64,000 nucleotides of DNA. Source: Ornithinicoccus hortensis (GTDB lineage: Bacteria > Actinomycetota > Actinomycetes > Actinomycetales > Dermatophilaceae). A program made the position numbers and the translations under genes. Numbering within the stretch: position 1 is the first letter of the stretch; the number at the start of each line of letters is the position of its first letter. Shown here one piece after another: positions 1 to 64,000 of the stretch. The stretch lies in assembly GCF_006716185.1 (NCBI RefSeq), contig NZ_VFOP01000001.1, forward strand, positions 930,001 through 994,000. Reading direction: 5' to 3'. The notes beneath the pieces are model-generated. The model ran no database searches. It saw nothing but the letters and a program-made list of their open reading frames with translations, and was not told where the DNA came from.

Positions 1-15
1 CAATTCCTGGTGTGC

Positions 16-42
16 ACCGGGTCAAGCGCGGAGGGACCCGGT
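16..42. terminator. Hairpin downstream of first gene
   Basis: An 8-bp perfect inverted repeat (ACCGGGTC at 16-23, GACCCGGT at 35-42) lies just past the stop of the minus-strand gene ending at 52. No T-tract follows, so it is only a weak terminator candidate. Confidence 0.3.
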
Positions 43-51
43 TGGGAGGCG

Positions 52-546
52 TCAGTTCAGGAAGCTGAACAGCCCGTCGAGGCCGTCCCGCGGGGTGCCC
101 CACACGATGTCGTCCCGCAGCACCTCCACCTGCCCGGTCGTGTCGAGGCGCCAGTACTTCTGCGCCTTGCCCTCCACCGTGGCCGACACGACCAGGGAGG
201 TGAGCGTCACCGGCGGCGACAGGCGGGGCAGCGCCAGGGAACACCGGGACCCGGGCTCGGCCTGCGCCGGGGCGCCGGGACGGAGGGTCGGTTGGTGCAG
301 CACGGCCACGCCGTGGCGGCGGTCCGGCAGCGCCAGCCGGGTGCTCGCGACCCACCGGCCGAGGTCGCCGTCGGGGACCGGCTCGCGGCAGGTGGCGGCG
401 ACGAGCGTCACGGGGTGGGGCGAGGGATTGTCCAGGAGCACGGAGCGCCCGTCGGGCGTGGCCTCCTCGGTCCAGCGGACTGTCGCCACCTCCTTCCAGA
501 AGGTGCCGGTCAGCAGGACCTGACAGATGTCGCGGAGCACGGCCAT
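52..546 (-). CDS. Hypothetical protein, about 164 aa
   Basis: I do not recognise this family. The ATG at 546 is chosen because a GAGGTGG ribosome-binding site lies 5 nt upstream; a GTG at 555 is possible but has no such site. The protein is soluble-looking, with no signal peptide or membrane segment. It is rich in Arg, Val and Leu, with alternating hydrophobic stretches suggesting a beta-rich fold (for example LTSLVVSATVEG near the C-terminus). It stands alone, divergent from the secreted cell-wall protein that follows, with about 190 bp between the two start codons. Confidence that it is a real gene rests on the ribosome-binding site and on conventional codon use. Confidence 0.6.
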   Translation of the reverse strand: MAVLRDICQVLLTGTFWKEVATVRWTEEATPDGRSVLLDNPSPHPVTLVAATCREPVPDGDLGRWVASTRLALPDRRHGVAVLHQPTLRPGAPAQAEPGSRCSLALPRLSPPVTLTSLVVSATVEGKAQKYWRLDTTGQVEVLRDDIVWGTPRDGLDGLFSFLN

Positions 547-738
547 GGGGTCCACCTCGTCGGTACGTCGTGGGTCGGATGCTAGCTCGGACGGTCCGCT
601 CGCCCCCGGGGTTCCGGTGGATCGTCACGGCGCGGTCAGCGTTTGCCCAACGCGGGGCCAGCATTCGTGCGCAACTCTTGTCACAGGAGTCACACCTGCT
701 CCATGCTGGCTGGCGCCCGACGGACTTGGAGAACTCCC

Positions 739-3186
739 GTGCGCCGCACTCTTGTCACCGCCCTCGCCGTGCTGTCCCTCGCGATCGCCCCCGCATCGCT
801 GGCCCAGCCGGAGCCCACCACCGCCGACGAACCGGCGGCCGACGTCGTCGTGCTGGGGGTCACCCCCGACGACGGGGAGGGCGGAGAGGCACCCGCCGGG
901 GAACTCGAGCCGACCCCCGAGATCGTGGTGAACGACGACGGCCTGGTCGAGGACCAGCGACACGGCATGGTCGCCCCGGAAGCCGAGGTGCTCGGCCACG
1001 TGCCGGAGGCCGTCGTCGTCCCGGACCAGACCACGCTGCCGGCGGCCGAGCCGCACGCCGAGGTCTTCGACCGGCCCAGCGACGGGATCTTCGACCTCGT
1101 CGGCGGCGGATTCGGGCACGGCATCGGGATGTCCCAGTACGGGGCCGACGGCGCCGGGAAGGCGGGGCTGAACCACAAGCAGATCCTCGACTTCTACTAC
1201 CCGGGCACGAAGCTGGAGACCCGGTCGACCGGCACCATCCGGATCGGCATCACCATCGACAACGACGGGGTCACCCGCGTCGCCCACCGGAGCGGCCTGC
1301 AGGTGTCCAGCGGACCCGGCGGCACGAAATACACCCTGCCGTCCGGTCGGAACCAGTGGCGGGTGCTGGCGACCGGCAGCTCGGCCAGCAGCTGCCAGCT
1401 GCAGGGGCGCGACAGCGCAGGCACGTGGACCGCCTACTGGCCCTCGGGCATGGCCAAGGCATGCCCGGTCACCTTCAGCTCCCCGTCGGAGTCGACGGTG
1501 GACCTCTACCTGCCGAGCGGCCAGCTGCGGGTCTACCGGGGGGCGATCACCGGCACCCACACCGGCTCCAGCGCCCTGACCACGGTCAACGCGCTGCCGA
1601 TGCAGCAGTACCTGCGCTCGGTGGTCAACACCGAGATGCCCAACTACTTCCACGCCCAGGCGCTGCGGGTGCAGGCCGTGGCGGCGCGCACCTACGCGCT
1701 GCGGGGCAGCGGCGGCACGCCCTCCTACGACACCTGTGACACGACCTACTGCCAGGCCTACTCCGGACGTGGGGTGCGCAACAGCAACGGCACCATCACC
1801 TCCCACGAGCACCCGAACGCCGACGCGGCGGTCGAGGCGACGAACGGCCAGGTGCTCACCTTCAAGTTCGCCGACGGCGTCACCCGGTTGGCCACCACGA
1901 TGTACTCCTCCTCCACCGGGGGCTGGACCACGACCGGGGGCGCCGGCCACGACTACCTGGCGGCCCACGCGGACCCCTACGACGCCGTCGCGGGCAACGC
2001 CCGCAACTCCTGGACCGCGGAACTGCCGGCCTCCTCGCTCGAGGCGCGCTACGGCATACACCGGGTCGAGCGGGTGCAGATCCTGACCCGGGACGGCCAC
2101 GGCAAGTGGGGCGGACGGGTGCTCACCGCGCGCGTCGAGGGCTACACCTCCGGGGGGCAGTACACGTATGCCGACGCCACCGGTGGGGGCCTGCAGATGG
2201 CCCGCCCGTGGCCGGCCTGGAACAAGGGGCTGTCCTCCAACTACTTCACCTTCACCGGTGGCGGGACGCCCCCGTCCGCCGACCCGGTCCGGCTCTCGGG
2301 CACGGACCGCTACGGCACGGCGGCCGAGGTCGCCAAGGCGTGGAGCCCGGGCGTGAGCGTGGTGTATGTCGTGTCCGGCCAGCAGTACCCAGACGCGCTG
2401 ACCGCGGCGGCCCGGGCCGGGGTCTACGACGCCCCGGTGCTGCTGGTGAAGAAGGGCTCGATCCCGGCCGCGACGGACTCCGCGCTGGTCCGGCTCAAGC
2501 CGCAGCGCGTCGTCGTGATCGGTGGCACGGGCGCCGTGTCCTCCACCGTCGCGACCAAGCTGAAGGGCTACACCACCAGCGGCAACCTGCAGCGCGTCGC
2601 AGGATCGGACCGGTACGAGACAGCGGCCGCGCTCGCCTCCTACTACCCGTCCGGCGGCAGCCGGGTCTACCTGGCCAGCGGCCAGAACTTCCCGGACGCA
2701 CTGGCCGTGGCGGCGCTCGCCGGTGACCAGCAGGCGCCCCTGCTGCTGACCCGCAAGGGCGGCCTGGACGCGGCCACCGTGGCCGAGCTGAAGCGGCTCA
2801 ACGCCGGCGAGGTCGTCGTGCTGGGCGGCACCGCGGCGATTTCCAAGAAGACGGCCGAGCAGGCCGCCGGCCACACCCGCAGCGGCTCCTACACCCGGCT
2901 GGCCGGAGCGAACCGCTACGAGACGGCCAAGGCCGTGGCCGCGAGGTTCCCGGCCGGGTCCTCGCCCGCGCACGTGGCCTCCGGCCAGGAGTTCCCGGAC
3001 GCGATGGTCGGGGCGGCGCTCGCCGGGCGCCGCGGCACCCCGATCCTGCTCACCCGGGCCGACAGCGTCCCGCCCGCGACGGCGTCGGCGCTGCAGCGGC
3101 AGAGCCCCTCGCAGATGTACGTCTTCGGCGGCAAGGCGGTGGTGCACGACAGCACGCTGGCCGACCTCGGGGAGTACCTGCCCTGA
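739..3186 (+). CDS. Secreted SpoIID/LytB-domain protein with three CWB2 repeats
   Basis: Secreted cell-envelope protein of about 815 aa. The GTG start at 739 follows TTGGAGAA and opens a classic signal peptide (MRRTLVTALAVLSLAIAPAS, cleavage near residue 22). An ATG at 703 would only add a poor N-terminus. Residues about 125-320 form a SpoIID/LytB domain: FGHGIGMSQYGADG near 126, and LPMQQYLRSVVNTEMP followed by QAVAARTYA near 285-320. In sporulating firmicutes SpoIID is a peptidoglycan lytic transglycosylase; here a wall-hydrolase or amidase-enhancer role is inferred. From about residue 513 come three cell-wall-binding repeat 2 units, seen as LSGTDRYGTAAEVA, VAGSDRYETAAALA and LAGANRYETAKAVA, which anchor proteins non-covalently to secondary wall polymers. 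It is monocistronic. A second CWB2 protein lies at 48.7-50.1 kb. Confidence 0.9.
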   Translation: MRRTLVTALAVLSLAIAPASLAQPEPTTADEPAADVVVLGVTPDDGEGGEAPAGELEPTPEIVVNDDGLVEDQRHGMVAPEAEVLGHVPEAVVVPDQTTLPAAEPHAEVFDRPSDGIFDLVGGGFGHGIGMSQYGADGAGKAGLNHKQILDFYYPGTKLETRSTGTIRIGITIDNDGVTRVAHRSGLQVSSGPGGTKYTLPSGRNQWRVLATGSSASSCQLQGRDSAGTWTAYWPSGMAKACPVTFSSPSESTVDLYLPSGQLRVYRGAITGTHTGSSALTTVNALPMQQYLRSVVNTEMPNYFHAQALRVQAVAARTYALRGSGGTPSYDTCDTTYCQAYSGRGVRNSNGTITSHEHPNADAAVEATNGQVLTFKFADGVTRLATTMYSSSTGGWTTTGGAGHDYLAAHADPYDAVAGNARNSWTAELPASSLEARYGIHRVERVQILTRDGHGKWGGRVLTARVEGYTSGGQYTYADATGGGLQMARPWPAWNKGLSSNYFTFTGGGTPPSADPVRLSGTDRYGTAAEVAKAWSPGVSVVYVVSGQQYPDALTAAARAGVYDAPVLLVKKGSIPAATDSALVRLKPQRVVVIGGTGAVSSTVATKLKGYTTSGNLQRVAGSDRYETAAALASYYPSGGSRVYLASGQNFPDALAVAALAGDQQAPLLLTRKGGLDAATVAELKRLNAGEVVVLGGTAAISKKTAEQAAGHTRSGSYTRLAGANRYETAKAVAARFPAGSSPAHVASGQEFPDAMVGAALAGRRGTPILLTRADSVPPATASALQRQSPSQMYVFGGKAVVHDSTLADLGEYLP

Positions 3187-3252
3187 TCACCCGCACCGGT
3201 CGAGGGCCGCAAGGTCCCCGGTGACCGGGCGTGCCTGTGGGACCATGCGCCC

Positions 3253-4782
3253 ATGACTGAGTCCAACCCTGCGCAGGGGCAGCTCCGGGAGCGGGAGCGC
3301 ACGTTGGTCGAGACCAACGGGATCGACATCATCGCCGAGTCGGAGCGGACCGCCAAGCCGTCCGACCTGTTCTGGCCCTGGTTCGCGGCCAACGTCTCGG
3401 TCTTCGGGATGAGCTACGCCGCGTTCGTCTACGGCTTCGGCGTCTCCTTCGCCCAGGCGATCCTGGTCACCGTTGTCGGCGTGACCCTGTCCTTCCTGTT
3501 CTGCGGCATCATCGCGATCGCCGGCAAGCGGGGCTCCGCACCGACCATGGTGCTGTCCCGGGCCGCGTTCGGGGTGAACGGGCAGAAGGTTCCGGGGGTC
3601 TTCTCCTGGCTGATCTCGATCGGCTGGGAGACCTTCCTGGCGATCATGGCCACGCTGGCCACCGCGACCGTCTTCGGCGAGCTCGGCTGGAGCAGCGGCA
3701 CCACCACCAAGGTGATCGCGTGCGTGGTCATCGCCGCGCTGATCGTGCTCGCCTCGGTCGCCGGCTACCACACGATCATCGCGATGCAGTCGGTGCTGAC
3801 CTGGCTCACCGGGGCGATCACGATCCTGTACATCGTGCTCACCTTCGGCGAGATCGACATGTCGGTGGTCACGGCGCTGCCGGGCGGGTCGACGCAGGCG
3901 GTGATCGGGGCGCTGGTGATGGTGATGACCGGTTTCGGGCTCGGCTGGATCAACATCGCCGCGGACTGGTCGCGCTACCAGCGGCGGGACGCCTCGGGCG
4001 GGGCAATCGTCTTCTGGAACACCTTCGGTGGCGCGCTCGCGCCGACCCTGCTGGTCTGCTACGGCCTGGCCCTGGCCGGCACCCAGCCCGGCCTCATCGA
4101 CGGGATCGCCAACGACCCGATCGGCACGTTGGCCACCATCCTGCCGAACTGGTTCCTGGTGCCCTTCCTGGTCGCGGCCGTCCTGGCCCTGGTCAGTGGC
4201 GCGGTGCTGGGCATCTACTCCTCGGGGCTGACCCTGCTCAGCCTGGGCGTGAAGATCCCCCGCCCCGCGGCGGCCGGGATCGACGGCATCATCCTGACCC
4301 TGGGCACGATCTACGTGGTGTTCTTCGCCGAGAACTTCCTGGCGCCGTTCCAGAGCTTCCTGATCACCCTGGGCGTGCCGATCGCCACCTGGGCCGGGAT
4401 CCTGATGGCCGACGTGATGCTGCGCCGCCGGGACTACGACGAGCACGCGTTGTTCCACGGCTCCGGCCGCTACGGCGACTGGAACTGGACCTCCGTGGCG
4501 CTGATGGCGGTCGGCTCAGTCGTCGGCTGGGGTCTGGTGATCAACAGCTTCGCCGAGGACGCCGGGTGGAACAACTGGCAGGGCTACCTGCTCGGCCCGC
4601 TCGGCCTCGGTGGCCGCGATGGCGACTGGGCGTGGGCCAACCTGGGTGTCTTCGTCGCCCTGCTCATCGGGTTCGTCGGGTATGCCGTGCTGCAGGCCGG
4701 CGCGGTCCGTCGCCAGGAGGCCGCGGCGCCGGTCGCGCCCGGTGGGGGCGCCGGTGACGGCGCGGACCGGACCGCGGTGTGA
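3253..4782 (+). CDS. NCS1-family cytosine/purine-type permease
   Basis: Membrane transporter of the nucleobase:cation symporter-1 family (cytosine, purines, allantoin, thiamine), 509 aa with about twelve hydrophobic segments. The N-terminal PSDLFWPWFAANVSVFGMSY segment and the following glycine-rich helix are typical of the family. The ATG at 3253 is the only sensible start. The cysteine hydrolase begins 12 nt downstream, so the two are probably co-transcribed, suggesting uptake of a nitrogenous compound that the hydrolase then cleaves. Substrate cannot be read from the sequence. No riboswitch is visible in the 66 nt upstream. Confidence 0.9.
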   Translation: MTESNPAQGQLRERERTLVETNGIDIIAESERTAKPSDLFWPWFAANVSVFGMSYAAFVYGFGVSFAQAILVTVVGVTLSFLFCGIIAIAGKRGSAPTMVLSRAAFGVNGQKVPGVFSWLISIGWETFLAIMATLATATVFGELGWSSGTTTKVIACVVIAALIVLASVAGYHTIIAMQSVLTWLTGAITILYIVLTFGEIDMSVVTALPGGSTQAVIGALVMVMTGFGLGWINIAADWSRYQRRDASGGAIVFWNTFGGALAPTLLVCYGLALAGTQPGLIDGIANDPIGTLATILPNWFLVPFLVAAVLALVSGAVLGIYSSGLTLLSLGVKIPRPAAAGIDGIILTLGTIYVVFFAENFLAPFQSFLITLGVPIATWAGILMADVMLRRRDYDEHALFHGSGRYGDWNWTSVALMAVGSVVGWGLVINSFAEDAGWNNWQGYLLGPLGLGGRDGDWAWANLGVFVALLIGFVGYAVLQAGAVRRQEAAAPVAPGGGAGDGADRTAV

Positions 4783-4794
4783 GGGGGCAGACCG

Positions 4795-5343
4795 GTGAGT
4801 GACCAGCCCTGGTTGGTGGTGATCGACCCGCAGGTGATCTTCGCCGACCCGTCCTCGGACTGGGCCGCGCCGCGGTTCTTCGAGATCGTGGACCCGGTGC
4901 GGTCCCTGGCCGAGCACTTCGGGGACCGGGTCGTGCTGACCCGGTGGGTGCCGCCGGCGGAGAAGGTCGGCTCCTGGGTGCCCTACTTCGAGCAGTGGTC
5001 CTTCGCGGACAAGCCGGCCGACGACCCGCTCTTCGACCTGGTGCCGGCGGCCGCGGCCCTCGGCGCACGGCATACGGTCGACGAACCCACCTTCGGCAAG
5101 TGGGGCGAGCAGCTCCGGTCGATCACCGGGCCGACGCCGCACCTGGTGCTGACCGGGGTGGCGACCGACTGCTGCGTGATCTCGACCGCGTTGCCGGCCA
5201 TCGACGGCGGCGCGACGGTGACCGTCGTCTCCGACGCGTGCGCCGGGTCGGACGACACCAACCACCGACGGGCGCTGGACGCGATGGGGCTCTACGAGCC
5301 GCAGCTGTGGGTCAGGACCACCGCCGAGGTGCTCGGCGGCTGA
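4795..5343 (+). CDS. Isochorismatase-like cysteine hydrolase
   Basis: Soluble hydrolase of the isochorismatase superfamily, 182 aa, the usual length. The catalytic triad is visible: Asp in VIDPQ (residue 11), Lys in FGKWGE (about 101) and Cys in TDCCV (about 124). Family members include nicotinamidase, ureidoacrylate amidohydrolase and N-carbamoylsarcosine amidase; which reaction applies here is not determinable. The GTG at 4795 opens the reading frame 12 nt after the permease stop, implying a two-gene operon that ends at a strong terminator at 5368-5406. Confidence 0.85.
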   Translation: MSDQPWLVVIDPQVIFADPSSDWAAPRFFEIVDPVRSLAEHFGDRVVLTRWVPPAEKVGSWVPYFEQWSFADKPADDPLFDLVPAAAALGARHTVDEPTFGKWGEQLRSITGPTPHLVLTGVATDCCVISTALPAIDGGATVTVVSDACAGSDDTNHRRALDAMGLYEPQLWVRTTAEVLGG

Positions 5344-5367
5344 CCGGCCTACCCCGTAGCCGGACAT

Positions 5368-5406
5368 ACAGAGGGCCCGCCCCGGATCACGGGGCGGGCC
5401 CTCTGT
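5368..5406 (+). terminator. Strong hairpin terminator
   Basis: Perfect 17-bp inverted repeat (5368-5384 and 5390-5406) with a 5-nt loop GATCA, 24 bp past the hydrolase stop codon. It also faces the end of the minus-strand gene at 5451 and could serve both directions. Confidence 0.85.
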
Positions 5407-5450
5407 TGCGGGACCGGGCGTCCGGCCGGCGGCCGAGGCTGGGGACAGGC

Positions 5451-5735
5451 CTAACCGGCTGCCGAGGCGGAACTCTGCACGGTCCGTGGGGACTCCTGCA
5501 CGATCACGGCGTGCAGGTAGGGGCTGGTGAGGTTGTGCGGCAGCGCGCGCGCCCACAACCAGGGGTCGTCGTAGAAACTGATGATGCGGGGCCCGGGGAA
5601 GGCCACCATGGACTCGCCCAGGTCGAGCGCGCTCCGCGAGCCGGTCACCCGGTGCGTGCCGTCGTCCCTGACCTCCAAGGTGGTCACCACCTCGGTGAAC
5701 CGGTGGTGGGTGGACCGGAGTTCGACTGTGATCAT
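5451..5735 (-). CDS. Small hypothetical protein, 94 aa
   Basis: Unrecognised. It starts MITVELRSTHHRF and reads as a single alpha/beta domain with no export signal or membrane segment; WLWARALP is a distinctive internal motif. It converges on the terminator at 5368-5406 and lies downstream of a 12-bp inverted repeat at 5804-5850 that may belong to its control region. No good ribosome-binding site precedes the ATG, so the start is uncertain. Confidence 0.5.
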   Translation of the reverse strand: MITVELRSTHHRFTEVVTTLEVRDDGTHRVTGSRSALDLGESMVAFPGPRIISFYDDPWLWARALPHNLTSPYLHAVIVQESPRTVQSSASAAG

Positions 5736-5803
5736 CTGACCGCCCTCATGACATCGCGCGCCTCGGACCGACCTTGCGAGTCACCATTCCCGGCTCCCTC
5801 CGA

Positions 5804-5850
5804 CGACACAACGGCTATGAGTCTAGGCCGGATCTGTCGCCGTTGTGTCG
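5804..5850. promoter_or_regulatory. 12-bp inverted repeat upstream of 94-aa gene
   Basis: Perfect arms CGACACAACGGC (5804-5815) and GCCGTTGTGTCG (5839-5850), separated by 23 nt. The spacing of about three helical turns between arm centres suits an operator. The stretch 5736-6063 contains no convincing gene, only this dyad, a C-rich run near 5910-5940 and the tandem repeat at 5941. Confidence 0.4.
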
Positions 5851-5940
5851 CCCCCACGGTGCGCCCCGAACCTCTCACCCCCGCTGCCCGGCAACGACTC
5901 TCACCTCCCGCGCCCACCCCCACCCCACCCCCACCCCCGA

Positions 5941-6026
5941 CCGGACGCGTGAGGTGGCGGTCCCCACCCCTGACCGGACGCGTGAGGTGGCGGTCCCCAC
6001 CCCTGACCGAACGCGTGAGGTGTCGC
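5941..6026. repeat. 33-nt tandem repeat, 2.6 copies
   Basis: Two identical 33-nt units (5941-5973 and 5974-6006) begin CCGGACGCGTGAGGTGGCGG and are followed by a diverged partial third unit to 6026. On the minus strand the unit contains ACGCGTCCGGTC followed by a G-rich run and GACCGCC. Related units lie on the opposite side of the DinB gene at 6778-6876. There are no spacers, so this is not CRISPR. Confidence 0.85.
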
Positions 6027-6063
6027 CCGTCGTCTCCGTCCGTGGCCGACCCGCGGGCCGGGA

Positions 6064-6759
6064 CTACCTCGCCCTGCGGTCGTCCTCCTCCCCAGCCCGT
6101 CGACCGCCAGGATCCACCTGTCGTGCGGCGTCGCCAGCCGCCTCCTCGAGCCTGGCGACGTAGTCGGTCCACCACTGCGCATCGCCAGCAGGCATGTTCG
6201 GGCGATCCGGGAACAGGCCGACGGCCCCGTCGATCATCTCCCGGACGATGTCGGCCTGGCCGGCGTGACGCTGGGTCTCGGTGACCATGTGGACCAGGAT
6301 CTGGTGCAGCGTCACGTTGGCCTTCTCGGGCGCCCACCAGGGGACCCGCCCCGGAGCATCGAGCGGCAGGAGGCGGATCGTCTCATCCGTGTGCGCCCAG
6401 ACCGCGTGGTACAGCCCGAGGATGTCCTCCCGGGTTTCCCGGCTGGTCGCCCACATGTCGGCGTTATCTTCGGCGTCCTCGGCGAACCACGGCAGTTCGA
6501 TCTCCGAGGGCCGCCCGAAGGTGTCGCCCAGGTAGCCGAGCTCGACGCTGGCCGTGTGCTTGACCAGCCCGAGCAGGTTGGTCCCCGTGGGTGTCATGGG
6601 CCGTCGGATGTCGTACTCCGAGAGGCCGTCGAGCTTCCACAGCAGCGCCTGGCGCGCGTCCCGGAGGTAACGGTGCAGGGTCGCCTTCGGATCACTCGGC
6701 GGCGGCGCCGACACCGGGTCGTTGCCGCCGCCGAGTGCTGGTCCCTTGTCATCGCCCAT
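6064..6759 (-). CDS. DinB/DUF664-family protein
   Basis: Four-helix-bundle protein of the DinB-like superfamily, 231 aa, related to mycothiol- and bacillithiol-dependent metal enzymes. Candidate metal-binding histidines are visible in LVKHTASVELGYLG and in ILVHMVTETQRHAGQAD, the usual His-x(about 80-90)-His-x(about 7)-His pattern. The start is placed at ATG 6759 (MGDDKGP). A longer reading from 6813 would begin inside the intergenic 33-nt repeat and is rejected. As the window also encodes mycothiol synthase, a thiol-transfer or detoxification role is possible but is inference. Confidence 0.85.
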   Translation of the reverse strand: MGDDKGPALGGGNDPVSAPPPSDPKATLHRYLRDARQALLWKLDGLSEYDIRRPMTPTGTNLLGLVKHTASVELGYLGDTFGRPSEIELPWFAEDAEDNADMWATSRETREDILGLYHAVWAHTDETIRLLPLDAPGRVPWWAPEKANVTLHQILVHMVTETQRHAGQADIVREMIDGAVGLFPDRPNMPAGDAQWWTDYVARLEEAAGDAARQVDPGGRRAGEEDDRRAR

Positions 6760-6777
6760 TCCTCGAGCATGCCAGCC

Positions 6778-6876
6778 CGTGCGTCCGGATGCGGGTGAAT
6801 ACCGCCAGCTCATGCGTCTGGTCGGGGGTGGAGGCCGACCGCTCGCGCGTCCGGTCGGGGAGGGGAGGGGACCGCC
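6778..6876. repeat. 33-nt-period degenerate tandem repeat, three units
   Basis: Three adjacent units of exactly 33 nt (6778-6810, 6811-6843, 6844-6876) share the core YGCGTCYGGTCGGGG, ending in a CCGCC- or CCGAC-like string. They match the reverse complement of the 5941-6026 array, so the DinB gene is bracketed by the same repeat in opposite orientation. Confidence 0.75.
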
Positions 6877-6880
6877 GGAG

Positions 6881-8062
6881 TCAGCTGACGAGGGCAGCCT
6901 CGGCCCGGTGCTCGGACGAAGCCCCGGACGCCGCCTCGGCCCGACCCTCCTCCTCGAGCTGGCGGACTAGCGGGATGACCTGCTCGCCGAAGCGCTCGAC
7001 GTCCTCGTGCACGTGCAGGAAGCCCAGCAGGAGCAGGTCGACGCCGACCCGCTTGTACTCCACGATCCGGCGGGCCACCTGCTCGGGCGTGCCGATCAGG
7101 CCGGTGCGGAAGCCGTCGTTGTACTGCACCAGGTCCTTGAACTCGCTGTCGGCCCACATCCCCTTCTTGTCGGCGGTCGCGGCCCCGGCCTGCTTCACCG
7201 CGTTGCCGAAGTCGTTGACCTTGTCGACGTCGGCCTTGGCGATGATCTCCTCGACGACGGAGCGGGCCTCCTCCTCGGTGTCCCGGACGACGGCGAACCC
7301 GTTGAGGCCGAAGCGCACCCGGCGCCCGTTCGCGGCGGCCTGGGCGCCGACGTCCTCGATCTGCTCGGCGGCACCCTCGAGGGTGTTGCCGTTCATGAAG
7401 TACCAGTCGGACAGGCGACCGGCCATCGCCCGGGCGGACGTGGAGTTGCCGCCCTGGAAGACCTCCGGCTGCAGCCGCGGCTGGGGCCGGAAGGTGACGT
7501 CCCTGGTGCGGTAGAAGTCGCCGCGGTAGGTGAAGTCGTCCTCCGCCCACAGGCCGCGGAGCACCTCGATGAACTCCTCGGCGCGGCGGTAGCGCTCCTC
7601 GTGGTCCAGCCAGGGCAGGCCGAGGTCGGTGTACTCCTTCTTGAACCAGCCGGAGACCACGTTGAGGCAGAACCGGTTGTCGTGCAGGTCCTGGGCGGTG
7701 GCCCCGAGCTTGGCCAGCACCGTGGGCGGCCACTGGCCGGGGTGGACGGCCGCGATGACCTTGAGCCGCTCGGTCGCCGACAGCAGGCCGAGGGAGAAGG
7801 ACACCGACTCGTGCTGGGCGTCCGCGCCGTAGGAGGCCAGGTAGCGCACCTGCGTCAGGGCGTAGTCGAAGCCGACCCGCTCCGCCGTGCGGGCCACGTC
7901 GATGTTGTATGCCGGGGTGTGATTGGTCCGCTGCTCGATGGTCGAGACGACCAGCCCGCCCGAGACGTTGGGCACCCAGTAGGCGAAGGCGAGCGGGTCG
8001 GAGCCGGGCGCCCCGGCTCCGGACTGGGCGACGGCGTTCGGCTCGTGCGTGGTGTCGGTCAT
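6881..8062 (-). CDS. sfnG: FMNH2-dependent dimethylsulfone monooxygenase
   Basis: LLM-class (luciferase-like) flavin-dependent monooxygenase, 393 aa. It strongly resembles SfnG, which oxidises dimethylsulfone to methanesulfinate and formaldehyde for sulfur scavenging. Hallmarks are AYWVPNVSGGLVVSTIEQRT near the N-terminus, ALTQVRYLASYGAD, LNVVSGWFKKE, EVFQGGNSTSAR and SDWYFMNGNT. The ATG at 8062 is chosen because it is separated from the flavin reductase stop by one base; a reading from 8164 would run through that gene. About 30 C-terminal residues are Glu/Ala-rich extras. It is co-transcribed with the reductase that supplies FMNH2. Control by sulfur or cysteine status is suggested by the leader ORF at 8814-8909. 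Confidence 0.9.
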   Translation of the reverse strand: MTDTTHEPNAVAQSGAGAPGSDPLAFAYWVPNVSGGLVVSTIEQRTNHTPAYNIDVARTAERVGFDYALTQVRYLASYGADAQHESVSFSLGLLSATERLKVIAAVHPGQWPPTVLAKLGATAQDLHDNRFCLNVVSGWFKKEYTDLGLPWLDHEERYRRAEEFIEVLRGLWAEDDFTYRGDFYRTRDVTFRPQPRLQPEVFQGGNSTSARAMAGRLSDWYFMNGNTLEGAAEQIEDVGAQAAANGRRVRFGLNGFAVVRDTEEEARSVVEEIIAKADVDKVNDFGNAVKQAGAATADKKGMWADSEFKDLVQYNDGFRTGLIGTPEQVARRIVEYKRVGVDLLLLGFLHVHEDVERFGEQVIPLVRQLEEEGRAEAASGASSEHRAEAALVS

Positions 8063-8063
8063 G

Positions 8064-8609
8064 TCAGGCTCCGATCGAGGGGGTGAGTGGGGTGTAGCGG
8101 CCGGCGTGGTGCACGAGGGGCCGGCCGGTGGAGGTGATGGCGTGCTCGACGCGGGCGATCGCAACGAAGCTGTCGCCGGCGTCGACCAGGTCGTGGATCC
8201 GGGTGATCAGTCGTGCGGTGACGCCGTGCACGGCCGGCAGGCCGTGGTCGTCGAAGGACCACGCGCCGTCGTCGACGAAACGCTTGCTGCGGTCCCGGGC
8301 GAACCGGTCCGCCAGGTGCTGCTGATCCTCACCCAGCAGGTGCAGGGCCGCACGCTGGGTCTGCGCGATGGTGACCAGCGAACCGGAGGTCTTGGCCACG
8401 TTGAAGGACACCAGCGGCGGCGTCAGGGAGACCGACGCCACGGAGATCGCGGTGAAGCCGACGGGTCCGCGGGCGCCGGATCCGGTGACGACCCACGCGC
8501 TGGCGGCGGCCCGCGCAAAGGAGCCGCGCAGGTCGACCGCGGGGGCGTCGGCCGTGCGGCCGGGACCGAGGTCCCGGTCGAGATAGGTGGGGGACAGGCT
8601 GAGGGTCAT
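8064..8609 (-). CDS. Flavin reductase (SfnG partner)
   Basis: NAD(P)H:flavin reductase of the FMN-binding split-barrel type, 181 aa. Motifs include ARGPVGFTAISVASVSLTPP and LVSFNVAKTSGS (flavin contacts) and FARDRSKRF. It should supply reduced FMN to the monooxygenase encoded directly downstream, equivalent in role to SfnE/MsuE. The ATG at 8609 follows AGGAGTACCCC, a good ribosome-binding site. It is first in the operon; about 200 nt of GC-rich untranslated sequence with dyads separates it from the leader peptide. Confidence 0.9.
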   Translation of the reverse strand: MTLSLSPTYLDRDLGPGRTADAPAVDLRGSFARAAASAWVVTGSGARGPVGFTAISVASVSLTPPLVSFNVAKTSGSLVTIAQTQRAALHLLGEDQQHLADRFARDRSKRFVDDGAWSFDDHGLPAVHGVTARLITRIHDLVDAGDSFVAIARVEHAITSTGRPLVHHAGRYTPLTPSIGA

Positions 8610-8813
8610 GGGGTACTCCTGGGAGCGGGTATGGGGTCGGGCGGGGTGCTCGCTCAGCTGCGGGTATGCAGGGTGCCCGGGTCCCGCGGGCCGGTGGGTA
8701 TGCCGGGGCGCGGGTGCGGCAGATCCCGTCCGGTCGGCCGTGGGCCGAGTCGGGCCGGGTCGGCCGCAGGCCGGAGCGGGGGGACTGAGCGGGTGGGGCG
8801 GCGGTCCGGCGCG
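8610..8813 (-). promoter_or_regulatory. Possible attenuator region after leader peptide
   Basis: This 204-nt stretch between the leader ORF and the flavin reductase has no credible gene. It is extremely GC-rich and holds several overlapping CGGCCG/CGGCC dyads around 8735-8775, able to form alternative hairpins. Placed after a Cys-ending leader ORF, it is the expected position for transcription attenuation or translational coupling. This is inference from position only. Confidence 0.4.
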
Positions 8814-8909
8814 TCAGGAACGACAGGCGCCGACCGCCCGACGCATCAGGTCGACGGTGCGCCGCAGGTGCGGGGTGTGAGTCACGCGCGGGAACGTTGC
8901 GTGTGGCAC
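8814..8909 (-). CDS. Putative Cys-ending leader peptide, 31 aa
   Basis: Short ORF starting at GTG 8909, five bases after a perfect GGAGG; an in-frame ATG at 8921 is an alternative. It ends HLRRTVDLMRRAVGACRS. The R-R-x-V-D-L-x-R...C pattern matches the very small putative leader peptides often annotated in actinomycetes ahead of sulfur-metabolism genes, as far as I recall. The single cysteine sits three codons from the stop, suitable for sensing charged tRNA-Cys. The next genes downstream are the flavin reductase and dimethylsulfone monooxygenase, both sulfur scavenging, which fits cysteine-responsive control. Confidence 0.7.
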   Translation of the reverse strand: MPHATFPRVTHTPHLRRTVDLMRRAVGACRS

Positions 8910-9063
8910 TGGGTCCTCCATCGGTCCTGGCGTGAGCACCTGCCCGGGTGGGTGGTTGCTGCGGCGTCGATGAGCCAGGTCTCTCGGCCGCTCTGGATGG
9001 GTGCGCCTAGTCGACCACAGGATCTTCGGCCATGTCAATCCACCGGGTCCGGGAGCCGCAGGA

Positions 9064-9696
9064 TCAGCGGGGTGCCCGGAGGCGCACCGCCCGGAGAAGG
9101 GTGAACGGACCCGGTTGCGGCAGACGGATCCCGGTGAGGGCCTCGGCCGTGGTCAGACCGACCGCGAGGTGCTGGTCGGGGAGGTGCTGGTCGGGATCGG
9201 CCGTCCCGCCACCGTGCCGACTCGCCGCGGCCATCGCCGCGGCGAGGGCGGCGGACAACTCGCCGGTGTGCTCCGGACGGGTGTTGCTGCCCGGCACGGT
9301 GTCGGACAGGTCGTAGCCCTCAGTGGTCTCGCCGTCGACCGCGGAGGCGACCCGGACCCCGCTCCCGGTCCACCGCACCGAGATCGCCACGCCGCCCAGG
9401 GACAGCCGGTCGACGAGCGCCGCGACGTCGGTGCCCACCGGCTCCAGGACGACGGCACCACCGAGCGTGGGCACCAGGCCGGCGAGGGGATCGTCGGGGT
9501 GGGTGCTGTTGTGGTGCAGTAGGCCCGGCAGGCGGGTGCGGGAGGGGGTGGCCCTGCTGAGGTGGACGACCTCACCGACCCGGTAGTGGTCCCGGCCCCG
9601 GACCCAGAGCGCACAGCCCGAGGCGCGGAGTGGCTCGGCCCAGCGCCGCACCAGCGACCGGTAGTGGGAGAACACCTCGTCCACCGCACCGGTCAT
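9064..9696 (-). CDS. Hypothetical protein, 210 aa
   Basis: Unrecognised soluble protein starting MTGAVDEVFSHYRSLV at ATG 9696. The N-terminal half is beta-rich (ALWVRGRDHYRVGEVVHLSR); the middle is Ala-rich and helical. The C-terminus TTAEALTGIRLPQPG is reminiscent of the end of DUF6461-type proteins, a weak resemblance. The reading frame remains open to 9864, but the extra sequence is low-complexity Arg/Pro and overlaps the divergent sigma gene, so the shorter start is preferred. The next gene on this side, at 9762, is divergent with only 65 bp between. Confidence 0.55.
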   Translation of the reverse strand: MTGAVDEVFSHYRSLVRRWAEPLRASGCALWVRGRDHYRVGEVVHLSRATPSRTRLPGLLHHNSTHPDDPLAGLVPTLGGAVVLEPVGTDVAALVDRLSLGGVAISVRWTGSGVRVASAVDGETTEGYDLSDTVPGSNTRPEHTGELSAALAAAMAAASRHGGGTADPDQHLPDQHLAVGLTTAEALTGIRLPQPGPFTLLRAVRLRAPR

Positions 9697-9761
9697 GGTC
9701 ACACCGTAGTCAGGTCGCCTCGTCCGCGCGGCCGACCCGGCGATAGGGCAGGATGGAGGCA

Positions 9762-10325
9762 ATGCGCGGCGACCAGGACGGCCCCGACCTGGCGACGACA
9801 CTCGTCGCCGTGGCTCGCGGCGACTAGGCCGCGTTCGCCACCCTCTACGACGCGACGGCCCCACGGGTGCACGGGTTGGTGCTGCGGGTGTTGCGGGACC
9901 GCGCCCAGGCCGAGGAGGTCACCCAGGAAGTGTTCCTGCAGGTATGGCGGACGGCCGGTTCGTTCGACCCGGAACGGGGCAGCGCCGTCTCCTGGTTGCT
10001 GACCCTGGCGCACCGTCGGGCGGTGGACCGGGTCAGGTCGGTGGTGGCCCAATCCGCACGGGAGGATGCCTACGAATCACGTCAGGCAACACCCCCGTTC
10101 GACGCCACGGCGGAGGTTGCCGAGGAGCGATTGGAGGCGGCCGACGTCCGGGACGCGCTCGGGGGACTGAGCGCGATCCAGCGGGAGGCGATCGAGTTGG
10201 CCTACTTCGGGGGACTGACGCACCGCGAGGTGGCGGAACGGCTCGGCATACCGCTGGGCACGGCGAAGACACGGATCAGGGACGGATTGGGCACGATGCG
10301 GGACCGGATGGGAGGTGCGCAGTGA
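9762..10325 (+). pseudogene. sigK: ECF sigma factor SigK, interrupted by in-frame amber codon
   Basis: Reading from ATG 9762 (GGAGG at 9755-9759) gives a SigK/ECF19-type sigma factor of 187 aa, except that codon 22 is TAG (9825-9827). The context is VARGD-stop-AAFATLYDAT, where SigK homologues carry Gln, so one C-to-T change (CAG to TAG) explains it. After the stop everything is intact: region 2 (AEEVTQEVFLQVWRT, LTLAHRRAVDRVRS) and region 4 (YFGGLTHREVAERLGIPLGTAKTRI). A GTG at 9867 could restart translation, giving 152 aa that lack the start of region 2. rskA overlaps the end by 4 nt. Options are a real null or hypomorph, amber read-through, or a sequencing error. Confidence 0.8.
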
Positions 10326-11092
10326 ACGACGAGGGTAGCGTGCACGACCTGGTGGGCGCCTACGTGCTCGATGCCGTTGACGACCGGGAGCGCGCCGCGT
10401 TCGAGGCGCACCTCGCCGGGTGCGCCGACTGTCGGCGGGAGGTGGCCGAACTGTCCGCCCCCGTGGCCGACCTGAGCGCCGGCCTGGAGGAGACGCCCCC
10501 GGAGGGTCTGCGGTCCCGCCTGCTCGAGCAGATCGCCCAGGAACCCCAGGCCCAGGAGCCCCAGGCAGCCCAAGAACCTCGGGCCCTCCACGAGGACCGG
10601 GGCGTCCCCGAGCCCTCCGCCGCCGAGGAGCCCCGGCCCGGACGGCGTCGCGCCTGGTGGGTGGGGATCGCCGCCGCGGCGGCCGTAGGCGTCGGCGCCG
10701 TCGTGGTCACCCAGTGGGGCACGGGCGAGCCGGAACCGGCGGTGGTCGCGGTCCAGGACGTGCTCGACGCGCCGGACGCGCAGCGGAGCACCGAGACGGT
10801 CGACGGAGTGACGGTCTCGGTGGTGACCTCGGCGTCCCTGAACCGGAGTGCCTTCGTGGCCGAGGGGATGGAGCCCGCCCCGGACGGACAGGACTACCAG
10901 CTGTGGTTCGTCCACGAGGACGGGACGGCCGTCTCCGCGGGGTTGATGCCCCGGGGCGAGCAGGACACCAGCGAGGTGGTCCTGGAGGGGGAGGCGGCCG
11001 GGGCCGTGGCCGTCGGGGTGACGCTCGAGCCCGCCGGGGGCTCCGACCAGCCGACGAGTGATCCGTTGGTGGCCGTCCCGCTGTCCGGGTAG
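10322..11092 (+). CDS. rskA: Anti-sigma-K factor RskA
   Basis: Membrane anti-sigma factor, 256 aa. The N-terminal zinc-type anti-sigma motif is visible as HLAGCADC near residues 33-40. A Gln/Glu/Pro-rich linker containing a repeated QAQEPQ-like string follows. There is one transmembrane helix (WWVGIAAAAAVGVGAVVV, about 120-137), then an extracellular RskA domain of about 120 residues ending at PLVAVPLSG. The GTG at 10322 overlaps the sigK stop (GTGA), so the two are translationally coupled. In mycobacteria RskA holds SigK inactive until regulated proteolysis. It is intact although its sigma gene carries an amber codon. Confidence 0.88.
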   Translation: MNDEGSVHDLVGAYVLDAVDDRERAAFEAHLAGCADCRREVAELSAPVADLSAGLEETPPEGLRSRLLEQIAQEPQAQEPQAAQEPRALHEDRGVPEPSAAEEPRPGRRRAWWVGIAAAAAVGVGAVVVTQWGTGEPEPAVVAVQDVLDAPDAQRSTETVDGVTVSVVTSASLNRSAFVAEGMEPAPDGQDYQLWFVHEDGTAVSAGLMPRGEQDTSEVVLEGEAAGAVAVGVTLEPAGGSDQPTSDPLVAVPLSG

Positions 11093-11133
11093 CGGATCAG
11101 CGGCCGGCAGTCGGTCAGCGGTCCCGGAACAGG

Positions 11134-11925
11134 TCAGGAGCCGGGCACCCACCGGGCGAAGACCACGATGTTGTCCACGTGGGCTCCCCGGTCCGGGTCA
11201 TAGATCCCGCCGCAGGTGATCAGGCGCAGCTCCGGGCCCTCGGTGTTGCCGTACACGGTCACCTTGGGGAAGGCGTCCTTGGGGAAGCTCTCGGTGCCGT
11301 ACACCTCGAAGGTCACCGTGCGCCCGTCCTCCCGGTCCACCTCGACGAGGTCGCCGGGCGTCAGCGCGCCCAGGTCGTAGAAGACGCTGGGCACCGATCC
11401 CTGGCTGGTGACGTGGCCCTCGATCACGGTGGGTCCGGCCTCACCGGGGGTGGGTGACCCGTCGTACCAGGCGGCCTCGTCATACCGGTCGCCCGACGGC
11501 ACCTGGAGCGTGCCGTCGTCGGCGAGGCCGAGCGGGTGCAGCGGGCTCGTGACGTCGATCGACGGGATCCGCACCGCTACGGGGTCGGATGCGGGCAGGA
11601 CCGTGGGTGTGGCGGGCGCCTCGCGCGTGGTCGCCGGGCCGTCGCCCACCCCTCCGGGGGACGATCCGGTGCCGCTGCCGCTGCCGCTGTTGGTGCCGGT
11701 GGCGGAGTCGTCGTCGGGGCGGGCGTCGTATGCCGACCCCTCACCCGGGCGCGTCTCGTCGGGGGCCTGCGCGGTCGGCCGGGCAGCGTCTGCTCCCGGC
11801 GTCGGCGGGTCGGCGACCTGGTGCGTGGCGACCCACACCACGATGGCGACGCCCGCGGCGAGCAGCAGCCCGAAGGCCGCGGCCACGAGGGTGCGGCCGC
11901 GACCTCCGGGCTGGGTCGTGCTCAC
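11134..11925 (-). CDS. Class F sortase
   Basis: Membrane-anchored cysteine transpeptidase, 263 aa. An N-terminal transmembrane helix (TLVAAAFGLLLAAGVAIVVW) is followed by a Pro/Ser/Gly-rich linker of about 75 residues and a compact sortase domain. Catalytic His is in TVIEGHV, catalytic Cys in LITCGG, and a later Arg in VVFARWV can serve as the third residue. Single-domain actinobacterial sortases of this size belong to class F. The GTG start at 11925 lies 3 nt after the CHRD-protein gene, making a two-gene unit; the likely substrate is therefore its neighbour. It converges on rskA. Confidence 0.88.
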   Translation of the reverse strand: MSTTQPGGRGRTLVAAAFGLLLAAGVAIVVWVATHQVADPPTPGADAARPTAQAPDETRPGEGSAYDARPDDDSATGTNSGSGSGTGSSPGGVGDGPATTREAPATPTVLPASDPVAVRIPSIDVTSPLHPLGLADDGTLQVPSGDRYDEAAWYDGSPTPGEAGPTVIEGHVTSQGSVPSVFYDLGALTPGDLVEVDREDGRTVTFEVYGTESFPKDAFPKVTVYGNTEGPELRLITCGGIYDPDRGAHVDNIVVFARWVPGS

Positions 11926-11928
11926 GCG

Positions 11929-12705
11929 TCAGGACTCCTGACGGGAGCCGTCCCGGCGCCGGGTCGCGGCGAGACCGAGCCCGCCCGCGGCCAGCGTCAG
12001 GGCACCGATGGCCAGGAACCCGGCGTGCTCCATCCCGCTGGTCCCGCCGCCACCGGTGGCGACGCCGTCCTCGGGCATGCTCATCTGGGCGACGTTGAAC
12101 TCGCCGCACAGCGCCGGGTCGGTGGCCTCCGACGGGAGCTCCGGGTCTAGGTCGGAGGCGATGTCCCCGTCGTAGGCGCCGCTGCCGTCGTGGTCCACGC
12201 CGTGCACCACGATGACCCCGTCGCCCGCGGCGACGTCGGCGGCCGTGGCCTCGTCCAACTCGATGGTCCGCTCGTAGGTGTACGACCCCGTCGACGGGAA
12301 GTTCTCCACGTCGAGCGCGTGGTCACCGCTGGTCATCCCTGGCTCGATGGTCAGGCTCACGGCGACGTCCCCGTAGGAGTCGACCGCGTCGGAGACCTGC
12401 AACGCCCCCTCGTAGCCGTTGCCCTGCTGGTCCGGGTCCGGGCAGGTGTTCTGTCCACCGATGTGGATGTGCTGCGCGTGCGGGGCGCCGTCGAGCAGCC
12501 CGGACGTCTCGATCGTGACGTGCAGCTCGTGGCCCTCGAGCATCCCCCACGCGGTGCCGGAGGCGCCGGAGTGGTTGAGCTCGCTCAGCGTGCCGGACAG
12601 CTCGGTGCCCTCGTGTTCGTGCGCCGAGGCGGGGACGGCTGCCGCGAGGGGCAGACCGACGAGCGCCACGACGGCGAGCGGGGCGAGGCGGGTGGTGGTG
12701 CGCAT
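11929..12705 (-). CDS. Secreted CHRD-domain protein with C-terminal membrane anchor
   Basis: Exported protein of 258 aa. AAGGAG precedes ATG 12705. The signal peptide is MRTTTRLAPLAVVALVGLPL onward, cleaved near PASAHEH. The body resembles a CHRD-type domain: SGTLSELNHSGASGTAW, a His cluster APHAQHIHIGGQ, and GDGVIVVHGVDHDGSG. The C-terminus is a Gly-rich spacer, one hydrophobic helix (FLAIGALTLAAGGLGLAA) and an RRR tail, the layout of a sortase substrate. However, no LPxTG-like pentapeptide is seen before the helix (sequence there is VATGGGGTSGMEHAG). It is followed directly by the class F sortase and preceded by a SigK-like promoter at 12766-12793. Confidence 0.85.
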   Translation of the reverse strand: MRTTTRLAPLAVVALVGLPLAAAVPASAHEHEGTELSGTLSELNHSGASGTAWGMLEGHELHVTIETSGLLDGAPHAQHIHIGGQNTCPDPDQQGNGYEGALQVSDAVDSYGDVAVSLTIEPGMTSGDHALDVENFPSTGSYTYERTIELDEATAADVAAGDGVIVVHGVDHDGSGAYDGDIASDLDPELPSEATDPALCGEFNVAQMSMPEDGVATGGGGTSGMEHAGFLAIGALTLAAGGLGLAATRRRDGSRQES

Positions 12706-12765
12706 GACAACTCCTTGGTGTCGGGATCCGCCGCGGTGTCGACCGTGGCGGCTCTGGCACCGGGG

Positions 12766-12793
12766 GATTCGGAGCGCGCACCCGGCCGGATGG
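12766..12793 (-). promoter_or_regulatory. SigK-type promoter for CHRD-sortase operon
   Basis: On the minus strand CCATCC (12793-12788) and CCGAATC (12772-12766) are separated by 15 nt. This corresponds to the SigK promoter consensus I recall from mycobacteria (CCATCC, about 16 nt, CCGAAT). The implied 5' leader is about 54 nt. It ties the CHRD-sortase operon to the sigK-rskA locus facing it. Confidence 0.65.
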
Positions 12794-12852
12794 GTCGACT
12801 CCCGAACCGCGAGGGCTGGCGCCCGTATGCAGCAGCGGCCAGACTCGATCAC

Positions 12853-13563
12853 GTGGAGAGCACCAGGGTCGTCGTGCGACGGGGGGAGCGCGAGGTCGCC
12901 GGTGTGTGTGGGGAGCAGGAGTCGTGGGCGGAGGCCGCGTCACGGCTCTCCGCAGAACTGGGCGAGGTGAGGGACGTGGTCGCCCGGGACCTCTCGGCGT
13001 CCGAGAAGGTCTTCGACGGCGACCCCGACCTGCGGGTGGCGACCCGGCCGATGACGGCCGGTGACCTGCCCGACCTGCGCCGCTGGCTGCAGGCCGAGCA
13101 CGTCCGACGGTGGTGGCCGACCGGTGACCTGTCCACGGGGGCGGTCCACACGACATACCTGCCCCGGATCGAGGGCAGGAAGGCCATCCGGATGTGGGTG
13201 GTGGAGGCCAACGGTCGGTCGGTCGGATTCGGGCAGGACTATCGGGTCGGCGACCACCCGCAGTTCGCCCTGGTGGCCCCGGATCCCGCGGCCATCGGGG
13301 TCGACTACGCCATCGGGGCGCCGGCCTGGGTGGGACGCGGGCTCGGGGTCCGGTTGTTGTGGGCCTGGCTGACCGGTCTGCGCGACCACTACCCGGACGC
13401 GGCGTCCTGCTTCGCGGCGCCGGATCACCGCAACGCAGCCTCGCTGCGGGTCCTGGAGAAGGCCGGGTTCGAGCAGGGCACCTGGTTCGACGAGCCTCGG
13501 TCGGACGGCCGCTCCGACACCATGGTCGGCTGCACCCTCACGCTCGGGAAGGTGGTCGGGTGA
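12853..13563 (+). CDS. GNAT acetyltransferase (AAC(6')-like)
   Basis: Acetyl-CoA-dependent N-acetyltransferase, 236 aa. The N-terminal 55 residues are an unrelated charged segment. The GNAT fold begins at ATRPMTAGDLPDLRRWL and includes HVRRWW, an aminoglycoside-6'/IucB-like signature, the acetyl-CoA loop GAPAWVGRGLGVRLL, and the C-terminal DHRNAASLRVLEKAGF motif. The GTG at 12853 is the most upstream start not overlapping the divergent CHRD gene; a shorter start is possible. Its 3' end overlaps the convergent PIN toxin gene by 26 nt. The acyl acceptor is unknown. Confidence 0.8.
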   Translation: MESTRVVVRRGEREVAGVCGEQESWAEAASRLSAELGEVRDVVARDLSASEKVFDGDPDLRVATRPMTAGDLPDLRRWLQAEHVRRWWPTGDLSTGAVHTTYLPRIEGRKAIRMWVVEANGRSVGFGQDYRVGDHPQFALVAPDPAAIGVDYAIGAPAWVGRGLGVRLLWAWLTGLRDHYPDAASCFAAPDHRNAASLRVLEKAGFEQGTWFDEPRSDGRSDTMVGCTLTLGKVVG

Positions 13564-13948
13564 GCCGCACCCGGCAGTGACCGGCGGCCGCCCGCGCGAG
13601 GCGGCCGTCGGCGGTCAGCAGGGTCGCATCCTGGGCCTGGGCGAGCACGACGTACGCGGCGTCGTAGCCGGAGAGGGTGTCCCGCAGCCGCCACATGTGG
13701 CGGAGGAGCCCGTCGATCGGCACTGTCGTGACCCGGAGCGTCGGTAGCACCGTGATGGCCTCCTCGGCGTCCTCACGAGAGAGTCGTCCCCCGAGGGCCA
13801 GCCCCCGGAGCGCGTGGAACGCCTCCGCCATCCAGTGGTTCGGCGCCACCCAGTGCGGGTCCCGGGCGAGGGACTGCCGAGTGGCACGCACCTCTGACGC
13901 GGACCCGGCCAATGCGTTGACCAGGACCGACGCGTCCGTGACGATCAT
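13538..13948 (-). CDS. PIN-domain toxin (VapC family)
   Basis: Ribonuclease toxin of the PIN superfamily, 136 aa. Acidic active-site residues are recognisable: Asp in IVTDASVLVNAL, Glu in WMAEAFHALRG, Asp in SGYDAAYVVLA, and Asp in LLTADGRLARA. The ATG at 13948 overlaps the antitoxin stop (ATGA), the usual coupled order of antitoxin then toxin. The last 26 nt overlap the end of the GNAT gene on the other strand. Confidence 0.88.
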   Translation of the reverse strand: MIVTDASVLVNALAGSASEVRATRQSLARDPHWVAPNHWMAEAFHALRGLALGGRLSREDAEEAITVLPTLRVTTVPIDGLLRHMWRLRDTLSGYDAAYVVLAQAQDATLLTADGRLARAAAGHCRVRLTRPPSRA

Positions 13949-14229
13949 GGGCCGCGGTTCTCCTCCGAGGCGGCCCCACGGATCTGGGCGCTGCGCTGCT
14001 CGCGACCCTGCCGGATGATCTCGGCGATGTCTCCGCCCGTGACGGCCGAGTCGCGGACGCGGGCGCGTTCCTCCGCCCATTCCAGGATCTGGCGGTTGCG
14101 CTGGAAACCCGCCTCCTGCTCCAGAACCGCGAGCAGGTAGGACTGCAGCGACTTGCCCTCGGTGCGGGCCCGGTCGGCAAGGGCCTGCCGGGTCTCGTCG
14201 GGGACGTCGCGGATCGTGATCGTCACCAT
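13945..14229 (-). CDS. Ribbon-helix-helix antitoxin (FitA/VapB type)
   Basis: Antitoxin of 94 aa. The N-terminal MVTITIRDVPDETRQAL is a beta strand plus first helix of a ribbon-helix-helix DNA-binding domain of the FitA/CopG type. The charged C-terminal half (WAEERARVRDSAVTGGDIAE) should wrap the toxin. A CTCC-complement ribosome-binding site (GGAGGC) sits just before ATG 14229. Upstream, 14236-14258 contains a TGCATGCA palindrome and TGC-rich half-sites, a plausible autoregulatory operator shared with the divergent helicase promoter. Confidence 0.88.
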   Translation of the reverse strand: MVTITIRDVPDETRQALADRARTEGKSLQSYLLAVLEQEAGFQRNRQILEWAEERARVRDSAVTGGDIAEIIRQGREQRSAQIRGAASEENRGP

Positions 14230-14340
14230 GCCTCCAGTATGCATGCACTCTGCCTGCAGATCGCCTGCGCCGACCGTATCCTCACGCAACCACGCACCCG
14301 GGTGACGGCGCCGTCCACAGGCCAGCGGACGGTATACGTG

Positions 14341-16977
14341 ATGATGGTCGGGATGACCGACTCGCTGACCGACCTGCTGCCCCCGGAGGGGACCCCCGCC
14401 GACCCCGACGAGCTGTATGACGCGTTCGGGCGGTGGGCGCAGGCGCAGGGCACGCCGCTCTACCCGCACCAGGAGGAGGCGGTCATCGAGCTGCTCGGCG
14501 GGGCGAACGTCATCCTGGCGACCCCGACGGGATCCGGGAAGTCGCTGGTCGCCGCGGCCGCGCACTTCCAGGCGCTCGCCGAGGACCGGGTGAGTTTCTA
14601 CACCGCCCCGATCAAGGCCCTGGTCAGCGAGAAGTTCTTCGCGCTGTGCCAGCTGTTCGGCGCCGACAACGTCGGCATGGTCACCGGTGACGCCTCCGTC
14701 AACGCCGACGCCCCGATCATCTGCTGCACCGCCGAGATCCTGGCCAACATCGCGCTGCGCGAGGGCGACCAGGCCGACATCGGCATGGTGATCATGGACG
14801 AGTTCCACTTCTACGCCGAGCCGGACCGCGGGTGGGCCTGGCAGGTGCCGCTGCTGGAGCTGCCGCAGGCGCAGTTCCTGCTCATGTCGGCGACGCTGGG
14901 CGACGTCACCCGCTTCGAGGAGGACATCACGGCCCGCACCGGGCGGCCGACCGCGGTCGTCGCCGGCACCGAGCGGCCGGTGCCGCTGAGCTTCTCCTGG
15001 GCGATGACGCCGCTGCACGAGACGATCGGCGAGCTGCTGGAGACCCACCAGGCGCCGGTCTACATCGTGCACTTCACCCAGAAGGACGCCCTCGAGCGGG
15101 CCCAGTCGCTGCTGTCGTTGAAGATCGCGACCCGCGAGGAGAAGGACAAGATCGCCGAGCGGATCGGGGCGTTCCGGTTCACCGCCGGCTTCGGCAAGGT
15201 GCTGTCCAAGCTGGTGCGCGCCGGCATCGGGGTGCACCACGCAGGGATGCTGCCGCGCTATCGCCGGCTGGTCGAGCAGTTGGCGCAGGACGGGCTGCTC
15301 AAGGTCATCTGCGGCACGGACACCCTGGGCGTGGGGATCAACGTGCCGATCCGGACGGTCCTGTTCACCGGGCTCACCAAGTTCGACGGCACCCGGCAGC
15401 GGGTGCTGCGCTCGCGGGAGTTCCACCAGATCGCCGGCCGGGCGGGGCGGGCCGGCTTCGACACGAGTGGGTATGTCGTGGTGCAGGCGCCGGAGCACAC
15501 GATCGAGAACGCGCGGGCGTTGGCCAAGGCGGGGGACGACCCGAAGAAGCAGCGCAAGGTGCAGCGCAAGAAGCCACCGGAGGGGTTCATCAACTGGACC
15601 GAGGAGACCTTCGACAAGCTGGTCGCCTCGGAGCCGGAGCTGCTGGTCTCGCGGATGCGGGTGGACCACTCGATGATCCTCAACGTCGTGGCCCGGGAGG
15701 GTGACCCGTTCGCCAACCTGCGCCGGCTGCTGCGCGACAACCACGAGGAGCCGCGCAACCAGGTGCGGCTGTCCCGCCGGGCGATCACGCTGGCCCGCAG
15801 CATGCTGGAGACCGGGGTGCTGCAGCGGCTGCCGCAGCCGGAACCCTCGGGCCGTCAGGTGGTGCTCTCCGGTGAGGTGCAGGAGAACTTCGCCCTCAAC
15901 CAACCGCTCGCCCCGTTCGCCCTCGCGGCCCTGGAGGTGCTCGACGAGGAGGCCACGACATACGCCCTCGATGTCGTCTCGGTGATCGAGGCGGTGCTGG
16001 AGGACCCGCGTCAGGTGCTGTGGGCCCAGCAGTCCAAGGCCAAGGGCGAGGCCGTCGCGGAGATGAAGGCCGACGGCATCGAGTACGAGCAGCGGATGGA
16101 GCTGCTGGAGGACGTCACCTGGCCGCAGCCGCTGGCCGAGCTGCTCGAGGCGACGCTGGCCATCTTCCGGCAGACCCACCCGTGGGTGAGCGAGGACGCG
16201 CTGAGCCCAAAGTCGGTCGTGCGCGACATGTACGAGCGGGCGATGAGCTTCACCGAGTTCGTCGGGTTCTACCAGCTGGCCCGGTCCGAGGGTGTCGTGC
16301 TGCGCTACCTGACCGACGCCTACCGGACGCTGCGGCAGACGGTACCGGAGTCCTACCGCTCCGAGGAGCTGGACGACCTGATCCACTGGCTCGGCGAGAC
16401 GATCCGGCAAACCGACTCCTCGCTGCTCGATGAGTGGGAGGCGCTGACCGACCCCGACCTGGTCGCCGCGGCGGCCGCACGCGCGGCCGAGGGTGTGCCG
16501 CTGGCGCCGACCCGGCCGATCACCGGCAACGAGCGGGCGTTCCGGGTGATGGTGCGCAACGCGATGTTCCGGCGGGTGGAGCTGGTGTCCCGCGACGAGG
16601 TCGAGGCGTTGGGCGCCCTGGAGGCCGCCGTCGCCCAGCTGACCGAGCCCGCGCGCGAGCCGCTGCTCTCGTCCGAGGACTGGGACGAGGCGCTGGAGGC
16701 CTACTACGACGAGCACGGCTCCGTCGGCACCGACGCCGACGCACGGGGCCCGGCGATGCTGGCGATCACCCCGGAGCGCGGGCCCCAGCCCGGGGTCCGG
16801 GAGGTGCCGGGCGTCGCCTCCAGCGGGCCGGCGGAGGTGCGGCTCTGGCAGGTGCGGCAGACCATCGCCGACCCCGAAGGCCACCACGACTGGGTGATCG
16901 AGGCGACCTGTGACCTGGACGCCTCCGACGAGGTCGGGGAGCCGGTGTTGCTGGCGAGCGCGATGCGGCGGTTGTGA
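14341..16977 (+). CDS. Ski2-like DEAD/DEAH-box RNA helicase with DUF3516 C-terminus
   Basis: Large superfamily-2 helicase, 878 aa from ATG 14341. Visible motifs: ATPTGSGKS (Walker A), MDEFHF (motif II, DEFH), LMSATLG (III), HHAGMLPRYR and GTDTLGVGIN (IV/V), and HQIAGRAGRAGFD (VI). The long C-terminal region fits the actinobacterial DUF3516 family. A role in RNA processing or decay is inferred. Starts at 14341, 14344 and 14353 are all possible. A TATACG hexamer at 14333-14338 ends only 2 nt before the first ATG, so the mRNA may be leaderless or begin at ATG 14353. It is divergent from the toxin-antitoxin operon. Confidence 0.88.
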   Translation: MMVGMTDSLTDLLPPEGTPADPDELYDAFGRWAQAQGTPLYPHQEEAVIELLGGANVILATPTGSGKSLVAAAAHFQALAEDRVSFYTAPIKALVSEKFFALCQLFGADNVGMVTGDASVNADAPIICCTAEILANIALREGDQADIGMVIMDEFHFYAEPDRGWAWQVPLLELPQAQFLLMSATLGDVTRFEEDITARTGRPTAVVAGTERPVPLSFSWAMTPLHETIGELLETHQAPVYIVHFTQKDALERAQSLLSLKIATREEKDKIAERIGAFRFTAGFGKVLSKLVRAGIGVHHAGMLPRYRRLVEQLAQDGLLKVICGTDTLGVGINVPIRTVLFTGLTKFDGTRQRVLRSREFHQIAGRAGRAGFDTSGYVVVQAPEHTIENARALAKAGDDPKKQRKVQRKKPPEGFINWTEETFDKLVASEPELLVSRMRVDHSMILNVVAREGDPFANLRRLLRDNHEEPRNQVRLSRRAITLARSMLETGVLQRLPQPEPSGRQVVLSGEVQENFALNQPLAPFALAALEVLDEEATTYALDVVSVIEAVLEDPRQVLWAQQSKAKGEAVAEMKADGIEYEQRMELLEDVTWPQPLAELLEATLAIFRQTHPWVSEDALSPKSVVRDMYERAMSFTEFVGFYQLARSEGVVLRYLTDAYRTLRQTVPESYRSEELDDLIHWLGETIRQTDSSLLDEWEALTDPDLVAAAAARAAEGVPLAPTRPITGNERAFRVMVRNAMFRRVELVSRDEVEALGALEAAVAQLTEPAREPLLSSEDWDEALEAYYDEHGSVGTDADARGPAMLAITPERGPQPGVREVPGVASSGPAEVRLWQVRQTIADPEGHHDWVIEATCDLDASDEVGEPVLLASAMRRL

Positions 16978-17173
16978 GCTCGAGTTGGATGTCGGCGCTG
17001 CATGAGCATGCGGCAATGGCCGCCCGCGGGACAGCAGATTCGTTCCTGATTTCCTCGACGCGTGAGGCTTTCCGTGGTCTAATCACGGGATCGACCGCAA
17101 AGGCGCGGCCGCGACCGGCCGAGGAGCCTGTGGCAAGAGGGGACGACGGATTCTGGCGACCACTGCGGAGGCA

Positions 17174-17461
17174 ATGATGCTTGTGGGGTCTGCACCGGGG
17201 GCCATGGCCGCTCCGGGAACTAAGACAGGGCACGTTTGGCGGTCGGGCTGTCCGACCCTGGCGCCGAACCCGTGGGTGAATGCTGACACGCAAGGAACGA
17301 CGAACGTTATTGCGCCGGGGAGTTCATACACCCACGTTTACTACAACTCAGTTCGCCGGGACCGGCAGTTCAAGGCGACTTATAACGGCGGCAAGTACAC
17401 TGTGTCCACGACGGGGAACATCCACTTGAGTGGGACTTACGGGTACTGTTCTGACATGTGA
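17174..17461 (+). CDS. Small secreted two-cysteine protein, probably frameshifted at signal peptide
   Basis: The frame from ATG 17174 encodes MMLVGSAPGAMA, then a mature part of about 83 aa with exactly two cysteines and a C-terminal TYGYCSDM. The N-terminus is too short for a signal peptide. Upstream, GAGGAG and GTG 17130 open a frame (MARGDD...) that hits a stop at 17177. One additional G in the GGGG run at 17139-17142 would join it to this frame, giving MARGGRRILATTAEAMMLVG, a convincing signal peptide. The gene resembles the secreted protein at 20920-21231: two cysteines, a G-x-x-x-V-x-x-PG motif, an H-x-Y motif and a TYxYC end. Function unknown; a secreted peptide or toxin is inference. 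Confidence 0.65.
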   Translation: MMLVGSAPGAMAAPGTKTGHVWRSGCPTLAPNPWVNADTQGTTNVIAPGSSYTHVYYNSVRRDRQFKATYNGGKYTVSTTGNIHLSGTYGYCSDM

Positions 17462-17756
17462 TGCCCGTCCTGTTGGAGCAGCCCTTTAAGGCTGAAGATT
17501 CAAGCGAAGGACATTCTGATTGTAATGCCACCTTGTCGATCTGCAGGCCCTCTTGGATCATGCGGAGTGGCAATGGCTCTAGCCTCAATCTTTCACGGGC
17601 CCCGGTTGTTCGGTGGTGACGGCGTCCCGGTGGCCGTCGGGGGCTGATTCTGGCATCGGGGTGTGACAGAGGTCCGGGCGGCGGCCTCGGTGCGTCGGTT
17701 TCCACGTGCCGATGGGGTTGGGCGTGCTGGTCTGGACAGGACGAGAGTGAAGGGGG

Positions 17757-19148
17757 TCAGGGCGGGGCGAGGGCGTTCAGCCGGGTCCACCCGGTCAGGG
17801 CGAGGTCGGCGTGCGGCGCGTCTTGTTTGAGGTGGAGGAGCACGCGGCGTCCGGTGCGGGCCAGGGTCGCGGGGATGGTGAAGATGCGGTGGCGGAGCCG
17901 TTTGGGTTCCCACCGGCGGGCGGGGTGATCGGCGAAGGCGAGGAGCTGGGTCCAGGCGGTGAGTTCCATGGCCATGAGGACCAGGTGGCACCACAGGGTG
18001 TTCTGGGCCAGGGAGTGCAGCGGCAGGTTGGCCAGGCCTGTGTCCTTCGCGACCCGGATCCGGTCCTCGCAGCGGGCGCGGCGGCGGTGCCGTAGCTCGA
18101 GGTCGGCCAGTTGCCCATTGGTGGTGTTCGTCGCGAACGCGGTGATCCGGTACCCGTCGACATCGTCGAAGCGGAGCTGGGCTCCGGGGTGAGGGCGTTC
18201 CCTACGGGCGATGACCCGCATCCCCGATGGCCACCCGGACAGGGACAGCAGCCCGGTCAGTTCGGCCACCTCCGCGCCCTTACGCAGTTCACCGTCGGCG
18301 TCGTAGGCCGGTGCCCATACGTCGTTCGGGATGAGTTTGAGCAGGTCAGGGGTGTTGGTCGGCAGGGTGTACCCGACCGTGTACTGCACGCTGCGGCGGG
18401 CCAGCCAGGTCGTGAACTCCTTGGTGCCGCCAGCTCCGTCGGCCCGGATGAGGATCTTCTTGCCCGGTCGAGAGGGGTTGATCCCGGGGACCTGGGCCAG
18501 GGCCTCCCGGGCGAGGGTGATGTGGTCGGCCGCAGTGTTCGACCCCGCGTTACCCGGGCGCAGCAACACGGCCAGGGGCTCACCGGTGCCGGCGGTGCCG
18601 TGATCGGCGAAGGCGAGCATCGGGTGGAAGCCGAAGGTCTTCTTGAACGTGGGGGCAGCCGACTCCTTCTCGGAGTGGGCGATCACGACCGTGGCGTCCA
18701 GGTCGATGATCAACGGGTCACCCGCACTCGCGCCATGGCCCGGGGCAGCCTCACCAGCCAGGCCCCACGCCCGAGCCCTGGCGGCCGCGCGTGCCGTGCT
18801 GATCGCCCGGGTAGCCGCCTTCGCCTCACCAGCCAGGGCGCTGACCGTGCGGGAGACAGTCGCCTCCGAGGCCACCTTCCCGTACACCCCGGACTCGGCC
18901 CGCAGCAGTGCGAGGTCGGCCAGACAGTCCCCACCCAGCGCCAACGACAACACCAGATCGGAGGCGACCTTGCCCGGGTCGTGAGTCGCGGTCGGCTTCC
19001 GCCAGCGACCCAGCCCTGCCCGCAGGGCACTGGTCAGCCCGGTGACCTCCGCGGCCTGGGCCAACAGCACGCCGCCGGCCTGGGCGACCGCTCCAGAGCG
19101 GGCCGTGTCGACCTGGACACGCGGATAGGAACGGGTAACCTTGTTCAC
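17757..19148 (-). CDS. IS1380-family transposase
   Basis: DDE transposase of 463 aa, full length for IS1380. Recognisable parts: TRSYPRVQVDTARSGAVAQA at the N-terminus, IIDLDATVVIAHSEKE (first catalytic Asp region), ILIRADGAGGTKEF (second Asp region), and HRRRARCEDRIRVAKDTG, the IS4/IS1380-type Y-x2-R-x3-E-like segment where Glu would be the third catalytic residue. GTG 19148 is preferred, with AGGAG 10 nt upstream; the reading can extend to 19199. No frameshift is seen, so the element may be active. The 5' leader forms a 13-bp hairpin that covers the ribosome-binding site. Confidence 0.92.
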   Translation of the reverse strand: MNKVTRSYPRVQVDTARSGAVAQAGGVLLAQAAEVTGLTSALRAGLGRWRKPTATHDPGKVASDLVLSLALGGDCLADLALLRAESGVYGKVASEATVSRTVSALAGEAKAATRAISTARAAARARAWGLAGEAAPGHGASAGDPLIIDLDATVVIAHSEKESAAPTFKKTFGFHPMLAFADHGTAGTGEPLAVLLRPGNAGSNTAADHITLAREALAQVPGINPSRPGKKILIRADGAGGTKEFTTWLARRSVQYTVGYTLPTNTPDLLKLIPNDVWAPAYDADGELRKGAEVAELTGLLSLSGWPSGMRVIARRERPHPGAQLRFDDVDGYRITAFATNTTNGQLADLELRHRRRARCEDRIRVAKDTGLANLPLHSLAQNTLWCHLVLMAMELTAWTQLLAFADHPARRWEPKRLRHRIFTIPATLARTGRRVLLHLKQDAPHADLALTGWTRLNALAPP

Positions 19149-19150
19149 CT

Positions 19151-19223
19151 GAAAGGTGCTCCTCGATCTTGGGTGACGGTTGATCTCGACAATCACCATC
19201 TTCCCAGGTCAGGAGCACCTTTC
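19151..19223 (-). promoter_or_regulatory. 13-bp hairpin sequestering transposase ribosome-binding site
   Basis: GAAAGGTGCTCCT (19151-19163) and AGGAGCACCTTTC (19211-19223) are perfect inverted repeats. In the minus-strand mRNA the second arm contains the AGGAG that precedes GTG 19148. Transcripts entering from outside would carry both arms and hide the site. A transcript starting inside the loop would not. Confidence 0.6.
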
Positions 19224-19297
19224 GCCGTCACGGCACGCGCCCACCCACACCTACACACGAAATCTCGAGGCTAGTGCGGCGGGCCGTGGTTAAGCCA

Positions 19298-19857
19298 ATG
19301 CGGTGCCTCAGTTCCATGCTGGCGATCGCGAGCCTCCTGCCCCTCGCGGCTTGCCAGAATGAGGAACCCGAGGCCGACGCGGCGAATGCTGTTGTGCGGG
19401 GCAACCCTGACCGTGCTGATAGCGAACGACTCCAGAAGGAGTGGTTCACGCGCATGGGAGGTTGCCTTACCGAGGCGGGATTCCCCTCAAAGATGGAGGG
19501 GGACGTCCTCACCTCGGCCGGGACGGTCGGCAGGCAGGACGATTTCGACGCTGCCTGGGCGACGTGTGAGGAGAGCCTGGGTGAGATTCCGGCATCGGAC
19601 CCACTGACGCCCGAAGAGCTTGGCACGCTCTATGACCTCTACCTGGAGGCGGACGAGTGTCTGCGTGACAACGGACTACCCTGACCGCACAGATGCCAAG
19701 TAAGGACACGTGGGTGGCGCAAGAGATCCAAGCGATGACCGACTCGCAGGCCGATCCCCCTCCGCTCCCCTTCGACGGGCTGCTGCAGCATCAGTACGAG
19801 GACGTCTGCCCGTGGCCTTCCGGCGAAGACATCTTCGAGCGGATGAACGGTGGGTAA
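19298..19857 (+). pseudogene. Lipoprotein gene A, frameshifted
   Basis: Starts MRCLSSMLAIASLLPLAAC at ATG 19298 (a GTG at 19274 is also in frame), a lipoprotein signal with lipobox LAAC. The frame stops at TGA 19682-19684 after CLRDNGLP. The related copy C (21481-22028) has an extra base here (CTACCAGTGACC versus CTACCCTGACC). Restoring one base lets the protein continue through VTAQMPSKDTWVAQEIQAMT to TAA 19855-19857, about 186 aa. Conserved features shared with paralogue B: WFTRMGGCLTEAGFPSK, DDFDAAWATCEESLGEIP, PLTPEEL and EADECLRDNGLP. Function unknown; its position next to a secreted peptide and an export system suggests an accessory or immunity role (inference). Confidence 0.75.
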
Positions 19858-19878
19858 CCGCACTGAGAGCAGGTCGCG

Positions 19879-20011
19879 ATGAGCACGGATGCTGTGCCGC
19901 GTTCGCGTGGGCGTGGGGTGGGTGTTGGCCTGTTGGTGGTTCTCCTGATTGCGGGAGCAGCGGTTGCTGGGTGGTGGGCTGGGCGGGCTGCTTTGGAGCC
20001 GCGGGGGGGGG
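19879..20011 (+). pseudogene. Truncated copy of adaptor gene
   Basis: Encodes MSTDAVPRSRGRGVGVGLL onward to AGRAALEPRGG, nearly identical to the first 42 residues of the intact adaptor gene at 22050. Homology ends abruptly in a run of nine G (20003-20011), where IS3-type sequence begins. It is the broken 5' end of a duplicated [lipoprotein-adaptor] unit. Confidence 0.85.
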
Positions 20012-20017
20012 CGCTTC

Positions 20018-20143
20018 AACACGCTGCCCGATCCGGACCACCGCCGCGTTCAGCGACAACTCCAGATCTTCCTTCCTGGCCTCGGCAACCAGCCGCATTG
20101 CACGCTCACGAAGCTCTGGCGGATACTTCCTCGGTGCTGGCAT
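20018..20143 (-). pseudogene. IS3-family transposase orfA fragment
   Basis: The minus strand reads MPAPRKYPPELRERAMRLVA and continues to LSLNAAVVRIGQRV, the N-terminal helix-turn-helix part of IS3-type OrfA proteins, then breaks off at the G-run junction near 20015. No orfB or second end is present. The upstream part to about 20185 (GGTCTGGTGGAGGGTCTGAT on the minus strand) may be the original IS end. Confidence 0.75.
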
Positions 20144-20310
20144 AGTCATCATCCTCTCGGGATATCAGACCCTCCACCAGACCCGGGGCGCTTCAGCTCG
20201 AAGAACACGCATGCGACTACGGGAACCGGCGCTACGCTGCCCTTTGGGCCCGCGCGTCTAGGCCGGACCCGCCAGGACATCTGGACGTGGGCTTCTAGGG
20301 GGGGGGTATC

Positions 20311-20847
20311 GTGCATGACATGTGGCGGGGATGGATGGCCTGGAGCGTTGTATCCACGGGCCTAGTGATGGGTGCCTGCGCTGGTCCCGTCGACGGTCCA
20401 GAATCTGTGGCGCCTGACCGGCGCGCCGAGTTTGAGGCACGTGCCGGCTGGTGGGAATCGTACGCTGCCTGCCTCACGGACAAGGGATTTCCCACGCGCG
20501 CCACCCGAGACGGCATGCAAGGCCTCGGCAGTCAAGAGGAGTATGCGAACGCGGAGCAACTGGACGCCGACTACGACAGGGCAGACGGGGAGTGCCTGCA
20601 AGAAATAGGGGATATGCCTGTCGCAGCGCCTCTTACGGACGGTGAACTCAGACAATTGTATGAAGATAGCTTGGAAACGGCAGAATGTTTACGGCGCTAT
20701 GGAGAACAACCTGGAACTCCGCCAAGTTTTGAGAAGTTTGCGTCGGACTACAGAAGTCGCGGAGTGGCAATTCCATGGAGCCCGTATCAAACCGTCCAAA
20801 CGACTGATCTGGAGGCGTTCTGTCCGCAGCCGACCCTCGACTATTAA
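20311..20847 (+). CDS. Lipoprotein B, intact paralogue
   Basis: 178-aa protein of the same family as the broken copies A and C. The N-terminus MHDMWRGWMAWSVVSTGLVM precedes lipobox-like MGAC. Shared family features: WWESYAACLTDKGFPTR, DADYDRADGECLQEIGDMP, PLTDGELRQLYEDSLETAECL and a Pro-rich tail. Cysteines at comparable places suggest disulfides. Two starts are possible: GTG 20311, 4 nt after a run of nine G that could act as ribosome-binding site, or ATG 20320. Base composition is clearly less GC-rich than the chromosome average. The small secreted protein follows 72 nt later. Role unknown; immunity or accessory lipoprotein is inference. Confidence 0.75.
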   Translation: MHDMWRGWMAWSVVSTGLVMGACAGPVDGPESVAPDRRAEFEARAGWWESYAACLTDKGFPTRATRDGMQGLGSQEEYANAEQLDADYDRADGECLQEIGDMPVAAPLTDGELRQLYEDSLETAECLRRYGEQPGTPPSFEKFASDYRSRGVAIPWSPYQTVQTTDLEAFCPQPTLDY

Positions 20848-20919
20848 GCCTACCGCCCGGGCAGGCATATGACATATTGGCATAACCTGTTCAGTATCGA
20901 CAGAGATGGAGGATCTATC

Positions 20920-21231
20920 ATGAAGTGGAAGTCACGGATAGCGGCAGGTGCAGGGGCCTTCGTCCTGGTTGCGACCACGGTGGTGCCAGCACACGCAGCA
21001 GTCCAAAAGTCCGGAACTCGTACGTGTAGTCCGGAGGCGAACGCAGTAGCAAGGGCTTATGCCGATGGGAACGTTACAGTCCGGGGCCCCGGGCGAACGG
21101 CGGCTCAAGCGGCCCATGCCTATCACTCTACATTCAAAGTCCTCGCGCAGAATGGCCCTGGAGGTTACTGGAAAGCTAGTGTAACCGGGGGTGCCCTTGA
21201 TGACGTGAATACCTATGCTTATTGTCAGTAG
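20920..21231 (+). CDS. Small secreted two-cysteine protein
   Basis: 103 aa. GGAGG precedes ATG 20920. A textbook signal peptide (MKWKSRIAAGAGAFVLVATT, cleavage after AHA at about residue 26) leaves a mature chain of about 77 aa with two cysteines, one near the N-terminus (TRTCSPEAN) and one at the penultimate position (TYAYCQ), so a single ring-closing disulfide is likely. It shares layout and motifs (GNVTVRGPG, HAYHS, GGYWKASVTGG, TYxYC) with the protein at 17174-17461. It is not of the lactococcin 972 type as far as I can tell. It lies between lipoprotein B and pseudogene C, upstream of the ABC operon. Confidence 0.8.
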   Translation: MKWKSRIAAGAGAFVLVATTVVPAHAAVQKSGTRTCSPEANAVARAYADGNVTVRGPGRTAAQAAHAYHSTFKVLAQNGPGGYWKASVTGGALDDVNTYAYCQ

Positions 21232-21480
21232 GCGATAGCCTAGTGAGCCGATACCAAGCCAAGCGGAAGCACGCCGCTTGTCGAGGGATTTGTGAGTTCC
21301 GCAGCAAATCTTTGCGTACTTGCCGGGCACTGCGGGCACGTAGAGAACGTAAACCGAATACCGTTTTGATGCGTGGCTTGATACGGCAGAAGTAGGGGTT
21401 CGAGCAGCCCTGCAAGAGGCGGGAGACCCGGCTCGCGGGAGCCTATTCCATCAACTTGCTCGATGAAATTGGGGTGTCGT
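21232..21480. other. Non-coding spacer
   Basis: About 250 bp of lower-GC sequence with no convincing ORF. A GGGGTTCGAGC string near 21396 recalls a tRNA T-arm but no tRNA can be folded around it. Confidence 0.5.
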
Positions 21481-22028
21481 GTGGCATCCAGATTTCTCGG
21501 AGCCTTGACCTTACTGCTTTCTGCGGTACCGCTCGTCCGCCGCTTGCCAGAGTGAGGAACCCACGGCTGACGCGGCGAATCCTGCCGTGTGGGGCAACCC
21601 TGATCGTGCCGACAGCGAACGACTCCAGAAGGAGTGATTCACGCGCATGGGGTTGTCTTATCGAGGCGCGATTCCCCTCAAAGATGGAGAGTGATTTTCT
21701 CACCTCGGCCGGCAGGATGGATAGCCAGGACGATTTCGATGCCGCCTGGGGGCGTGAGGATAGCCTGGGTGAGATTCCGGTGTCGGACCCACTCCCGCCA
21801 GAAGAACTGGGGACTGGAGGCAGATGAGTGTCGGCGTGAGAACGGGCTACCAGTGACCGCACAGATGCCAAGTAAGGACACGTGGGTGGCGCAGGAGGTC
21901 CAAGCGATGACCGATTCGCAGGCTGATCCGCCTCCGCTGCCCTTGGACGGGCTGCTGCAGCGTCAGTACGAAGACGTCTGCCATGGCTTTCCGGCGAAGA
22001 CATCTTCGATCGAATGAACGGTGGATAA
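21481..22028 (+). pseudogene. Lipoprotein gene C, degenerate
   Basis: Closely related to copy A over its whole length, but broken repeatedly. From GTG 21481 a signal-like MASRFLGALTLLLSAVPL shifts out of frame before the lipobox Cys. TGG of copy A is TGA here (21637-21639 region). Later indels remove the YDLYLE segment near 21815. The 3' part (VTAQMPSKDTWVAQEVQAMT onward) is open but ends in a shifted tail. It directly precedes the intact adaptor gene, as copy A precedes the truncated adaptor, so both derive from one duplicated unit. Confidence 0.75.
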
Positions 22029-22049
22029 CCGTCGTGAGAGCATGACCGG

Positions 22050-23213
22050 ATGAGCACGGAAACAGTGCAGCGTTCGCGTCGGCGCGGGGTGGGTGTGGTG
22101 CTACTGGCGGTCCTCCTGATTGCCGGGGCGGCGGTTGCTGGGTGGTGGGCTGGGCGGGCTGCGTTGGAGCCGCGGGTGGCGGTGGAGGGTCCGGGTGCTG
22201 GAGCTGAGGCGGTGTGGGGTGTGGTGTCGGAGTCGTCGGTGGGGCGGTCGTTGCCGTTGTCGACGACATTGCGACAGCCGGCGGTGATGGTGGCGGGGAA
22301 CGGTTTGTCGGGGGTGGTGACAGGGGTCTCGCCTGGTGCGGTGGACGTGGGGGATGTTGTGTATGTGGTGGCTGGTGTCCCGGTGCGTGCGGTGGAGGGG
22401 TCGGTGCCGTTCTGGCGGGACCTGGAGCGGGAGGTTGAGGGGGAGGACGTGACTCAGTTGCAGGGGGCGCTGATTGAGTTGGGCTTCCTGGAGGGTGTGG
22501 CTGATGGGGAGTTCGGGGCGGGGACGGAGCGGGCGGTGAAGGCGTGGCAGAAGGACCTCGGCTTGAGGGAGACCGGGACGGTGCCGTTGGGTGAGGTGGT
22601 CGCGGCGCCGGAGTTGCCCACGGTGGTGCAGTTGGGGGAGTCGATTGTGGTGGGTGGCACGGTCAGCGGAGGTGAGGAGGCGGTGTTGGCCCCGACGGGG
22701 GAGCAGGAGTTCGTGTTGGTGGTGACGCAGGAGCAGGCGCGATTGATCCCGGCGGAGGCGACGGTGCGGGTGACCTGGCAGGAGACGGTGTGGGAGGCGG
22801 TGATTGCCGGGTCGAGCCAGGACGAGTTCGGGTCGACCGAGTTCGAGCTGACGGGTCCGGATGGGGGGCCGGTGTGCGGGGGTGAGTGCGGGACCTTGCC
22901 CGGGGATGCGCAGGTGACGTTGCGTTCGGAGGTGGTGGTGGTGCCGGAGGTGTCGGGCCCGGCGCTCCCGGCGGCGGCGGTGCAGACCAGGGCCGACGGC
23001 ACGGCATACGTGGTCACCGAGGAGGGTGAGGTTGAGGTGACGGTGCGGGGGTCTGGTGGTGGGGTGGCGATCGTGGACGGGGTAGCGGAAGGGACCCGGG
23101 TGCAGGTGCTGGCCGAGGCCGAGGGCGGGGTGGGGCAGCAACCCGCGCCGGCCCCGGTCCCAGGTGATACCACGGGACCGGAGGACAGTGCGGTCACCAG
23201 CGGCGGCGGGTGA
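22050..23213 (+). CDS. MacA-like adaptor with peptidoglycan-binding domain
   Basis: 387-aa membrane-fusion-type protein. One N-terminal transmembrane helix (GVVLLAVLLIAGAAVAGWWA, about 13-33) is followed by beta-rich sequence, a peptidoglycan_binding_1 domain at about 128-180 (VTQLQGALIELGFL and FGAGTERAVKAWQ), then beta-barrel or lipoyl-like segments to a Pro/Gly/Thr tail. A Cys pair (VCGGECG) lies near residue 275. Such proteins couple an FtsX-type ABC transporter to the cell wall in Gram-positive bacteria. It forms an operon with the ATPase 3 nt downstream and the permease. Codon use is odd: GTG and GGG dominate where most neighbours use GTC and GGC. Confidence 0.82.
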   Translation: MSTETVQRSRRRGVGVVLLAVLLIAGAAVAGWWAGRAALEPRVAVEGPGAGAEAVWGVVSESSVGRSLPLSTTLRQPAVMVAGNGLSGVVTGVSPGAVDVGDVVYVVAGVPVRAVEGSVPFWRDLEREVEGEDVTQLQGALIELGFLEGVADGEFGAGTERAVKAWQKDLGLRETGTVPLGEVVAAPELPTVVQLGESIVVGGTVSGGEEAVLAPTGEQEFVLVVTQEQARLIPAEATVRVTWQETVWEAVIAGSSQDEFGSTEFELTGPDGGPVCGGECGTLPGDAQVTLRSEVVVVPEVSGPALPAAAVQTRADGTAYVVTEEGEVEVTVRGSGGGVAIVDGVAEGTRVQVLAEAEGGVGQQPAPAPVPGDTTGPEDSAVTSGGG

Positions 23214-23216
23214 GGC

Positions 23217-23906
23217 GTGGTGTTGGCCGTGCAGGGGTTGTCGTTCGCGTACCGGCGGGGTGGGGAGGAGCTGTTCGGCGGGTTGTCGCACGAGTTCGTC
23301 CCCGGTCGGGTGACCGCGGTGACCGGTCCGTCGGGGCGAGGGAAGTCGACGTTGTTGTATGTGTTGGGGTTGATGTTGACGCCGTCCTCGGGGAATGTGC
23401 TGTTGGATGGGGAACCGGTGGGGTCGGCGCCGGACCCGGTGCGGTCCAGGGTGCGGGCGCACCGAATCGGGTTCGTCTTCCAGGACGCGGTGCTGGACCC
23501 CTCACGGGTGGTGCTGGACTCCGTGGTCGAGCCGGCCTTGTATGCGGGGTGGTCGCGTCGTGTGGCGCGCGCGAGGGGCCGGGCGTTGTTGGACCAGGTG
23601 GGGGTGGGGGCGAGGGCGGATCACCGGCCCGGTGAGATCTCTGGTGGGCAGGCGCAGCGGGTCGCGGTGTGCCGGGCCTTGGTGACCGGTCCGAGCGTGA
23701 TCCTGGCTGATGAGCCGACCGGCAACCTGGACCGGGAGAATGCGCAGGGTGTGCTGGCGGCGTTGTCGGCCGCGGCCACCGACGGTCACTCGGCCGGTGG
23801 TGCGGACAATGTCGAGCGGGGACCAGGGGGGTTGGGGCGGACGGTGGTGATCGCCACGCACGATCCGTTCGTGTTGGAGCACGCCGATGAGGTGCTCGCC
23901 CTGTGA
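23217..23906 (+). CDS. ABC transporter ATPase (MacB/LolD type)
   Basis: Nucleotide-binding subunit, 229 aa. Walker A is GPSGRGKST, signature ISGGQAQR, Walker [13 protein letters not shown], and switch His in IATHD. The family is the MacB/LolD/FtsE group that works with FtsX-like permeases on peptide or lipoprotein export or on signalling. An insert near residues 185-203 (Gly/Asp/Ser-rich) is unusual between Walker B and the switch. GTG 23217 begins 3 nt after the adaptor stop. Confidence 0.9.
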
Positions 23907-23937
23907 GAGGCGTGGTTGCGGTGACGGGCCGGTCGCG

Positions 23938-25035
23938 GTGAGACCGTGGGCGGTGGTCCGGGAGGGTCTGGCGACGGCGTGGGCGAACAAGGTCCCCTCG
24001 GTGCTCGTGATGCTCCTGGTCGCCGTGATGTGCGGCACCACGTTGGCCACGGTCGGGCGGACCGCTGCCGCGGAGGAGCAGGTGGCCGACCGGCTCGACG
24101 CGGCCGGGTCACGGGTGCTGGTGGTCAACGACGCCCAGGGGCAGGACCTGATCCCCCGGGCCGTGGTCGACCAGGCGGCCGGGTTGTCGGTCGCGGAGCG
24201 GGCGGTCGGGGTGGTGATCCCGGTGGACGTGACGAACAGCGTCGTCGGTGCCGGGGGCACCAGGGTGCCGGCGTGGGCGGTCGTGGGGGACCTGGCCGAC
24301 GTGGCGAGCCTGGAGCGGGGCCGGTGGCCCGGTCCAGGTGAGGCGTTGGTCTCTGCTCAGGGTCAGCTCGCGTTGAGGATGGACGACCCGGTCGGGTCGG
24401 TGACGCTGGCCTCGACCACGGAGGTGACGGACTACAACGTGGTCGGGTCCTTCACTCCACGAGAACCGTTCACCGACTATGCCGCCGGCGTGCTGATCGC
24501 CGCACCGGAGGACGCGGTCGCCGACTCGCTGCACGTCGTGGTCACCGACTCACAAGTTGCCGCGACCGCACAACGGGCGGTGCTCGGGTTGATCGCCCCG
24601 CCCACCTTCGAGGCGGTGACCGTGCAGTCCCCGGTCAGCCTGGCGCAACTGCAGGAACAGGTCGCCGGGGACCTGACCACCTTCGGTCGTGCCCTGCTCC
24701 TCGGGGTCCTCGGTGCGGGCGCGCTGTTGGTCGCGATCGTCGTGCTCGCCGACGTGCTCATCCGCCGCACCGACCTCGGCCGACGACGGGCCCTCGGGGC
24801 GACCCGGTCGGTGATCATCGGCCTGGTCCTCGGCCGCACCCTGGCCCCCGCCCTGCTCGGCGCCGTCCTCGGGGCCACTGCCGGGCTCTGGATCGCCGCA
24901 ACCTACGCCGCCCCACCCCCCGAATTCACCGCCGCCACCGCGACCCTCGCCCTGCTCGCCGCACTCGCCAGCGCCCTCCCGCCAGCACTCTTCGCCGCCA
25001 CCCGCGACCCCGTCCGCGTCCTGCGAACACCATGA
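23938..25035 (+). CDS. FtsX-like ABC permease
   Basis: Membrane subunit, 365 aa from GTG 23938 (MRPWAVVREGLATAWANKVP). It has one N-terminal helix (SVLVMLLVAVMCGTTLAT), a large extracytoplasmic MacB_PCD-type domain of about 200 residues, and three C-terminal helices (about 245-345), the usual MacB/FtsX layout. The conserved RRTDLGRRRALGATRS coupling segment follows the second helix. It completes an adaptor-ATPase-permease tripartite system. Only one permease is encoded, so it must act as a homodimer. Confidence 0.88.
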   Translation: MRPWAVVREGLATAWANKVPSVLVMLLVAVMCGTTLATVGRTAAAEEQVADRLDAAGSRVLVVNDAQGQDLIPRAVVDQAAGLSVAERAVGVVIPVDVTNSVVGAGGTRVPAWAVVGDLADVASLERGRWPGPGEALVSAQGQLALRMDDPVGSVTLASTTEVTDYNVVGSFTPREPFTDYAAGVLIAAPEDAVADSLHVVVTDSQVAATAQRAVLGLIAPPTFEAVTVQSPVSLAQLQEQVAGDLTTFGRALLLGVLGAGALLVAIVVLADVLIRRTDLGRRRALGATRSVIIGLVLGRTLAPALLGAVLGATAGLWIAATYAAPPPEFTAATATLALLAALASALPPALFAATRDPVRVLRTP

Positions 25036-25075
25036 TCAGTAGAGCGGCGTGTATCGGAAGTGATAATCTCCTGGC

Positions 25076-25777
25076 ATGGTCGGCGTACCGCTCCTGGAGG
25101 ATGTGCTCCGGTCCGCCGCGCACCTCCAGGAACTCGTGCCCGAGGCTGTGCTAGTCGGAGGGACCGCGGCTGCGGCGCACGCCCGACACCGGCTGTCGTT
25201 CGATCATGATCACGTCCTGATCGACCTGGCGGAGCGGTATGGCGCCGTGCTGGAGGCGGTCGAGGCGTCGGAAGGCTGGGCCACCAGTGTGCGCGCAAGC
25301 TCGCCGCCGCTGACCCTTCTCGGCTCGTTGGACGGAGTGGAGGCAGGGCTGCGGCAACTGCGGCGGAGCCGGCCGCTGGAGGTGGAGCCGTGGGAACTGG
25401 CGGGCGGGGAGTCGGTGGTGGTGCCCACCCTGCCCGAGATGCTCAGGGTCAAGGCGTACCTGGTCGTGCAGCGCAACGCGACGCGGGACTATCTCGACAC
25501 CGCGGCGCTGAGAGAGCGACTAGGTCCAGTCGACGCGGTGGCCGTCCTGAGTCAGATCGACGACTACTACTCGGACCGGAGCAATACCGACGGATCGGTG
25601 CTGACCGCCTTGGTCCAGCGGCTCGCCGACCCCGCACCCAGGGATCCGCGCGTGACCACCGAACTTCCGGCATACAAGGGGTTGGATCCGCGATGGCACG
25701 ACTGGGCGAGCGTCCTCGACGCCTGCCACGTCCTCGCGGACGGCCTGCTTCGCGCGGTGGAGGGCGAACTCGAATGA
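25076..25777 (+). CDS. AbiEii-like nucleotidyltransferase
   Basis: 233-aa protein of the nucleotidyltransferase superfamily. AVLVGGTAAAAHARHRLSFD and the adjacent HDHV supply the GG...RxSxDxD-type metal-binding core. A LPEMLRVKAYLVVQRNATRD segment follows, as in AbiEii/AbiGii toxins. Many members transfer nucleotides to tRNA ends and act in type IV toxin-antitoxin or phage-exclusion systems; here that is inference. Its stop overlaps the start of the HTH gene (ATGA). The order is enzyme first, regulator second. Confidence 0.75.
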   Translation: MVGVPLLEDVLRSAAHLQELVPEAVLVGGTAAAAHARHRLSFDHDHVLIDLAERYGAVLEAVEASEGWATSVRASSPPLTLLGSLDGVEAGLRQLRRSRPLEVEPWELAGGESVVVPTLPEMLRVKAYLVVQRNATRDYLDTAALRERLGPVDAVAVLSQIDDYYSDRSNTDGSVLTALVQRLADPAPRDPRVTTELPAYKGLDPRWHDWASVLDACHVLADGLLRAVEGELE

Positions 25778-26211
25778 TGGTGTCCTTCCGGAATGTCGAC
25801 GTGCCGTCCGGTACCCCACCGGGCTCGTGGCCCTACGAGGCGATCGCGACGACCATCGAGCGGGGGCTCATCGGGGACTGGGCGGTCCTCACCCGGGCCA
25901 TCCGGCGCGAGCCCTGGGGTCCGGTGGCCAGAATGGTGGAGGAGTACCTCTCCCGGGAGCACCCGCCCGGGGTCGGGCCGTTGCTGGAGCGCGCCATCTC
26001 CGGGGCGCGGGCCGAGGCCGAGGCGGCCGAACGCGCCGAGGTGGCACACGAGGTGGACGACCTGGTGCGCCGGTCCGGGCTGACCTCCCGCGACTTCGCC
26101 GAGCGGATCGGGACCTCCGCCTCGCGGCTGTCGACCTACCGGTCCGGGAAGGTGATGCCCTCGGCTGCACTGGTGGTGCGGATGCGCAGGTGCGTCGAGC
26201 AGGTGGAGTGA
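25774..26211 (+). CDS. XRE-type HTH partner of nucleotidyltransferase
   Basis: 145 aa, starting at ATG 25774 inside the previous stop. The first 90 residues are a charged helical region (ATTIERGLIGDWAVLTRAIR). The last 50 carry an XRE-type helix-turn-helix: LVRRSGLTSRDFAERIGTSA and STYRSGKVMPSAAL. It is the probable antitoxin or regulator of the paired enzyme. Confidence 0.78.
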   Translation: MMVSFRNVDVPSGTPPGSWPYEAIATTIERGLIGDWAVLTRAIRREPWGPVARMVEEYLSREHPPGVGPLLERAISGARAEAEAAERAEVAHEVDDLVRRSGLTSRDFAERIGTSASRLSTYRSGKVMPSAALVVRMRRCVEQVE

Positions 26212-26282
26212 GGGAGGGCTGGCTCGCGGGGTATGCAGCGATGAGGCGATGCGGAGTGGCAGGCCGATCCGCGGCAGCCGCC

Positions 26283-27275
26283 TCAGCCGCGACGGTGATT
26301 GCGGGCCTTGCGCCAGCCGTCGATGGCATCCCAGCCGGAGACGCCGACAATGCCTACGGCCGTGATGATCGCCAGGGTGCGTCCCACGTCGCCGGGCACG
26401 TCGTCGCGGCCGAGGGTGAGGTCCAGGAACTCGGGGTTGAGCAGTTCGCGGGCCTGCAGCAGATAGAGCGCGCCGACGGTGAAGGCGACCGCGAGCAGGG
26501 TGTTGAAGGCCGCGAACCGGGACGTCCATCCGCGGTTGCGGTAGACAGCGATCGCCAACGCAGCCTCCGCCGCGATCAGGACGAACATGCCGCCGAGCCA
26601 CCAGGGCCACAGCTCGGGATTCAGCACGGAGACCGCCCTCGTCTGCTCGCCCAGGCCGACGCCGACATCCACGGCGCCGTCCCTGAAGAAGGCGAAGCCG
26701 ACGAAGCGGTCCCACACCAGGGCGGCGACGGCCAGCGAGAGGAAGACCAGTGACCCGATGAGGTCGCTGCGCCCGGTCGCCGGGTCCTGCGGCTCGGGCA
26801 GTTGGTCGGGGGTCCAGGTCACCCCGGTGTCGGCGCCGGTGCGTTCCAGGACGGCGAAGACGATGGTGGTCCAGAACGCGACATGGACGACGGTCCCGAT
26901 ACCGGTCGAGACCACCGAGCCGATGATCTCGCCCACCGGCGCATCGGCGATGAGGTTTGCGACGGTCACCCCTGCCACCGCGATCGGAGGGACGATCATC
27001 CACAGCAGCTTGAGCAGCCGCCACCAGGTCAGGTAGTACTTCGGGCCGATGAGTCGCAGAGGGCGATCGGCATACCCGGCGGCCAGCCGGTCGGGGTCGC
27101 CGAGCCCGGTGATCACGGCGTGCTCGGCCTCGGCCCGCGACTCGCCGTGCTCGAGGCGGGCCTCAATGTCGTCGGCGATGGAGGCGGTCAGTTCGGCCCG
27201 CACGTCCTCCTGCGCGTCAGCGGGGAGGCTGCGGACCGTCGCGGCGATGTACCGCTCGGTGAGGGTCGAGGCCAT
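26283..27275 (-). CDS. HAAS-domain membrane protein
   Basis: 330 aa. The N-terminal TERYIAATVRSLPADAQEDV plus ITGLGDPDRLAAGY is a HAAS/permease-prefix type signalling domain, typically paired with PadR regulators. About six hydrophobic helices follow. The ATG at 27275 lies 1 nt from the padR stop, so the pair is a single operon. Probably a membrane sensor or partner in envelope-stress signalling (inference). Confidence 0.82.
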   Translation of the reverse strand: MASTLTERYIAATVRSLPADAQEDVRAELTASIADDIEARLEHGESRAEAEHAVITGLGDPDRLAAGYADRPLRLIGPKYYLTWWRLLKLLWMIVPPIAVAGVTVANLIADAPVGEIIGSVVSTGIGTVVHVAFWTTIVFAVLERTGADTGVTWTPDQLPEPQDPATGRSDLIGSLVFLSLAVAALVWDRFVGFAFFRDGAVDVGVGLGEQTRAVSVLNPELWPWWLGGMFVLIAAEAALAIAVYRNRGWTSRFAAFNTLLAVAFTVGALYLLQARELLNPEFLDLTLGRDDVPGDVGRTLAIITAVGIVGVSGWDAIDGWRKARNHRRG

Positions 27276-27276
27276 G

Positions 27277-27615
27277 TCAGTTCTCCTCTGCGGTGAGGGA
27301 CGCGATGGCTTCGGTCAGCGCGGCCCATTCGGTGGTGAGCGTGTCGGCGAGGCGGCTGCCCGCCTCCGAGGTGCGGTAGAACTTGCGCGGGCGCGTGTCC
27401 TCGGTGTTCCACTCGCTGGTCAGGTAGCCCTGCTTCTCCAGTCGACGGAGCAGGGGATAGAGCGTGTTGGTGTCGCAGGCGAAGCCGTGCCGCTCCAGGT
27501 CCTCCAGCAAGCCGTAGCCGTAGCCGGCATTCCGGAGCAGTTGCAGGCACGCCAGCACGATCGTGCCGCGCCGGATCTCCTGGAGGTGCGGGTCAAAGTC
27601 CGCGTTGTCGCTCAT
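27277..27615 (-). CDS. PadR-family transcriptional regulator
   Basis: Winged-helix repressor, 112 aa. Typical motifs: RRGTIVLACLQLLRNAGYGY, NTLYPLLRRLEKQGYLTSEW and RPRKFYRTSEAG. The ATG at 27615 is chosen by homology; the frame extends far upstream without merit. A dyad at 27625-27645 lies 10 bp upstream and probably mediates autorepression. Confidence 0.9.
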   Translation of the reverse strand: MSDNADFDPHLQEIRRGTIVLACLQLLRNAGYGYGLLEDLERHGFACDTNTLYPLLRRLEKQGYLTSEWNTEDTRPRKFYRTSEAGSRLADTLTTEWAALTEAIASLTAEEN

Positions 27616-27624
27616 GCATCCACA

Positions 27625-27645
27625 ATACTGTGTAGCACACACTAT
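27625..27645. promoter_or_regulatory. PadR operator dyad
   Basis: ATACTGTGT-AGC-ACACACTAT, 9-bp arms with one mismatch, directly upstream of padR. The sequence is notably AT-rich for this genome and resembles ATGT...ACAT-type PadR sites. It probably overlaps the padR promoter. Confidence 0.65.
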
Positions 27646-27774
27646 CGTCAAAGACACTTTATTGAAGAGGTGCTGACTGTGGGATGACCCGATGGAATCC
27701 GGGTCTGGGAGCCGGAGGTTGCCCGGACGCCAAAGGTTGAATGGTGCCGCTATCGGGTAGACAGGAGAGGGCCG

Positions 27775-28038
27775 ATGAGTCTGAACATCAAGAACCAGCG
27801 CGTGCACGACCTGGCTCGCGAGGCAGCCCGGCGCACGGGAACCACCAAGACGTCGGCGATCGAGGCGGCGCTGGACCAGTACCTCGCGGGACTCGATGCG
27901 CCCGCGGCGCGAGAGCAGCGCAGGGCGAGGGTCGAGGCCGTGCTCGCGGACATCGACCTGCGGCTGAGTGACGCCGACCGAGCGGCCCTGAGGCGGGATC
28001 TTGAGGACCTGTATGACGACCAGGGGCTGCCCACGTGA
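27775..28038 (+). CDS. vapB: VapB antitoxin (PSK/Rv0623 family)
   Basis: 87 aa: MSLNIKNQRVHDLAREAARR, TGTTKTSAIEAAL and a charged C-terminal tail match the Rv0623-type antitoxin family with a ribbon-helix-helix N-terminus. GGAGAG precedes ATG 27775. Overlaps the toxin start by 4 nt (GTGA). Confidence 0.88.
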   Translation: MSLNIKNQRVHDLAREAARRTGTTKTSAIEAALDQYLAGLDAPAAREQRRARVEAVLADIDLRLSDADRAALRRDLEDLYDDQGLPT

Positions 28039-28478
28039 TCCTGGAAACCTCGGCGCTGGTGGCTGTCCTCACCGGCGAGCCGGAGCGGACTGAACTGCTG
28101 AATCGGATGCAGGAGGCCGCGTCGTTGCGTATGTCGACGGGCTCCTACCTCGAATGCGCCATCGTGGTCGACGGCCGGCGCGATCCCGTCCTGAGTCGCC
28201 AACTGGACACCTTGCTGGACGTCTTGGGTGTCGAGCTGGTCCCCGTGGACGCACGGCAGGCCCACATTGCGCGGCGTGCCTACGCGGACTTCGGTCGCGG
28301 CTCCGGGCACGCGGCCCGGCTGAACTTCGGAGACTGCTTCGGCTACGCCCTCGCCTCGGTCACGGGCGAACCCTTGCTCTTCAAGGGCAGTGGCTTCGCT
28401 CGGACGGACGTGCGGCGAGCCGGGCTGCCTCCCTCGGAGGACATCGATGCCGATGGCTCCGACGGAGGCGGTGGCTGA
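28035..28478 (+). CDS. vapC: VapC toxin (PIN ribonuclease)
   Basis: 147 aa, GTG start at 28035. Active-site region: MILETSALVAVL, SYLECAIVV, LNFGDCFGYALA and PLLFKGSGFARTD. The first catalytic position, Asp in most VapC proteins (DTSAL), is Glu here (ETSAL); acidity is kept. The C-terminus has an extra Asp/Gly-rich tail. Closest recalled relatives are the Rv0624-type toxins. Confidence 0.88.
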   Translation: MILETSALVAVLTGEPERTELLNRMQEAASLRMSTGSYLECAIVVDGRRDPVLSRQLDTLLDVLGVELVPVDARQAHIARRAYADFGRGSGHAARLNFGDCFGYALASVTGEPLLFKGSGFARTDVRRAGLPPSEDIDADGSDGGGG

Positions 28479-28504
28479 CGTCCGGACCGTGCTGCGAGTG
28501 TCGA

Positions 28505-29317
28505 TCAGATCGAGTGCCGCACCGCCCGGACGCCGATGGTCAGGCCGATCGCGGCGAGGACGACCGACGCCAGCCCGCCCTGCCACACGGCTGGGTCGGT
28601 CAGCTGCCCGTTGACCAGGGCGCGTTGGGCCTCGACCAGGTAGGTGAGCGGGTTGAACTGGGACAGGATCTGCATCCAGCGCGGCCCGACGTCCAGCGGC
28701 AGGAGCATCCCGGAGAGGATCATCAGTGGGAAGAGCAGTGCCTGCTGCACGGTCCAGAACATCCAGTCCCGCTCCTTCGACGCGATCGCCAGGGCATAGC
28801 TCAGGGCACCCACGCCCAGGCCGAACACCGCGAGCAGGACCAGGCCCATCGCCATACCGGGGATCGACGGACGGAACCCGAAGATCGCGGCGACTCCCGT
28901 GATCACCAGTGCCTGGATCACCAGCGGCACCATCTCCTTGCAGGCGCGCCCGACCAGCAGTGCAGGTCGCGAGACCGGTGCGACCAGCATCCGCTCGTGG
29001 GCGCCGGACTGGATCTCGAACAGCAGGTTGGAGCCGGTCATCGTGGTGCCGAAGAGGGTGATCATCACGATGATGCCGGGGACGAACCACTGGAACGCCT
29101 CCGCCAGTGGCAGGCCGGTCATCCCGCCGAGCAGCGGCCCGAAGAACGCGAGGAAGACCAGTGGCTGCATCAGCGAGAAGACCAGGCTGAACGGGTCGCG
29201 CAGCATCGGGCGCAACTCGCGGACGAAGACGTTGCGGATGCTGCGGGCGAGGCCGACGGGTTGGGCGTCAGTGGAGGGTGTGGTGTCGTCGGGCAGGACG
29301 GTGGTGAGGGCAGTCAT
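28505..29317 (-). CDS. ABC-2 type permease (DrrB-like)
   Basis: 270 aa, six predicted helices. The first cytoplasmic segment RSIRNVFVRELRPMLRDPFS and the FGTTMTGSNLLFEIQSGAHE region are typical of daunorubicin-resistance-type exporters. Its ATG overlaps the ATPase stop (ATGA). It converges with vapC. The exported compound is unknown. Confidence 0.88.
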   Translation of the reverse strand: MTALTTVLPDDTTPSTDAQPVGLARSIRNVFVRELRPMLRDPFSLVFSLMQPLVFLAFFGPLLGGMTGLPLAEAFQWFVPGIIVMITLFGTTMTGSNLLFEIQSGAHERMLVAPVSRPALLVGRACKEMVPLVIQALVITGVAAIFGFRPSIPGMAMGLVLLAVFGLGVGALSYALAIASKERDWMFWTVQQALLFPLMILSGMLLPLDVGPRWMQILSQFNPLTYLVEAQRALVNGQLTDPAVWQGGLASVVLAAIGLTIGVRAVRHSI

Positions 29318-30357
29318 CGGGCGGCTCCTGTCAGGGCGGGCTCGGTCGTGGTCTCGGCTTCCTCGCGCAGGCTGCGCCCGGTGAGGCTGAGGAAGACGTC
29401 GTCGAGGGTGGGTCGTGCGGAGTCCGCGCGCAGCACGGTGTGCCCGCGAGCCTCCAGGTCGCGCAGCAGAGCGGGGAGTATGCGGTCAGCTCCGTTCACG
29501 CGGACCGTCACCTCGGTGCCTCCCGCCGGATCCGTCGGGTCGGCTGGTGCGGTGCGCGGGTCAGGGTCGGGCGCGCCGGATGCGGTGGCGGCCCGGGACG
29601 CGATGGCGGTGATGTCGTCGGGGCTCCCGGTGGCGGTGACGGTGATGCGGTCGCCGGCGAGGTTGGCCTTCAGCCCGGTGGCGGTGTCGTCCGCGATCAC
29701 CTCGCCGTGGTCCACCACGAGGACCCGCTCGGCGAAGTTGTCGGCCTCGTCCAGGTAGTGCGTGGTCAGCAGCAGGGTCATCCCGTAGCGCTCGCGTAGC
29801 CGGAGCACCAGTTCCCACAGGTGGGCACGGGACTGTGGGTCGAGGCCGGTGGACGGCTCGTCGAGGAAGAGCAGGCGGGGGCCGGGGATGAGTCCGAGGG
29901 CGATGTCGACCCGGCGTCGCTGGCCGCCGGAGAGCTTCATGGTCGGTTGGTCCACGACCTCGCCCAGGCCCAGGACGTCGACCAGTTCGGTCACCCGCTC
30001 CCTGGTCTGACGGCTCGTGAGGCCGTAGAGCGAGCCCTGGATGTCGAGCTCGTCGCGGACCCTCTGGTAGAGGCCAGCGCCGTTCTTCTGCCCGATGTAG
30101 CCGATCCGGGCGCGGACCTGTGCGGGGTCGCGGGTGATGTCGAACCCGCAGACGGTGGCGTTGCCGGAGGTGGGTGCGAGGAGGGTCGTGAGCATGCGCA
30201 GCGACGTGGACTTGCCCGCCCCGTTGGGCCCCAGGAACGCGGTCAGGGAGCCCTCCTCGACGTCCATCGTGAGGTCCTTGACCGCCGTGATGGTGGTGCC
30301 GTTCTTGCCGGCGAACTGCTTGTGCAGCCCTTCGGTCCTGATGATCGGTGATGTCAT
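29314..30357 (-). CDS. ABC ATPase (DrrA-like)
   Basis: 347 aa. Walker A GPNGAGKST, signature KLSGGQRRRVD, Walker B LLFLDEPSTGLD, switch TTHYLDEAD, and a long C-terminal DrrA-type domain (DUF4162-like) from about 225. The ATG at 30357 (MTSPIIRTEG) is preferred over 30378. Neither has a clear ribosome-binding site, so the transcript may be leaderless. Divergent from the WYL regulator; the 64-bp gap contains a palindrome at 30380-30398. Confidence 0.88.
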   Translation of the reverse strand: MTSPIIRTEGLHKQFAGKNGTTITAVKDLTMDVEEGSLTAFLGPNGAGKSTSLRMLTTLLAPTSGNATVCGFDITRDPAQVRARIGYIGQKNGAGLYQRVRDELDIQGSLYGLTSRQTRERVTELVDVLGLGEVVDQPTMKLSGGQRRRVDIALGLIPGPRLLFLDEPSTGLDPQSRAHLWELVLRLRERYGMTLLLTTHYLDEADNFAERVLVVDHGEVIADDTATGLKANLAGDRITVTATGSPDDITAIASRAATASGAPDPDPRTAPADPTDPAGGTEVTVRVNGADRILPALLRDLEARGHTVLRADSARPTLDDVFLSLTGRSLREEAETTTEPALTGAAR

Positions 30358-30379
30358 GTCTGGGAGGTTATGGGCCATT

Positions 30380-30398
30380 GCGGCCAGATCCTGGCCGC
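30380..30398. promoter_or_regulatory. 8-bp palindrome between divergent exporter and WYL regulator
   Basis: GCGGCCAG-ATC-CTGGCCGC, perfect 8-bp arms with 3-nt centre, located between the divergent starts at 30357 and 30421. A candidate operator for the WYL regulator. Confidence 0.5.
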
Positions 30399-30420
30399 GT
30401 TGTTCCCTAAGGTTCTGGGT

Positions 30421-31404
30421 ATGTCAGATCCGACCGCACGCGCTCTCCGGCTCCTGTCCCTCTTGCAGACGCACCGGTTCTGGGCGGGGCCCGAGCTCGC
30501 GGGGCGGCTCGGCGTCTCCGAGCGGACCCTGCGTCGTGACGTGGATCGGCTCCGCGAGCTCGGCTATCGGGTTGGCGCCAGCCCCGGGGTCGCGGGCGGC
30601 TACCAGTTGGAGAGTGGCAGCACCGTCCCGCCGCTGTTGCTGAACGATGACGAGGCGGTCACCATCGCCGTGGGGCTGCGCACGGCGGCACTGTCAGGGG
30701 TGGGCGACGGCGACCAGACGTCATTGTCGGCGCTCGCCAAGATCGAGCAGGTGTTGCCGCGCAACCTGCGCCGGAGGGTGAGCGCCCTGCAGGAGCACAC
30801 AGTCCCGGCCAACCGTCCGGGAGTGCCGATCGATGCCGACGTGCTGGCCCAGCTCGCGCTGGCCTGCCGCGACCACGAACGGCTGCGCTTCCGCTATACC
30901 GACCGGGCGGGCCGGGAATCGGGGCGGCACGTGGAGCCGCACTCGCTGGTGCCGCGCGGGCGCAACTGGTACTTCGTGGCCTGGGACGTCGACCGGGTGG
31001 ACTGGCGTACCTTCCGGATCGACAGGCTGTCCCGTGTGCTGGCGACCGGGGTGCGGGTCCCCGAGCGCGAACTGCCGGCCAAGGACGCTGCCGAGTTCGT
31101 GCAGCAGGCGCATGGCGGGGGGAGTGGCGGCAACTTCCGCCGGCTCGAGGCTGTGGTGCGGATGCGGGCATCCCTGGAGGAGGTGCGTGCCCACTTCGGT
31201 CCCTGGGCCAGCAAGGCCGTCGAGGGTCCTGCTGGGACCGTCGAATGGCCGATCTGGGGGTCGACCGCCCAGGAACTGTTGGCCGCCCTGATCTGGATCC
31301 CCGCGGAGCTGGAGTGGGAGCTGGTCGGGCCCGACGAGGTGCTGGCTGCTGCCCGCGGCTTCGCGGACCGGGTGGCGTCCGCCGTCCACGCAAGCGACCC
31401 GTGA
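30421..31404 (+). CDS. HTH-WYL transcriptional regulator
   Basis: 327 aa from ATG 30421 (MSDPTARALRLL). N-terminal DeoR-type winged helix: LAGRLGVSERTLRRDVDRLR. Central WYL domain with RFRYTDRAGRE, HSLVPRGRNWYFVAWD and WRTFRIDRLSRV. A C-terminal WCX extension is present. Members bind nucleotide-like or nucleic acid ligands. The divergent ABC exporter is the likely target. Confidence 0.88.
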   Translation: MSDPTARALRLLSLLQTHRFWAGPELAGRLGVSERTLRRDVDRLRELGYRVGASPGVAGGYQLESGSTVPPLLLNDDEAVTIAVGLRTAALSGVGDGDQTSLSALAKIEQVLPRNLRRRVSALQEHTVPANRPGVPIDADVLAQLALACRDHERLRFRYTDRAGRESGRHVEPHSLVPRGRNWYFVAWDVDRVDWRTFRIDRLSRVLATGVRVPERELPAKDAAEFVQQAHGGGSGGNFRRLEAVVRMRASLEEVRAHFGPWASKAVEGPAGTVEWPIWGSTAQELLAALIWIPAELEWELVGPDEVLAAARGFADRVASAVHASDP

Positions 31405-31474
31405 CACTCGTCGGCGATCGCGGCGCTGTTGGGCGCTGGGTGGTGGGTTTGAAAACTTTTCGTACATTCTTTCG

Positions 31475-31490
31475 TCGAACGTATTGACGA
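31475..31490. promoter_or_regulatory. Degenerate SOS-box-like site
   Basis: TCGAAC-GTAT-TGACGA resembles the actinobacterial LexA box (TCGAAC-N4-GTTCGA): the left half is perfect, the right half is poor. It lies about 110 bp upstream of the HNH gene. Tentative. Confidence 0.25.
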
Positions 31491-31599
31491 GGTGGGGGTG
31501 GTGGGTTTAGATTAGGACAAACGTTCGGTTCGTGGCCGTTGGGGAAGGGTTGCTGGCCGGGTGTGGCAGGTGGGGTTTGCCCGTGGGAGGTGGGGGGTC

Positions 31600-33138
31600 G
31601 TGGCGGTACAACCGTTGGTAGCGGACGAGACGCCAGAGCACGGCCTCGCGCCGGGGCATGTGGTGGTGCGGGAGCATCCGGTGGAGTTGATGGTGGCGGG
31701 GTTGGAGGCGTCGTTGGGGTCGGCTTCGGTGCAGGCGTGGGCGGGGTTGGAGCCGGCGGTGGTGCGGTCGTTGTACGGGCGGGTGGCGCGGGTGGTCGAG
31801 CGGTTGTCGGCGCACAAGATGGCCGCCGCGAGGGTGTTGGAGACCGCGGGGACGGCCAAGGCCGCGGGGGCGGCGTCGACGGGGTCGTTGCTGGGTGGGG
31901 ACTTTGGTGGGGACCGGCGTGAGGGTGATGGCCTGGTCCGCCTGGGACAGACGTTGGCGCGTGCGAAGGCGTCTGGGACTGAGGGGGCGTTTGCTGCCGG
32001 GGAGATCACGCGGGCGCAGGCGCAGGTGATCGGGTCGATCCTGGGCGGCCTGGACGGTGACGTGACGCAGGGGGAGCGGGAGGCCGCGGAGGCCACGTTG
32101 TTGGGTGAGGCGCCGGGGTTGAGTTTGCGGGACCTGCGGGCCCGTGGGGACCGGATCACTGAGGCGTTCCGTCCCCCGGACCAGGTGGACCGGGATGAGG
32201 AACAGGTGGTGCGGGCGCGGGAGCGGGCGGCGTGGGCTGCCACGGAGTTCTGGATGCGGGATACGGGGGCCGGGACGTACCAGGGCGGGTTCACCATCCC
32301 GACCGTGGCCGGGGAGTTGTTGAAGACGATGTTGGACGCGGTCGCCTCTCCCCGCCGCAACCACTTGCGCCGCACCGACAACCCGACGAACAGCAACGGG
32401 GCCGGTAACGGGTCGGGTAATGCCACGGGCGCTTTCGGCCCGGCCGTCGGTAACGCCGGCAGCACTGGTGGTGTCGGCAGCACTGGTGGTGTCGGCGGCG
32501 CCGGGGCCGGTGGTGGCGGTGGGCCGGTGGGTGTGGTGGATGAGGGGTCGTATCAGCAGCGGTTGGGTCAGGCGTTCTGTGCGTTGATCGAGCATGCCCC
32601 GACCGATGGGTACGCGCCGGCCGGGGGTTCGGCGGCGGTGGTCGCGGTCTCGTTGTCGCAGGAGAAGCTGGTCTCGGGGATCGGGTGTGGGACGACCTCG
32701 ACCGGGGTGCGGTTGACGGCCGGGGAGATTCGCCGGTTGGCGTGTAACCAAAGGGTGTTGCCGCAGGTCTTTGACGGGTCGTCGTTGCCGTTGGATCACG
32801 GGGTCGCGCGGCGGTTGTTCACTCGGCATCAGCGGATCGCGATCGGTCAGCGGGACATGGGGTGTGTGATGCCCGGGTGTGACCGTCCTCCGGGGTGGTG
32901 TGAGTTGCATCATGCGGGGCAGCCGTGGGCTGCTGGAGGGCGTACGGACCTGGACCAGGGCGTGATGTTGTGCGCGTTCCACCACCACCTGGTGCATGAG
33001 CAGGGGTGGGTGATCAGGTTCCACCCCGAGGACGGGATCCCGGAGTTCCGGGCACCCGGGGCACCCAAGGACGCCTGGGTGAGGAATGCCCGGTACCGTC
33101 CACCGCGAGATCTCGGGGTGGCCCCCACAACAGCCTGA
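31600..33138 (+). CDS. DUF222/HNH endonuclease-domain protein
   Basis: 512 aa from GTG 31600, with GGGAGG 9 nt upstream (a GTG at 31561 is possible). An N-terminal DUF222-type helical region (to about 260) is followed by a Gly/Asn/Ser low-complexity linker (about 255-310) and a C-terminal HNH domain: GCVMPGCDRPPGWCELHHAG, then CAFHHHLVHEQGW, with zinc-binding cysteines and the HH/HN/H core. These multicopy actinobacterial proteins have unclear function; nuclease activity or mobile-element origin is assumed. Codon use is skewed to G-ending codons as in the 22-24 kb operon. Confidence 0.88.
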   Translation: MAVQPLVADETPEHGLAPGHVVVREHPVELMVAGLEASLGSASVQAWAGLEPAVVRSLYGRVARVVERLSAHKMAAARVLETAGTAKAAGAASTGSLLGGDFGGDRREGDGLVRLGQTLARAKASGTEGAFAAGEITRAQAQVIGSILGGLDGDVTQGEREAAEATLLGEAPGLSLRDLRARGDRITEAFRPPDQVDRDEEQVVRARERAAWAATEFWMRDTGAGTYQGGFTIPTVAGELLKTMLDAVASPRRNHLRRTDNPTNSNGAGNGSGNATGAFGPAVGNAGSTGGVGSTGGVGGAGAGGGGGPVGVVDEGSYQQRLGQAFCALIEHAPTDGYAPAGGSAAVVAVSLSQEKLVSGIGCGTTSTGVRLTAGEIRRLACNQRVLPQVFDGSSLPLDHGVARRLFTRHQRIAIGQRDMGCVMPGCDRPPGWCELHHAGQPWAAGGRTDLDQGVMLCAFHHHLVHEQGWVIRFHPEDGIPEFRAPGAPKDAWVRNARYRPPRDLGVAPTTA

Positions 33139-33188
33139 CCCCAACCCACCCACCGGACCACCGGACCCGGACCCCCACACGGGGCCCG

Positions 33189-33227
33189 GGACACCGGCAC
33201 GCCCACTAGCACCCCGGGGTGGTGTCC
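33189..33227. terminator. Hairpins between convergent genes
   Basis: GGACACC (33189-33195) pairs with GGTGTCC (33221-33227). A nested 12-bp palindrome CACCCCGGGGTG lies at 33210-33221. Sits between the HNH gene and the convergent SRPBCC gene; no T-run. Confidence 0.45.
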
Positions 33228-33285
33228 GGGCGTATGGGACTGCCGATGTCCTCGCCGGGGCGCGGCCATACGGCGGTCAGTCCGG

Positions 33286-34158
33286 TCAGTCCTCGGGTGA
33301 GGCGGCTGCCAGGCGGGCCTCGGCGAGAGCGTGGAGGACGTCGGCCCAGCCCGACTCGAGGTTGCTGGTGTCGCTCAGGGGGACGGCGAACGCGTGCGTG
33401 AGGGTGACCAGGGTGTCGGCACTGGGACTGGCACTGGCGCCGGCCGGCTGGTCGAGATCGGTGAACTCGACGGTCACGATGTCCTCGGGCGACCTGCCGT
33501 CCCCGGTCTCCCAGGTCCAGGACATGACGATCCGCTCTGGCTCGATCAGCTCGCGGTAGCTACCGGTCGCGCCGATGCCGGCCGACTCGGAGCGGATCCG
33601 GAACCGGCCGCCGGGCCGGGCATCGACCTCGTAGGTCGTGTCCGGCAGCCCGGCCCACCACCAGGTGGCCAGGCGTTCGGGTGTCAGCCAGGCGGCGTAC
33701 ACCTCGCTGCGGGGGGCGGGGACCTGCTGGGTCAGCGTGACGGAGCGGGCTGAGGAGGATGCCAGGTTGCCCAGGACGTACTCCCATCCCTGCCGGTAGG
33801 CCTCGACATCCCCGTCCGGCGCGACCGTGTGGGTGACCGTGATGAGTGTGCCGCCGTCGCGGGGGGCGAACTCGACGCGGACGTGCTCCTCGGGCCCGGG
33901 GCGGTCCTGGTCGAGCCAGACCCAGGTCATCTCGATCAGCCGGTGTGGCTCCAGGGCGAGGAAGCGGCCCTCGACGCCGATGCCCGCAGCGGGCGAGACG
34001 ATCCGGTAGGTGCCGTCGACCCGGCCGTCGACCTGGTAGGTCGTGTCGTCCATCGCGACCCACCACCACGTGGCGAGGGCCTCGGGGCTCAGCCAGGCGG
34101 CATACGCGGTCTCGGGTGGGGCGGCGACGTGCTGGGTGACGACGAGCGTCTGGTTCAT
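33286..34158 (-). CDS. Tandem SRPBCC (AHSA1-type) protein
   Basis: 290 aa built of two AHSA1/START-like domains. First: TQHVAAPPETAYAAWLSPEA to WEYVLGNLA. Second: VTLTQQVPAPRSEVYAAWLT to WADVLHALA. Each has the WWW-AMDD or WWWAGLPD ligand-cavity strand and the MTWVW/MSWTWE core. Fusion of two copies is less common than the single-domain form. It is coupled to the ArsR gene (ATGA overlap), a pairing typical of stress-response units. Confidence 0.88.
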   Translation of the reverse strand: MNQTLVVTQHVAAPPETAYAAWLSPEALATWWWVAMDDTTYQVDGRVDGTYRIVSPAAGIGVEGRFLALEPHRLIEMTWVWLDQDRPGPEEHVRVEFAPRDGGTLITVTHTVAPDGDVEAYRQGWEYVLGNLASSSARSVTLTQQVPAPRSEVYAAWLTPERLATWWWAGLPDTTYEVDARPGGRFRIRSESAGIGATGSYRELIEPERIVMSWTWETGDGRSPEDIVTVEFTDLDQPAGASASPSADTLVTLTHAFAVPLSDTSNLESGWADVLHALAEARLAAASPED

Positions 34159-34490
34159 CCCTGCTCCTCGGTGGTGAACGAGTCGGCGAGGTTGCCGAGC
34201 TGTTGGGTCCAGAAGGTGCGGTTGCGGCGCAACCAGGCCTCGGCGTCGGCCAGCGACTGCGGGCGCAGCGAGACGGTGACGGTGCGGCCGGACTTGGTGC
34301 GGTCGATGATGCCGGCGCGCTCCAGGACGCCGAGGTGCTTGAGGGTCCCGGGCAGGCTGATCGGCAGCTGGGCGGCCAGCGCGGAGACGGTGCTCTCCCC
34401 GGTGGCGAGCAGGCGCACCAGGTGCTGCCGGGTGGGGTCGCCGAGCGCGGCGAAGACCGCCGTGCTCGGGTCCGGATAAGAGTTAACCAT
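34155..34490 (-). CDS. ArsR-family regulator
   Basis: 111 aa from ATG 34490 (MVNSYPDPSTAVFAALGDPT). HTH region: VSALAAQLPISLPGTLKHLG and LERAGIIDRTKSGRTVTVSL. No metal-binding CxC motif, as in ArsR regulators paired with SRPBCC proteins. The start codon lies between two GTTAAC palindromes. Confidence 0.9.
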   Translation of the reverse strand: MVNSYPDPSTAVFAALGDPTRQHLVRLLATGESTVSALAAQLPISLPGTLKHLGVLERAGIIDRTKSGRTVTVSLRPQSLADAEAWLRRNRTFWTQQLGNLADSFTTEEQG

Positions 34491-34499
34491 CAAGTTAAC
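34482..34499. promoter_or_regulatory. ArsR operator overlapping start codon
   Basis: Two GTTAAC palindromes (34482-34487 and 34494-34499), centres 12 nt apart, flank the ArsR ATG. A TAGTTA/TAACTT -10-like element 6-10 nt before the ATG suggests a leaderless mRNA whose promoter is covered by the operator. Confidence 0.65.
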
Positions 34500-34565
34500 T
34501 ATTGCAGGGACAGAAGTGGCGGGCAAGGGGTCGCGCAACGGGTGACCGGCCAGTACGTTTACCCC

Positions 34566-36125
34566 ATGTCGAACCTGTCAATGTTGCTGGAACGGTCCGC
34601 CGAGCGCTACCCGACGAGGGAGGCGATCGTCCTCGGCGACACTCGACTCACCTACGCCCAGGTGAACGGGGCGGCCAACCAGGTCGCGAACCTGTTGGCC
34701 GGCAAGGGCGTCGGGCCGGGGGACAAGGTGGCGCTGAGCTGCCCCAACCTGCCGTACTTCTCGATGGTCTACTTCGGCATCCTCAAGACCGGCGCGACGG
34801 TGGTGCCGCTCAACGTGCTGCTCAAGGCCCGGGAGGTCGCGTATCACCTGAAGGACTCGGAGGCCACGGCATACGTCTGCTTCGAAGGGACCCCGGAGTT
34901 GCCGATGGCGCAGGAAGGGCACGCGGCCTTCGAGCAGGTCGACTCGTGCGAGCACTTCCTGGTGATCACGGCCGATCCCGGGGCCGACTCCCCGATCGAA
35001 GGCACCAGCACGTTGGGGCAGGGCATGGCCGGGCAGGAGCCGACCTTCTCCTCGCACGAGACCGCGGATGACGACACGGCCGTGATCCTCTACACCTCGG
35101 GCACGACGGGCCAGCCCAAGGGGGCCGAGCTCAAGCACTCCAACATGCTGTCCAACGCGCTGGTCTCGGACCAGTTGTTCGATGCGGACGCGGAGCGGCC
35201 GGACACCTACCTGTGCGTGCTGCCGCTGTTCCACTCCTTCGGGCAGACGGTCATCCAGAACGCCGGCTTCGCCTTCGGCGGCACCGTCGTGATGTTGCCG
35301 AGGTTCGAGGCGAAGGCGGCCCTGGGGCTCATGCTGCGGGAGCAGGTGAGCTTCTTTGCCGGGGTGCCGACGATGTACTGGGGATTGCTGGGGGCGCTGG
35401 ACGACACCGTCGACGTCGGGGCGATCGCGAAGAACCTGCGGGTCGCGGCCGCCGGTGGGTCGGCGCTGCCGGTCGAGGTGCACAAGGCATTCAAGGAACG
35501 GTTCGGGGTGACGATCCTGGAGGGGTACGGCCTGTCGGAGACCTCGCCGGTCGCCTCCTTCTCGGTCTTCGGGGAGGACCCGCGGGTCGGGTCGATCGGG
35601 GTGCCCATCCCCGAGGTGGAGATGAAGCTCATCCAGGCCGACTGGTCCGAGGTCGACCTGACCGCAGACCCCGATGCGGTGGGCGAGATCGCGATCAAGG
35701 GGCCCAACATCATGAAGGGCTACTACAACCGGCCGGAGGCCACCGACGAGGCGATGCGGGACGGTTGGTTCCGCTCCGGAGACCTGGGCCGCAAGGACGC
35801 CGACGGGTACTACTACATCGTCGACCGAGCCAAGGACATGATCCTGCGCGGCGGGTTCAACGTGTACCCCCGCGAGCTCGAGGAGGTCCTGATGAGCCAC
35901 CCGGCCGTCTCGCTGGCGGCGGTGATCGGGGTGCCGCACGAGTCCCTGGGTGAGGAGATCAAGGCGTTCGTGATCCCCGAGCAGGGGGCCGAGGTGACCG
36001 CCGAGGAGCTGGTGGCCTGGGGCAAGGAGCAGTTCGCCGCCTACAAGTACCCACGCAGCGTGGAGATCGTGGGCAACCTGCCGATGACCGCGACGGGCAA
36101 GATCCTCAAGCGCGAACTGGGCTGA
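34566..36125 (+). CDS. Long-chain fatty-acid--CoA ligase-like AMP-forming enzyme
   Basis: 519 aa, ANL superfamily. Phosphate loop YTSGTTGQPKGAEL, EGYGLSETSP, GWFRSGDLG, IVDRAKDMILRGG and catalytic Lys in TATGKILKRELG are all present. Activates a carboxylate (probably a medium or long-chain fatty acid) to acyl-CoA via acyl-AMP. ATG 34566 (MSNLSMLLERSAERY). It is divergent from arsR with 75 bp between. Confidence 0.92.
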   Translation: MSNLSMLLERSAERYPTREAIVLGDTRLTYAQVNGAANQVANLLAGKGVGPGDKVALSCPNLPYFSMVYFGILKTGATVVPLNVLLKAREVAYHLKDSEATAYVCFEGTPELPMAQEGHAAFEQVDSCEHFLVITADPGADSPIEGTSTLGQGMAGQEPTFSSHETADDDTAVILYTSGTTGQPKGAELKHSNMLSNALVSDQLFDADAERPDTYLCVLPLFHSFGQTVIQNAGFAFGGTVVMLPRFEAKAALGLMLREQVSFFAGVPTMYWGLLGALDDTVDVGAIAKNLRVAAAGGSALPVEVHKAFKERFGVTILEGYGLSETSPVASFSVFGEDPRVGSIGVPIPEVEMKLIQADWSEVDLTADPDAVGEIAIKGPNIMKGYYNRPEATDEAMRDGWFRSGDLGRKDADGYYYIVDRAKDMILRGGFNVYPRELEEVLMSHPAVSLAAVIGVPHESLGEEIKAFVIPEQGAEVTAEELVAWGKEQFAAYKYPRSVEIVGNLPMTATGKILKRELG

Positions 36126-36182
36126 CCCGCGGCGCCGGGCTTCCGACGAGCGGACGGCCGGTGCTGCTCCTATCGTGGAGTC

Positions 36183-36575
36183 ATGCATCGCAGTCGAATT
36201 GGAGTCGTGCTCATCGACCACCCGGAGGAGTCCGCCGCGGCCGCCACGACCTTCTGGTCCGGGGTGCTCGGGGGCCCGTCCGTCTCGGCGCAGGGGCCCT
36301 CGGAGGAGGACCCCTACCTGGAGTTGCCGTCGTTGCCGGGAGGGGTCGGTCTGGAGGTGCAGCGGACCGGCAGCGGGACCGCGCCGCGGGTGCACCTGGA
36401 CATCGAGACCGATGACGTCCCCGCGGAGGTCGCCCGGGTCGTGGCCCTCGGCGCCGAGGTCCTGGAGGACCGCACGGGGTATGCGATCCTGCGCGACCCC
36501 GGGGGCCTGGTCTTCTGCGTGGTGCCGGTGCAGCGGGAACAGGAGTTCGCGGAGCAGGCCGTCACCTGGGAGTGA
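36183..36575 (+). CDS. VOC/glyoxalase-like protein
   Basis: 130 aa single VOC domain: MHRSRIGVVLIDHPEE at the N-terminus, RVHLDIETDDV and DPGGLVFCVVPVQ at the end. Resembles the glyoxalase_6 group common in actinomycetes. Substrate unknown. It converges on metH, whose stop lies 22 bp away. Confidence 0.85.
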   Translation: MHRSRIGVVLIDHPEESAAAATTFWSGVLGGPSVSAQGPSEEDPYLELPSLPGGVGLEVQRTGSGTAPRVHLDIETDDVPAEVARVVALGAEVLEDRTGYAILRDPGGLVFCVVPVQREQEFAEQAVTWE

Positions 36576-36596
36576 GCTCGGCCAGGTGCGGTGCGG

Positions 36597-40256
<3,660 letters not shown>

Positions 40257-40375
40257 CTGCTCACCTCGTCTGCCACGGCTGTGGTCTTGGGGATACCTCC
40301 CCGGCAGGATAGCCCCTGCTGCAACGTACCCCGTGCGCCGGAACGTCTTAAGGTTGTGGACTTGAGGACGAGGCG

Positions 40376-40924
40376 ATGAGACTGTTCGGCCGAAGCGCCG
40401 AGCGGGCAGAGGTCGAGGCGTACGTCGCCTCGGCCATGCCGCGGTTGGTCGGACTGGCCCACGCCATGACGGGCAACAAGGCGGATGCGGAGGATCTCGT
40501 CCAGGACACCCTGGCCACGGTGATCACCAAGTGGGCCAAGGTGTCGGAGGCGACGAACATCGACGCCTACGTGCGTCGCACGATGGTCAACACGCTGATC
40601 AGCAAGAAGCGGCGCCGGTGGAACACCGAGGTCGTCTCGCACGAGGTCGTCACGGCCGACCGACCGCCGACGGGCAGCCCCGAGCTGCGCGACGACGTGT
40701 CCACGGGGGTCAGCAACCGCGATGCGGTGCTGGGGATGCTGCGCGAACTCCCGGAGCGGCAGCGCGCCGTGATCGCGCTGCGCTACTACGAGGACCTGCC
40801 CGACGCGGAGATCGCGCGGGCGCTGGACTGCTCGGAGCAGGCGGTCCGGAGCGCAGCGCACAACGCCATGAAATCGTTGCGCCGGCTGATGCCGGAGCAT
40901 GCAGGACAGGGGGCCACGCAATGA
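40376..40924 (+). CDS. SigE-family ECF sigma factor
   Basis: 182 aa. Region 2: [20 protein letters not shown] and [20 protein letters not shown]. Region 4: [40 protein letters not shown]. Typical of the actinobacterial SANT/SigE-family sigma-70 factors. Its stop overlaps the first of two membrane-protein genes (ATGA). A GGAAC at 40338 could be part of an autoregulated -35, but no matching -10 is evident. Confidence 0.9.
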
Positions 40925-41910
40925 ATGGGGAGGGACGCACTCCGCGCAAGAGTCTGGATGACACGCTGCGCGAGGCGATGCACGGTGCACCGGACGGGTT
41001 CGACTACGAGGCGCTGGTCGCCGGGACCCACGAGCGGGCCGGGCGGATCCGGCGCCGGCGCGCCGTCGGCACGCTGGCCGCGGCGGCCGTGCTCGTGCCG
41101 GGCCTGATCGGCGGTGGGGTGCTGGTCAGCACGATGATCGAGGACCAGGCGGTCCAGCCGCTGCCCGCCGGGCCGAGCGAGGGCGCGGCGGACGGGGACG
41201 CCGGGGACGACCCGGCCACGGGGGACGCGTCGACCGCCACGGACGACGCTGCGCCGACCACGCAGGCGCCCACGACGCCGCCGTGGCAGGACGGGGAGCT
41301 GCCCGTGCCTGAGGGTGCGGAGGAGTCCGACACCGACTCGGGCAACGCCTGGGAGATCCCGGACCCGCGGCCGACGGGCGTCGCCTTCCTGGACGACCTG
41401 GGGGAGCCGCAGGAGATGTCGGCCTACCGGCGGACGAGTCCGGTCCTGGGCTCGATGACGTGCGACCGGGCGGACATCGCCGAGGACGCGATGGAGTCGT
41501 CGGGCACTGCGGAGTGGACCTACTACCCCGACGATGCCGACTACCCGGCCGTCACCATCACGGTCAGTGGCTGGGAGGACGGCGTCGGGGCGATGGACGG
41601 GCTCCGGGCGGACGAGTTGTTCTGCGCCTGGGACCTGGACGACAACGACGAGTCGGTGCAGGCCGAGACGTCCTGGCCGGGCCGCCCCGGTGAGGAGGAC
41701 TACTACCTCAACGAGGCCTACCCGGGGTTCGGCTACATGTCGGACACCTCGGTGAGCGTGTCCGTGGTCCGGACGGGTGACTACCTGGTGGCGGTGCGGG
41801 TCCAGGACGCGGACCCGGGGGTGGCCGAGGACGCCTCGACCGAGATCGCCGAGAAGACGGCCGAGAACCTCGCGGCTCTCGACCCGGAGCACGGGGGGAC
41901 GCAACGATGA
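40921..41910 (+). CDS. Membrane protein, probable anti-sigma factor 1
   Basis: 329 aa from ATG 40921. A short cytoplasmic N-terminus (LDDTLREAMHGAPDGFDYEA, HERAGRIRRRRA) precedes one transmembrane helix (VGTLAAAAVLVPGLIGGGVL, about 55-75). A long acidic Asp/Thr/Pro linker and an extracellular domain follow, containing DPRPTGVAFLDDLG and ending EIAEKTAENLAALDPEHG. No zinc motif. The coupled position after the sigma gene suggests an anti-sigma or co-sensor role. Confidence 0.75.
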   Translation: MNGEGRTPRKSLDDTLREAMHGAPDGFDYEALVAGTHERAGRIRRRRAVGTLAAAAVLVPGLIGGGVLVSTMIEDQAVQPLPAGPSEGAADGDAGDDPATGDASTATDDAAPTTQAPTTPPWQDGELPVPEGAEESDTDSGNAWEIPDPRPTGVAFLDDLGEPQEMSAYRRTSPVLGSMTCDRADIAEDAMESSGTAEWTYYPDDADYPAVTITVSGWEDGVGAMDGLRADELFCAWDLDDNDESVQAETSWPGRPGEEDYYLNEAYPGFGYMSDTSVSVSVVRTGDYLVAVRVQDADPGVAEDASTEIAEKTAENLAALDPEHGGTQR

Positions 41911-42899
41911 GGACGACCGAGGCGCCGAGGGCGCCGGACCCAGAGCTCGAACAGTGGCTGCGCAGCGCACTGTCCACGGCGGGGGAGGGATTCGACGCAC
42001 CCGGCCTGATCAGCACCACGCACCGCAAGGTGGCGCGACAGCGTCGCCGGCACGCGGTCGCCACGGTGGCGGTCACCGGGATGGCGGCAGTGGCGCTGGT
42101 CGCGACCTGGCAGGCCGTCGACCCGCTGGCGGGCACCTCGGACCTGCTGGACACGGCCTCCCAGCCGGACTCGGTAGCGCAGGAGTCAGTCGGGCAGGCC
42201 GGCGACCCGCTGCTGCAGCGGGACGGTGAGCCGACCGCGCAGGAAGGGGCCGTGCCCTGGCAGGAGGCCTCGCCGCCGCTGACCCAGGAGGAGCAGGACC
42301 TCGGCACGACCGAGGGGGAGACCGAACCGTCGCACGGTGACTGGCAGATCCCCGACCCGAGGCCGACGGGGGTGGCCTTCCTGGACGACCTGGGCGACCC
42401 ACAGCAGCACCTCACGGGTGACAACATGCCGCCGGTCGCCGGGATGGTCGGCAACGACGCTGCCCACGACACCGGGGCCACCCCGGTCGCCGGACAGAAC
42501 TGGTTCTACTACGCCGATGGTCAGGACCTGGCCTCGCTGACCGCCGAGATCACGGTCACCGGGTGGCAGGACGCGCCGGCGGCGATGGAGGGGTTGCGGG
42601 CGGACAACCTCCACTTCGCCTGGGACGTGGACCAGCTACCCGGCACCTGGCAGGGGCACGAGGACGATCCCGACCGGTTCGTGTTCGAGACCTTCGAGCG
42701 GACCGAGGACGACGGTGCGGGAGGGTTGACACCGCTGGGCGTCTACCAGACCAGCGCGGTGGTGCGGGTCGGGGACTACCTGGTCGCCGCCACGGTCACC
42801 GCCGACTCCCCGCAGGAGGCCGAGGAAGCCGCACGGGAGATCTCCGAGAAGGCGGCGGAGAACCTCGCCGTGCTGGACCCGGAGCACGGCACAGACTGA
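41907..42899 (+). CDS. Membrane protein, probable anti-sigma factor 2 (tandem paralogue)
   Basis: 330 aa, start overlapping the previous stop (ATGA). Same architecture: helical cytoplasmic part (LEQWLRSALSTAGEGFDA, STTHRKVARQRRRHA), one helix (VATVAVTGMAAVALVATW), Gln/Glu-rich linker, and an extracellular domain with the same DPRPTGVAFLDDLG and EISEKAAENLAVLDPEHG blocks. It arose by tandem duplication of the upstream gene. Confidence 0.75.
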   Translation: MRTTEAPRAPDPELEQWLRSALSTAGEGFDAPGLISTTHRKVARQRRRHAVATVAVTGMAAVALVATWQAVDPLAGTSDLLDTASQPDSVAQESVGQAGDPLLQRDGEPTAQEGAVPWQEASPPLTQEEQDLGTTEGETEPSHGDWQIPDPRPTGVAFLDDLGDPQQHLTGDNMPPVAGMVGNDAAHDTGATPVAGQNWFYYADGQDLASLTAEITVTGWQDAPAAMEGLRADNLHFAWDVDQLPGTWQGHEDDPDRFVFETFERTEDDGAGGLTPLGVYQTSAVVRVGDYLVAATVTADSPQEAEEAAREISEKAAENLAVLDPEHGTD

Positions 42900-42938
42900 C
42901 GGCACCGACTGACAGCGCCGGCTGACAGACTGGTCCCG

Positions 42939-45365
42939 ATGAGCACCGAGACATCGTGGACCGCCACCTACCGGCTGCAGTTGCACGCCGGGTTCACCTT
43001 CGACGACGCCGCCGGGGTCGTGCCCTACCTGGCCGACCTCGGCGTCTCGCACGTCTACCTCTCGCCGGTCCTGACCGCGGTGCCCGGCTCGATGCACGGC
43101 TACGACGTGTTGGACCACACCCGGGTCGACCCCGAGCTCGGCGGGCGGGAGGGCCTGGAGCGGCTCGCCGGGGCGTGCCGGGACCTGGGGCTGGGCGTCG
43201 TGGTGGACGTCGTCCCCAACCACATGGCGCTGGTCGCCCCGGAGTGGGCCAACGCCCCGCTGTGGGAGGTCCTGCGCGACGGCCGCCGGGCTGCCACGGC
43301 GCACTGGTTCGACGTGGACTGGGCCGCGCTGGACGGGCGGTTCGGCCTGCCGCTGCTCGGTGAGCCCCTCGCCGACGTGCTCGCGGCGGGGCAGCTGACG
43401 CTCGACACCGGCCGGGACGACGAGGGGCCGGCCGCGGGGCAACCGGTCGTCCGCTACTACGAGCACACCTTCCCGGTGGCGCCGAGCACCGTGCGCGAGG
43501 GTGACGACGTCGCGGCGGTGCTGGAGCGCCAGCACTACCTGCTCGCCTCCTGGAAGGAGCCGGTGCTCAACTACCGGCGGTTCTTCGAGGTGGACGGGCT
43601 GGTCGCGGTCCGGGTGGAGGAGTCCGACGTCTTCGAGCGGACCCACCGGCTGTTGCTCGACCTGCACCACGCGGGGGTGATCGACGGGTTCCGGATCGAC
43701 CACCCGGACGGGCTAGCCGACCCGGAGGGCTACCTGGCCATGCTGAGCCGCAGTTGCCGCCCCGGCACCCCCATCTGGGTGGAGAAGATCCTGGAGGGGC
43801 AGGAGGAGCTGCCGCGGCAGTGGGCGGTGAGCGGCACCACCGGGTACGACGCGAACGCCGCGCTCCAGGCGGCCCTGGTCGACCCGGGGACCACGAGGGA
43901 CGTCGACGCGGCCTGGACCGGGATCGGGGGCGCGGAGTCCCTCGAGGAGGTCGTGGCGGGCACCAAGCGGGCCGCCGTCGACGACCTACTCGGCCCGGAG
44001 GTCGAGCGGCTGCACCGGCTCGCGGTCCGGGTGCTGCCGCACGCGGAGCCCGGCCGGCTGCGGGAGGCCCTGCGGGAACTGCTCGTGGGGGTCGACCGCT
44101 ACCGGATATACATCAGGCCCGGCCACACCACGGCACCCGGTGAGGTGGAGCGGCTGCGCGCCACCGTGGAGCAGGCGGCAGCCGCCCGGCCCGACCTGGC
44201 CGCGGAGGTGCGTGACCTGGGTCAGGTGCTGACCGAGCCGGAGGCCGGGCACGACCCGGAGGCCGGTCGGGACCTGGTCGTGCGCTTCCAGCAGACCACC
44301 GGGCCGGTGATGGCCAAGGGGATCGAGGACACCGCGTTCTACCGCTGGCACCGGCTGGTCGCGCTCAACGAGGTGGGGGCGGACCCGGCGGCGCCCGCCG
44401 ACCCGGCGGCACTGCATACCTGGGCGCAGCGACAGGCCACCCACTGGCCACGGGGGATGACCACCCTGTCCACCCACGACACCAAGCGCAGCGAGGACGT
44501 GCGGGCCCGGCTGGTGGCGGTCGCCGGGGACGCTCGCGGGTGGCGACGGTGCACCGAGCTGTTCGCCGCCGCGGCCCGGGACCGCGACGTCGATCCCCCC
44601 ACCGCGCACCTGATCTGGCAGACGCTGGTCGGCGCGGGCGAGGAGGTCGCCGGTGACCGGCTCGCCGACTACCTGGTCAAGGCGATGCGCGAGGCCAAGA
44701 CGCACACCAACTGGATCGCGGTGGACGAGGACTACGAGTCGCGGGTGCTCGGGCTGGCCCGGGACGCGGGCCGGGACGGTCCGCTGCTGGAGGCGGTCCG
44801 CGAGGTGGTGGCCGGCAGCGCGCAGGCGATCCGGGCCACCGTCCTCGGGCAGAAGCTGCTGCAGCTGGTGCTCCCCGGGCTGCCGGACACCTACCAGGGG
44901 TGCGAGTCCCTCGACCTGTCCCTCGTCGACCCCGACAACCGGAGGCCGGTGGACTACGCGGTGCTGCGCAAGCGCCTGGCGGCGCTCGACGCCGGCGGCG
45001 GACCCACCGACCTGGCCGGGGAGAAGTTGTTGGTCACCTCGCGGGCGCTGCGGTTGCGCGCCCGGCGGCCCGAGGCCTTCGGCCCGGGGGCGGGCTACCG
45101 GGCGCTGGACGGCGGTCCGCACCTACTCGGGGTGCTCCGCGACGACCGGGTCGCCGCGCTGGCCACCCGCGCGCCGCACGGCCTGGCCGCGGCCGGCGGC
45201 TGGGGTGGGGCGACGGTCGCCCTCCCGCCCGGGCGGTGGCGCGACGAACTGGACGGCGCGGTGCACGAGGGCTCCGTGCACGAGGGTGGGGTGCTGTCGC
45301 TGGCCACGGTCCTCGCCGACCGTCCGGTCGCGCTGCTCGTGCGGGACGGCGCGGACCGGTCGTGA
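42939..45365 (+). CDS. treY: Malto-oligosyltrehalose synthase
   Basis: 808 aa GH13 enzyme converting the reducing end of maltodextrins to a trehalosyl unit. TWTATYRLQLHAGFTFDDAA... begins as in TreY (TYRLQL); other marks are GVSHVYLSPVLTA, VVDVVPNHMA, GFRIDHPDGLADP, and MAKGIEDTAFYRW. Usually clustered with treX and treZ; here treZ follows after an inserted ATPase gene, and no treX/glgX is within the window. Confidence 0.95.
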   Translation: MSTETSWTATYRLQLHAGFTFDDAAGVVPYLADLGVSHVYLSPVLTAVPGSMHGYDVLDHTRVDPELGGREGLERLAGACRDLGLGVVVDVVPNHMALVAPEWANAPLWEVLRDGRRAATAHWFDVDWAALDGRFGLPLLGEPLADVLAAGQLTLDTGRDDEGPAAGQPVVRYYEHTFPVAPSTVREGDDVAAVLERQHYLLASWKEPVLNYRRFFEVDGLVAVRVEESDVFERTHRLLLDLHHAGVIDGFRIDHPDGLADPEGYLAMLSRSCRPGTPIWVEKILEGQEELPRQWAVSGTTGYDANAALQAALVDPGTTRDVDAAWTGIGGAESLEEVVAGTKRAAVDDLLGPEVERLHRLAVRVLPHAEPGRLREALRELLVGVDRYRIYIRPGHTTAPGEVERLRATVEQAAAARPDLAAEVRDLGQVLTEPEAGHDPEAGRDLVVRFQQTTGPVMAKGIEDTAFYRWHRLVALNEVGADPAAPADPAALHTWAQRQATHWPRGMTTLSTHDTKRSEDVRARLVAVAGDARGWRRCTELFAAAARDRDVDPPTAHLIWQTLVGAGEEVAGDRLADYLVKAMREAKTHTNWIAVDEDYESRVLGLARDAGRDGPLLEAVREVVAGSAQAIRATVLGQKLLQLVLPGLPDTYQGCESLDLSLVDPDNRRPVDYAVLRKRLAALDAGGGPTDLAGEKLLVTSRALRLRARRPEAFGPGAGYRALDGGPHLLGVLRDDRVAALATRAPHGLAAAGGWGGATVALPPGRWRDELDGAVHEGSVHEGGVLSLATVLADRPVALLVRDGADRS

Positions 45366-45373
45366 TACTTCGT

Positions 45374-45379
45374 TATACT
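45374..45379 (+). promoter_or_regulatory. -10 element TATACT upstream of the ATPase gene
   Basis: TATACT lies 9 bp after the treY stop and about 60 bp before the ATPase start. It is a strong -10 in an otherwise GC-rich context; the -35 is not obvious. It would allow ATPase-treZ transcription independent of treY. Confidence 0.5.
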
Positions 45380-45437
45380 CGATGCCCTGCCGTCGGGTGG
45401 GACCGTCCGACCGGCGCCCGCTGGGGAGGTGAACGCC

Positions 45438-46772
45438 GTGCTGCCCAACCCGTACTCACCGGGTGAGGTTCCCCGGGTCCTGGTCGGCCGTGACCGCGAG
45501 CTGGCCCGGATCGCGACCGCGCTGGACCGGGTGACCCGCCACGGGGAGATGGCCGGTCCGCCGATGGTGTTCACCGCACCGCGCGGGATCGGCAAGACCT
45601 CGCTGCTGCGGACCGCGGCCGACCGGGCGCGGCCGGAGGGCTTCGCGGTCGCCTGGGTGGCGTGCGTCAAGGGGGCGCGGGTGCTGCCCGACCTGGGCAG
45701 CGGCGTGGCGCGGGCGCTGGCCGAGGTGGGGCTGGGCGAGCAGCGGGCCTGGTTGGGGCGCCTGGAGTCGTTCCGCGTCGAGGTGGGAGTCCCGGGGGTC
45801 AAGGCGTCCGCCAACTTCGAGCGTGCGGGCAAGGACGGCGGGGGCGCCGGTCGTGGGGGTGAGCCGGCCGGTAGCGACGGTGCGGGTGTCCCGCGCGGGG
45901 GAGAGGTCACCGCCGTCGAGGACCTGCTCCGGTCGGCGGCCCGCGCGGTCCGGGAGCGGGGTGGGGCCGGGTTGGTCGTCTTCCTGGACGAGCTGCACGC
46001 GCCGGCGGTGCCGGACACCGGGGTGTTGCTCAACGCGCTGCAGGACCTCGCCGGGGAGCGCCAGGACGTGCCGCTCGCCGTGATCGGCGCCGGCCTGCCG
46101 TCCACACCGGGCCACCTGACGAAGGCGGCGACCTTCGGGGAGCGGTCCCGGTTCGTCGTGGTGCCGGGGCTGGACGAGGCGTCCGCCGACCGGGCGCTGT
46201 CCGGTCCGGCGGCCGAGCTGGGAGTGACCTGGGACGAGGACGCCCTAAGGCTGGCCGGGACGGCCGCCGACGGCTACCCCTACTTCATCCAGTTGCTGGG
46301 GTCCACCACCTGGGACGCCGCCGCGCCCGAGCACGGCCAGCGCATCACCGTGGAGGACGTCCGCCGGGGGCTGACCGACGCCGCCTCCCAGATCATGCAG
46401 ATGTTCCAGGCGCGGTGGGAGGCCGCGACCGAGTACGAGCAGGACTTCATCGAGGCGATGGCCACGCACGGGGACGGCCCCGTCGCCCGCGGGGAGATCG
46501 CCCGCACGCTCGGACGGTCCACCCGGGCGATCAGCGTGCCCCGGGAGCGCCTGATCGACAAGGGGATCATCGTGCCGGCAGGGCACGGCAAGCTGCAGTT
46601 CACCATCCCCGGCTTTGCCGGGTACGTGCGCGGCCACGTGAGCGACGCCGCGGCCGACGAGACCCCGGCCGACGGGGAACGCTGGCCGCTGGTGCTGCCC
46701 GAGGCGGCCGCCGGGCTCGGCGACACCGGGTCGTCGGGCGGGACGAAGGGAGCGAGGGACGGCAATGGGTGA
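45438..46772 (+). CDS. AAA ATPase between treY and treZ
   Basis: 444 aa from GTG 45438 (GGGGAGG 8 nt upstream). An AAA_16/ORC-like ATPase: VLVGRDRELARIATAL, Walker A TAPRGIGKTSLL, a Gly/Ala-rich insert near 130-155, and Walker B LVVFLDELHAP. The C-terminal winged-helix-like part contains DFIEAMATHGDGPVARGEIA and RSTRAISVPRERLIDKGIIV. Its 3' end overlaps treZ by 8 nt, so treZ translation is coupled to it. No recognised link to trehalose synthesis exists; a regulatory or unrelated role is open. Confidence 0.82.
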   Translation: MLPNPYSPGEVPRVLVGRDRELARIATALDRVTRHGEMAGPPMVFTAPRGIGKTSLLRTAADRARPEGFAVAWVACVKGARVLPDLGSGVARALAEVGLGEQRAWLGRLESFRVEVGVPGVKASANFERAGKDGGGAGRGGEPAGSDGAGVPRGGEVTAVEDLLRSAARAVRERGGAGLVVFLDELHAPAVPDTGVLLNALQDLAGERQDVPLAVIGAGLPSTPGHLTKAATFGERSRFVVVPGLDEASADRALSGPAAELGVTWDEDALRLAGTAADGYPYFIQLLGSTTWDAAAPEHGQRITVEDVRRGLTDAASQIMQMFQARWEAATEYEQDFIEAMATHGDGPVARGEIARTLGRSTRAISVPRERLIDKGIIVPAGHGKLQFTIPGFAGYVRGHVSDAAADETPADGERWPLVLPEAAAGLGDTGSSGGTKGARDGNG

Positions 46773-48594
46773 TCGGCTCCGGGTGTGGGCACCCGCGGCG
46801 ACGCGGGTGGAGGTGGTGCACGGCCCCGACGCGGACCGCCGCACCCCGATGGAGTCCGGGTCCGGCGGGTGGTGGTCGCTGGACTGGGACCGGGTCGGGA
46901 CCGACGCGTCCGGCGCCACCCGTTACGCCTTCGCGCTGGACGGGGGCGACCCGCGGCCCGACCCGCGGTCGCTGTCCCAGCCCGGCGGCGTCCATGCCCC
47001 GTCCCGCAGGCTGGACCTCACGGCATACCGCTGGGGAGACGAGGACTGGGCCGGGCAGCCGTTGGAGGGGTCCTCGGTCTACGAGCTGCACGTGGGCACG
47101 TTCACCCCGGCGGGCACGCTGGACGCGGCCATCGAGCGGCTGGACCACCTGGTGGACCTGGGCGTGACCACCGTGGAACTGATGCCGCTGGCCGCGTTCC
47201 CCGGGGTGCACGGGTGGGGCTACGACGGCGTCGCGCTGTATGCCGTGCACGAACCCTACGGCGGGGCGCGGGCACTGCAGCGGTTCGTCGACGCCGCGCA
47301 CTGCCTGGGCCTGGCGGTGTGGCTCGACGTCGTCTACAACCACCTGGGGCCGAGCGGGAACTACCTGGGCCAGTTCGGGCCCTACTTCACCGAGCGCTAC
47401 CACACGCCGTGGGGAGCGGCGGTCAACCTGGACGGTCCCGGCAGCGACGAGGTGCGGGCGTTCCTGCTGGACAACGTCCGGATGTGGCTGACCGACTTCC
47501 ACCTCGACGGGCTGCGGCTGGACGCCGTGCACGAGCTGCACGACGGGCGTGCGCTGACCCTGCTGGAGGAGGTGGCGGCGCTCGCGGATGAGGTGGCGCA
47601 GGCGACCGGTGTGCCGCGGACGGTGGTGGCCGAGTCCGACCGGAACGACCCGGGCACGGTCGCTCCCCGGGGCGCCGGCTCCGGTGGGCTGGGCCTGGCC
47701 GGACAGTGGGCCGACGACGTGCACCACGCGCTGCACGTGGCGCTGACCGGGGAGACCGACGGCTACTACGCCGACTTCGACGACCCCTCGGCGCTGCCGA
47801 GGGCGCTGGGCGGGTTGCCGTTCTTCCACGACGGGACGTACTCGACCTTCCGGGGGCGGGTCCACGGGCGGCCGGTGGACCCCGCCGAGACGCCGTCGTG
47901 GCGCTTCGTCGCGTCGCTGCAGACCCACGACCAGGTGGGCAACCGCGCGGTCGGTGACCGGTTGGCGCAGCTGGCCGGCCGCGACCGGGCCGCCGTGGGG
48001 GCGGCGCTGCTGCTGACCGCGCCCTTCACGCCGATGCTGTTCATGGGCGAGGAGTGGGGTGCCGGCACGCCCTGGCAGTACTTCACCGACCACCAGGAGC
48101 CCGAGCTCGCCGAGGCGATCCGGGCGGGTCGGCGGCGCGAGTTCGCCAGCCACGGGTGGGGCCGGGAGGTGCCGGACCCGCAGGACCCGGCCACGCTCGA
48201 GGCCTCCCGCCTCGACTGGTCCGAGCCGCAGGCGCCCGGCCACGCCGAGCTCCTCGCCTGGCACCGCACCCTGCTGTCGCTGCGGCGGGACCACCCCGGC
48301 CTGGTGGCCTCGCCCGGGGACGTGCCGTGCCGCGTGCTCCGGGAGGGCGGCGGTGACGTGCTGCGGGTCGAGCGGGGTGTCTACCTGGTGCTGGCCAACC
48401 TGGGGGACCAGGAGCGGCAGACGGCGTTGCCGCACGACGACCACGTCGAGCACGCCCAACTGGCCGGCTGGGGACGGACGACCGTCCGGGGAGACGGGAC
48501 CGCGCTGCTGGGACCGGCGTCGGTCCTCGTGCTGGCTGCTGGGGCCGGTGGCGGCCCTCCTGCTGCAGCGGACGGCGGGGTCGACGCGGGATAG
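46765..48594 (+). CDS. treZ: Malto-oligosyltrehalose trehalohydrolase
   Basis: 609 aa GH13 enzyme that releases trehalose from the product of TreY. Features: N-terminal E-set (RLRVWAPAATRVEVVHG), VYELHVGTFTPAGT, WGYDGVALYAVHEPYGG, WLDVVYNHLGPSGNY, DGLRLDAVHEL, VVAESDRNDP and LQTHDQVGNRAVG. ATG 46765 sits inside the ATPase reading frame. The transcript ends at the hairpin at 48631-48664. Confidence 0.95.
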   Translation: MGDRLRVWAPAATRVEVVHGPDADRRTPMESGSGGWWSLDWDRVGTDASGATRYAFALDGGDPRPDPRSLSQPGGVHAPSRRLDLTAYRWGDEDWAGQPLEGSSVYELHVGTFTPAGTLDAAIERLDHLVDLGVTTVELMPLAAFPGVHGWGYDGVALYAVHEPYGGARALQRFVDAAHCLGLAVWLDVVYNHLGPSGNYLGQFGPYFTERYHTPWGAAVNLDGPGSDEVRAFLLDNVRMWLTDFHLDGLRLDAVHELHDGRALTLLEEVAALADEVAQATGVPRTVVAESDRNDPGTVAPRGAGSGGLGLAGQWADDVHHALHVALTGETDGYYADFDDPSALPRALGGLPFFHDGTYSTFRGRVHGRPVDPAETPSWRFVASLQTHDQVGNRAVGDRLAQLAGRDRAAVGAALLLTAPFTPMLFMGEEWGAGTPWQYFTDHQEPELAEAIRAGRRREFASHGWGREVPDPQDPATLEASRLDWSEPQAPGHAELLAWHRTLLSLRRDHPGLVASPGDVPCRVLREGGGDVLRVERGVYLVLANLGDQERQTALPHDDHVEHAQLAGWGRTTVRGDGTALLGPASVLVLAAGAGGGPPAAADGGVDAG

Positions 48595-48630
48595 ACGCGG
48601 GATCGACCTGGGTCCAGCCGGGCACGCCGA

Positions 48631-48664
48631 CGCCCCGGACCCCCTGGCGGAGGGATCCGGGGCG
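48631..48664. terminator. Bidirectional terminator
   Basis: CGCCCCGGA (48631-48639) pairs with TCCGGGGCG (48656-48664), with an inner CCCT/AGGG extension. Located between treZ and the convergent CWB2 gene. Confidence 0.75.
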
Positions 48665-48677
48665 CCGGGCGTCGTGC

Positions 48678-50111
48678 TCAGTGCTGGTCGGGCAGGTTGC
48701 CGTCCGTGTCGCCCACGGTGGGAGCGGCGGGAGCGGCGGCCGTCCCGAACAGGGCCAGCAGCTGGTCGTAGACGTCGGAGGACAGCGCCGCCTCACCGCC
48801 GACGATGGTGACCAGCGGGAAGGCGAACCCGTCGGTCAGGCGCTCGACCTCGGTCATCACGCTGGCGGGGACCTCGTCGTGGCGGGACAGGGCGATGCCG
48901 GCCCCGGTCCGCCCGGCCACCGGCACGGCGGTCAGGGCGTCGGGGAACTTCTCCCCGGTCGCGACCATGACCTTGCCCTCGGCGGGGAACTGCTGGAGCA
49001 CGACCGCCGCGGTCTCGTAGCGGTCGGTGCCCGAGTAGCGGGTGGCAGTCGCGCCGCCCAGGGCGGCGGCCTCGTTCAGCACGCTGTCGCTGATGACGGC
49101 GACGCCACCGGCGGCATACAGGTCGTCGAAGCTGGCGCCGGACAGGAAGGCCTCCGTGGCGTCCGGCAGGTCATCGACCTTGGTCAGCACCAACGGCGCG
49201 CTCTCCCGGGCGGCGAGGGCGCTGAGCACCAGCGCGTCCGGGAAGTCCTGCCCGGTCGCCAGGAACATCTGCGGGGTGCTGTCCTGGATGATTTCCTGGG
49301 CGATCAGCGCGGACGTCGCGTAGCGGTCCGCGCCACCGATCCGGGAGACCGTGGAGCTGGCGGGCAGCAGGGCCGCCGCCTCCGCCAGGACGCTGTCCTG
49401 GATCGCCGCGCTGCCACCGATCACGATGACCTGGGAGGGCTGGAGCCGGGTGAGCTCGGCGGCCGTCTCGGCCGGGAGGCTCCCGGTGCGGGTCAGCAGC
49501 AGCGGACCGGCCATCTGGTCGGCCAGCGGGGCGGCCGTCAGGGCGTCGGGGAAGGTGTCGGACCGCGCCAGGACGACGGTGTCGGCCTTGACGAAGCGCT
49601 GGGCCAGTAGCGCGGCGGTCCCGATCCGGTCGGCGCCGCCGATCCGCTCCACGTCGAAGTCGCACGGGCCCTCCTCGTCCTCGGGGAAGAACGGGTCGAG
49701 GGAGTCGAGCCAGGTGGTGGCCTCGCCCGCCGGGTCGGCGTCGGCGAGCACGATCCCGACGCCGGGGGCACCGGTCAGGTAGGTGCCGACGAAGCTGAGG
49801 AAGGCCGTGGTGTCGACGGTGGCGCCGACGGGTACCTCCAGGACCCGGTAGTCCTTGAGGATGCCGTCGTCCCAGACCTCGACGCGGACCTTGTCGAAGC
49901 CGCCGCCGTCGTCGGTGGTGCCGGTGAACGTGGCGTCGACGACGTACTCGTTGCGGGCGCAGTCCGCGGTGACGAACTGGATGCCGGTGACGTCCCAGTC
50001 GTCCAGGGTTGCGGCGGACGCGGGGGTGACGGCCGCGACCGTGAGTAGGCCCGCGGTCCCGGCGGTCGCCAGGAGGGGCCGCCAGGGGGTGCGGCGGGTG
50101 CGGTGGGTCAT
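48678..50111 (-). CDS. Secreted protein with three CWB2 repeats
   Basis: 477 aa. ATG 50111 follows AGGGAGAA. Signal peptide MTHRTRRTPWRPLLATAGTA onward, cleaved near ASAATLDDW. Residues about 30-145 are a unique beta-rich region with an acidic end (FFPEDEEGPCDFD). Three cell-wall-binding repeat 2 units follow, beginning IGGADRIGTAALLA, IGGADRYATSALIA and YSGTDRYETAAVVL. It should be held on the wall surface. Function of the N-terminal part is unknown. Confidence 0.88.
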   Translation of the reverse strand: MTHRTRRTPWRPLLATAGTAGLLTVAAVTPASAATLDDWDVTGIQFVTADCARNEYVVDATFTGTTDDGGGFDKVRVEVWDDGILKDYRVLEVPVGATVDTTAFLSFVGTYLTGAPGVGIVLADADPAGEATTWLDSLDPFFPEDEEGPCDFDVERIGGADRIGTAALLAQRFVKADTVVLARSDTFPDALTAAPLADQMAGPLLLTRTGSLPAETAAELTRLQPSQVIVIGGSAAIQDSVLAEAAALLPASSTVSRIGGADRYATSALIAQEIIQDSTPQMFLATGQDFPDALVLSALAARESAPLVLTKVDDLPDATEAFLSGASFDDLYAAGGVAVISDSVLNEAAALGGATATRYSGTDRYETAAVVLQQFPAEGKVMVATGEKFPDALTAVPVAGRTGAGIALSRHDEVPASVMTEVERLTDGFAFPLVTIVGGEAALSSDVYDQLLALFGTAAAPAAPTVGDTDGNLPDQH

Positions 50112-50293
50112 CGTGGTTCTCCCTTTCGTGGCCGGGCACACGGGTCCCGGTGGCGACCGGAGGCCGGGGGAACCTCCGTTGGTACCGCCATCGGGGAAGA
50201 ACGCCGGCCGACCCGTTTGATACGTGGAGCGGATACGCGGGGCGGGGATCGTCCGGCGGGGCACGTCGCCGCGTGCCGCGTACTGTGGGGCGG

Positions 50294-50896
50294 GTGAGGT
50301 TCCACAAGCCGCTCCCGGTGCCCCCGTCGGCGCTGGACGCTGCCCTCGGGGCGGTCGACCCGATCGACCTGGCCGAGGCCGCGCACCGGACCGCGGCGGT
50401 CGTCGTCGGCCGGGGGAGGGCGACCGACGACCCGGAGGTCACCGCCCGCCTGGTCGGGCTGGTCCGGGAGATCGGGCTGGCCACGGTGGCCGAGATGTGG
50501 GCCGACCGGCCCGCCCGCTCGCTGCCGGGCACGCTGTGGCGGCTCTACCTGCTCCACGAGTGGGTCCAGCGGCAGCCGGAGCAGGTGGCGGCGGCGTTCG
50601 GCGCAGGCTCCGCCCACGCCGAGGTCTACCGGGTGATCGCGGGGGTGGCCGAGCCACCCCACCCCGAGGACCTGCGCCGACTCACCTCCGCGATCCTGAC
50701 CGGTGTCTTCGAGGGGGACCTGGCGACCGCCCTGGACCGGGCGGCGGCCTTCTGCCACGTGGTGGCCGTCGGTCTCGCCGGCCCGGACGGCAGCGAGGTG
50801 CCCGAGGACCAGGTGCGTCGGGCGGCACGGCTGCAGTCGACGGCCCGGGACCTGCAGGCGAGCGCCGGGTTGTGGCGCCGCGGCGACCTCCACTGA
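50294..50896 (+). CDS. Hypothetical protein, 200 aa
   Basis: GTG 50294 (MRFHKPLPVPPSALDAAL). All-helical, soluble, no signal. Distinct segments: LPGTLWRLYLLHEWVQRQPE and PEDLRRLTSAILTGVFEGD. I recall similar genes near phosphate-transport loci of actinomycetes but cannot assign a function. Confidence 0.7.
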   Translation: MRFHKPLPVPPSALDAALGAVDPIDLAEAAHRTAAVVVGRGRATDDPEVTARLVGLVREIGLATVAEMWADRPARSLPGTLWRLYLLHEWVQRQPEQVAAAFGAGSAHAEVYRVIAGVAEPPHPEDLRRLTSAILTGVFEGDLATALDRAAAFCHVVAVGLAGPDGSEVPEDQVRRAARLQSTARDLQASAGLWRRGDLH

Positions 50897-50942
50897 GCCT
50901 CCGCCGGGAACAACGGGACCCATCCGGGAGTTAGTGTCTAGC

Positions 50943-51027
50943 GTGTGCCGGACCGCGGCAGCCCCGGGTCCCACAACACGCCGCTACGAGCGGCCATGCG
51001 CCGTGAGGCGCTCCCGGTCCGGCACAC
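50943..51027. repeat. 13-bp inverted repeat
   Basis: GTGTGCCGGACCG (50943-50955) and CGGTCCGGCACAC (51015-51027) are perfect inverted copies separated by 59 bp, just upstream of the PHO box of the DUF47-pit operon. Could form a large hairpin or bind a dimeric regulator; no gene is evident inside. Confidence 0.6.
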
Positions 51028-51039
51028 ACATCTGCGCAC

Positions 51040-51095
51040 GTTAACCGGGTGGTCACCGGGCGTGGTTGGGTTTTCATCTGCAGGACGCCTACTAT
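51040..51095 (+). promoter_or_regulatory. PHO box and promoter of DUF47-pit operon
   Basis: Two adjacent 11-nt units, GTTAACCGGGT (51040-51050) and GGTCACCGGGC (51051-51061), fit the streptomycete PHO-box pattern G(G/T)TCAYYY. Downstream are TTGGGT (51066-51071) and TACTAT (51090-51095) with an 18-bp spacer. The GTG start at 51104 lies 8 nt after the -10, so the message may be nearly leaderless. Confidence 0.6.
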
Positions 51096-51103
51096 TTGGT
51101 CCC

Positions 51104-51724
51104 GTGCGCTTCCGCATCACGCCCCAGAACGCCTCCTTCTTCGAGCACTTCGCCGATCTCGCCGGTCACGTGCTCGACGGCGCCAACGCCATGCGCGACA
51201 TCCTGGGGCTCCCCCAGGACGAGCGTTCCGCCGCGGCCGAACGCATCAAGGAGATCGAGCATCGCGGTGACGACGCGACGCACAAGATCATGAACGAGGC
51301 GAACACCTCCTTCATCACGCCGTTCGACCGGGACGACATCTATGCCCTCGCCTCGCGCCTGGACGACTGCCTGGACCACCTCGAGGCCGCGATCGACATC
51401 GTCGTGCTCTACGGCATCGACGAGCTGCCGCACGGGGTCGACGACCAGGTCGACATCCTGGTGCGGATGGCCGAGCTCACCGCCGAGGCGATGCCGCGGC
51501 TGAAGTCGATGCGGGACCTGCAGGACTACTGGATCGAGATCAACCGGCTGGAGAACGCAGCCGACCAGCGATACCGGCAGATGACCGCGGCGCTGTTCCG
51601 GGAGGAGCAGGACGCCGTTCAGATCATCAAGCTCAAGGCTGTCATCGACGAGATGGAAGCTGCCGCCGACGCGTTCGAGACGGCGGCCAACACGGTCGAG
51701 AGCATCGCGGTCAAGGAATCCTGA
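51104..51724 (+). CDS. DUF47 family (PhoU-like) Pit accessory protein
   Basis: 206 aa, all-helical, PhoU-like. Motifs: RITPQNASFFEHFADLAGHV, IEHRGDDATHKIMNEANTSF, ITPFDRDDIYALASRLDDC, LENAADQRYRQM. The EHRGDDATH and DREDIY-type clusters bind metals in PhoU relatives. DUF47 genes almost always precede pit and modulate it. GTG 51104; the pit gene starts 3 nt after the stop. Confidence 0.9.
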   Translation: MRFRITPQNASFFEHFADLAGHVLDGANAMRDILGLPQDERSAAAERIKEIEHRGDDATHKIMNEANTSFITPFDRDDIYALASRLDDCLDHLEAAIDIVVLYGIDELPHGVDDQVDILVRMAELTAEAMPRLKSMRDLQDYWIEINRLENAADQRYRQMTAALFREEQDAVQIIKLKAVIDEMEAAADAFETAANTVESIAVKES

Positions 51725-51727
51725 CCG

Positions 51728-52717
51728 GTGGAGTGGCTACCGGTCACCGTCGTCATCCTGCTGGCGATGGGGTTCAACTACACGAACGGTTTCCACGACG
51801 CCGCCAACGCCATCGCGACGTCGGTCTCCACCCGGGCGCTGACCCCCCGGATCGCGCTGCTGATGGCGGCCGTGTTCAACCTGATCGGAGCCTTCCTCGG
51901 GGAAGGGGTCGCCAAGACCGTCGGGTCGGGCATCATCGACCCGCCCTCGGGCATGACCGGACTGGCGATCGTCGCCGCCTCGCTGGTCGGGGCGATCGGG
52001 TGGAACATGCTCACCTGGTGGTACGGCCTGCCGTCCTCGTCCTCGCACGCCCTGATCGGGGGCATGGCCGGGGCCTCGCTCGCCGCGGGGACCACGGTGC
52101 TGTGGAGCGGCATCATGAACAGCATCATCATCCCGATGCTGATCTCGCCCGTGGCGGGCATGATCCTGGGCTACCTGGTGATGACCGCGATCCTGTGGAT
52201 CTTCCGCAACGGCCACCCCGGCCGGTTGGGCCGTGACTTCCGGATCGCCCAGACCGCGTCGGCGGCCGCGATGGCGCTGGGCCACGGGCTGCAGGACGCC
52301 GCGAAGACGATGGGCATCGTGGTGCTCGCGCTCGTCGTCGGGGGCTACCACGAGGGAGCCCACATCCCGTTGTGGGTCACCATCACCTCCGCGCTGGTGA
52401 TCTCCGCGGGCACGTATGCCGGGGGCTGGCGGATCATGCGCACGCTCGGCCGCAAGATCATCGACCTGGACCCGCCGCAGGGCTTCGCGGCGGAGTCGGT
52501 CGCGGCGAGCGTGCTGTACGTCGCCGGCCTGGCCTTCCACGCCCCCATCTCCACCACCCACACGATCACCTCGGCGATCATGGGCGTCGGGGCCACCAAG
52601 CGGATGTCCGCCGTCCGCTGGGGCGTGGCGAAGAACATCGTCGGCGCGTGGGTGTTCACCTTCCCCGGCGCCGGCATCGTCGCCGCGCTGACCTACTGGA
52701 TCATCGCGATCTTCTAG
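51728..52717 (+). CDS. pit: Low-affinity inorganic phosphate transporter
   Basis: 329 aa, about ten helices. N-terminal signature FNYTNGFHDAANAIATSVST and its internal counterpart HGLQDAAKTMGIVVLAL; C-terminal HAPISTTHTITSAIMGVG. PiT-family symporter. GTG 51728, operon with DUF47 protein. Confidence 0.95.
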   Translation: MEWLPVTVVILLAMGFNYTNGFHDAANAIATSVSTRALTPRIALLMAAVFNLIGAFLGEGVAKTVGSGIIDPPSGMTGLAIVAASLVGAIGWNMLTWWYGLPSSSSHALIGGMAGASLAAGTTVLWSGIMNSIIIPMLISPVAGMILGYLVMTAILWIFRNGHPGRLGRDFRIAQTASAAAMALGHGLQDAAKTMGIVVLALVVGGYHEGAHIPLWVTITSALVISAGTYAGGWRIMRTLGRKIIDLDPPQGFAAESVAASVLYVAGLAFHAPISTTHTITSAIMGVGATKRMSAVRWGVAKNIVGAWVFTFPGAGIVAALTYWIIAIF

Positions 52718-52749
52718 GACGGCGGTCTGCGGCGACCTCTCGGTCGCAG

Positions 52750-52782
52750 ATTCAAACGTCGTTCACGCCGCGTTCACCGTCG
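52750..52782 (+). promoter_or_regulatory. PHO box of pst operon
   Basis: Three tandem 11-nt units: ATTCAAACGTC (52750), GTTCACGCCGC (52761) and GTTCACCGTCG (52772). The last two match the PhoP direct-repeat consensus well. pstS begins at 52901, so the leader is roughly 100 nt. Confidence 0.75.
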
Positions 52783-52900
52783 GCCCCCACGCGGGACACA
52801 TCCGCTCCCTACGGTCAACACGGTTGGCGAGGACGCCAGCTCGCTGCGGGCGTCCTGACCCGTGGCGTGCGCACCCGAACTGCTCAGAGAGGTTTCTCCC

Positions 52901-54082
52901 GTGAAGCTCCACCGTTGTGGACCGACCGCCGCCCTGGCGATGGCTGCACTGCTGACCCTGTCCGCCTGCGGCGACGACAACCCCACCGCCGACAACGACG
53001 CCTCGGCCAATGAGGACGCGGCCCAGGAGCCCGCTGACGGCGGGTCCGAGAGCGGCTCCGACGGGGCCGGTGACACCGCCGCCGCCGGCGGCGGCGCGGC
53101 CCTGTCCGGCACGGTCAGCCTGTCCGGCGCCAGCTCCCAGGAGTCGGCGATGACCGCCTGGATCGCGGGCTACCAGGCCGTCCAGCCGGACGTGCGGCTC
53201 AACTACGACGCCATCGGCTCCGGCGGCGGCCGGGAGAACCTGATCTCCGGCGCCTCCCCGATGATCGGCTCCGACGCCTACCTGGACGAGGAGGAGCGCG
53301 AGGCCGTCAAGGACAGCTGTGGCGACGGCGGCGCCCTGCACATCCCGGTGTACATCTCGCCGGTGGCCATCCCCTACAACCTGCCCGGTGTGGAGCAGCT
53401 GAACCTGCCCCCGGACGTGCTGGCCCAGATCTTCGACCAGCAGATCGAGACCTGGAACGACCCGGCGATCGCCGAGGCCAACCCGGATGCCGACCTGCCG
53501 GACACCGAGATCACCGTGGTCAACCGGTCCGACGACTCGGGCACCACCGAGAACTTCACTGAGTACCTCGTCGCGGCCGCACCCGACGCCTGGCCGCACG
53601 AGCCCAGCGACGCGTGGCCGGTGGAGGGCGGCGAGGCCGCCGCCCAGACCACGGGCGTCATCTCGGTCGTCGGCAGCACCGAGGGTGCCATCGGCTACGC
53701 CGACGCCTCGGCGGTCGGCACCCTGACCACCGCCGCTGTCGGGGTCGGCGAGGAGTTCGTGAACTTCTCCCCGGAGGCCGCCGCGGCCGTCGTCGACGCC
53801 TCGGAGCCGGTCGACACCGGCGTCGAGGGCGACCTGGCCCTGGACCTGGCGCGCGACACCACCGAGTCGGGGACCTACCCGATCGTGCTGGTCTCCTACC
53901 ACATCGCCTGCACCTCCTACGAGGACGCGCAGACCGGTGAGGTGGTCAAGGACTTCCTCACCTACGTGATCAGCGAGGACGGGCAGGCGGCGGCCGCCGA
54001 GGCGGCCGGGTCGGCGCCGATCTCGGACGAGGTGCGGGCCCAGGCCACCACGGCCATCGAGGGCATCACGGTGGGGAACTGA
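52901..54082 (+). CDS. pstS: Phosphate-binding lipoprotein PstS
   Basis: 393 aa from GTG 52901 (AGAGAGG upstream). Lipoprotein signal MKLHRCGPTAALAMAALLTL with lipobox LSAC, then an acidic Gly/Ser linker. Phosphate-binding motifs: LSGASSQESAM, NYDAIGSGGGRENLI, NRSDDSGTTENFTEYL. Start of the pstSCAB operon, extracellular face. Confidence 0.95.
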   Translation: MKLHRCGPTAALAMAALLTLSACGDDNPTADNDASANEDAAQEPADGGSESGSDGAGDTAAAGGGAALSGTVSLSGASSQESAMTAWIAGYQAVQPDVRLNYDAIGSGGGRENLISGASPMIGSDAYLDEEEREAVKDSCGDGGALHIPVYISPVAIPYNLPGVEQLNLPPDVLAQIFDQQIETWNDPAIAEANPDADLPDTEITVVNRSDDSGTTENFTEYLVAAAPDAWPHEPSDAWPVEGGEAAAQTTGVISVVGSTEGAIGYADASAVGTLTTAAVGVGEEFVNFSPEAAAAVVDASEPVDTGVEGDLALDLARDTTESGTYPIVLVSYHIACTSYEDAQTGEVVKDFLTYVISEDGQAAAAEAAGSAPISDEVRAQATTAIEGITVGN

Positions 54083-54113
54083 GGACCGCCACCCGGCGAT
54101 CGAAAGGTCACGC

Positions 54114-55076
54114 ATGAGCACTCCCGCACCCCCGCTCCGCCGGCCCGACCGGGCCGGCGGAGCGGCCGGGCCGACCAGGACCAGGCGTCCCGGCGACTCC
54201 CTGTTCTTCGGGGCGTCCCTCGGCTCGGCGATGCTCATCCTGCTCGTCCTGGCGGGGGTGGCCGCCTTCCTGGTGAGGGAGGCGCTGCCCGTGCTCGGGG
54301 CCGCCGACGAGGAGATCACCGGCGGGGCCGGGTTCTTCGCCTACGTCTGGCCGCTGGTGGCCGGCACGGTCACCGCCTCGCTCATCGCGATGGTGATCGC
54401 GACCCCGGTCGCGGTCGGTATCGCGCTGTTCGTCTCGCACTACGCCGAGCGCCGGGTCGGCACGGCGATCGGCTTCGTGATCGACCTGCTGGCCGCGGTG
54501 CCCAGCGTCGTCTTCGGCATGTGGGGCTGGCAGGTGCTCGCCCCACAGTTGGTGCCGCTGTATGCCTGGCTCGAGGACGCCCTGGGGTTCATCCCGATCT
54601 TCGGGGACGGGTCGGCCACCGGGCGCACCCTGATGACCGCCTCGATCGTGCTCGCGGTGATGATCCTGCCGATCATCACCTCCGTCTCGCGGGAGGTCTT
54701 CCTGCAGACCCCGAGCCTGCACGAGGAGGCCGCCCTGGCCCTGGGCGCCACCCGGTGGGAGATGATCCGCACCGCGGTCCTCCCGTTCGGTATGCCGGGG
54801 GTCATCGGCGGGACGATGCTCGGCCTGGGGCGGGCCCTCGGTGAGACGATGGCGGTGGCGATCATCCTGTCGACCGGCGGGTTCACCTGGAACCTGATCG
54901 GCAGCGGCAACAACACGATCCCCTCGGAGATCGCGCTCAACTTCCCCGAGGCCTCCGGCCTGCGGCTGAGCGAGCTGATCGCGACGGGACTGGTCCTGTT
55001 CGTCATCACCCTCGCGGTGAACCTCCTGGCGAGGTACATCGTGAACAAGCGGTCCGAGTTCTCGGGAGCCAACTGA
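54114..55076 (+). CDS. pstC: Phosphate ABC permease PstC
   Basis: 320 aa, six helices. Characteristic segments: TVTASLIAMVIATPVAVGIA, VPSVVFGMWGW and the EAALALGATRWEMIRTAVLP EAA loop. Its stop overlaps the pstA start (TGATG). Confidence 0.95.
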   Translation: MSTPAPPLRRPDRAGGAAGPTRTRRPGDSLFFGASLGSAMLILLVLAGVAAFLVREALPVLGAADEEITGGAGFFAYVWPLVAGTVTASLIAMVIATPVAVGIALFVSHYAERRVGTAIGFVIDLLAAVPSVVFGMWGWQVLAPQLVPLYAWLEDALGFIPIFGDGSATGRTLMTASIVLAVMILPIITSVSREVFLQTPSLHEEAALALGATRWEMIRTAVLPFGMPGVIGGTMLGLGRALGETMAVAIILSTGGFTWNLIGSGNNTIPSEIALNFPEASGLRLSELIATGLVLFVITLAVNLLARYIVNKRSEFSGAN

Positions 55077-56224
55077 TGAGCACCACGACGCGCGAGCACG
55101 ACACTCCCGACGTCCCGGTCGTCGACCACGCGCTGGACCGGGTGAGCGGCATCGTCGCCGCACCGGTCCGCCCGGCGCCCCGGGCGCTGGGGCCGACGAT
55201 CCTGGCCGGCGGGCTGCTGCTCGCCCTGGTCCTGGCTCAGCTGTGGCACCCCGCCCTGGCGGTCGTGACGGCATACCTCGCCGTGCTCGTCGTCGCCTAC
55301 GTGGCCTTCCGGATGGTGTCCGGCAGCCGGGTGGCGACGGACCGGGTGATGCGGCTGCTGATGTACGGCGCGTTCGTGGTGGCGCTGCTGCCCCTCGTGT
55401 CGGTCATGTGGACCGTCATCGGGGAGGGGGCCGCCCGGGCGTTCAGCCCCGGCTTCCTGCAGCAGACCATGAACGGGGTCACCGGCGTCAACGACGCGGC
55501 GTATGCCGAGGGCACCGGCGACTTCGTCGGCGGCGCCTACCACGCGGTCATCGGCACGCTCATCATCACCGCGCTGGCCAGCATCATCTCGATCCCGATC
55601 GGGCTGTTCACCGCGATCTACCTGGTCGAGTACAGCGCCGGCAACAAGCTGTCCCACTCCATCCGGTTCCTGGTCGACGTGATGACCGGGATCCCCTCGA
55701 TCGTGGCGGGACTGTTCGCCTTCGCGCTGTGGGCGACCCTGTTCGGGATCGGCACCAAGAACGCGCTCGGCGGCGCCGTGGCGCTGGCGGTGTTGATGAT
55801 CCCCACCGTGGTCCGCAACAGTGAGGAGATGCTCCGGATCGTGCCCAACGAGCTGCGGGAGGCGGCGCTGGCGCTCGGCGTGCCCAAGTGGCGGGTCGTC
55901 GCCAAGGTCGTCCTGCCGACGGCCGCGTCCGGCCTGGCCTCCGGGGTCACCCTGGCCATCGCCCGGGTGATCGGCGAGACCGCCCCGCTGCTGGTCGCGG
56001 TCGGCTTCACCCACGCGCTGAACACCAACCCGACGTCCGGGCCGATGAACAGCCTGGCGCTGTTCGCCTACCAGATGTTCACCCGGCCGCTGAACCCCGG
56101 CGTCCGGGACCCCAGCCTCGAGCGGGCCTGGGCCGCGGCCCTGCTGCTCGTCCTCCTCGTCGTGATCCTCAACCTCGGCGCCCGCCTGGTCGCCGCGCTG
56201 TTCGCGCCCAAGACCGGCCGCTGA
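55076..56224 (+). CDS. pstA: Phosphate ABC permease PstA
   Basis: 382 aa with an extended N-terminus of about 100 residues holding two to three additional hydrophobic segments before the canonical permease part ([56 protein letters not shown]). Overlaps pstC by one base. Confidence 0.95.
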
Positions 56225-56244
56225 CCCCCCTGGAGTTACCTGAT

Positions 56245-57024
56245 ATGTCCACCCGAATCGACGTCAACGACCTCGACATCTTCTACGGCGCCTTCCACGC
56301 CGTGCAGGGCGTCAACATGGTCATCGAGCCCAAGTCGGTCACCGCCTTCATCGGCCCGTCCGGCTGCGGCAAGTCCACCTTCCTGCGGACCCTGAACCGG
56401 ATGCACGAGGTCATCCCCGGGGGCCGGGTCCAGGGGGAGGTGCTGATCGACGGCAAGAACCTCTACGGCCCGGGTGTGGACCCGGTGAACGTGCGCCGGG
56501 AGGTCGGCATGGTCTTCCAGCGGCCCAACCCGTTCCCGACGATGTCCATCAAGGAGAACGTGCTGGCCGGGGTGAAGCTGAACAGCAAGCGGATCAGCTC
56601 CGCGGCGGCCGACGACCTGGTGGAGCGCTCGCTGCGCGGGGCCAACCTGTGGACCGAGGTGAAGGACCGGCTGGACAAGCCGGGCTCGGGCCTGTCCGGC
56701 GGCCAGCAGCAGCGGCTGTGCATCGCCCGGGCGATCGCGGTGCAGCCCGAGGTGATCCTGATGGACGAGCCGTGCTCGGCGCTGGACCCGATCTCGACGT
56801 TGGCGATCGAGGACCTGATCAACGAGCTGAAGTCCGACTACACGGTGGTCATCGTGACCCACAACATGCAGCAGGCGGCCCGGGTGTCCGACCGCACCGG
56901 ATTCTTCAACCTGGAGGCGACCGGCAAGCCGGGCCGGCTGGTGGAGATGGATGAGACCAGCAAGATCTTCAACAACCCGGCGCAGCAGGCGACCGAGGAC
57001 TACATCTCCGGCCGGTTCGGCTGA
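56245..57024 (+). CDS. pstB: Phosphate ABC ATPase PstB
   Basis: 259 aa from ATG 56245. Walker [10 protein letters not shown], signature [10 protein letters not shown], Walker [14 protein letters not shown] and switch VTHNMQQA. The GGAG ribosome-binding site lies upstream in the 20-nt gap after pstA. No phoU follows, as is usual in many actinomycetes. Confidence 0.96.
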
Positions 57025-57051
57025 TCGGTCCGGGCGGGCCTACCAGCCGGC

Positions 57052-58029
57052 TCAGGCCGGCGGCCGGTGCCGGGTGACGGCCAGGACCGTGGCGTCCCGG
57101 CCGGTGCCGATCATGGTGCAGGCGAGCACCTCGCCCTTGTCCATGCCGACCTCCGCCAGCCGGGTGAGCGTGTCGGCCTCCAGGCGGCGGACGGTGTGCC
57201 GGGACAGGGGCTCCAGCAACTCCGGCAGCAGTGGGCGGTGGCTGCACAGGGCGGCGGCCTCCCCGCGCTCCAGCAACCGCTGCAGGTGACGCAGCGCGCG
57301 GGCCGGCTTCTCGGCATACCCCTCCTCGGACAGACCCGCCTTGTCGGCGACCTTGACCCCGTCGTCGCGGCCGTAGGGTGCCACCGTGTCGGCGCAGCGC
57401 ACCGACGGTGAGGTCAGCACCCGGGTCGGGGCGTAGGCCCGCAGCAGGGGCACCAGCCGGGTGGCCCGTCGCGCGCCCACCTTGCTCAGCGGCCGGTCCG
57501 GGTCGGACCCGGACCACGACCCGCGACCCACCGCGTGGGCGTGCCGGACGATCAGCAGCGGCCACGTCTCCAGCCGCAGGGTCAGCTCGGCCCCGGCGAC
57601 GGCGGCCAGCTGCTCCCGGTCCCGGGGGTAGCTGAGCAGGTCCCGCGCCTCGGCCAGCGGCAGCCAGCGCACCTCGTCGATCTCGTGCTCCAGCTCGCCG
57701 GCGCCGCCGAGCACCGTGCCGGCCCAGTAGCGCACCTGCTTGACCACGGCCCGGCCGTTGCCCTTGGGCAGGGGGTACTCGGCCGTCGGGAGGGGCGGCC
57801 CGAGCCGAACCCGCAGCCCGGTCTCCTCCAGCGTCTCGCGCGCCGCGGCCGTGGCCCAGTCCTCGCCCGGCTCCAGCTTGCCCTTGGGCCAGGACCAGTC
57901 GTCATAGCCGGGCCGGTGGACCAGGGCCACCTCGAGGCGGCCGTCCCCGGCGCGCCGCCACGGGATCACCCCGGCGGCCCGGACGATGCGCGGGCGTGCG
58001 GTGCCCGCCCGCCCCGGTGCGTTGCCCAT
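57052..58029 (-). CDS. mutT1: MutT1-like Nudix hydrolase fused to histidine phosphatase
   Basis: 325 aa. Nudix domain (about 15-145) with the box GKLEPGEDWATAAARETLEE and TG completing it. A C-terminal SixA-type histidine phosphatase (about 155-325) has LLIVRHAHAVGRG and VLTSPSVRCADT and CSHRPLLPE. Matches mycobacterial MutT1, which sanitises 8-oxo-dGTP and hydrolyses diadenosine polyphosphates. ppk ends 7 nt upstream, so the two form an operon; in mycobacteria and Streptomyces the genes are also neighbours. Confidence 0.9.
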   Translation of the reverse strand: MGNAPGRAGTARPRIVRAAGVIPWRRAGDGRLEVALVHRPGYDDWSWPKGKLEPGEDWATAAARETLEETGLRVRLGPPLPTAEYPLPKGNGRAVVKQVRYWAGTVLGGAGELEHEIDEVRWLPLAEARDLLSYPRDREQLAAVAGAELTLRLETWPLLIVRHAHAVGRGSWSGSDPDRPLSKVGARRATRLVPLLRAYAPTRVLTSPSVRCADTVAPYGRDDGVKVADKAGLSEEGYAEKPARALRHLQRLLERGEAAALCSHRPLLPELLEPLSRHTVRRLEADTLTRLAEVGMDKGEVLACTMIGTGRDATVLAVTRHRPPA

Positions 58030-58035
58030 CGGTGC

Positions 58036-60270
58036 TCAGCGCCGGCGACCCGGGCGGCGCCGCCGCCCGTAGGAGTCGATCAACTGGGACTGCAGGTCGG
58101 CCAGCGGCTGGCCGTCGTCGTCGAGGTGCTGCCTGGTCCACTGACCGTCACCGTCAAGGTGCCAGCTGGCCACATCCTCGGACATGACCCGGTCGAGCAG
58201 CTTGGCCAGGGTCTTGACGTGGGCGCGCTCGGTGACCGGGACGAGCGCCTCGACCCGGCGGTCCAGGTTGCGGTGCATCATGTCGGCCGAGCCGAGGTAG
58301 ACCTGCGGGCTGCTGCCCTTGCCGAAGGCGAAGACCCGGGAGTGTTCCAGGAAGCGCCCGAGGGTCGAGCGGACCCGGACGTTCTCGGACAGGCCGGGCA
58401 CCCCGGGGCGGACCGCGCAGATGCCGCGCACCCACAGGTCGACCCGGCAGCCGGCGCCGGAGGCGCGGTAGAGCGCGTCGATCAGCGCCTCGTCCACGAT
58501 CGAGTTGACCTTCATCCGGATCTGCCCGTCCGGCCCCTTGGCGGCCTCGGCCTCGACCAGCTCGACCAGCCCGCTGCGGACCGAGCGGGGCGCGACGAGC
58601 AGCCGCTTGAACTTGGTGCGGGGCGCCATGCCGGAGAGCTGGTTGAACAGCCGGCTGAGGTCCTCGCCGATGGTCTCGTCACAGGTGAGCAGCCCCAGGT
58701 CCTCGTAGATCCGGGCGGTCTTCGGGTTGTAGTTGCCGGTGCCCACGTGGGAGTAGCGCCGCAGCCCGCCGGGCTCCTCGCGCACGGCCAGCGCCAGCTT
58801 GGCGTGGGTCTTCAGCCCGACCATGCCGTAGACGACGTGCACCCCGGCGTGCTCCAGCTTGCGGGCCCAGCTGATGTTGTTCTCCTCGTCGAACCGGGCC
58901 TTGATCTCGACCACGGCCAGCACCTGCTTGCCGGCCGCCGCGGCCTCGATGAGCGCATCGATGATGGGGCTGTCACCGCTGGTCCGGTAGAGGGTCTGCT
59001 TGATCGCCAGGACGGCCGGGTCGGCCGCAGCCTGCTCGATGAAGGCCTGCACCGAGGTGGAGAAGGAGTCGTAGGGGTGGTGCAGCAGGATGTCCTTCTC
59101 CCGCATCGCCCCCAGGATGTCGCTGGGGGCCGAGCGCTCGACCGGCGCCAGGTCCGGGTGGGTCTTGGGCACGAACCCGGGGAAGGCCAGCTCGGTGCGG
59201 TCCAGGTCGGCGATGGTGGTGAGCGCCGTGAGGTCCAGCGGCGCCGGCAGCCGGTAGACCTCGCTGGGACTGACCCGCAACTCGCGGGTGAGCAGGTCCA
59301 GGACGTGGTCGTCCATGTCCTCGACCACCTCCAGCCGCACCGGGGGACCGAACCGCCGGCGGGTGAGCTCCCGCTCCAACGCGGTCAGCAGGTTCTCCGC
59401 GTCGTCCTCCTCGACCTCGAGGTCCTCGTTGCGGGTGACCCGGAAGGTGAACGTCTCGTGCACCTCCATCCCGGGGAAGAGCTGGTCCAGGTGGGCCGCG
59501 ATGAGCTGCTCCAGCAGCACGAACCGGTCGCGGTAGAGGTGGTCCGGGCCGGAGTCGATCCGGATGAAGCGCGGGAGCAGCGGCGGGACCTTGACCCTGG
59601 CGAAGTGCTCGCGGCCGGTCTGCGGGTGGATCAGCAGGACCGCCAGGTTCAGCGAGAGACCGCTGATGTAGGGGAACGGGTGGGCCGGGTCCACCGCCAG
59701 CGGGGTCAGCACCGGGTAGACCGTGCTGCGGAACATCTCGCCCAGCTGGGACTGCTCCTCCTCCGTCAGGTCGTCCCACCCCGCGATCGTGATGCCCTCG
59801 CCGGCCAGCAGCGGCGCCACCTGGTTGGCGTAGAGCGCGGCGTGCTGGGCGCTCAGGTCGTGCGCCCCCACCGAGATCTCGTCGAGCACCTCCCGCGGCT
59901 CCAGGCCAGAGGCCGACCGGGTGGCGATGCCGGTGGCGATCCGCCGCATCAGCCCGGCGACGCGCACCATGAAGAACTCGTCCAGGTTGCTGGCGAAGAT
60001 GGCCAGGTACCGGGCCCGCTCCAGCAGCGGGACGGCGGGGTCCGCGGCCAGCTGGAGGACCCGCTCGTTGAACTGCAACCAGCTCACCTCGCGGTCCAGG
60101 AACCGGTCCGGAGGCAGACCCTCGGTGTCGGCCGACTCGTTGGGGGAGCTGGATACCGACCGGATGAACCTGCCGTTGGCCGCCCGCTGGCGTGCGGCCC
60201 GGATGGTGGGTAACGGGACGATCGAGGGCGATTCCACGATGTCCGGCGCTGCCGGGTCGGTGGTCGTCAT
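58036..60270 (-). CDS. ppk: Polyphosphate kinase 1 (RNA degradosome type)
   Basis: 744 aa. N-terminal: [50 protein letters not shown]; catalytic region [20 protein letters not shown] and [20 protein letters not shown] (active His); second HKD-like [14 protein letters not shown]. Makes polyphosphate from ATP reversibly. The Ser/Arg-rich ends are typical of actinobacterial members. Confidence 0.96.
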
Positions 60271-60325
60271 GGCTCCATCCTGCCACCGTCGGTGGGGGGA
60301 ACGTCAGGGGTAGCGGGCCGGGCGG

Positions 60326-61276
60326 TCAGGCGCCGTCGACGGCATACATCACGTCGACCATGGACCGCTCGAAGCCGAGCCGGTGGTAGGTCGCCAGCGC
60401 CGGCTCGTTGTCCCCGTCGACATACAGGGTGGCGGTGTCCAGACCGCAGGCCCGCAGGTGACGCAGCCCCAGGACGGTCACCGCCTTGCCCAGGCCACGC
60501 CCCTGGTAGTCCGGGTCGACGCCGACGACATACACCTCTCCGGAGGTGGGGCCCTGGCCGGAGGACTCCACCTTGGTCCAGTGGAAACCGGCCAGCCGTG
60601 GTGGTCCGTCGCCGTTGTGGTCCTCCACGAGGAGGAAGCCGTGCGGGTCGAACCACGGCTCGTTGATCCGGTCGGTGAGGTCGGTGAGCGTCATCCGCCC
60701 CTGCTCGGCGTGGGCGGCGAAGGAACGGGCGTTGACCGCCAACCAGGCCTGCTCGTCCTGCCCGACCTGGAAGGGCCGCACCGCGAAGCCCTCGGGCAGG
60801 TCCACCTCCGGCAGCTCGGACCACTCCCCGGACAGCGGGCGGGCCATCTGCCACAGGTCCCGGACGGGTCGCAGCCCGAAGGCGTCCGCCATCTTCCGGG
60901 CCGGCACCAGGTCCCCGTGGGCCCACACGCGGACTCCGGGGTATTCCTCCAGCACCTGCTGGAGCAGCGCCCCGCCCACGCCGCCCCGCCGGTGCTCCGG
61001 GTCCACGACGATTTCGGCCGAGGGTGGGTCGGAGCGTTCCACGTGGGCGTAGCCGAGCACCCGGGCGTCGATCTCGCCGGGGTGGTCCTCGACCACCAGG
61101 TGGACCCCGGGGGTCGCGTCGGGAGGGGTCGGCTCGTCCGGCAACCGGCGGACATCGAGCACCGTCTGCTCGGACAACGGCCGCACGCCGTCGTGCTGGG
61201 TGGCCCGCACGACGAGGGCAGAAACCTCCGCGGACTGGCGTGGCTGGAGCCGTTCGCTGGACGGTTGGTTCACCAT
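60326..61276 (-). CDS. mshD: Mycothiol synthase
   Basis: 316 aa with two GNAT halves: the N-terminal acetyl-CoA loop VDPEHRRGGVGGALLQQVLE and the C-terminal EVYVVGVDPDYQGRGLGKAV, plus INEPWFDPHGFLLVED and YVDGDNEPALATYHRLGF. Acetylates Cys-GlcN-Ins in the last step of mycothiol synthesis. It follows glnR by 4 nt, the same order as in Mycobacterium tuberculosis (Rv0818-Rv0819). Confidence 0.96.
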   Translation of the reverse strand: MVNQPSSERLQPRQSAEVSALVVRATQHDGVRPLSEQTVLDVRRLPDEPTPPDATPGVHLVVEDHPGEIDARVLGYAHVERSDPPSAEIVVDPEHRRGGVGGALLQQVLEEYPGVRVWAHGDLVPARKMADAFGLRPVRDLWQMARPLSGEWSELPEVDLPEGFAVRPFQVGQDEQAWLAVNARSFAAHAEQGRMTLTDLTDRINEPWFDPHGFLLVEDHNGDGPPRLAGFHWTKVESSGQGPTSGEVYVVGVDPDYQGRGLGKAVTVLGLRHLRACGLDTATLYVDGDNEPALATYHRLGFERSMVDVMYAVDGA

Positions 61277-61280
61277 CGGG

Positions 61281-61997
61281 CTATTTCACCACGTCACCCG
61301 ACGGGGTGTCGCGGGGACCTGCGAAGCGGTACCCGACGTTGCGGATCGTGCCGATCAGGGACTCCCGCTCCGGCCCCAGCTTCGCGCGCAGCCGGCGGAT
61401 GTGGACGTCGACCGTGCGCGTCCCGCCGTAGTAGTCCATCCCCCAGACCTCCTGCAGGAGGATCTCCCGGGTGACCACCCGGCCCGGGTGGTGGACCAGG
61501 TACTTCAGCAGCTCGAACTCCTTGTAGGTGAGGTCCAGCGGCTGGCCGCCCGCGCGCACCGTCCAGGCCCCCTCGTCGACCACGACGTCGGCGACCCGCA
61601 CCGGGGACGTGGCGTCCGGCGTCTCGGCCGCGGGGGCGCCCGCCGCCCCGCGGGCCAGGACCATCCGCAGCCGCGCCCGGACCTCGGCGGGCCCGGCCGT
61701 GGTCAGCAGGATGTCGTCCAGCGGCCACTGGTCGTCCAGGGCCGCCAGCCCGCCCTCGGTGAAGATCCCCACGAGTGGGACCCCGAGGCCCATCGTGTGG
61801 AGGGTGCGCACCGTTGAGCGCGCCTGGACCAGGCTGGTCGTCGCGTCGACCAGCAGCACGGCGACGTCCTCCCGCAGCGCCGCAGCGGGGTCGAGGTCGA
61901 GGGTGACCACCTGGTGGGCGAGGAGTTCCAGCGCCGGGAGCGCGCTGGAGACCGCTCGCTCGGAGGGACCCGCGGTCAGCAGCGCCAGGGTGGACAC
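61281..61997 (-). CDS. glnR: GlnR-type OmpR-family regulator
   Basis: 238 aa, GTG 61997. An atypical receiver domain (VAVLLVDATTSLVQARSTVR, GIFTEGGLAALDDQWPLDDI, LTTAGPAEVRARLRM) lacks the usual acidic pocket pattern. A winged-helix effector follows: LTYKEFELLKYLVHHPGRVV, EVWGMDYYGGTRTVDVHIRR, LIGTIRNVGYRF. This matches GlnR, the global nitrogen regulator of actinomycetes. Co-transcribed with mshD. Confidence 0.92.
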   Translation of the reverse strand: MSTLALLTAGPSERAVSSALPALELLAHQVVTLDLDPAAALREDVAVLLVDATTSLVQARSTVRTLHTMGLGVPLVGIFTEGGLAALDDQWPLDDILLTTAGPAEVRARLRMVLARGAAGAPAAETPDATSPVRVADVVVDEGAWTVRAGGQPLDLTYKEFELLKYLVHHPGRVVTREILLQEVWGMDYYGGTRTVDVHIRRLRAKLGPERESLIGTIRNVGYRFAGPRDTPSGDVVK

Positions 61998-62059
61998 CGG
62001 GACAGGATAGGTGCCGGACCGGTGCGGGCTGTCACCGAGCGGCCCGGGGTGATGACACC

Positions 62060-62869
62060 ATGAGACCCGTGCAGCAGCGCAACCCAGTCCTGACCCCCGC
62101 GGTCCACGTCGCCCTGGCGACCGTGGCGCTGGGTGCCGTGCTGACCCTCGGCGCGGTGGCCGGACCCCGCCAGCTGGCCGCGGGCGTGCTGCTCCTGGGC
62201 CTGGTCGTGGCGTGGGGGTGGCCCGGGGCGCTGGGCCTGCCCAGCCGCGTCGGGACCTCCGTCGTCGTGGCGCTCGGCGCCGTCCTGCTGGTCGGCAGCG
62301 TCGTGCCCGGACTCGTCCGGCTCCGCGGACCGGAGGGCGGCCTGGGCTGGTTGCCGGCCGCGGTGAGCCTGAGCTTCCTGCTCGCCTTCGCCCACCAGCT
62401 GGTGCGCCGGGACGGGCGGCCCCGGGTGGTGGAGTCGGTCAGTTCCGTCGTGCTCGCCCTGGCCGTCGTCGCCGGGGGGAGTCTGCTGGTGCCCCTGGCT
62501 GGCACCCAGGTCGGCACCGACCTGGTGGTGTCCGCCCTGGCCGCGGCCGCGGCCTCGGCGGTGGCCGACATCACCGGGCGGTGGATGGCCTCGCGGGCCT
62601 GGCTGACGCCGCTGTCGATGGTGGCCGGTGGCGGGGCGGCCGTCGGGGCCGCGGTCCTGGTCGGCGCCGACGTTGCCTGGACAACCTGCCTGCTGCTGGG
62701 CGTTGCGGTCGGCGTCACCAGCCAGGCGGCGCGGGCGCTGCTGGCCGTGCTGCCGACCATGGCCGGCACCCGCCCACGGCTGGTCGCCGCCGCCGTGGCC
62801 CTCCTCGTGGCCGGGCCGCTGGTCTACACGGTCGCCCGGGTGCTGGTGCCCGCGGCGCTGCCGGCCTGA
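62060..62869 (+). CDS. Multi-pass membrane protein, unknown
   Basis: 269 aa with about seven to eight hydrophobic helices and few charged residues; no family recognised. The ATG at 62060 or GTG 62069 may start it. Upstream is the divergent glnR (62 bp gap). Conserved position near glnR-mshD suggests an envelope role, but function cannot be assigned. Confidence 0.75.
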   Translation: MRPVQQRNPVLTPAVHVALATVALGAVLTLGAVAGPRQLAAGVLLLGLVVAWGWPGALGLPSRVGTSVVVALGAVLLVGSVVPGLVRLRGPEGGLGWLPAAVSLSFLLAFAHQLVRRDGRPRVVESVSSVVLALAVVAGGSLLVPLAGTQVGTDLVVSALAAAAASAVADITGRWMASRAWLTPLSMVAGGGAAVGAAVLVGADVAWTTCLLLGVAVGVTSQAARALLAVLPTMAGTRPRLVAAAVALLVAGPLVYTVARVLVPAALPA

Positions 62870-62891
62870 ACGGGGGGCGTGACCGACCGGC

Positions 62892-62948
62892 CGGACCTCG
62901 CCTTGGCATACGCGCGACCGACAGGTCGGACCCTCGCCTCGGCATACG
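62892..62948 (+). repeat. Direct repeat in nitrobindin promoter region
   Basis: CGGACCTCGCCTTGGCATAC (62892) recurs as CGGACCCTCGCCTCGGCATA (62927), 35 nt apart. The second copy ends in GCATACGAT, a -10-like element 8-9 nt before GTG 62957, so the message may be leaderless. Confidence 0.5.
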
Positions 62949-62956
62949 ATGGTGCC

Positions 62957-63454
62957 GTGCCTTTCGAACTCGACCCGACCATGCACCCCGACCTCGCGCC
63001 GCTGGCCTGGCTGATCGGCCACTGGGAGGGCGCCGGCGTCGTGGGATACCCGACCATCGAGTCCCACAACTTCGGGCAGGAGGTCTCGGTCACCCACGAC
63101 GGGCGACCCTTCCTGCGGTGGGAGTCCCAGTCCTGGCTGCTCGACGAGGAGGGCAACAAGGTCCGGCCCTCGGGCACCGAGCTGGGGTTCTGGCGGCCGC
63201 TGCCTGACAACGAGGTCGAGCTGCTGCTCACCCACCCGACCGGGATCGTGGAGATGTATGCCGGGACCACCAGCCCGGCCAAGATCGAGCTGAGGACCGA
63301 CGGGGTGATGCGCAGCCCGCACGCCAAGGAGTACAACGCCGGCCACCGGCTCTACGGCTACGTCAACTCCAACCTGATGTGGGCGATGGACATGGCCGCC
63401 ATGGGGCAGTCGATCACCAGCCACCTGTCGGCGGAGCTCAAGCGGGTCGGCTGA
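62957..63454 (+). CDS. Nitrobindin-like (FABP/THAP4) heme-binding protein
   Basis: 165 aa from GTG 62957 (MPFELDPTMHPDLAPLAWLI). Conserved LIGHWEGAGVVGYPTIE, FGQEVSVTHDGRPFLRW, GFWRPLPDNEVELLLTHPTG, and the C-terminal heme-ligand-containing LYGYVNSNLMWAMDMAAMG. Ten-stranded barrel of the nitrobindin/Rv2717c-Rv0813c group; binds heme and may act on nitric oxide or peroxynitrite. An upstream start at 62879 would include the promoter repeat and is rejected. Confidence 0.88.
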   Translation: MPFELDPTMHPDLAPLAWLIGHWEGAGVVGYPTIESHNFGQEVSVTHDGRPFLRWESQSWLLDEEGNKVRPSGTELGFWRPLPDNEVELLLTHPTGIVEMYAGTTSPAKIELRTDGVMRSPHAKEYNAGHRLYGYVNSNLMWAMDMAAMGQSITSHLSAELKRVG

Positions 63455-63463
63455 CCCGGGCGC

Positions 63464-64000
63464 TCAGCCGCCGAAGCCGGACTTGGGGGAGACGTCGTCG
63501 ACGTACTCGTCCATCGTGTCGTTCTGCAGGTGCTCGGCGAGCACCGCGAACTGGTCCTCGGCCGGCAGCACGATCGAGCCGGCGTAGGAGTCGTTGCCGA
63601 TCCCGGTCCACGGGGCGGTGACGAAGTGGATGTCGCCGCCGCGCACGCCGCGCATGGCGAAGGCCAGGTCCCGCATGTCGCCGACCTCGAGGGCCTCGTC
63701 GACGACGAGGTTGGTGGTGGCCGCGTCCACGAAGTTCGCCAGGCGGGCCGGGTTCGTCAGCGTCGACCCGGAGAGCGCCTTGAGCATGATCGCCTTGATG
63801 AAGGCCTGCTGGCGCTGTCCGCGTGAGATGTCGCCCTGGCTGAGCGCGTAGCGCTCCCGGACGAACTTCAGCCCGGTCTCACCGTCCATGTGCGTGGTGC
63901 CCTCGGGGAAGTCGGGGCTGCCCTCGGCGACGTTCACGTCGACCCCGCCGATGGCGTCCGTCATCGCCTTGAAGCTCTCGAAGTTCACGATCGCCACGTG
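63464..64000 (-). CDS. LCP (LytR-CpsA-Psr) family protein, C-terminal part
   Basis: The gene runs off the right edge; 178 C-terminal residues are visible. LCP signatures: MTDAIGGVDVNVAEG, FVRERYALSQGDISRGQRQQ and AIMLKALS. Enzymes of this family attach secondary polymers such as teichoic acids or arabinogalactan to peptidoglycan at the outer face of the membrane. N-terminus and membrane helix are outside the window. Confidence 0.9.
   Translation of the reverse strand, partial: HVAIVNFESFKAMTDAIGGVDVNVAEGSPDFPEGTTHMDGETGLKFVRERYALSQGDISRGQRQQAFIKAIMLKALSGSTLTNPARLANFVDAATTNLVVDEALEVGDMRDLAFAMRGVRGGDIHFVTAPWTGIGNDSYAGSIVLPAEDQFAVLAEHLQNDTMDEYVDDVSPKSGFGG

Follow-up and report, generated by a model that had tools for sequence, protein, structure and literature searches.

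A recurrent secreted peptide–lipoprotein pair, often beside a MacB-type ABC operon, in Actinobacteria: a candidate bacteriocin-like system

In lantibiotic systems, protection of the producer is ensured by LanI lipoproteins together with LanFEG pumps. As far as the available part of the source goes, SDP is a Sec-exported peptide with one disulfide, against which YknXYZ protects; purified YknX binds peptidoglycan, and AS-48EFGH confers resistance to AS-48 (PMC5985334). The locus described here lies in a window of 64,000 nucleotides, the whole stretch of Ornithinicoccus hortensis DNA that was analysed (contig NZ_VFOP01000001.1, positions 930,001 to 994,000 of the forward strand), and combines small secreted peptides, lipoproteins and an ABC operon; its features, in window coordinates, are the following.

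17162..17461, plus strand: pep1, a two-Cys secreted peptide with a decayed 5' end, where none of the usual in-frame start codons (ATG, GTG or TTG) would yield the whole signal peptide
17757..19199, minus strand: IS1380 family transposase, between pep1 and lipA1 (NF033539, 317 bits, cut-off 180; DDE_Tnp_1_4); coordinates of the transposase, not of the element ends
19298..19857, plus strand: lipA1, a Cys-rich lipoprotein, frameshifted, the first part ending at 19684 and the C-terminal part continuing in a different frame up to 19857
19879..20010, plus strand: 5' fragment of adaptor gene copy 1, with 60% identity to adaptor residues 1-83, and covered also by the duplication alignment
20311..20847, plus strand: lipB, an intact lipoprotein with the lipobox Cys and four further family-conserved Cys
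20920..21231, plus strand: pep2, an intact two-Cys secreted peptide (all-beta model, pLDDT 81)
21530..22027, plus strand: lipA2, a decayed copy of lipA1 with stops and frameshifts
22050..23213, plus strand: adaptor, with an N-terminal membrane anchor and a PG_binding_1 domain (E 7.5e-14)
23217..23906, plus strand: ABC ATPase (ABC_tran, E 4.2e-26)
23938..25035, plus strand: FtsX/MacB-type permease (FtsX, E 2.9e-8; four hydrophobic stretches)

Components of the locus

Five cassette genes of the window appear undamaged, namely lipB, pep2 and the genes for adaptor, ATPase and permease; decay is seen in pep1, lipA1, lipA2 and adaptor copy 1. The original prediction had described two small secreted proteins of one type, three copies of one lipoprotein family, an operon joining an adaptor with a peptidoglycan-binding domain to an ATPase and an FtsX permease, and a second, broken adaptor start, and these descriptions hold: pep1 and pep2 match the same family profile (E 7.6e-33 and 3.6e-25, both being themselves rows of that profile), and the pep1-pep2 and lipA1-lipB alignments each score above all 300 shuffles; the 559 identical bases over the 668 columns aligning 19344-20011 with 21537-22182 identify lipA2 as a broken copy; the PG_binding_1, ABC_tran and FtsX domains are matched, and the similarity of adaptor copy 1 to the adaptor ends near 20010. 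Two further claims survive in part: of the IS elements said to be embedded here, the IS1380 element is recognized and the second remnant (20003-20152, minus strand) matched no Pfam family, while the shift in composition is seen in peptide and lipoprotein genes (G+C 0.58-0.64) and is absent from the ABC genes (0.70-0.73 vs 0.710 for the window). Mean G+C is 0.604 for 20 peptides, 0.631 for 20 lipoproteins and 0.710 for eight ABC operons.

The mature domains of the peptides span about 75-85 residues, with two invariant cysteines near both ends, and their fold is modelled as all-beta; the N-termini appear signal-like by hydropathy and by eye, and visual inspection showed no double-glycine leader. 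The peptide genes are coding, and purifying selection acts on them, dN/dS being 0.05-0.24 in the six comparisons, of seven, that allowed it to be computed. In Pfam, NCBIfam, PHROGs and PADLOC no family was found that describes either the peptide or the lipoprotein, and fold searches gave no informative match; lactococcin 972 was not among the matches listed for the all-beta peptide model.

As in tripartite systems of the MacB/YknXYZ type, adaptor, ATPase and FtsX-domain permease are encoded together; again as in that type, the permease has, judged by hydropathy only, four membrane-like stretches, the first two separated by a large extracytoplasmic loop of about 200 residues. By hydropathy the adaptor has a single, N-terminal membrane-like stretch. 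Assignment of the ATPase to FtsE or LolD (FtsEX, LolCDE) was rejected, the scores of 136.5 and 148.4 bits falling below the equivalog cut-offs of 264.85 and 307.75, respectively, as was assignment to TIGR03608 of lactococcin 972 (128 bits, cut-off 254.85).

Recurrence and covariation of the pair

In 186 genomes of the window's GTDB family, a lipoprotein gene is found within 600 bp downstream of 27 of the 29 strong peptide matches; the two unpaired peptides are the window's own, where the IS1380 element and a decayed lipoprotein intervene. Every one of the 20 genomes in which the peptide is strongly matched also has the adaptor, compared to 14 of the 166 others; within the genus the corresponding figures are 16/16 and 7/15 (Fisher p 8e-4). 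A lipoprotein lies within 6 kb of 31 of the 39 strong adaptor matches; at the threshold used the other eight have none within that distance, one of them having a weaker match 0.9 kb upstream. Of the 29 peptides, 18 have their nearest adaptor within 8 kb; the other 11 have it at a greater distance or on a different contig, in agreement with a shared pump. The excess of lipoproteins over peptides in the genus (144 vs 33) is as expected of orphan immunity genes.

The unnamed lipoprotein family occurs across the phylum, and adaptor and ATPase relatives are found at 16 of the 18 phylum loci fetched by the lipoprotein profile (18/18 with filters off); named hosts are Ornithinimicrobium, Serinicoccus, Nostocoides and Phycicoccus, and on a mobilizable Clavibacter plasmid the ABC genes are accompanied by a lipoprotein and a secreted ORF with two Cys. 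Since 13 of the 18 phylum loci carry no profile-matched peptide (by eye, a two-Cys ORF is seen at locus L174 and, less clearly, at L178), the lipoprotein would not be peptide immunity alone, and lipoprotein-ABC loci of this kind suggest that the pump module is older. A general neighbour scan, run without a YknW profile, returned no family recurring in more than 3 of 64 ORFs; such recurrence would bear on an extra membrane protein of the YknW or AS-48E kind. The pairing in 27/29, the co-occurrence in 20/20 genomes and the 16/18 phylum loci bear out the recurring peptide-lipoprotein-ABC cassette of the original prediction, which had named as its own refutation peptides or lipoproteins consistently occurring without the ABC genes, or adaptor operons mostly with unrelated neighbours; the roles it gave to the components (effector, immunity, export or self-protection) are retained below in conditional form.

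Peptide and lipoprotein distances are correlated, with a Mantel r of 0.71 (n=25, p 2e-4, the smallest value possible with 5000 permutations), of 0.73 within the genus only (n=19) and of 0.49 when near-copies are removed (n=16, p 2e-4). Where an adaptor lies adjacent (12 pairs), r is 0.66 between peptide and lipoprotein, compared to 0.17 (p 0.17) between peptide and adaptor and 0.26 (p 0.09) between lipoprotein and adaptor, neither of the latter being significant; when restricted to the genus (n=6), the mean identity is 0.31 for the peptide, 0.30 for the lipoprotein and 0.71 for the adaptor, with a peptide-lipoprotein r of 0.61 (p 0.03). The nearest relative is concordant for 13 of the 25 pairs and discordant for 12. 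As in toxin-immunity pairs, the two genes are adjacent and covary, and this covariation of sequences supports a cognate pair. Both dN/dS values exist for five comparisons, and in four of these the lipoprotein, taken with its signal and linker, has the higher one, the peptide being represented by its 84 C-terminal residues; a faster lipoprotein is not what the best-known toxin-immunity pairs show.

Proposed function and alternative readings

The explanation towards which we tentatively lean, with roles assigned by inference, is that peptide and lipoprotein form a conflict pair and depend on a MacB-type pump, anchored at the wall, that would work in the manner of YknWXYZ or AS-48EFGH. The peptide would be exported by the Sec route, fold outside the cell with one disulfide and act, like a bacteriocin, on the envelopes of related strains; the lipoprotein, on the producer's membrane, would bind the matching peptide, for immunity or for capture; the adaptor-ATPase-permease complex, held at the wall via its peptidoglycan-binding domain, would clear captured or wall-bound peptide by mechanotransmission, one pump possibly serving several peptide-lipoprotein pairs in trans. 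On this reading the window shows the decayed remains of an older pep1-lipA1-adaptor copy next to the surviving lipB, pep2 and ABC operon.

It is also conceivable, if rather unlikely, that lipoprotein, adaptor and ABC proteins form an older actinobacterial machine of envelope surveillance, responding to wall or drug stress, which the peptide would tune as a secreted ligand, regulator or wall cap and not as a toxin. The 13 phylum loci lacking a detected peptide and the lower dN/dS of the peptide in four of five comparisons agree with this, as do response regulator and histidine kinase domains, present in 2 of 64 neighbour proteins each (loci not specified) and annotated beside a Streptomyces plasmid relative; however, peptide and lipoprotein covary mutually and not significantly with the adaptor, and for 11 of the 29 peptides no strong adaptor match is near. 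A role of ABC proteins and adaptor in exporting or releasing the peptide or the lipoprotein, suggested by gene order, by the genome-level dependence of the peptide on the adaptor and by the movement of secreted peptides and lipoproteins by MacB relatives (reported in the available part of PMC5985334), appears improbable, given Sec-like peptide signals with no double-glycine leader noticed by eye and an ATPase that scores 148 bits, far under the 307.75 required for LolD. That the peptides are sequence-divergent bacteriocins of the lactococcin 972 family is very improbable: despite a similar size, a Sec-like signal, a G-G-x-W motif and a genuine lactococcin 972 locus in 1 of 31 genus genomes, PF09683 is matched by 0 of 21 peptide members at E 1, profile comparison with four members gives a probability of 0.3%, PF09683 has no match in the window's genome, and the genus locus has a 654-residue ORF of its own and an ATPase, with no adaptor or lipoprotein match.

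Returning to the conflict pair, it might represent an undescribed actinobacterial bacteriocin-like class, a proposal to be taken with some reserve: its hypervariable peptides would be folded all-beta domains in which a single disulfide joins the two ends, every peptide would have its own four-cysteine lipoprotein, and the pairs would use in trans a single MacB-type pump, anchored to peptidoglycan and taken over from an older stress module of lipoprotein and ABC proteins. If it is correct, it would supply a new family of antibacterial mini-proteins together with ready-made specificity pairs (25 were compared), a function would be suggested for the unnamed phylum-wide lipoprotein family, and the reason why Gram-positive MacAB-like pumps have adaptors would become testable; here the adaptor bears a peptidoglycan-binding domain, and specificity seems to reside in the separate lipoprotein.

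Comparison with described systems

With lactococcin 972 (PF09683, TIGR03608) the locus shares a small secreted protein, antibacterial in lactococcin 972, and ABC genes nearby, but no sequence relation was found, and the genus locus examined has no adaptor or lipoprotein match. A lipoprotein and an ABC pump are common to the lantibiotic LanI/LanFEG systems, from which the locus differs in transporter type and in that no modification enzyme was noticed at the cassette. The Enterococcus AS-48EFGH immunity operon also has an adaptor and a MacB-type ABC transporter, which there are tied to a bacteriocin locus and give resistance; AS-48, however, is a cyclic 70-residue peptide, and the available part of the source mentions no four-Cys lipoprotein for it (PMC5985334). 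Bacillus YknWXYZ/SDP shares an adaptor, a separate ATPase and a MacB-type permease, together with a small Sec-exported disulfide peptide and a peptidoglycan-associated adaptor (both predicted here); as far as the available parts of the sources describe it, SDP is a peptide of 42 residues and the system has as its fourth part YknW, a membrane protein, where the present locus has a four-Cys lipoprotein (PMC4887032; PMC5985334). Unlike that system, the present one has a PG_binding_1 domain in the adaptor and a very variable peptide linked to the ABC genes.

The window locus and its proteins

Within the window, the region 17162-25035 contains, in order, the two-Cys secreted peptide pep1, an oppositely oriented IS1380 transposase, the Cys-rich lipoprotein lipA1, a 5' fragment of the adaptor gene, the lipoprotein lipB, the second two-Cys peptide pep2, the decayed lipoprotein lipA2, and the adaptor, ATPase and permease genes, the whole window lying within a single 3.94 Mb contig. 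In the adaptor, a single membrane stretch at the N-terminus is combined with a PG_binding_1 domain; the permease, judged from hydropathy, has the four-stretch layout of the MacB type. Farther downstream, lipA1 and the start of the adaptor recur in a second copy, with identical bases in 559 of 668 alignment columns. lipB, pep2, the adaptor, the ATPase and the permease are intact; pep1 is without a usual start codon for its whole signal peptide, lipA1 carries a frameshift, lipA2 is broken by stop codons and frameshifts, and the adaptor's first copy ends near 20010. In Ornithinimicrobium sp. CNJ-824 (locus L102, on the contig of L139), the adaptor and ATPase of the cassette each occupy two overlapping frames (5561-7232, minus strand), which is another sign of decay or of sequencing error.

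Two further gene pairs were noticed in the window by eye. Directly 3' of the permease (25076-26211, plus strand), a nucleotidyltransferase-like ORF, which matched no Pfam family, precedes an HTH-like ORF, and the two may form a toxin-antitoxin pair; at 13538-14248 (minus strand), just upstream of the helicase gene, a PIN-like ORF is preceded by an antitoxin-like frame, and the two resemble a VapBC pair.

The 21 aligned peptides have two invariant Cys, a common GG and a nearly invariant Trp; 27 aligned lipoproteins have in common the lipobox Cys, four more Cys and one Gly. The AlphaFold2 model of pep2 is all-beta (pLDDT 81, pTM 0.69, 11 sequences), that of lipB helical with a hairpin (pLDDT 87.5, pTM 0.72, 19 sequences), and comparison of the two models with the PDB gave no useful match. 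No family describing the peptide or the lipoprotein was found in Pfam, NCBIfam (peptide queries pep1 and pep2 only), PHROGs or PADLOC; stray weak matches of single members were obtained, the best (3.8e-5, in 2 of the 27 lipoproteins) being to a lipoprotein family. The adaptor carries two cysteines spaced C-x3-C (276 and 280 in the window protein) that are invariant in the 12 adaptors of alignment A1, two distant ones included.

Pairing and neighbourhood in the Dermatophilaceae

The window proteins, and then profiles, served as queries against the 186 family genomes; since at most 10 adaptor, 25 peptide and 18 lipoprotein candidates were scored per genome, the family counts are lower bounds. 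The neighbourhood count comprised 40 peptide matches at E <=0.01, 29 of them strong (<=3.2e-10); 134 lipoprotein matches at E <=3.7e-11 among the matches listed, weaker ones being excluded; and 39 strong adaptor matches (E <=5.5e-47, most full length, 3 further partial pieces dropped) together with 30 weaker ones.

A co-oriented lipoprotein gene lies no more than 600 bp downstream of 27 of the 29 strong peptides and of 6 of the 11 weaker ones. Both exceptions among the strong matches belong to the window genome itself: IS1380 separates pep1 from lipA1, and pep2 is followed by the decayed lipA2. Strong adaptors have a lipoprotein directly upstream in 24/39 cases and within 6 kb in 31/39, weaker adaptors directly upstream in 0/30; among the 15 strong adaptors without a direct neighbour, two have a weaker lipoprotein match in that position. 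Seen from the 41 best lipoproteins, a peptide is upstream in 27 and an adaptor within 6 kb in 19.

At the genome level, the adaptor is present in all 20 family genomes with a strong peptide match versus 14 of the 166 others (Fisher p 4e-18, inflated by kinship), and, within the genus, in 16/16 versus 7/15 (p 8e-4). The nearest adaptor lies within 8 kb of 18 of the 29 strong peptides, and farther away or on another contig for 11; such distances and co-presence are consistent with a single pump serving several peptide-lipoprotein pairs. In one genome of the genus, a lactococcin 972 family gene (L123, 8077-8355, minus strand; E 1.1e-9) has a 654-residue ORF and an ATPase as neighbours.

Peptide and lipoprotein also covary: their distance matrices are correlated over 25 pairs (Mantel r 0.71, p 2e-4), within the genus (r 0.73, n=19) and after removal of near copies (r 0.49, n=16, p 2e-4), and the nearest relatives of the two partners coincide in 13 of the 25 pairs. 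For the 12 pairs with an adjacent adaptor the correlation is 0.66 (partial correlation controlling for the adaptor, 0.65); in this set neither the peptide (0.17) nor the lipoprotein (0.26) correlates significantly with the adaptor. Values of dN/dS, computable in 6 of 7 comparisons for each protein and with synonymous sites near saturation in most, range over 0.05-0.24 for the last 84 residues of the peptide and 0.15-0.46 for the whole lipoprotein, signal included; the G+C content of both is below that of the ABC genes. On these covariation, dN/dS and G+C data, a matched, fast-changing peptide-lipoprotein pair goes with a slower ABC module.

Loci beyond the family

In the phylum, where scoring was limited to 8 candidates per genome, the lipoprotein profile matched in 20 of 396 genomes. 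Outside the window's genome there were 26 matching places, and most of the 18 regions fetched surround those with the better scores. ATPase relatives are present in 18/18, permeases in 14/18 and adaptors in 16/18, the remaining two being detected with HMMER filters off (L185 clearly, L183 weakly and with a large bias term). The peptide profile matched at E 0.05 in 5/18 loci, two of these at only 0.02-0.03; a two-Cys ORF was seen by eye at L174 and, less clearly, at L178. Among 16 loci retrieved with the adaptor (some near duplicates), a lipoprotein occurs in 12 and a peptide matching the profile in 8. On a mobilizable Clavibacter plasmid, adaptor, ATPase and permease precede a two-Cys secreted ORF (by eye; E 2.8 against the peptide profile, non-significant) and a lipoprotein (E 1.7e-27); the incomplete PLSDB table lists no gene for these last two (L190, 6742-7616, plus strand). 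On a Streptomyces plasmid, a weak lipoprotein relative (E 2e-4) stands ahead of the same ABC order, with a two-component system alongside.

Several of the distant lipoproteins are short proteins with no two-Cys ORF alongside; the lipoprotein-ABC module therefore looks older than the peptide. The main rival explanation starts from such an older module, assigning it to envelope stress and regarding the peptide as its non-toxic ligand.

Proposed mechanism and known systems

The bacteriocin reading takes as precedents SDP with YknXYZ and AS-48EFGH (PMC5985334; PMC4887032). By analogy, the peptide would be bacteriocin-like and exported by Sec, its cognate lipoprotein would capture it at the membrane of the producer, and the wall-anchored MacB-type pump would clear the captured peptide; the pairing and covariation themselves are observed, and toxicity, capture and clearance are what we infer from these systems. 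Among the open-literature matches listed, none described the peptide family, the lipoprotein family or the association of the two with a PG-binding adaptor; the pump is of an already known kind, and the peptides, on the boldest reading, would represent a new class of bacteriocin-like protein.
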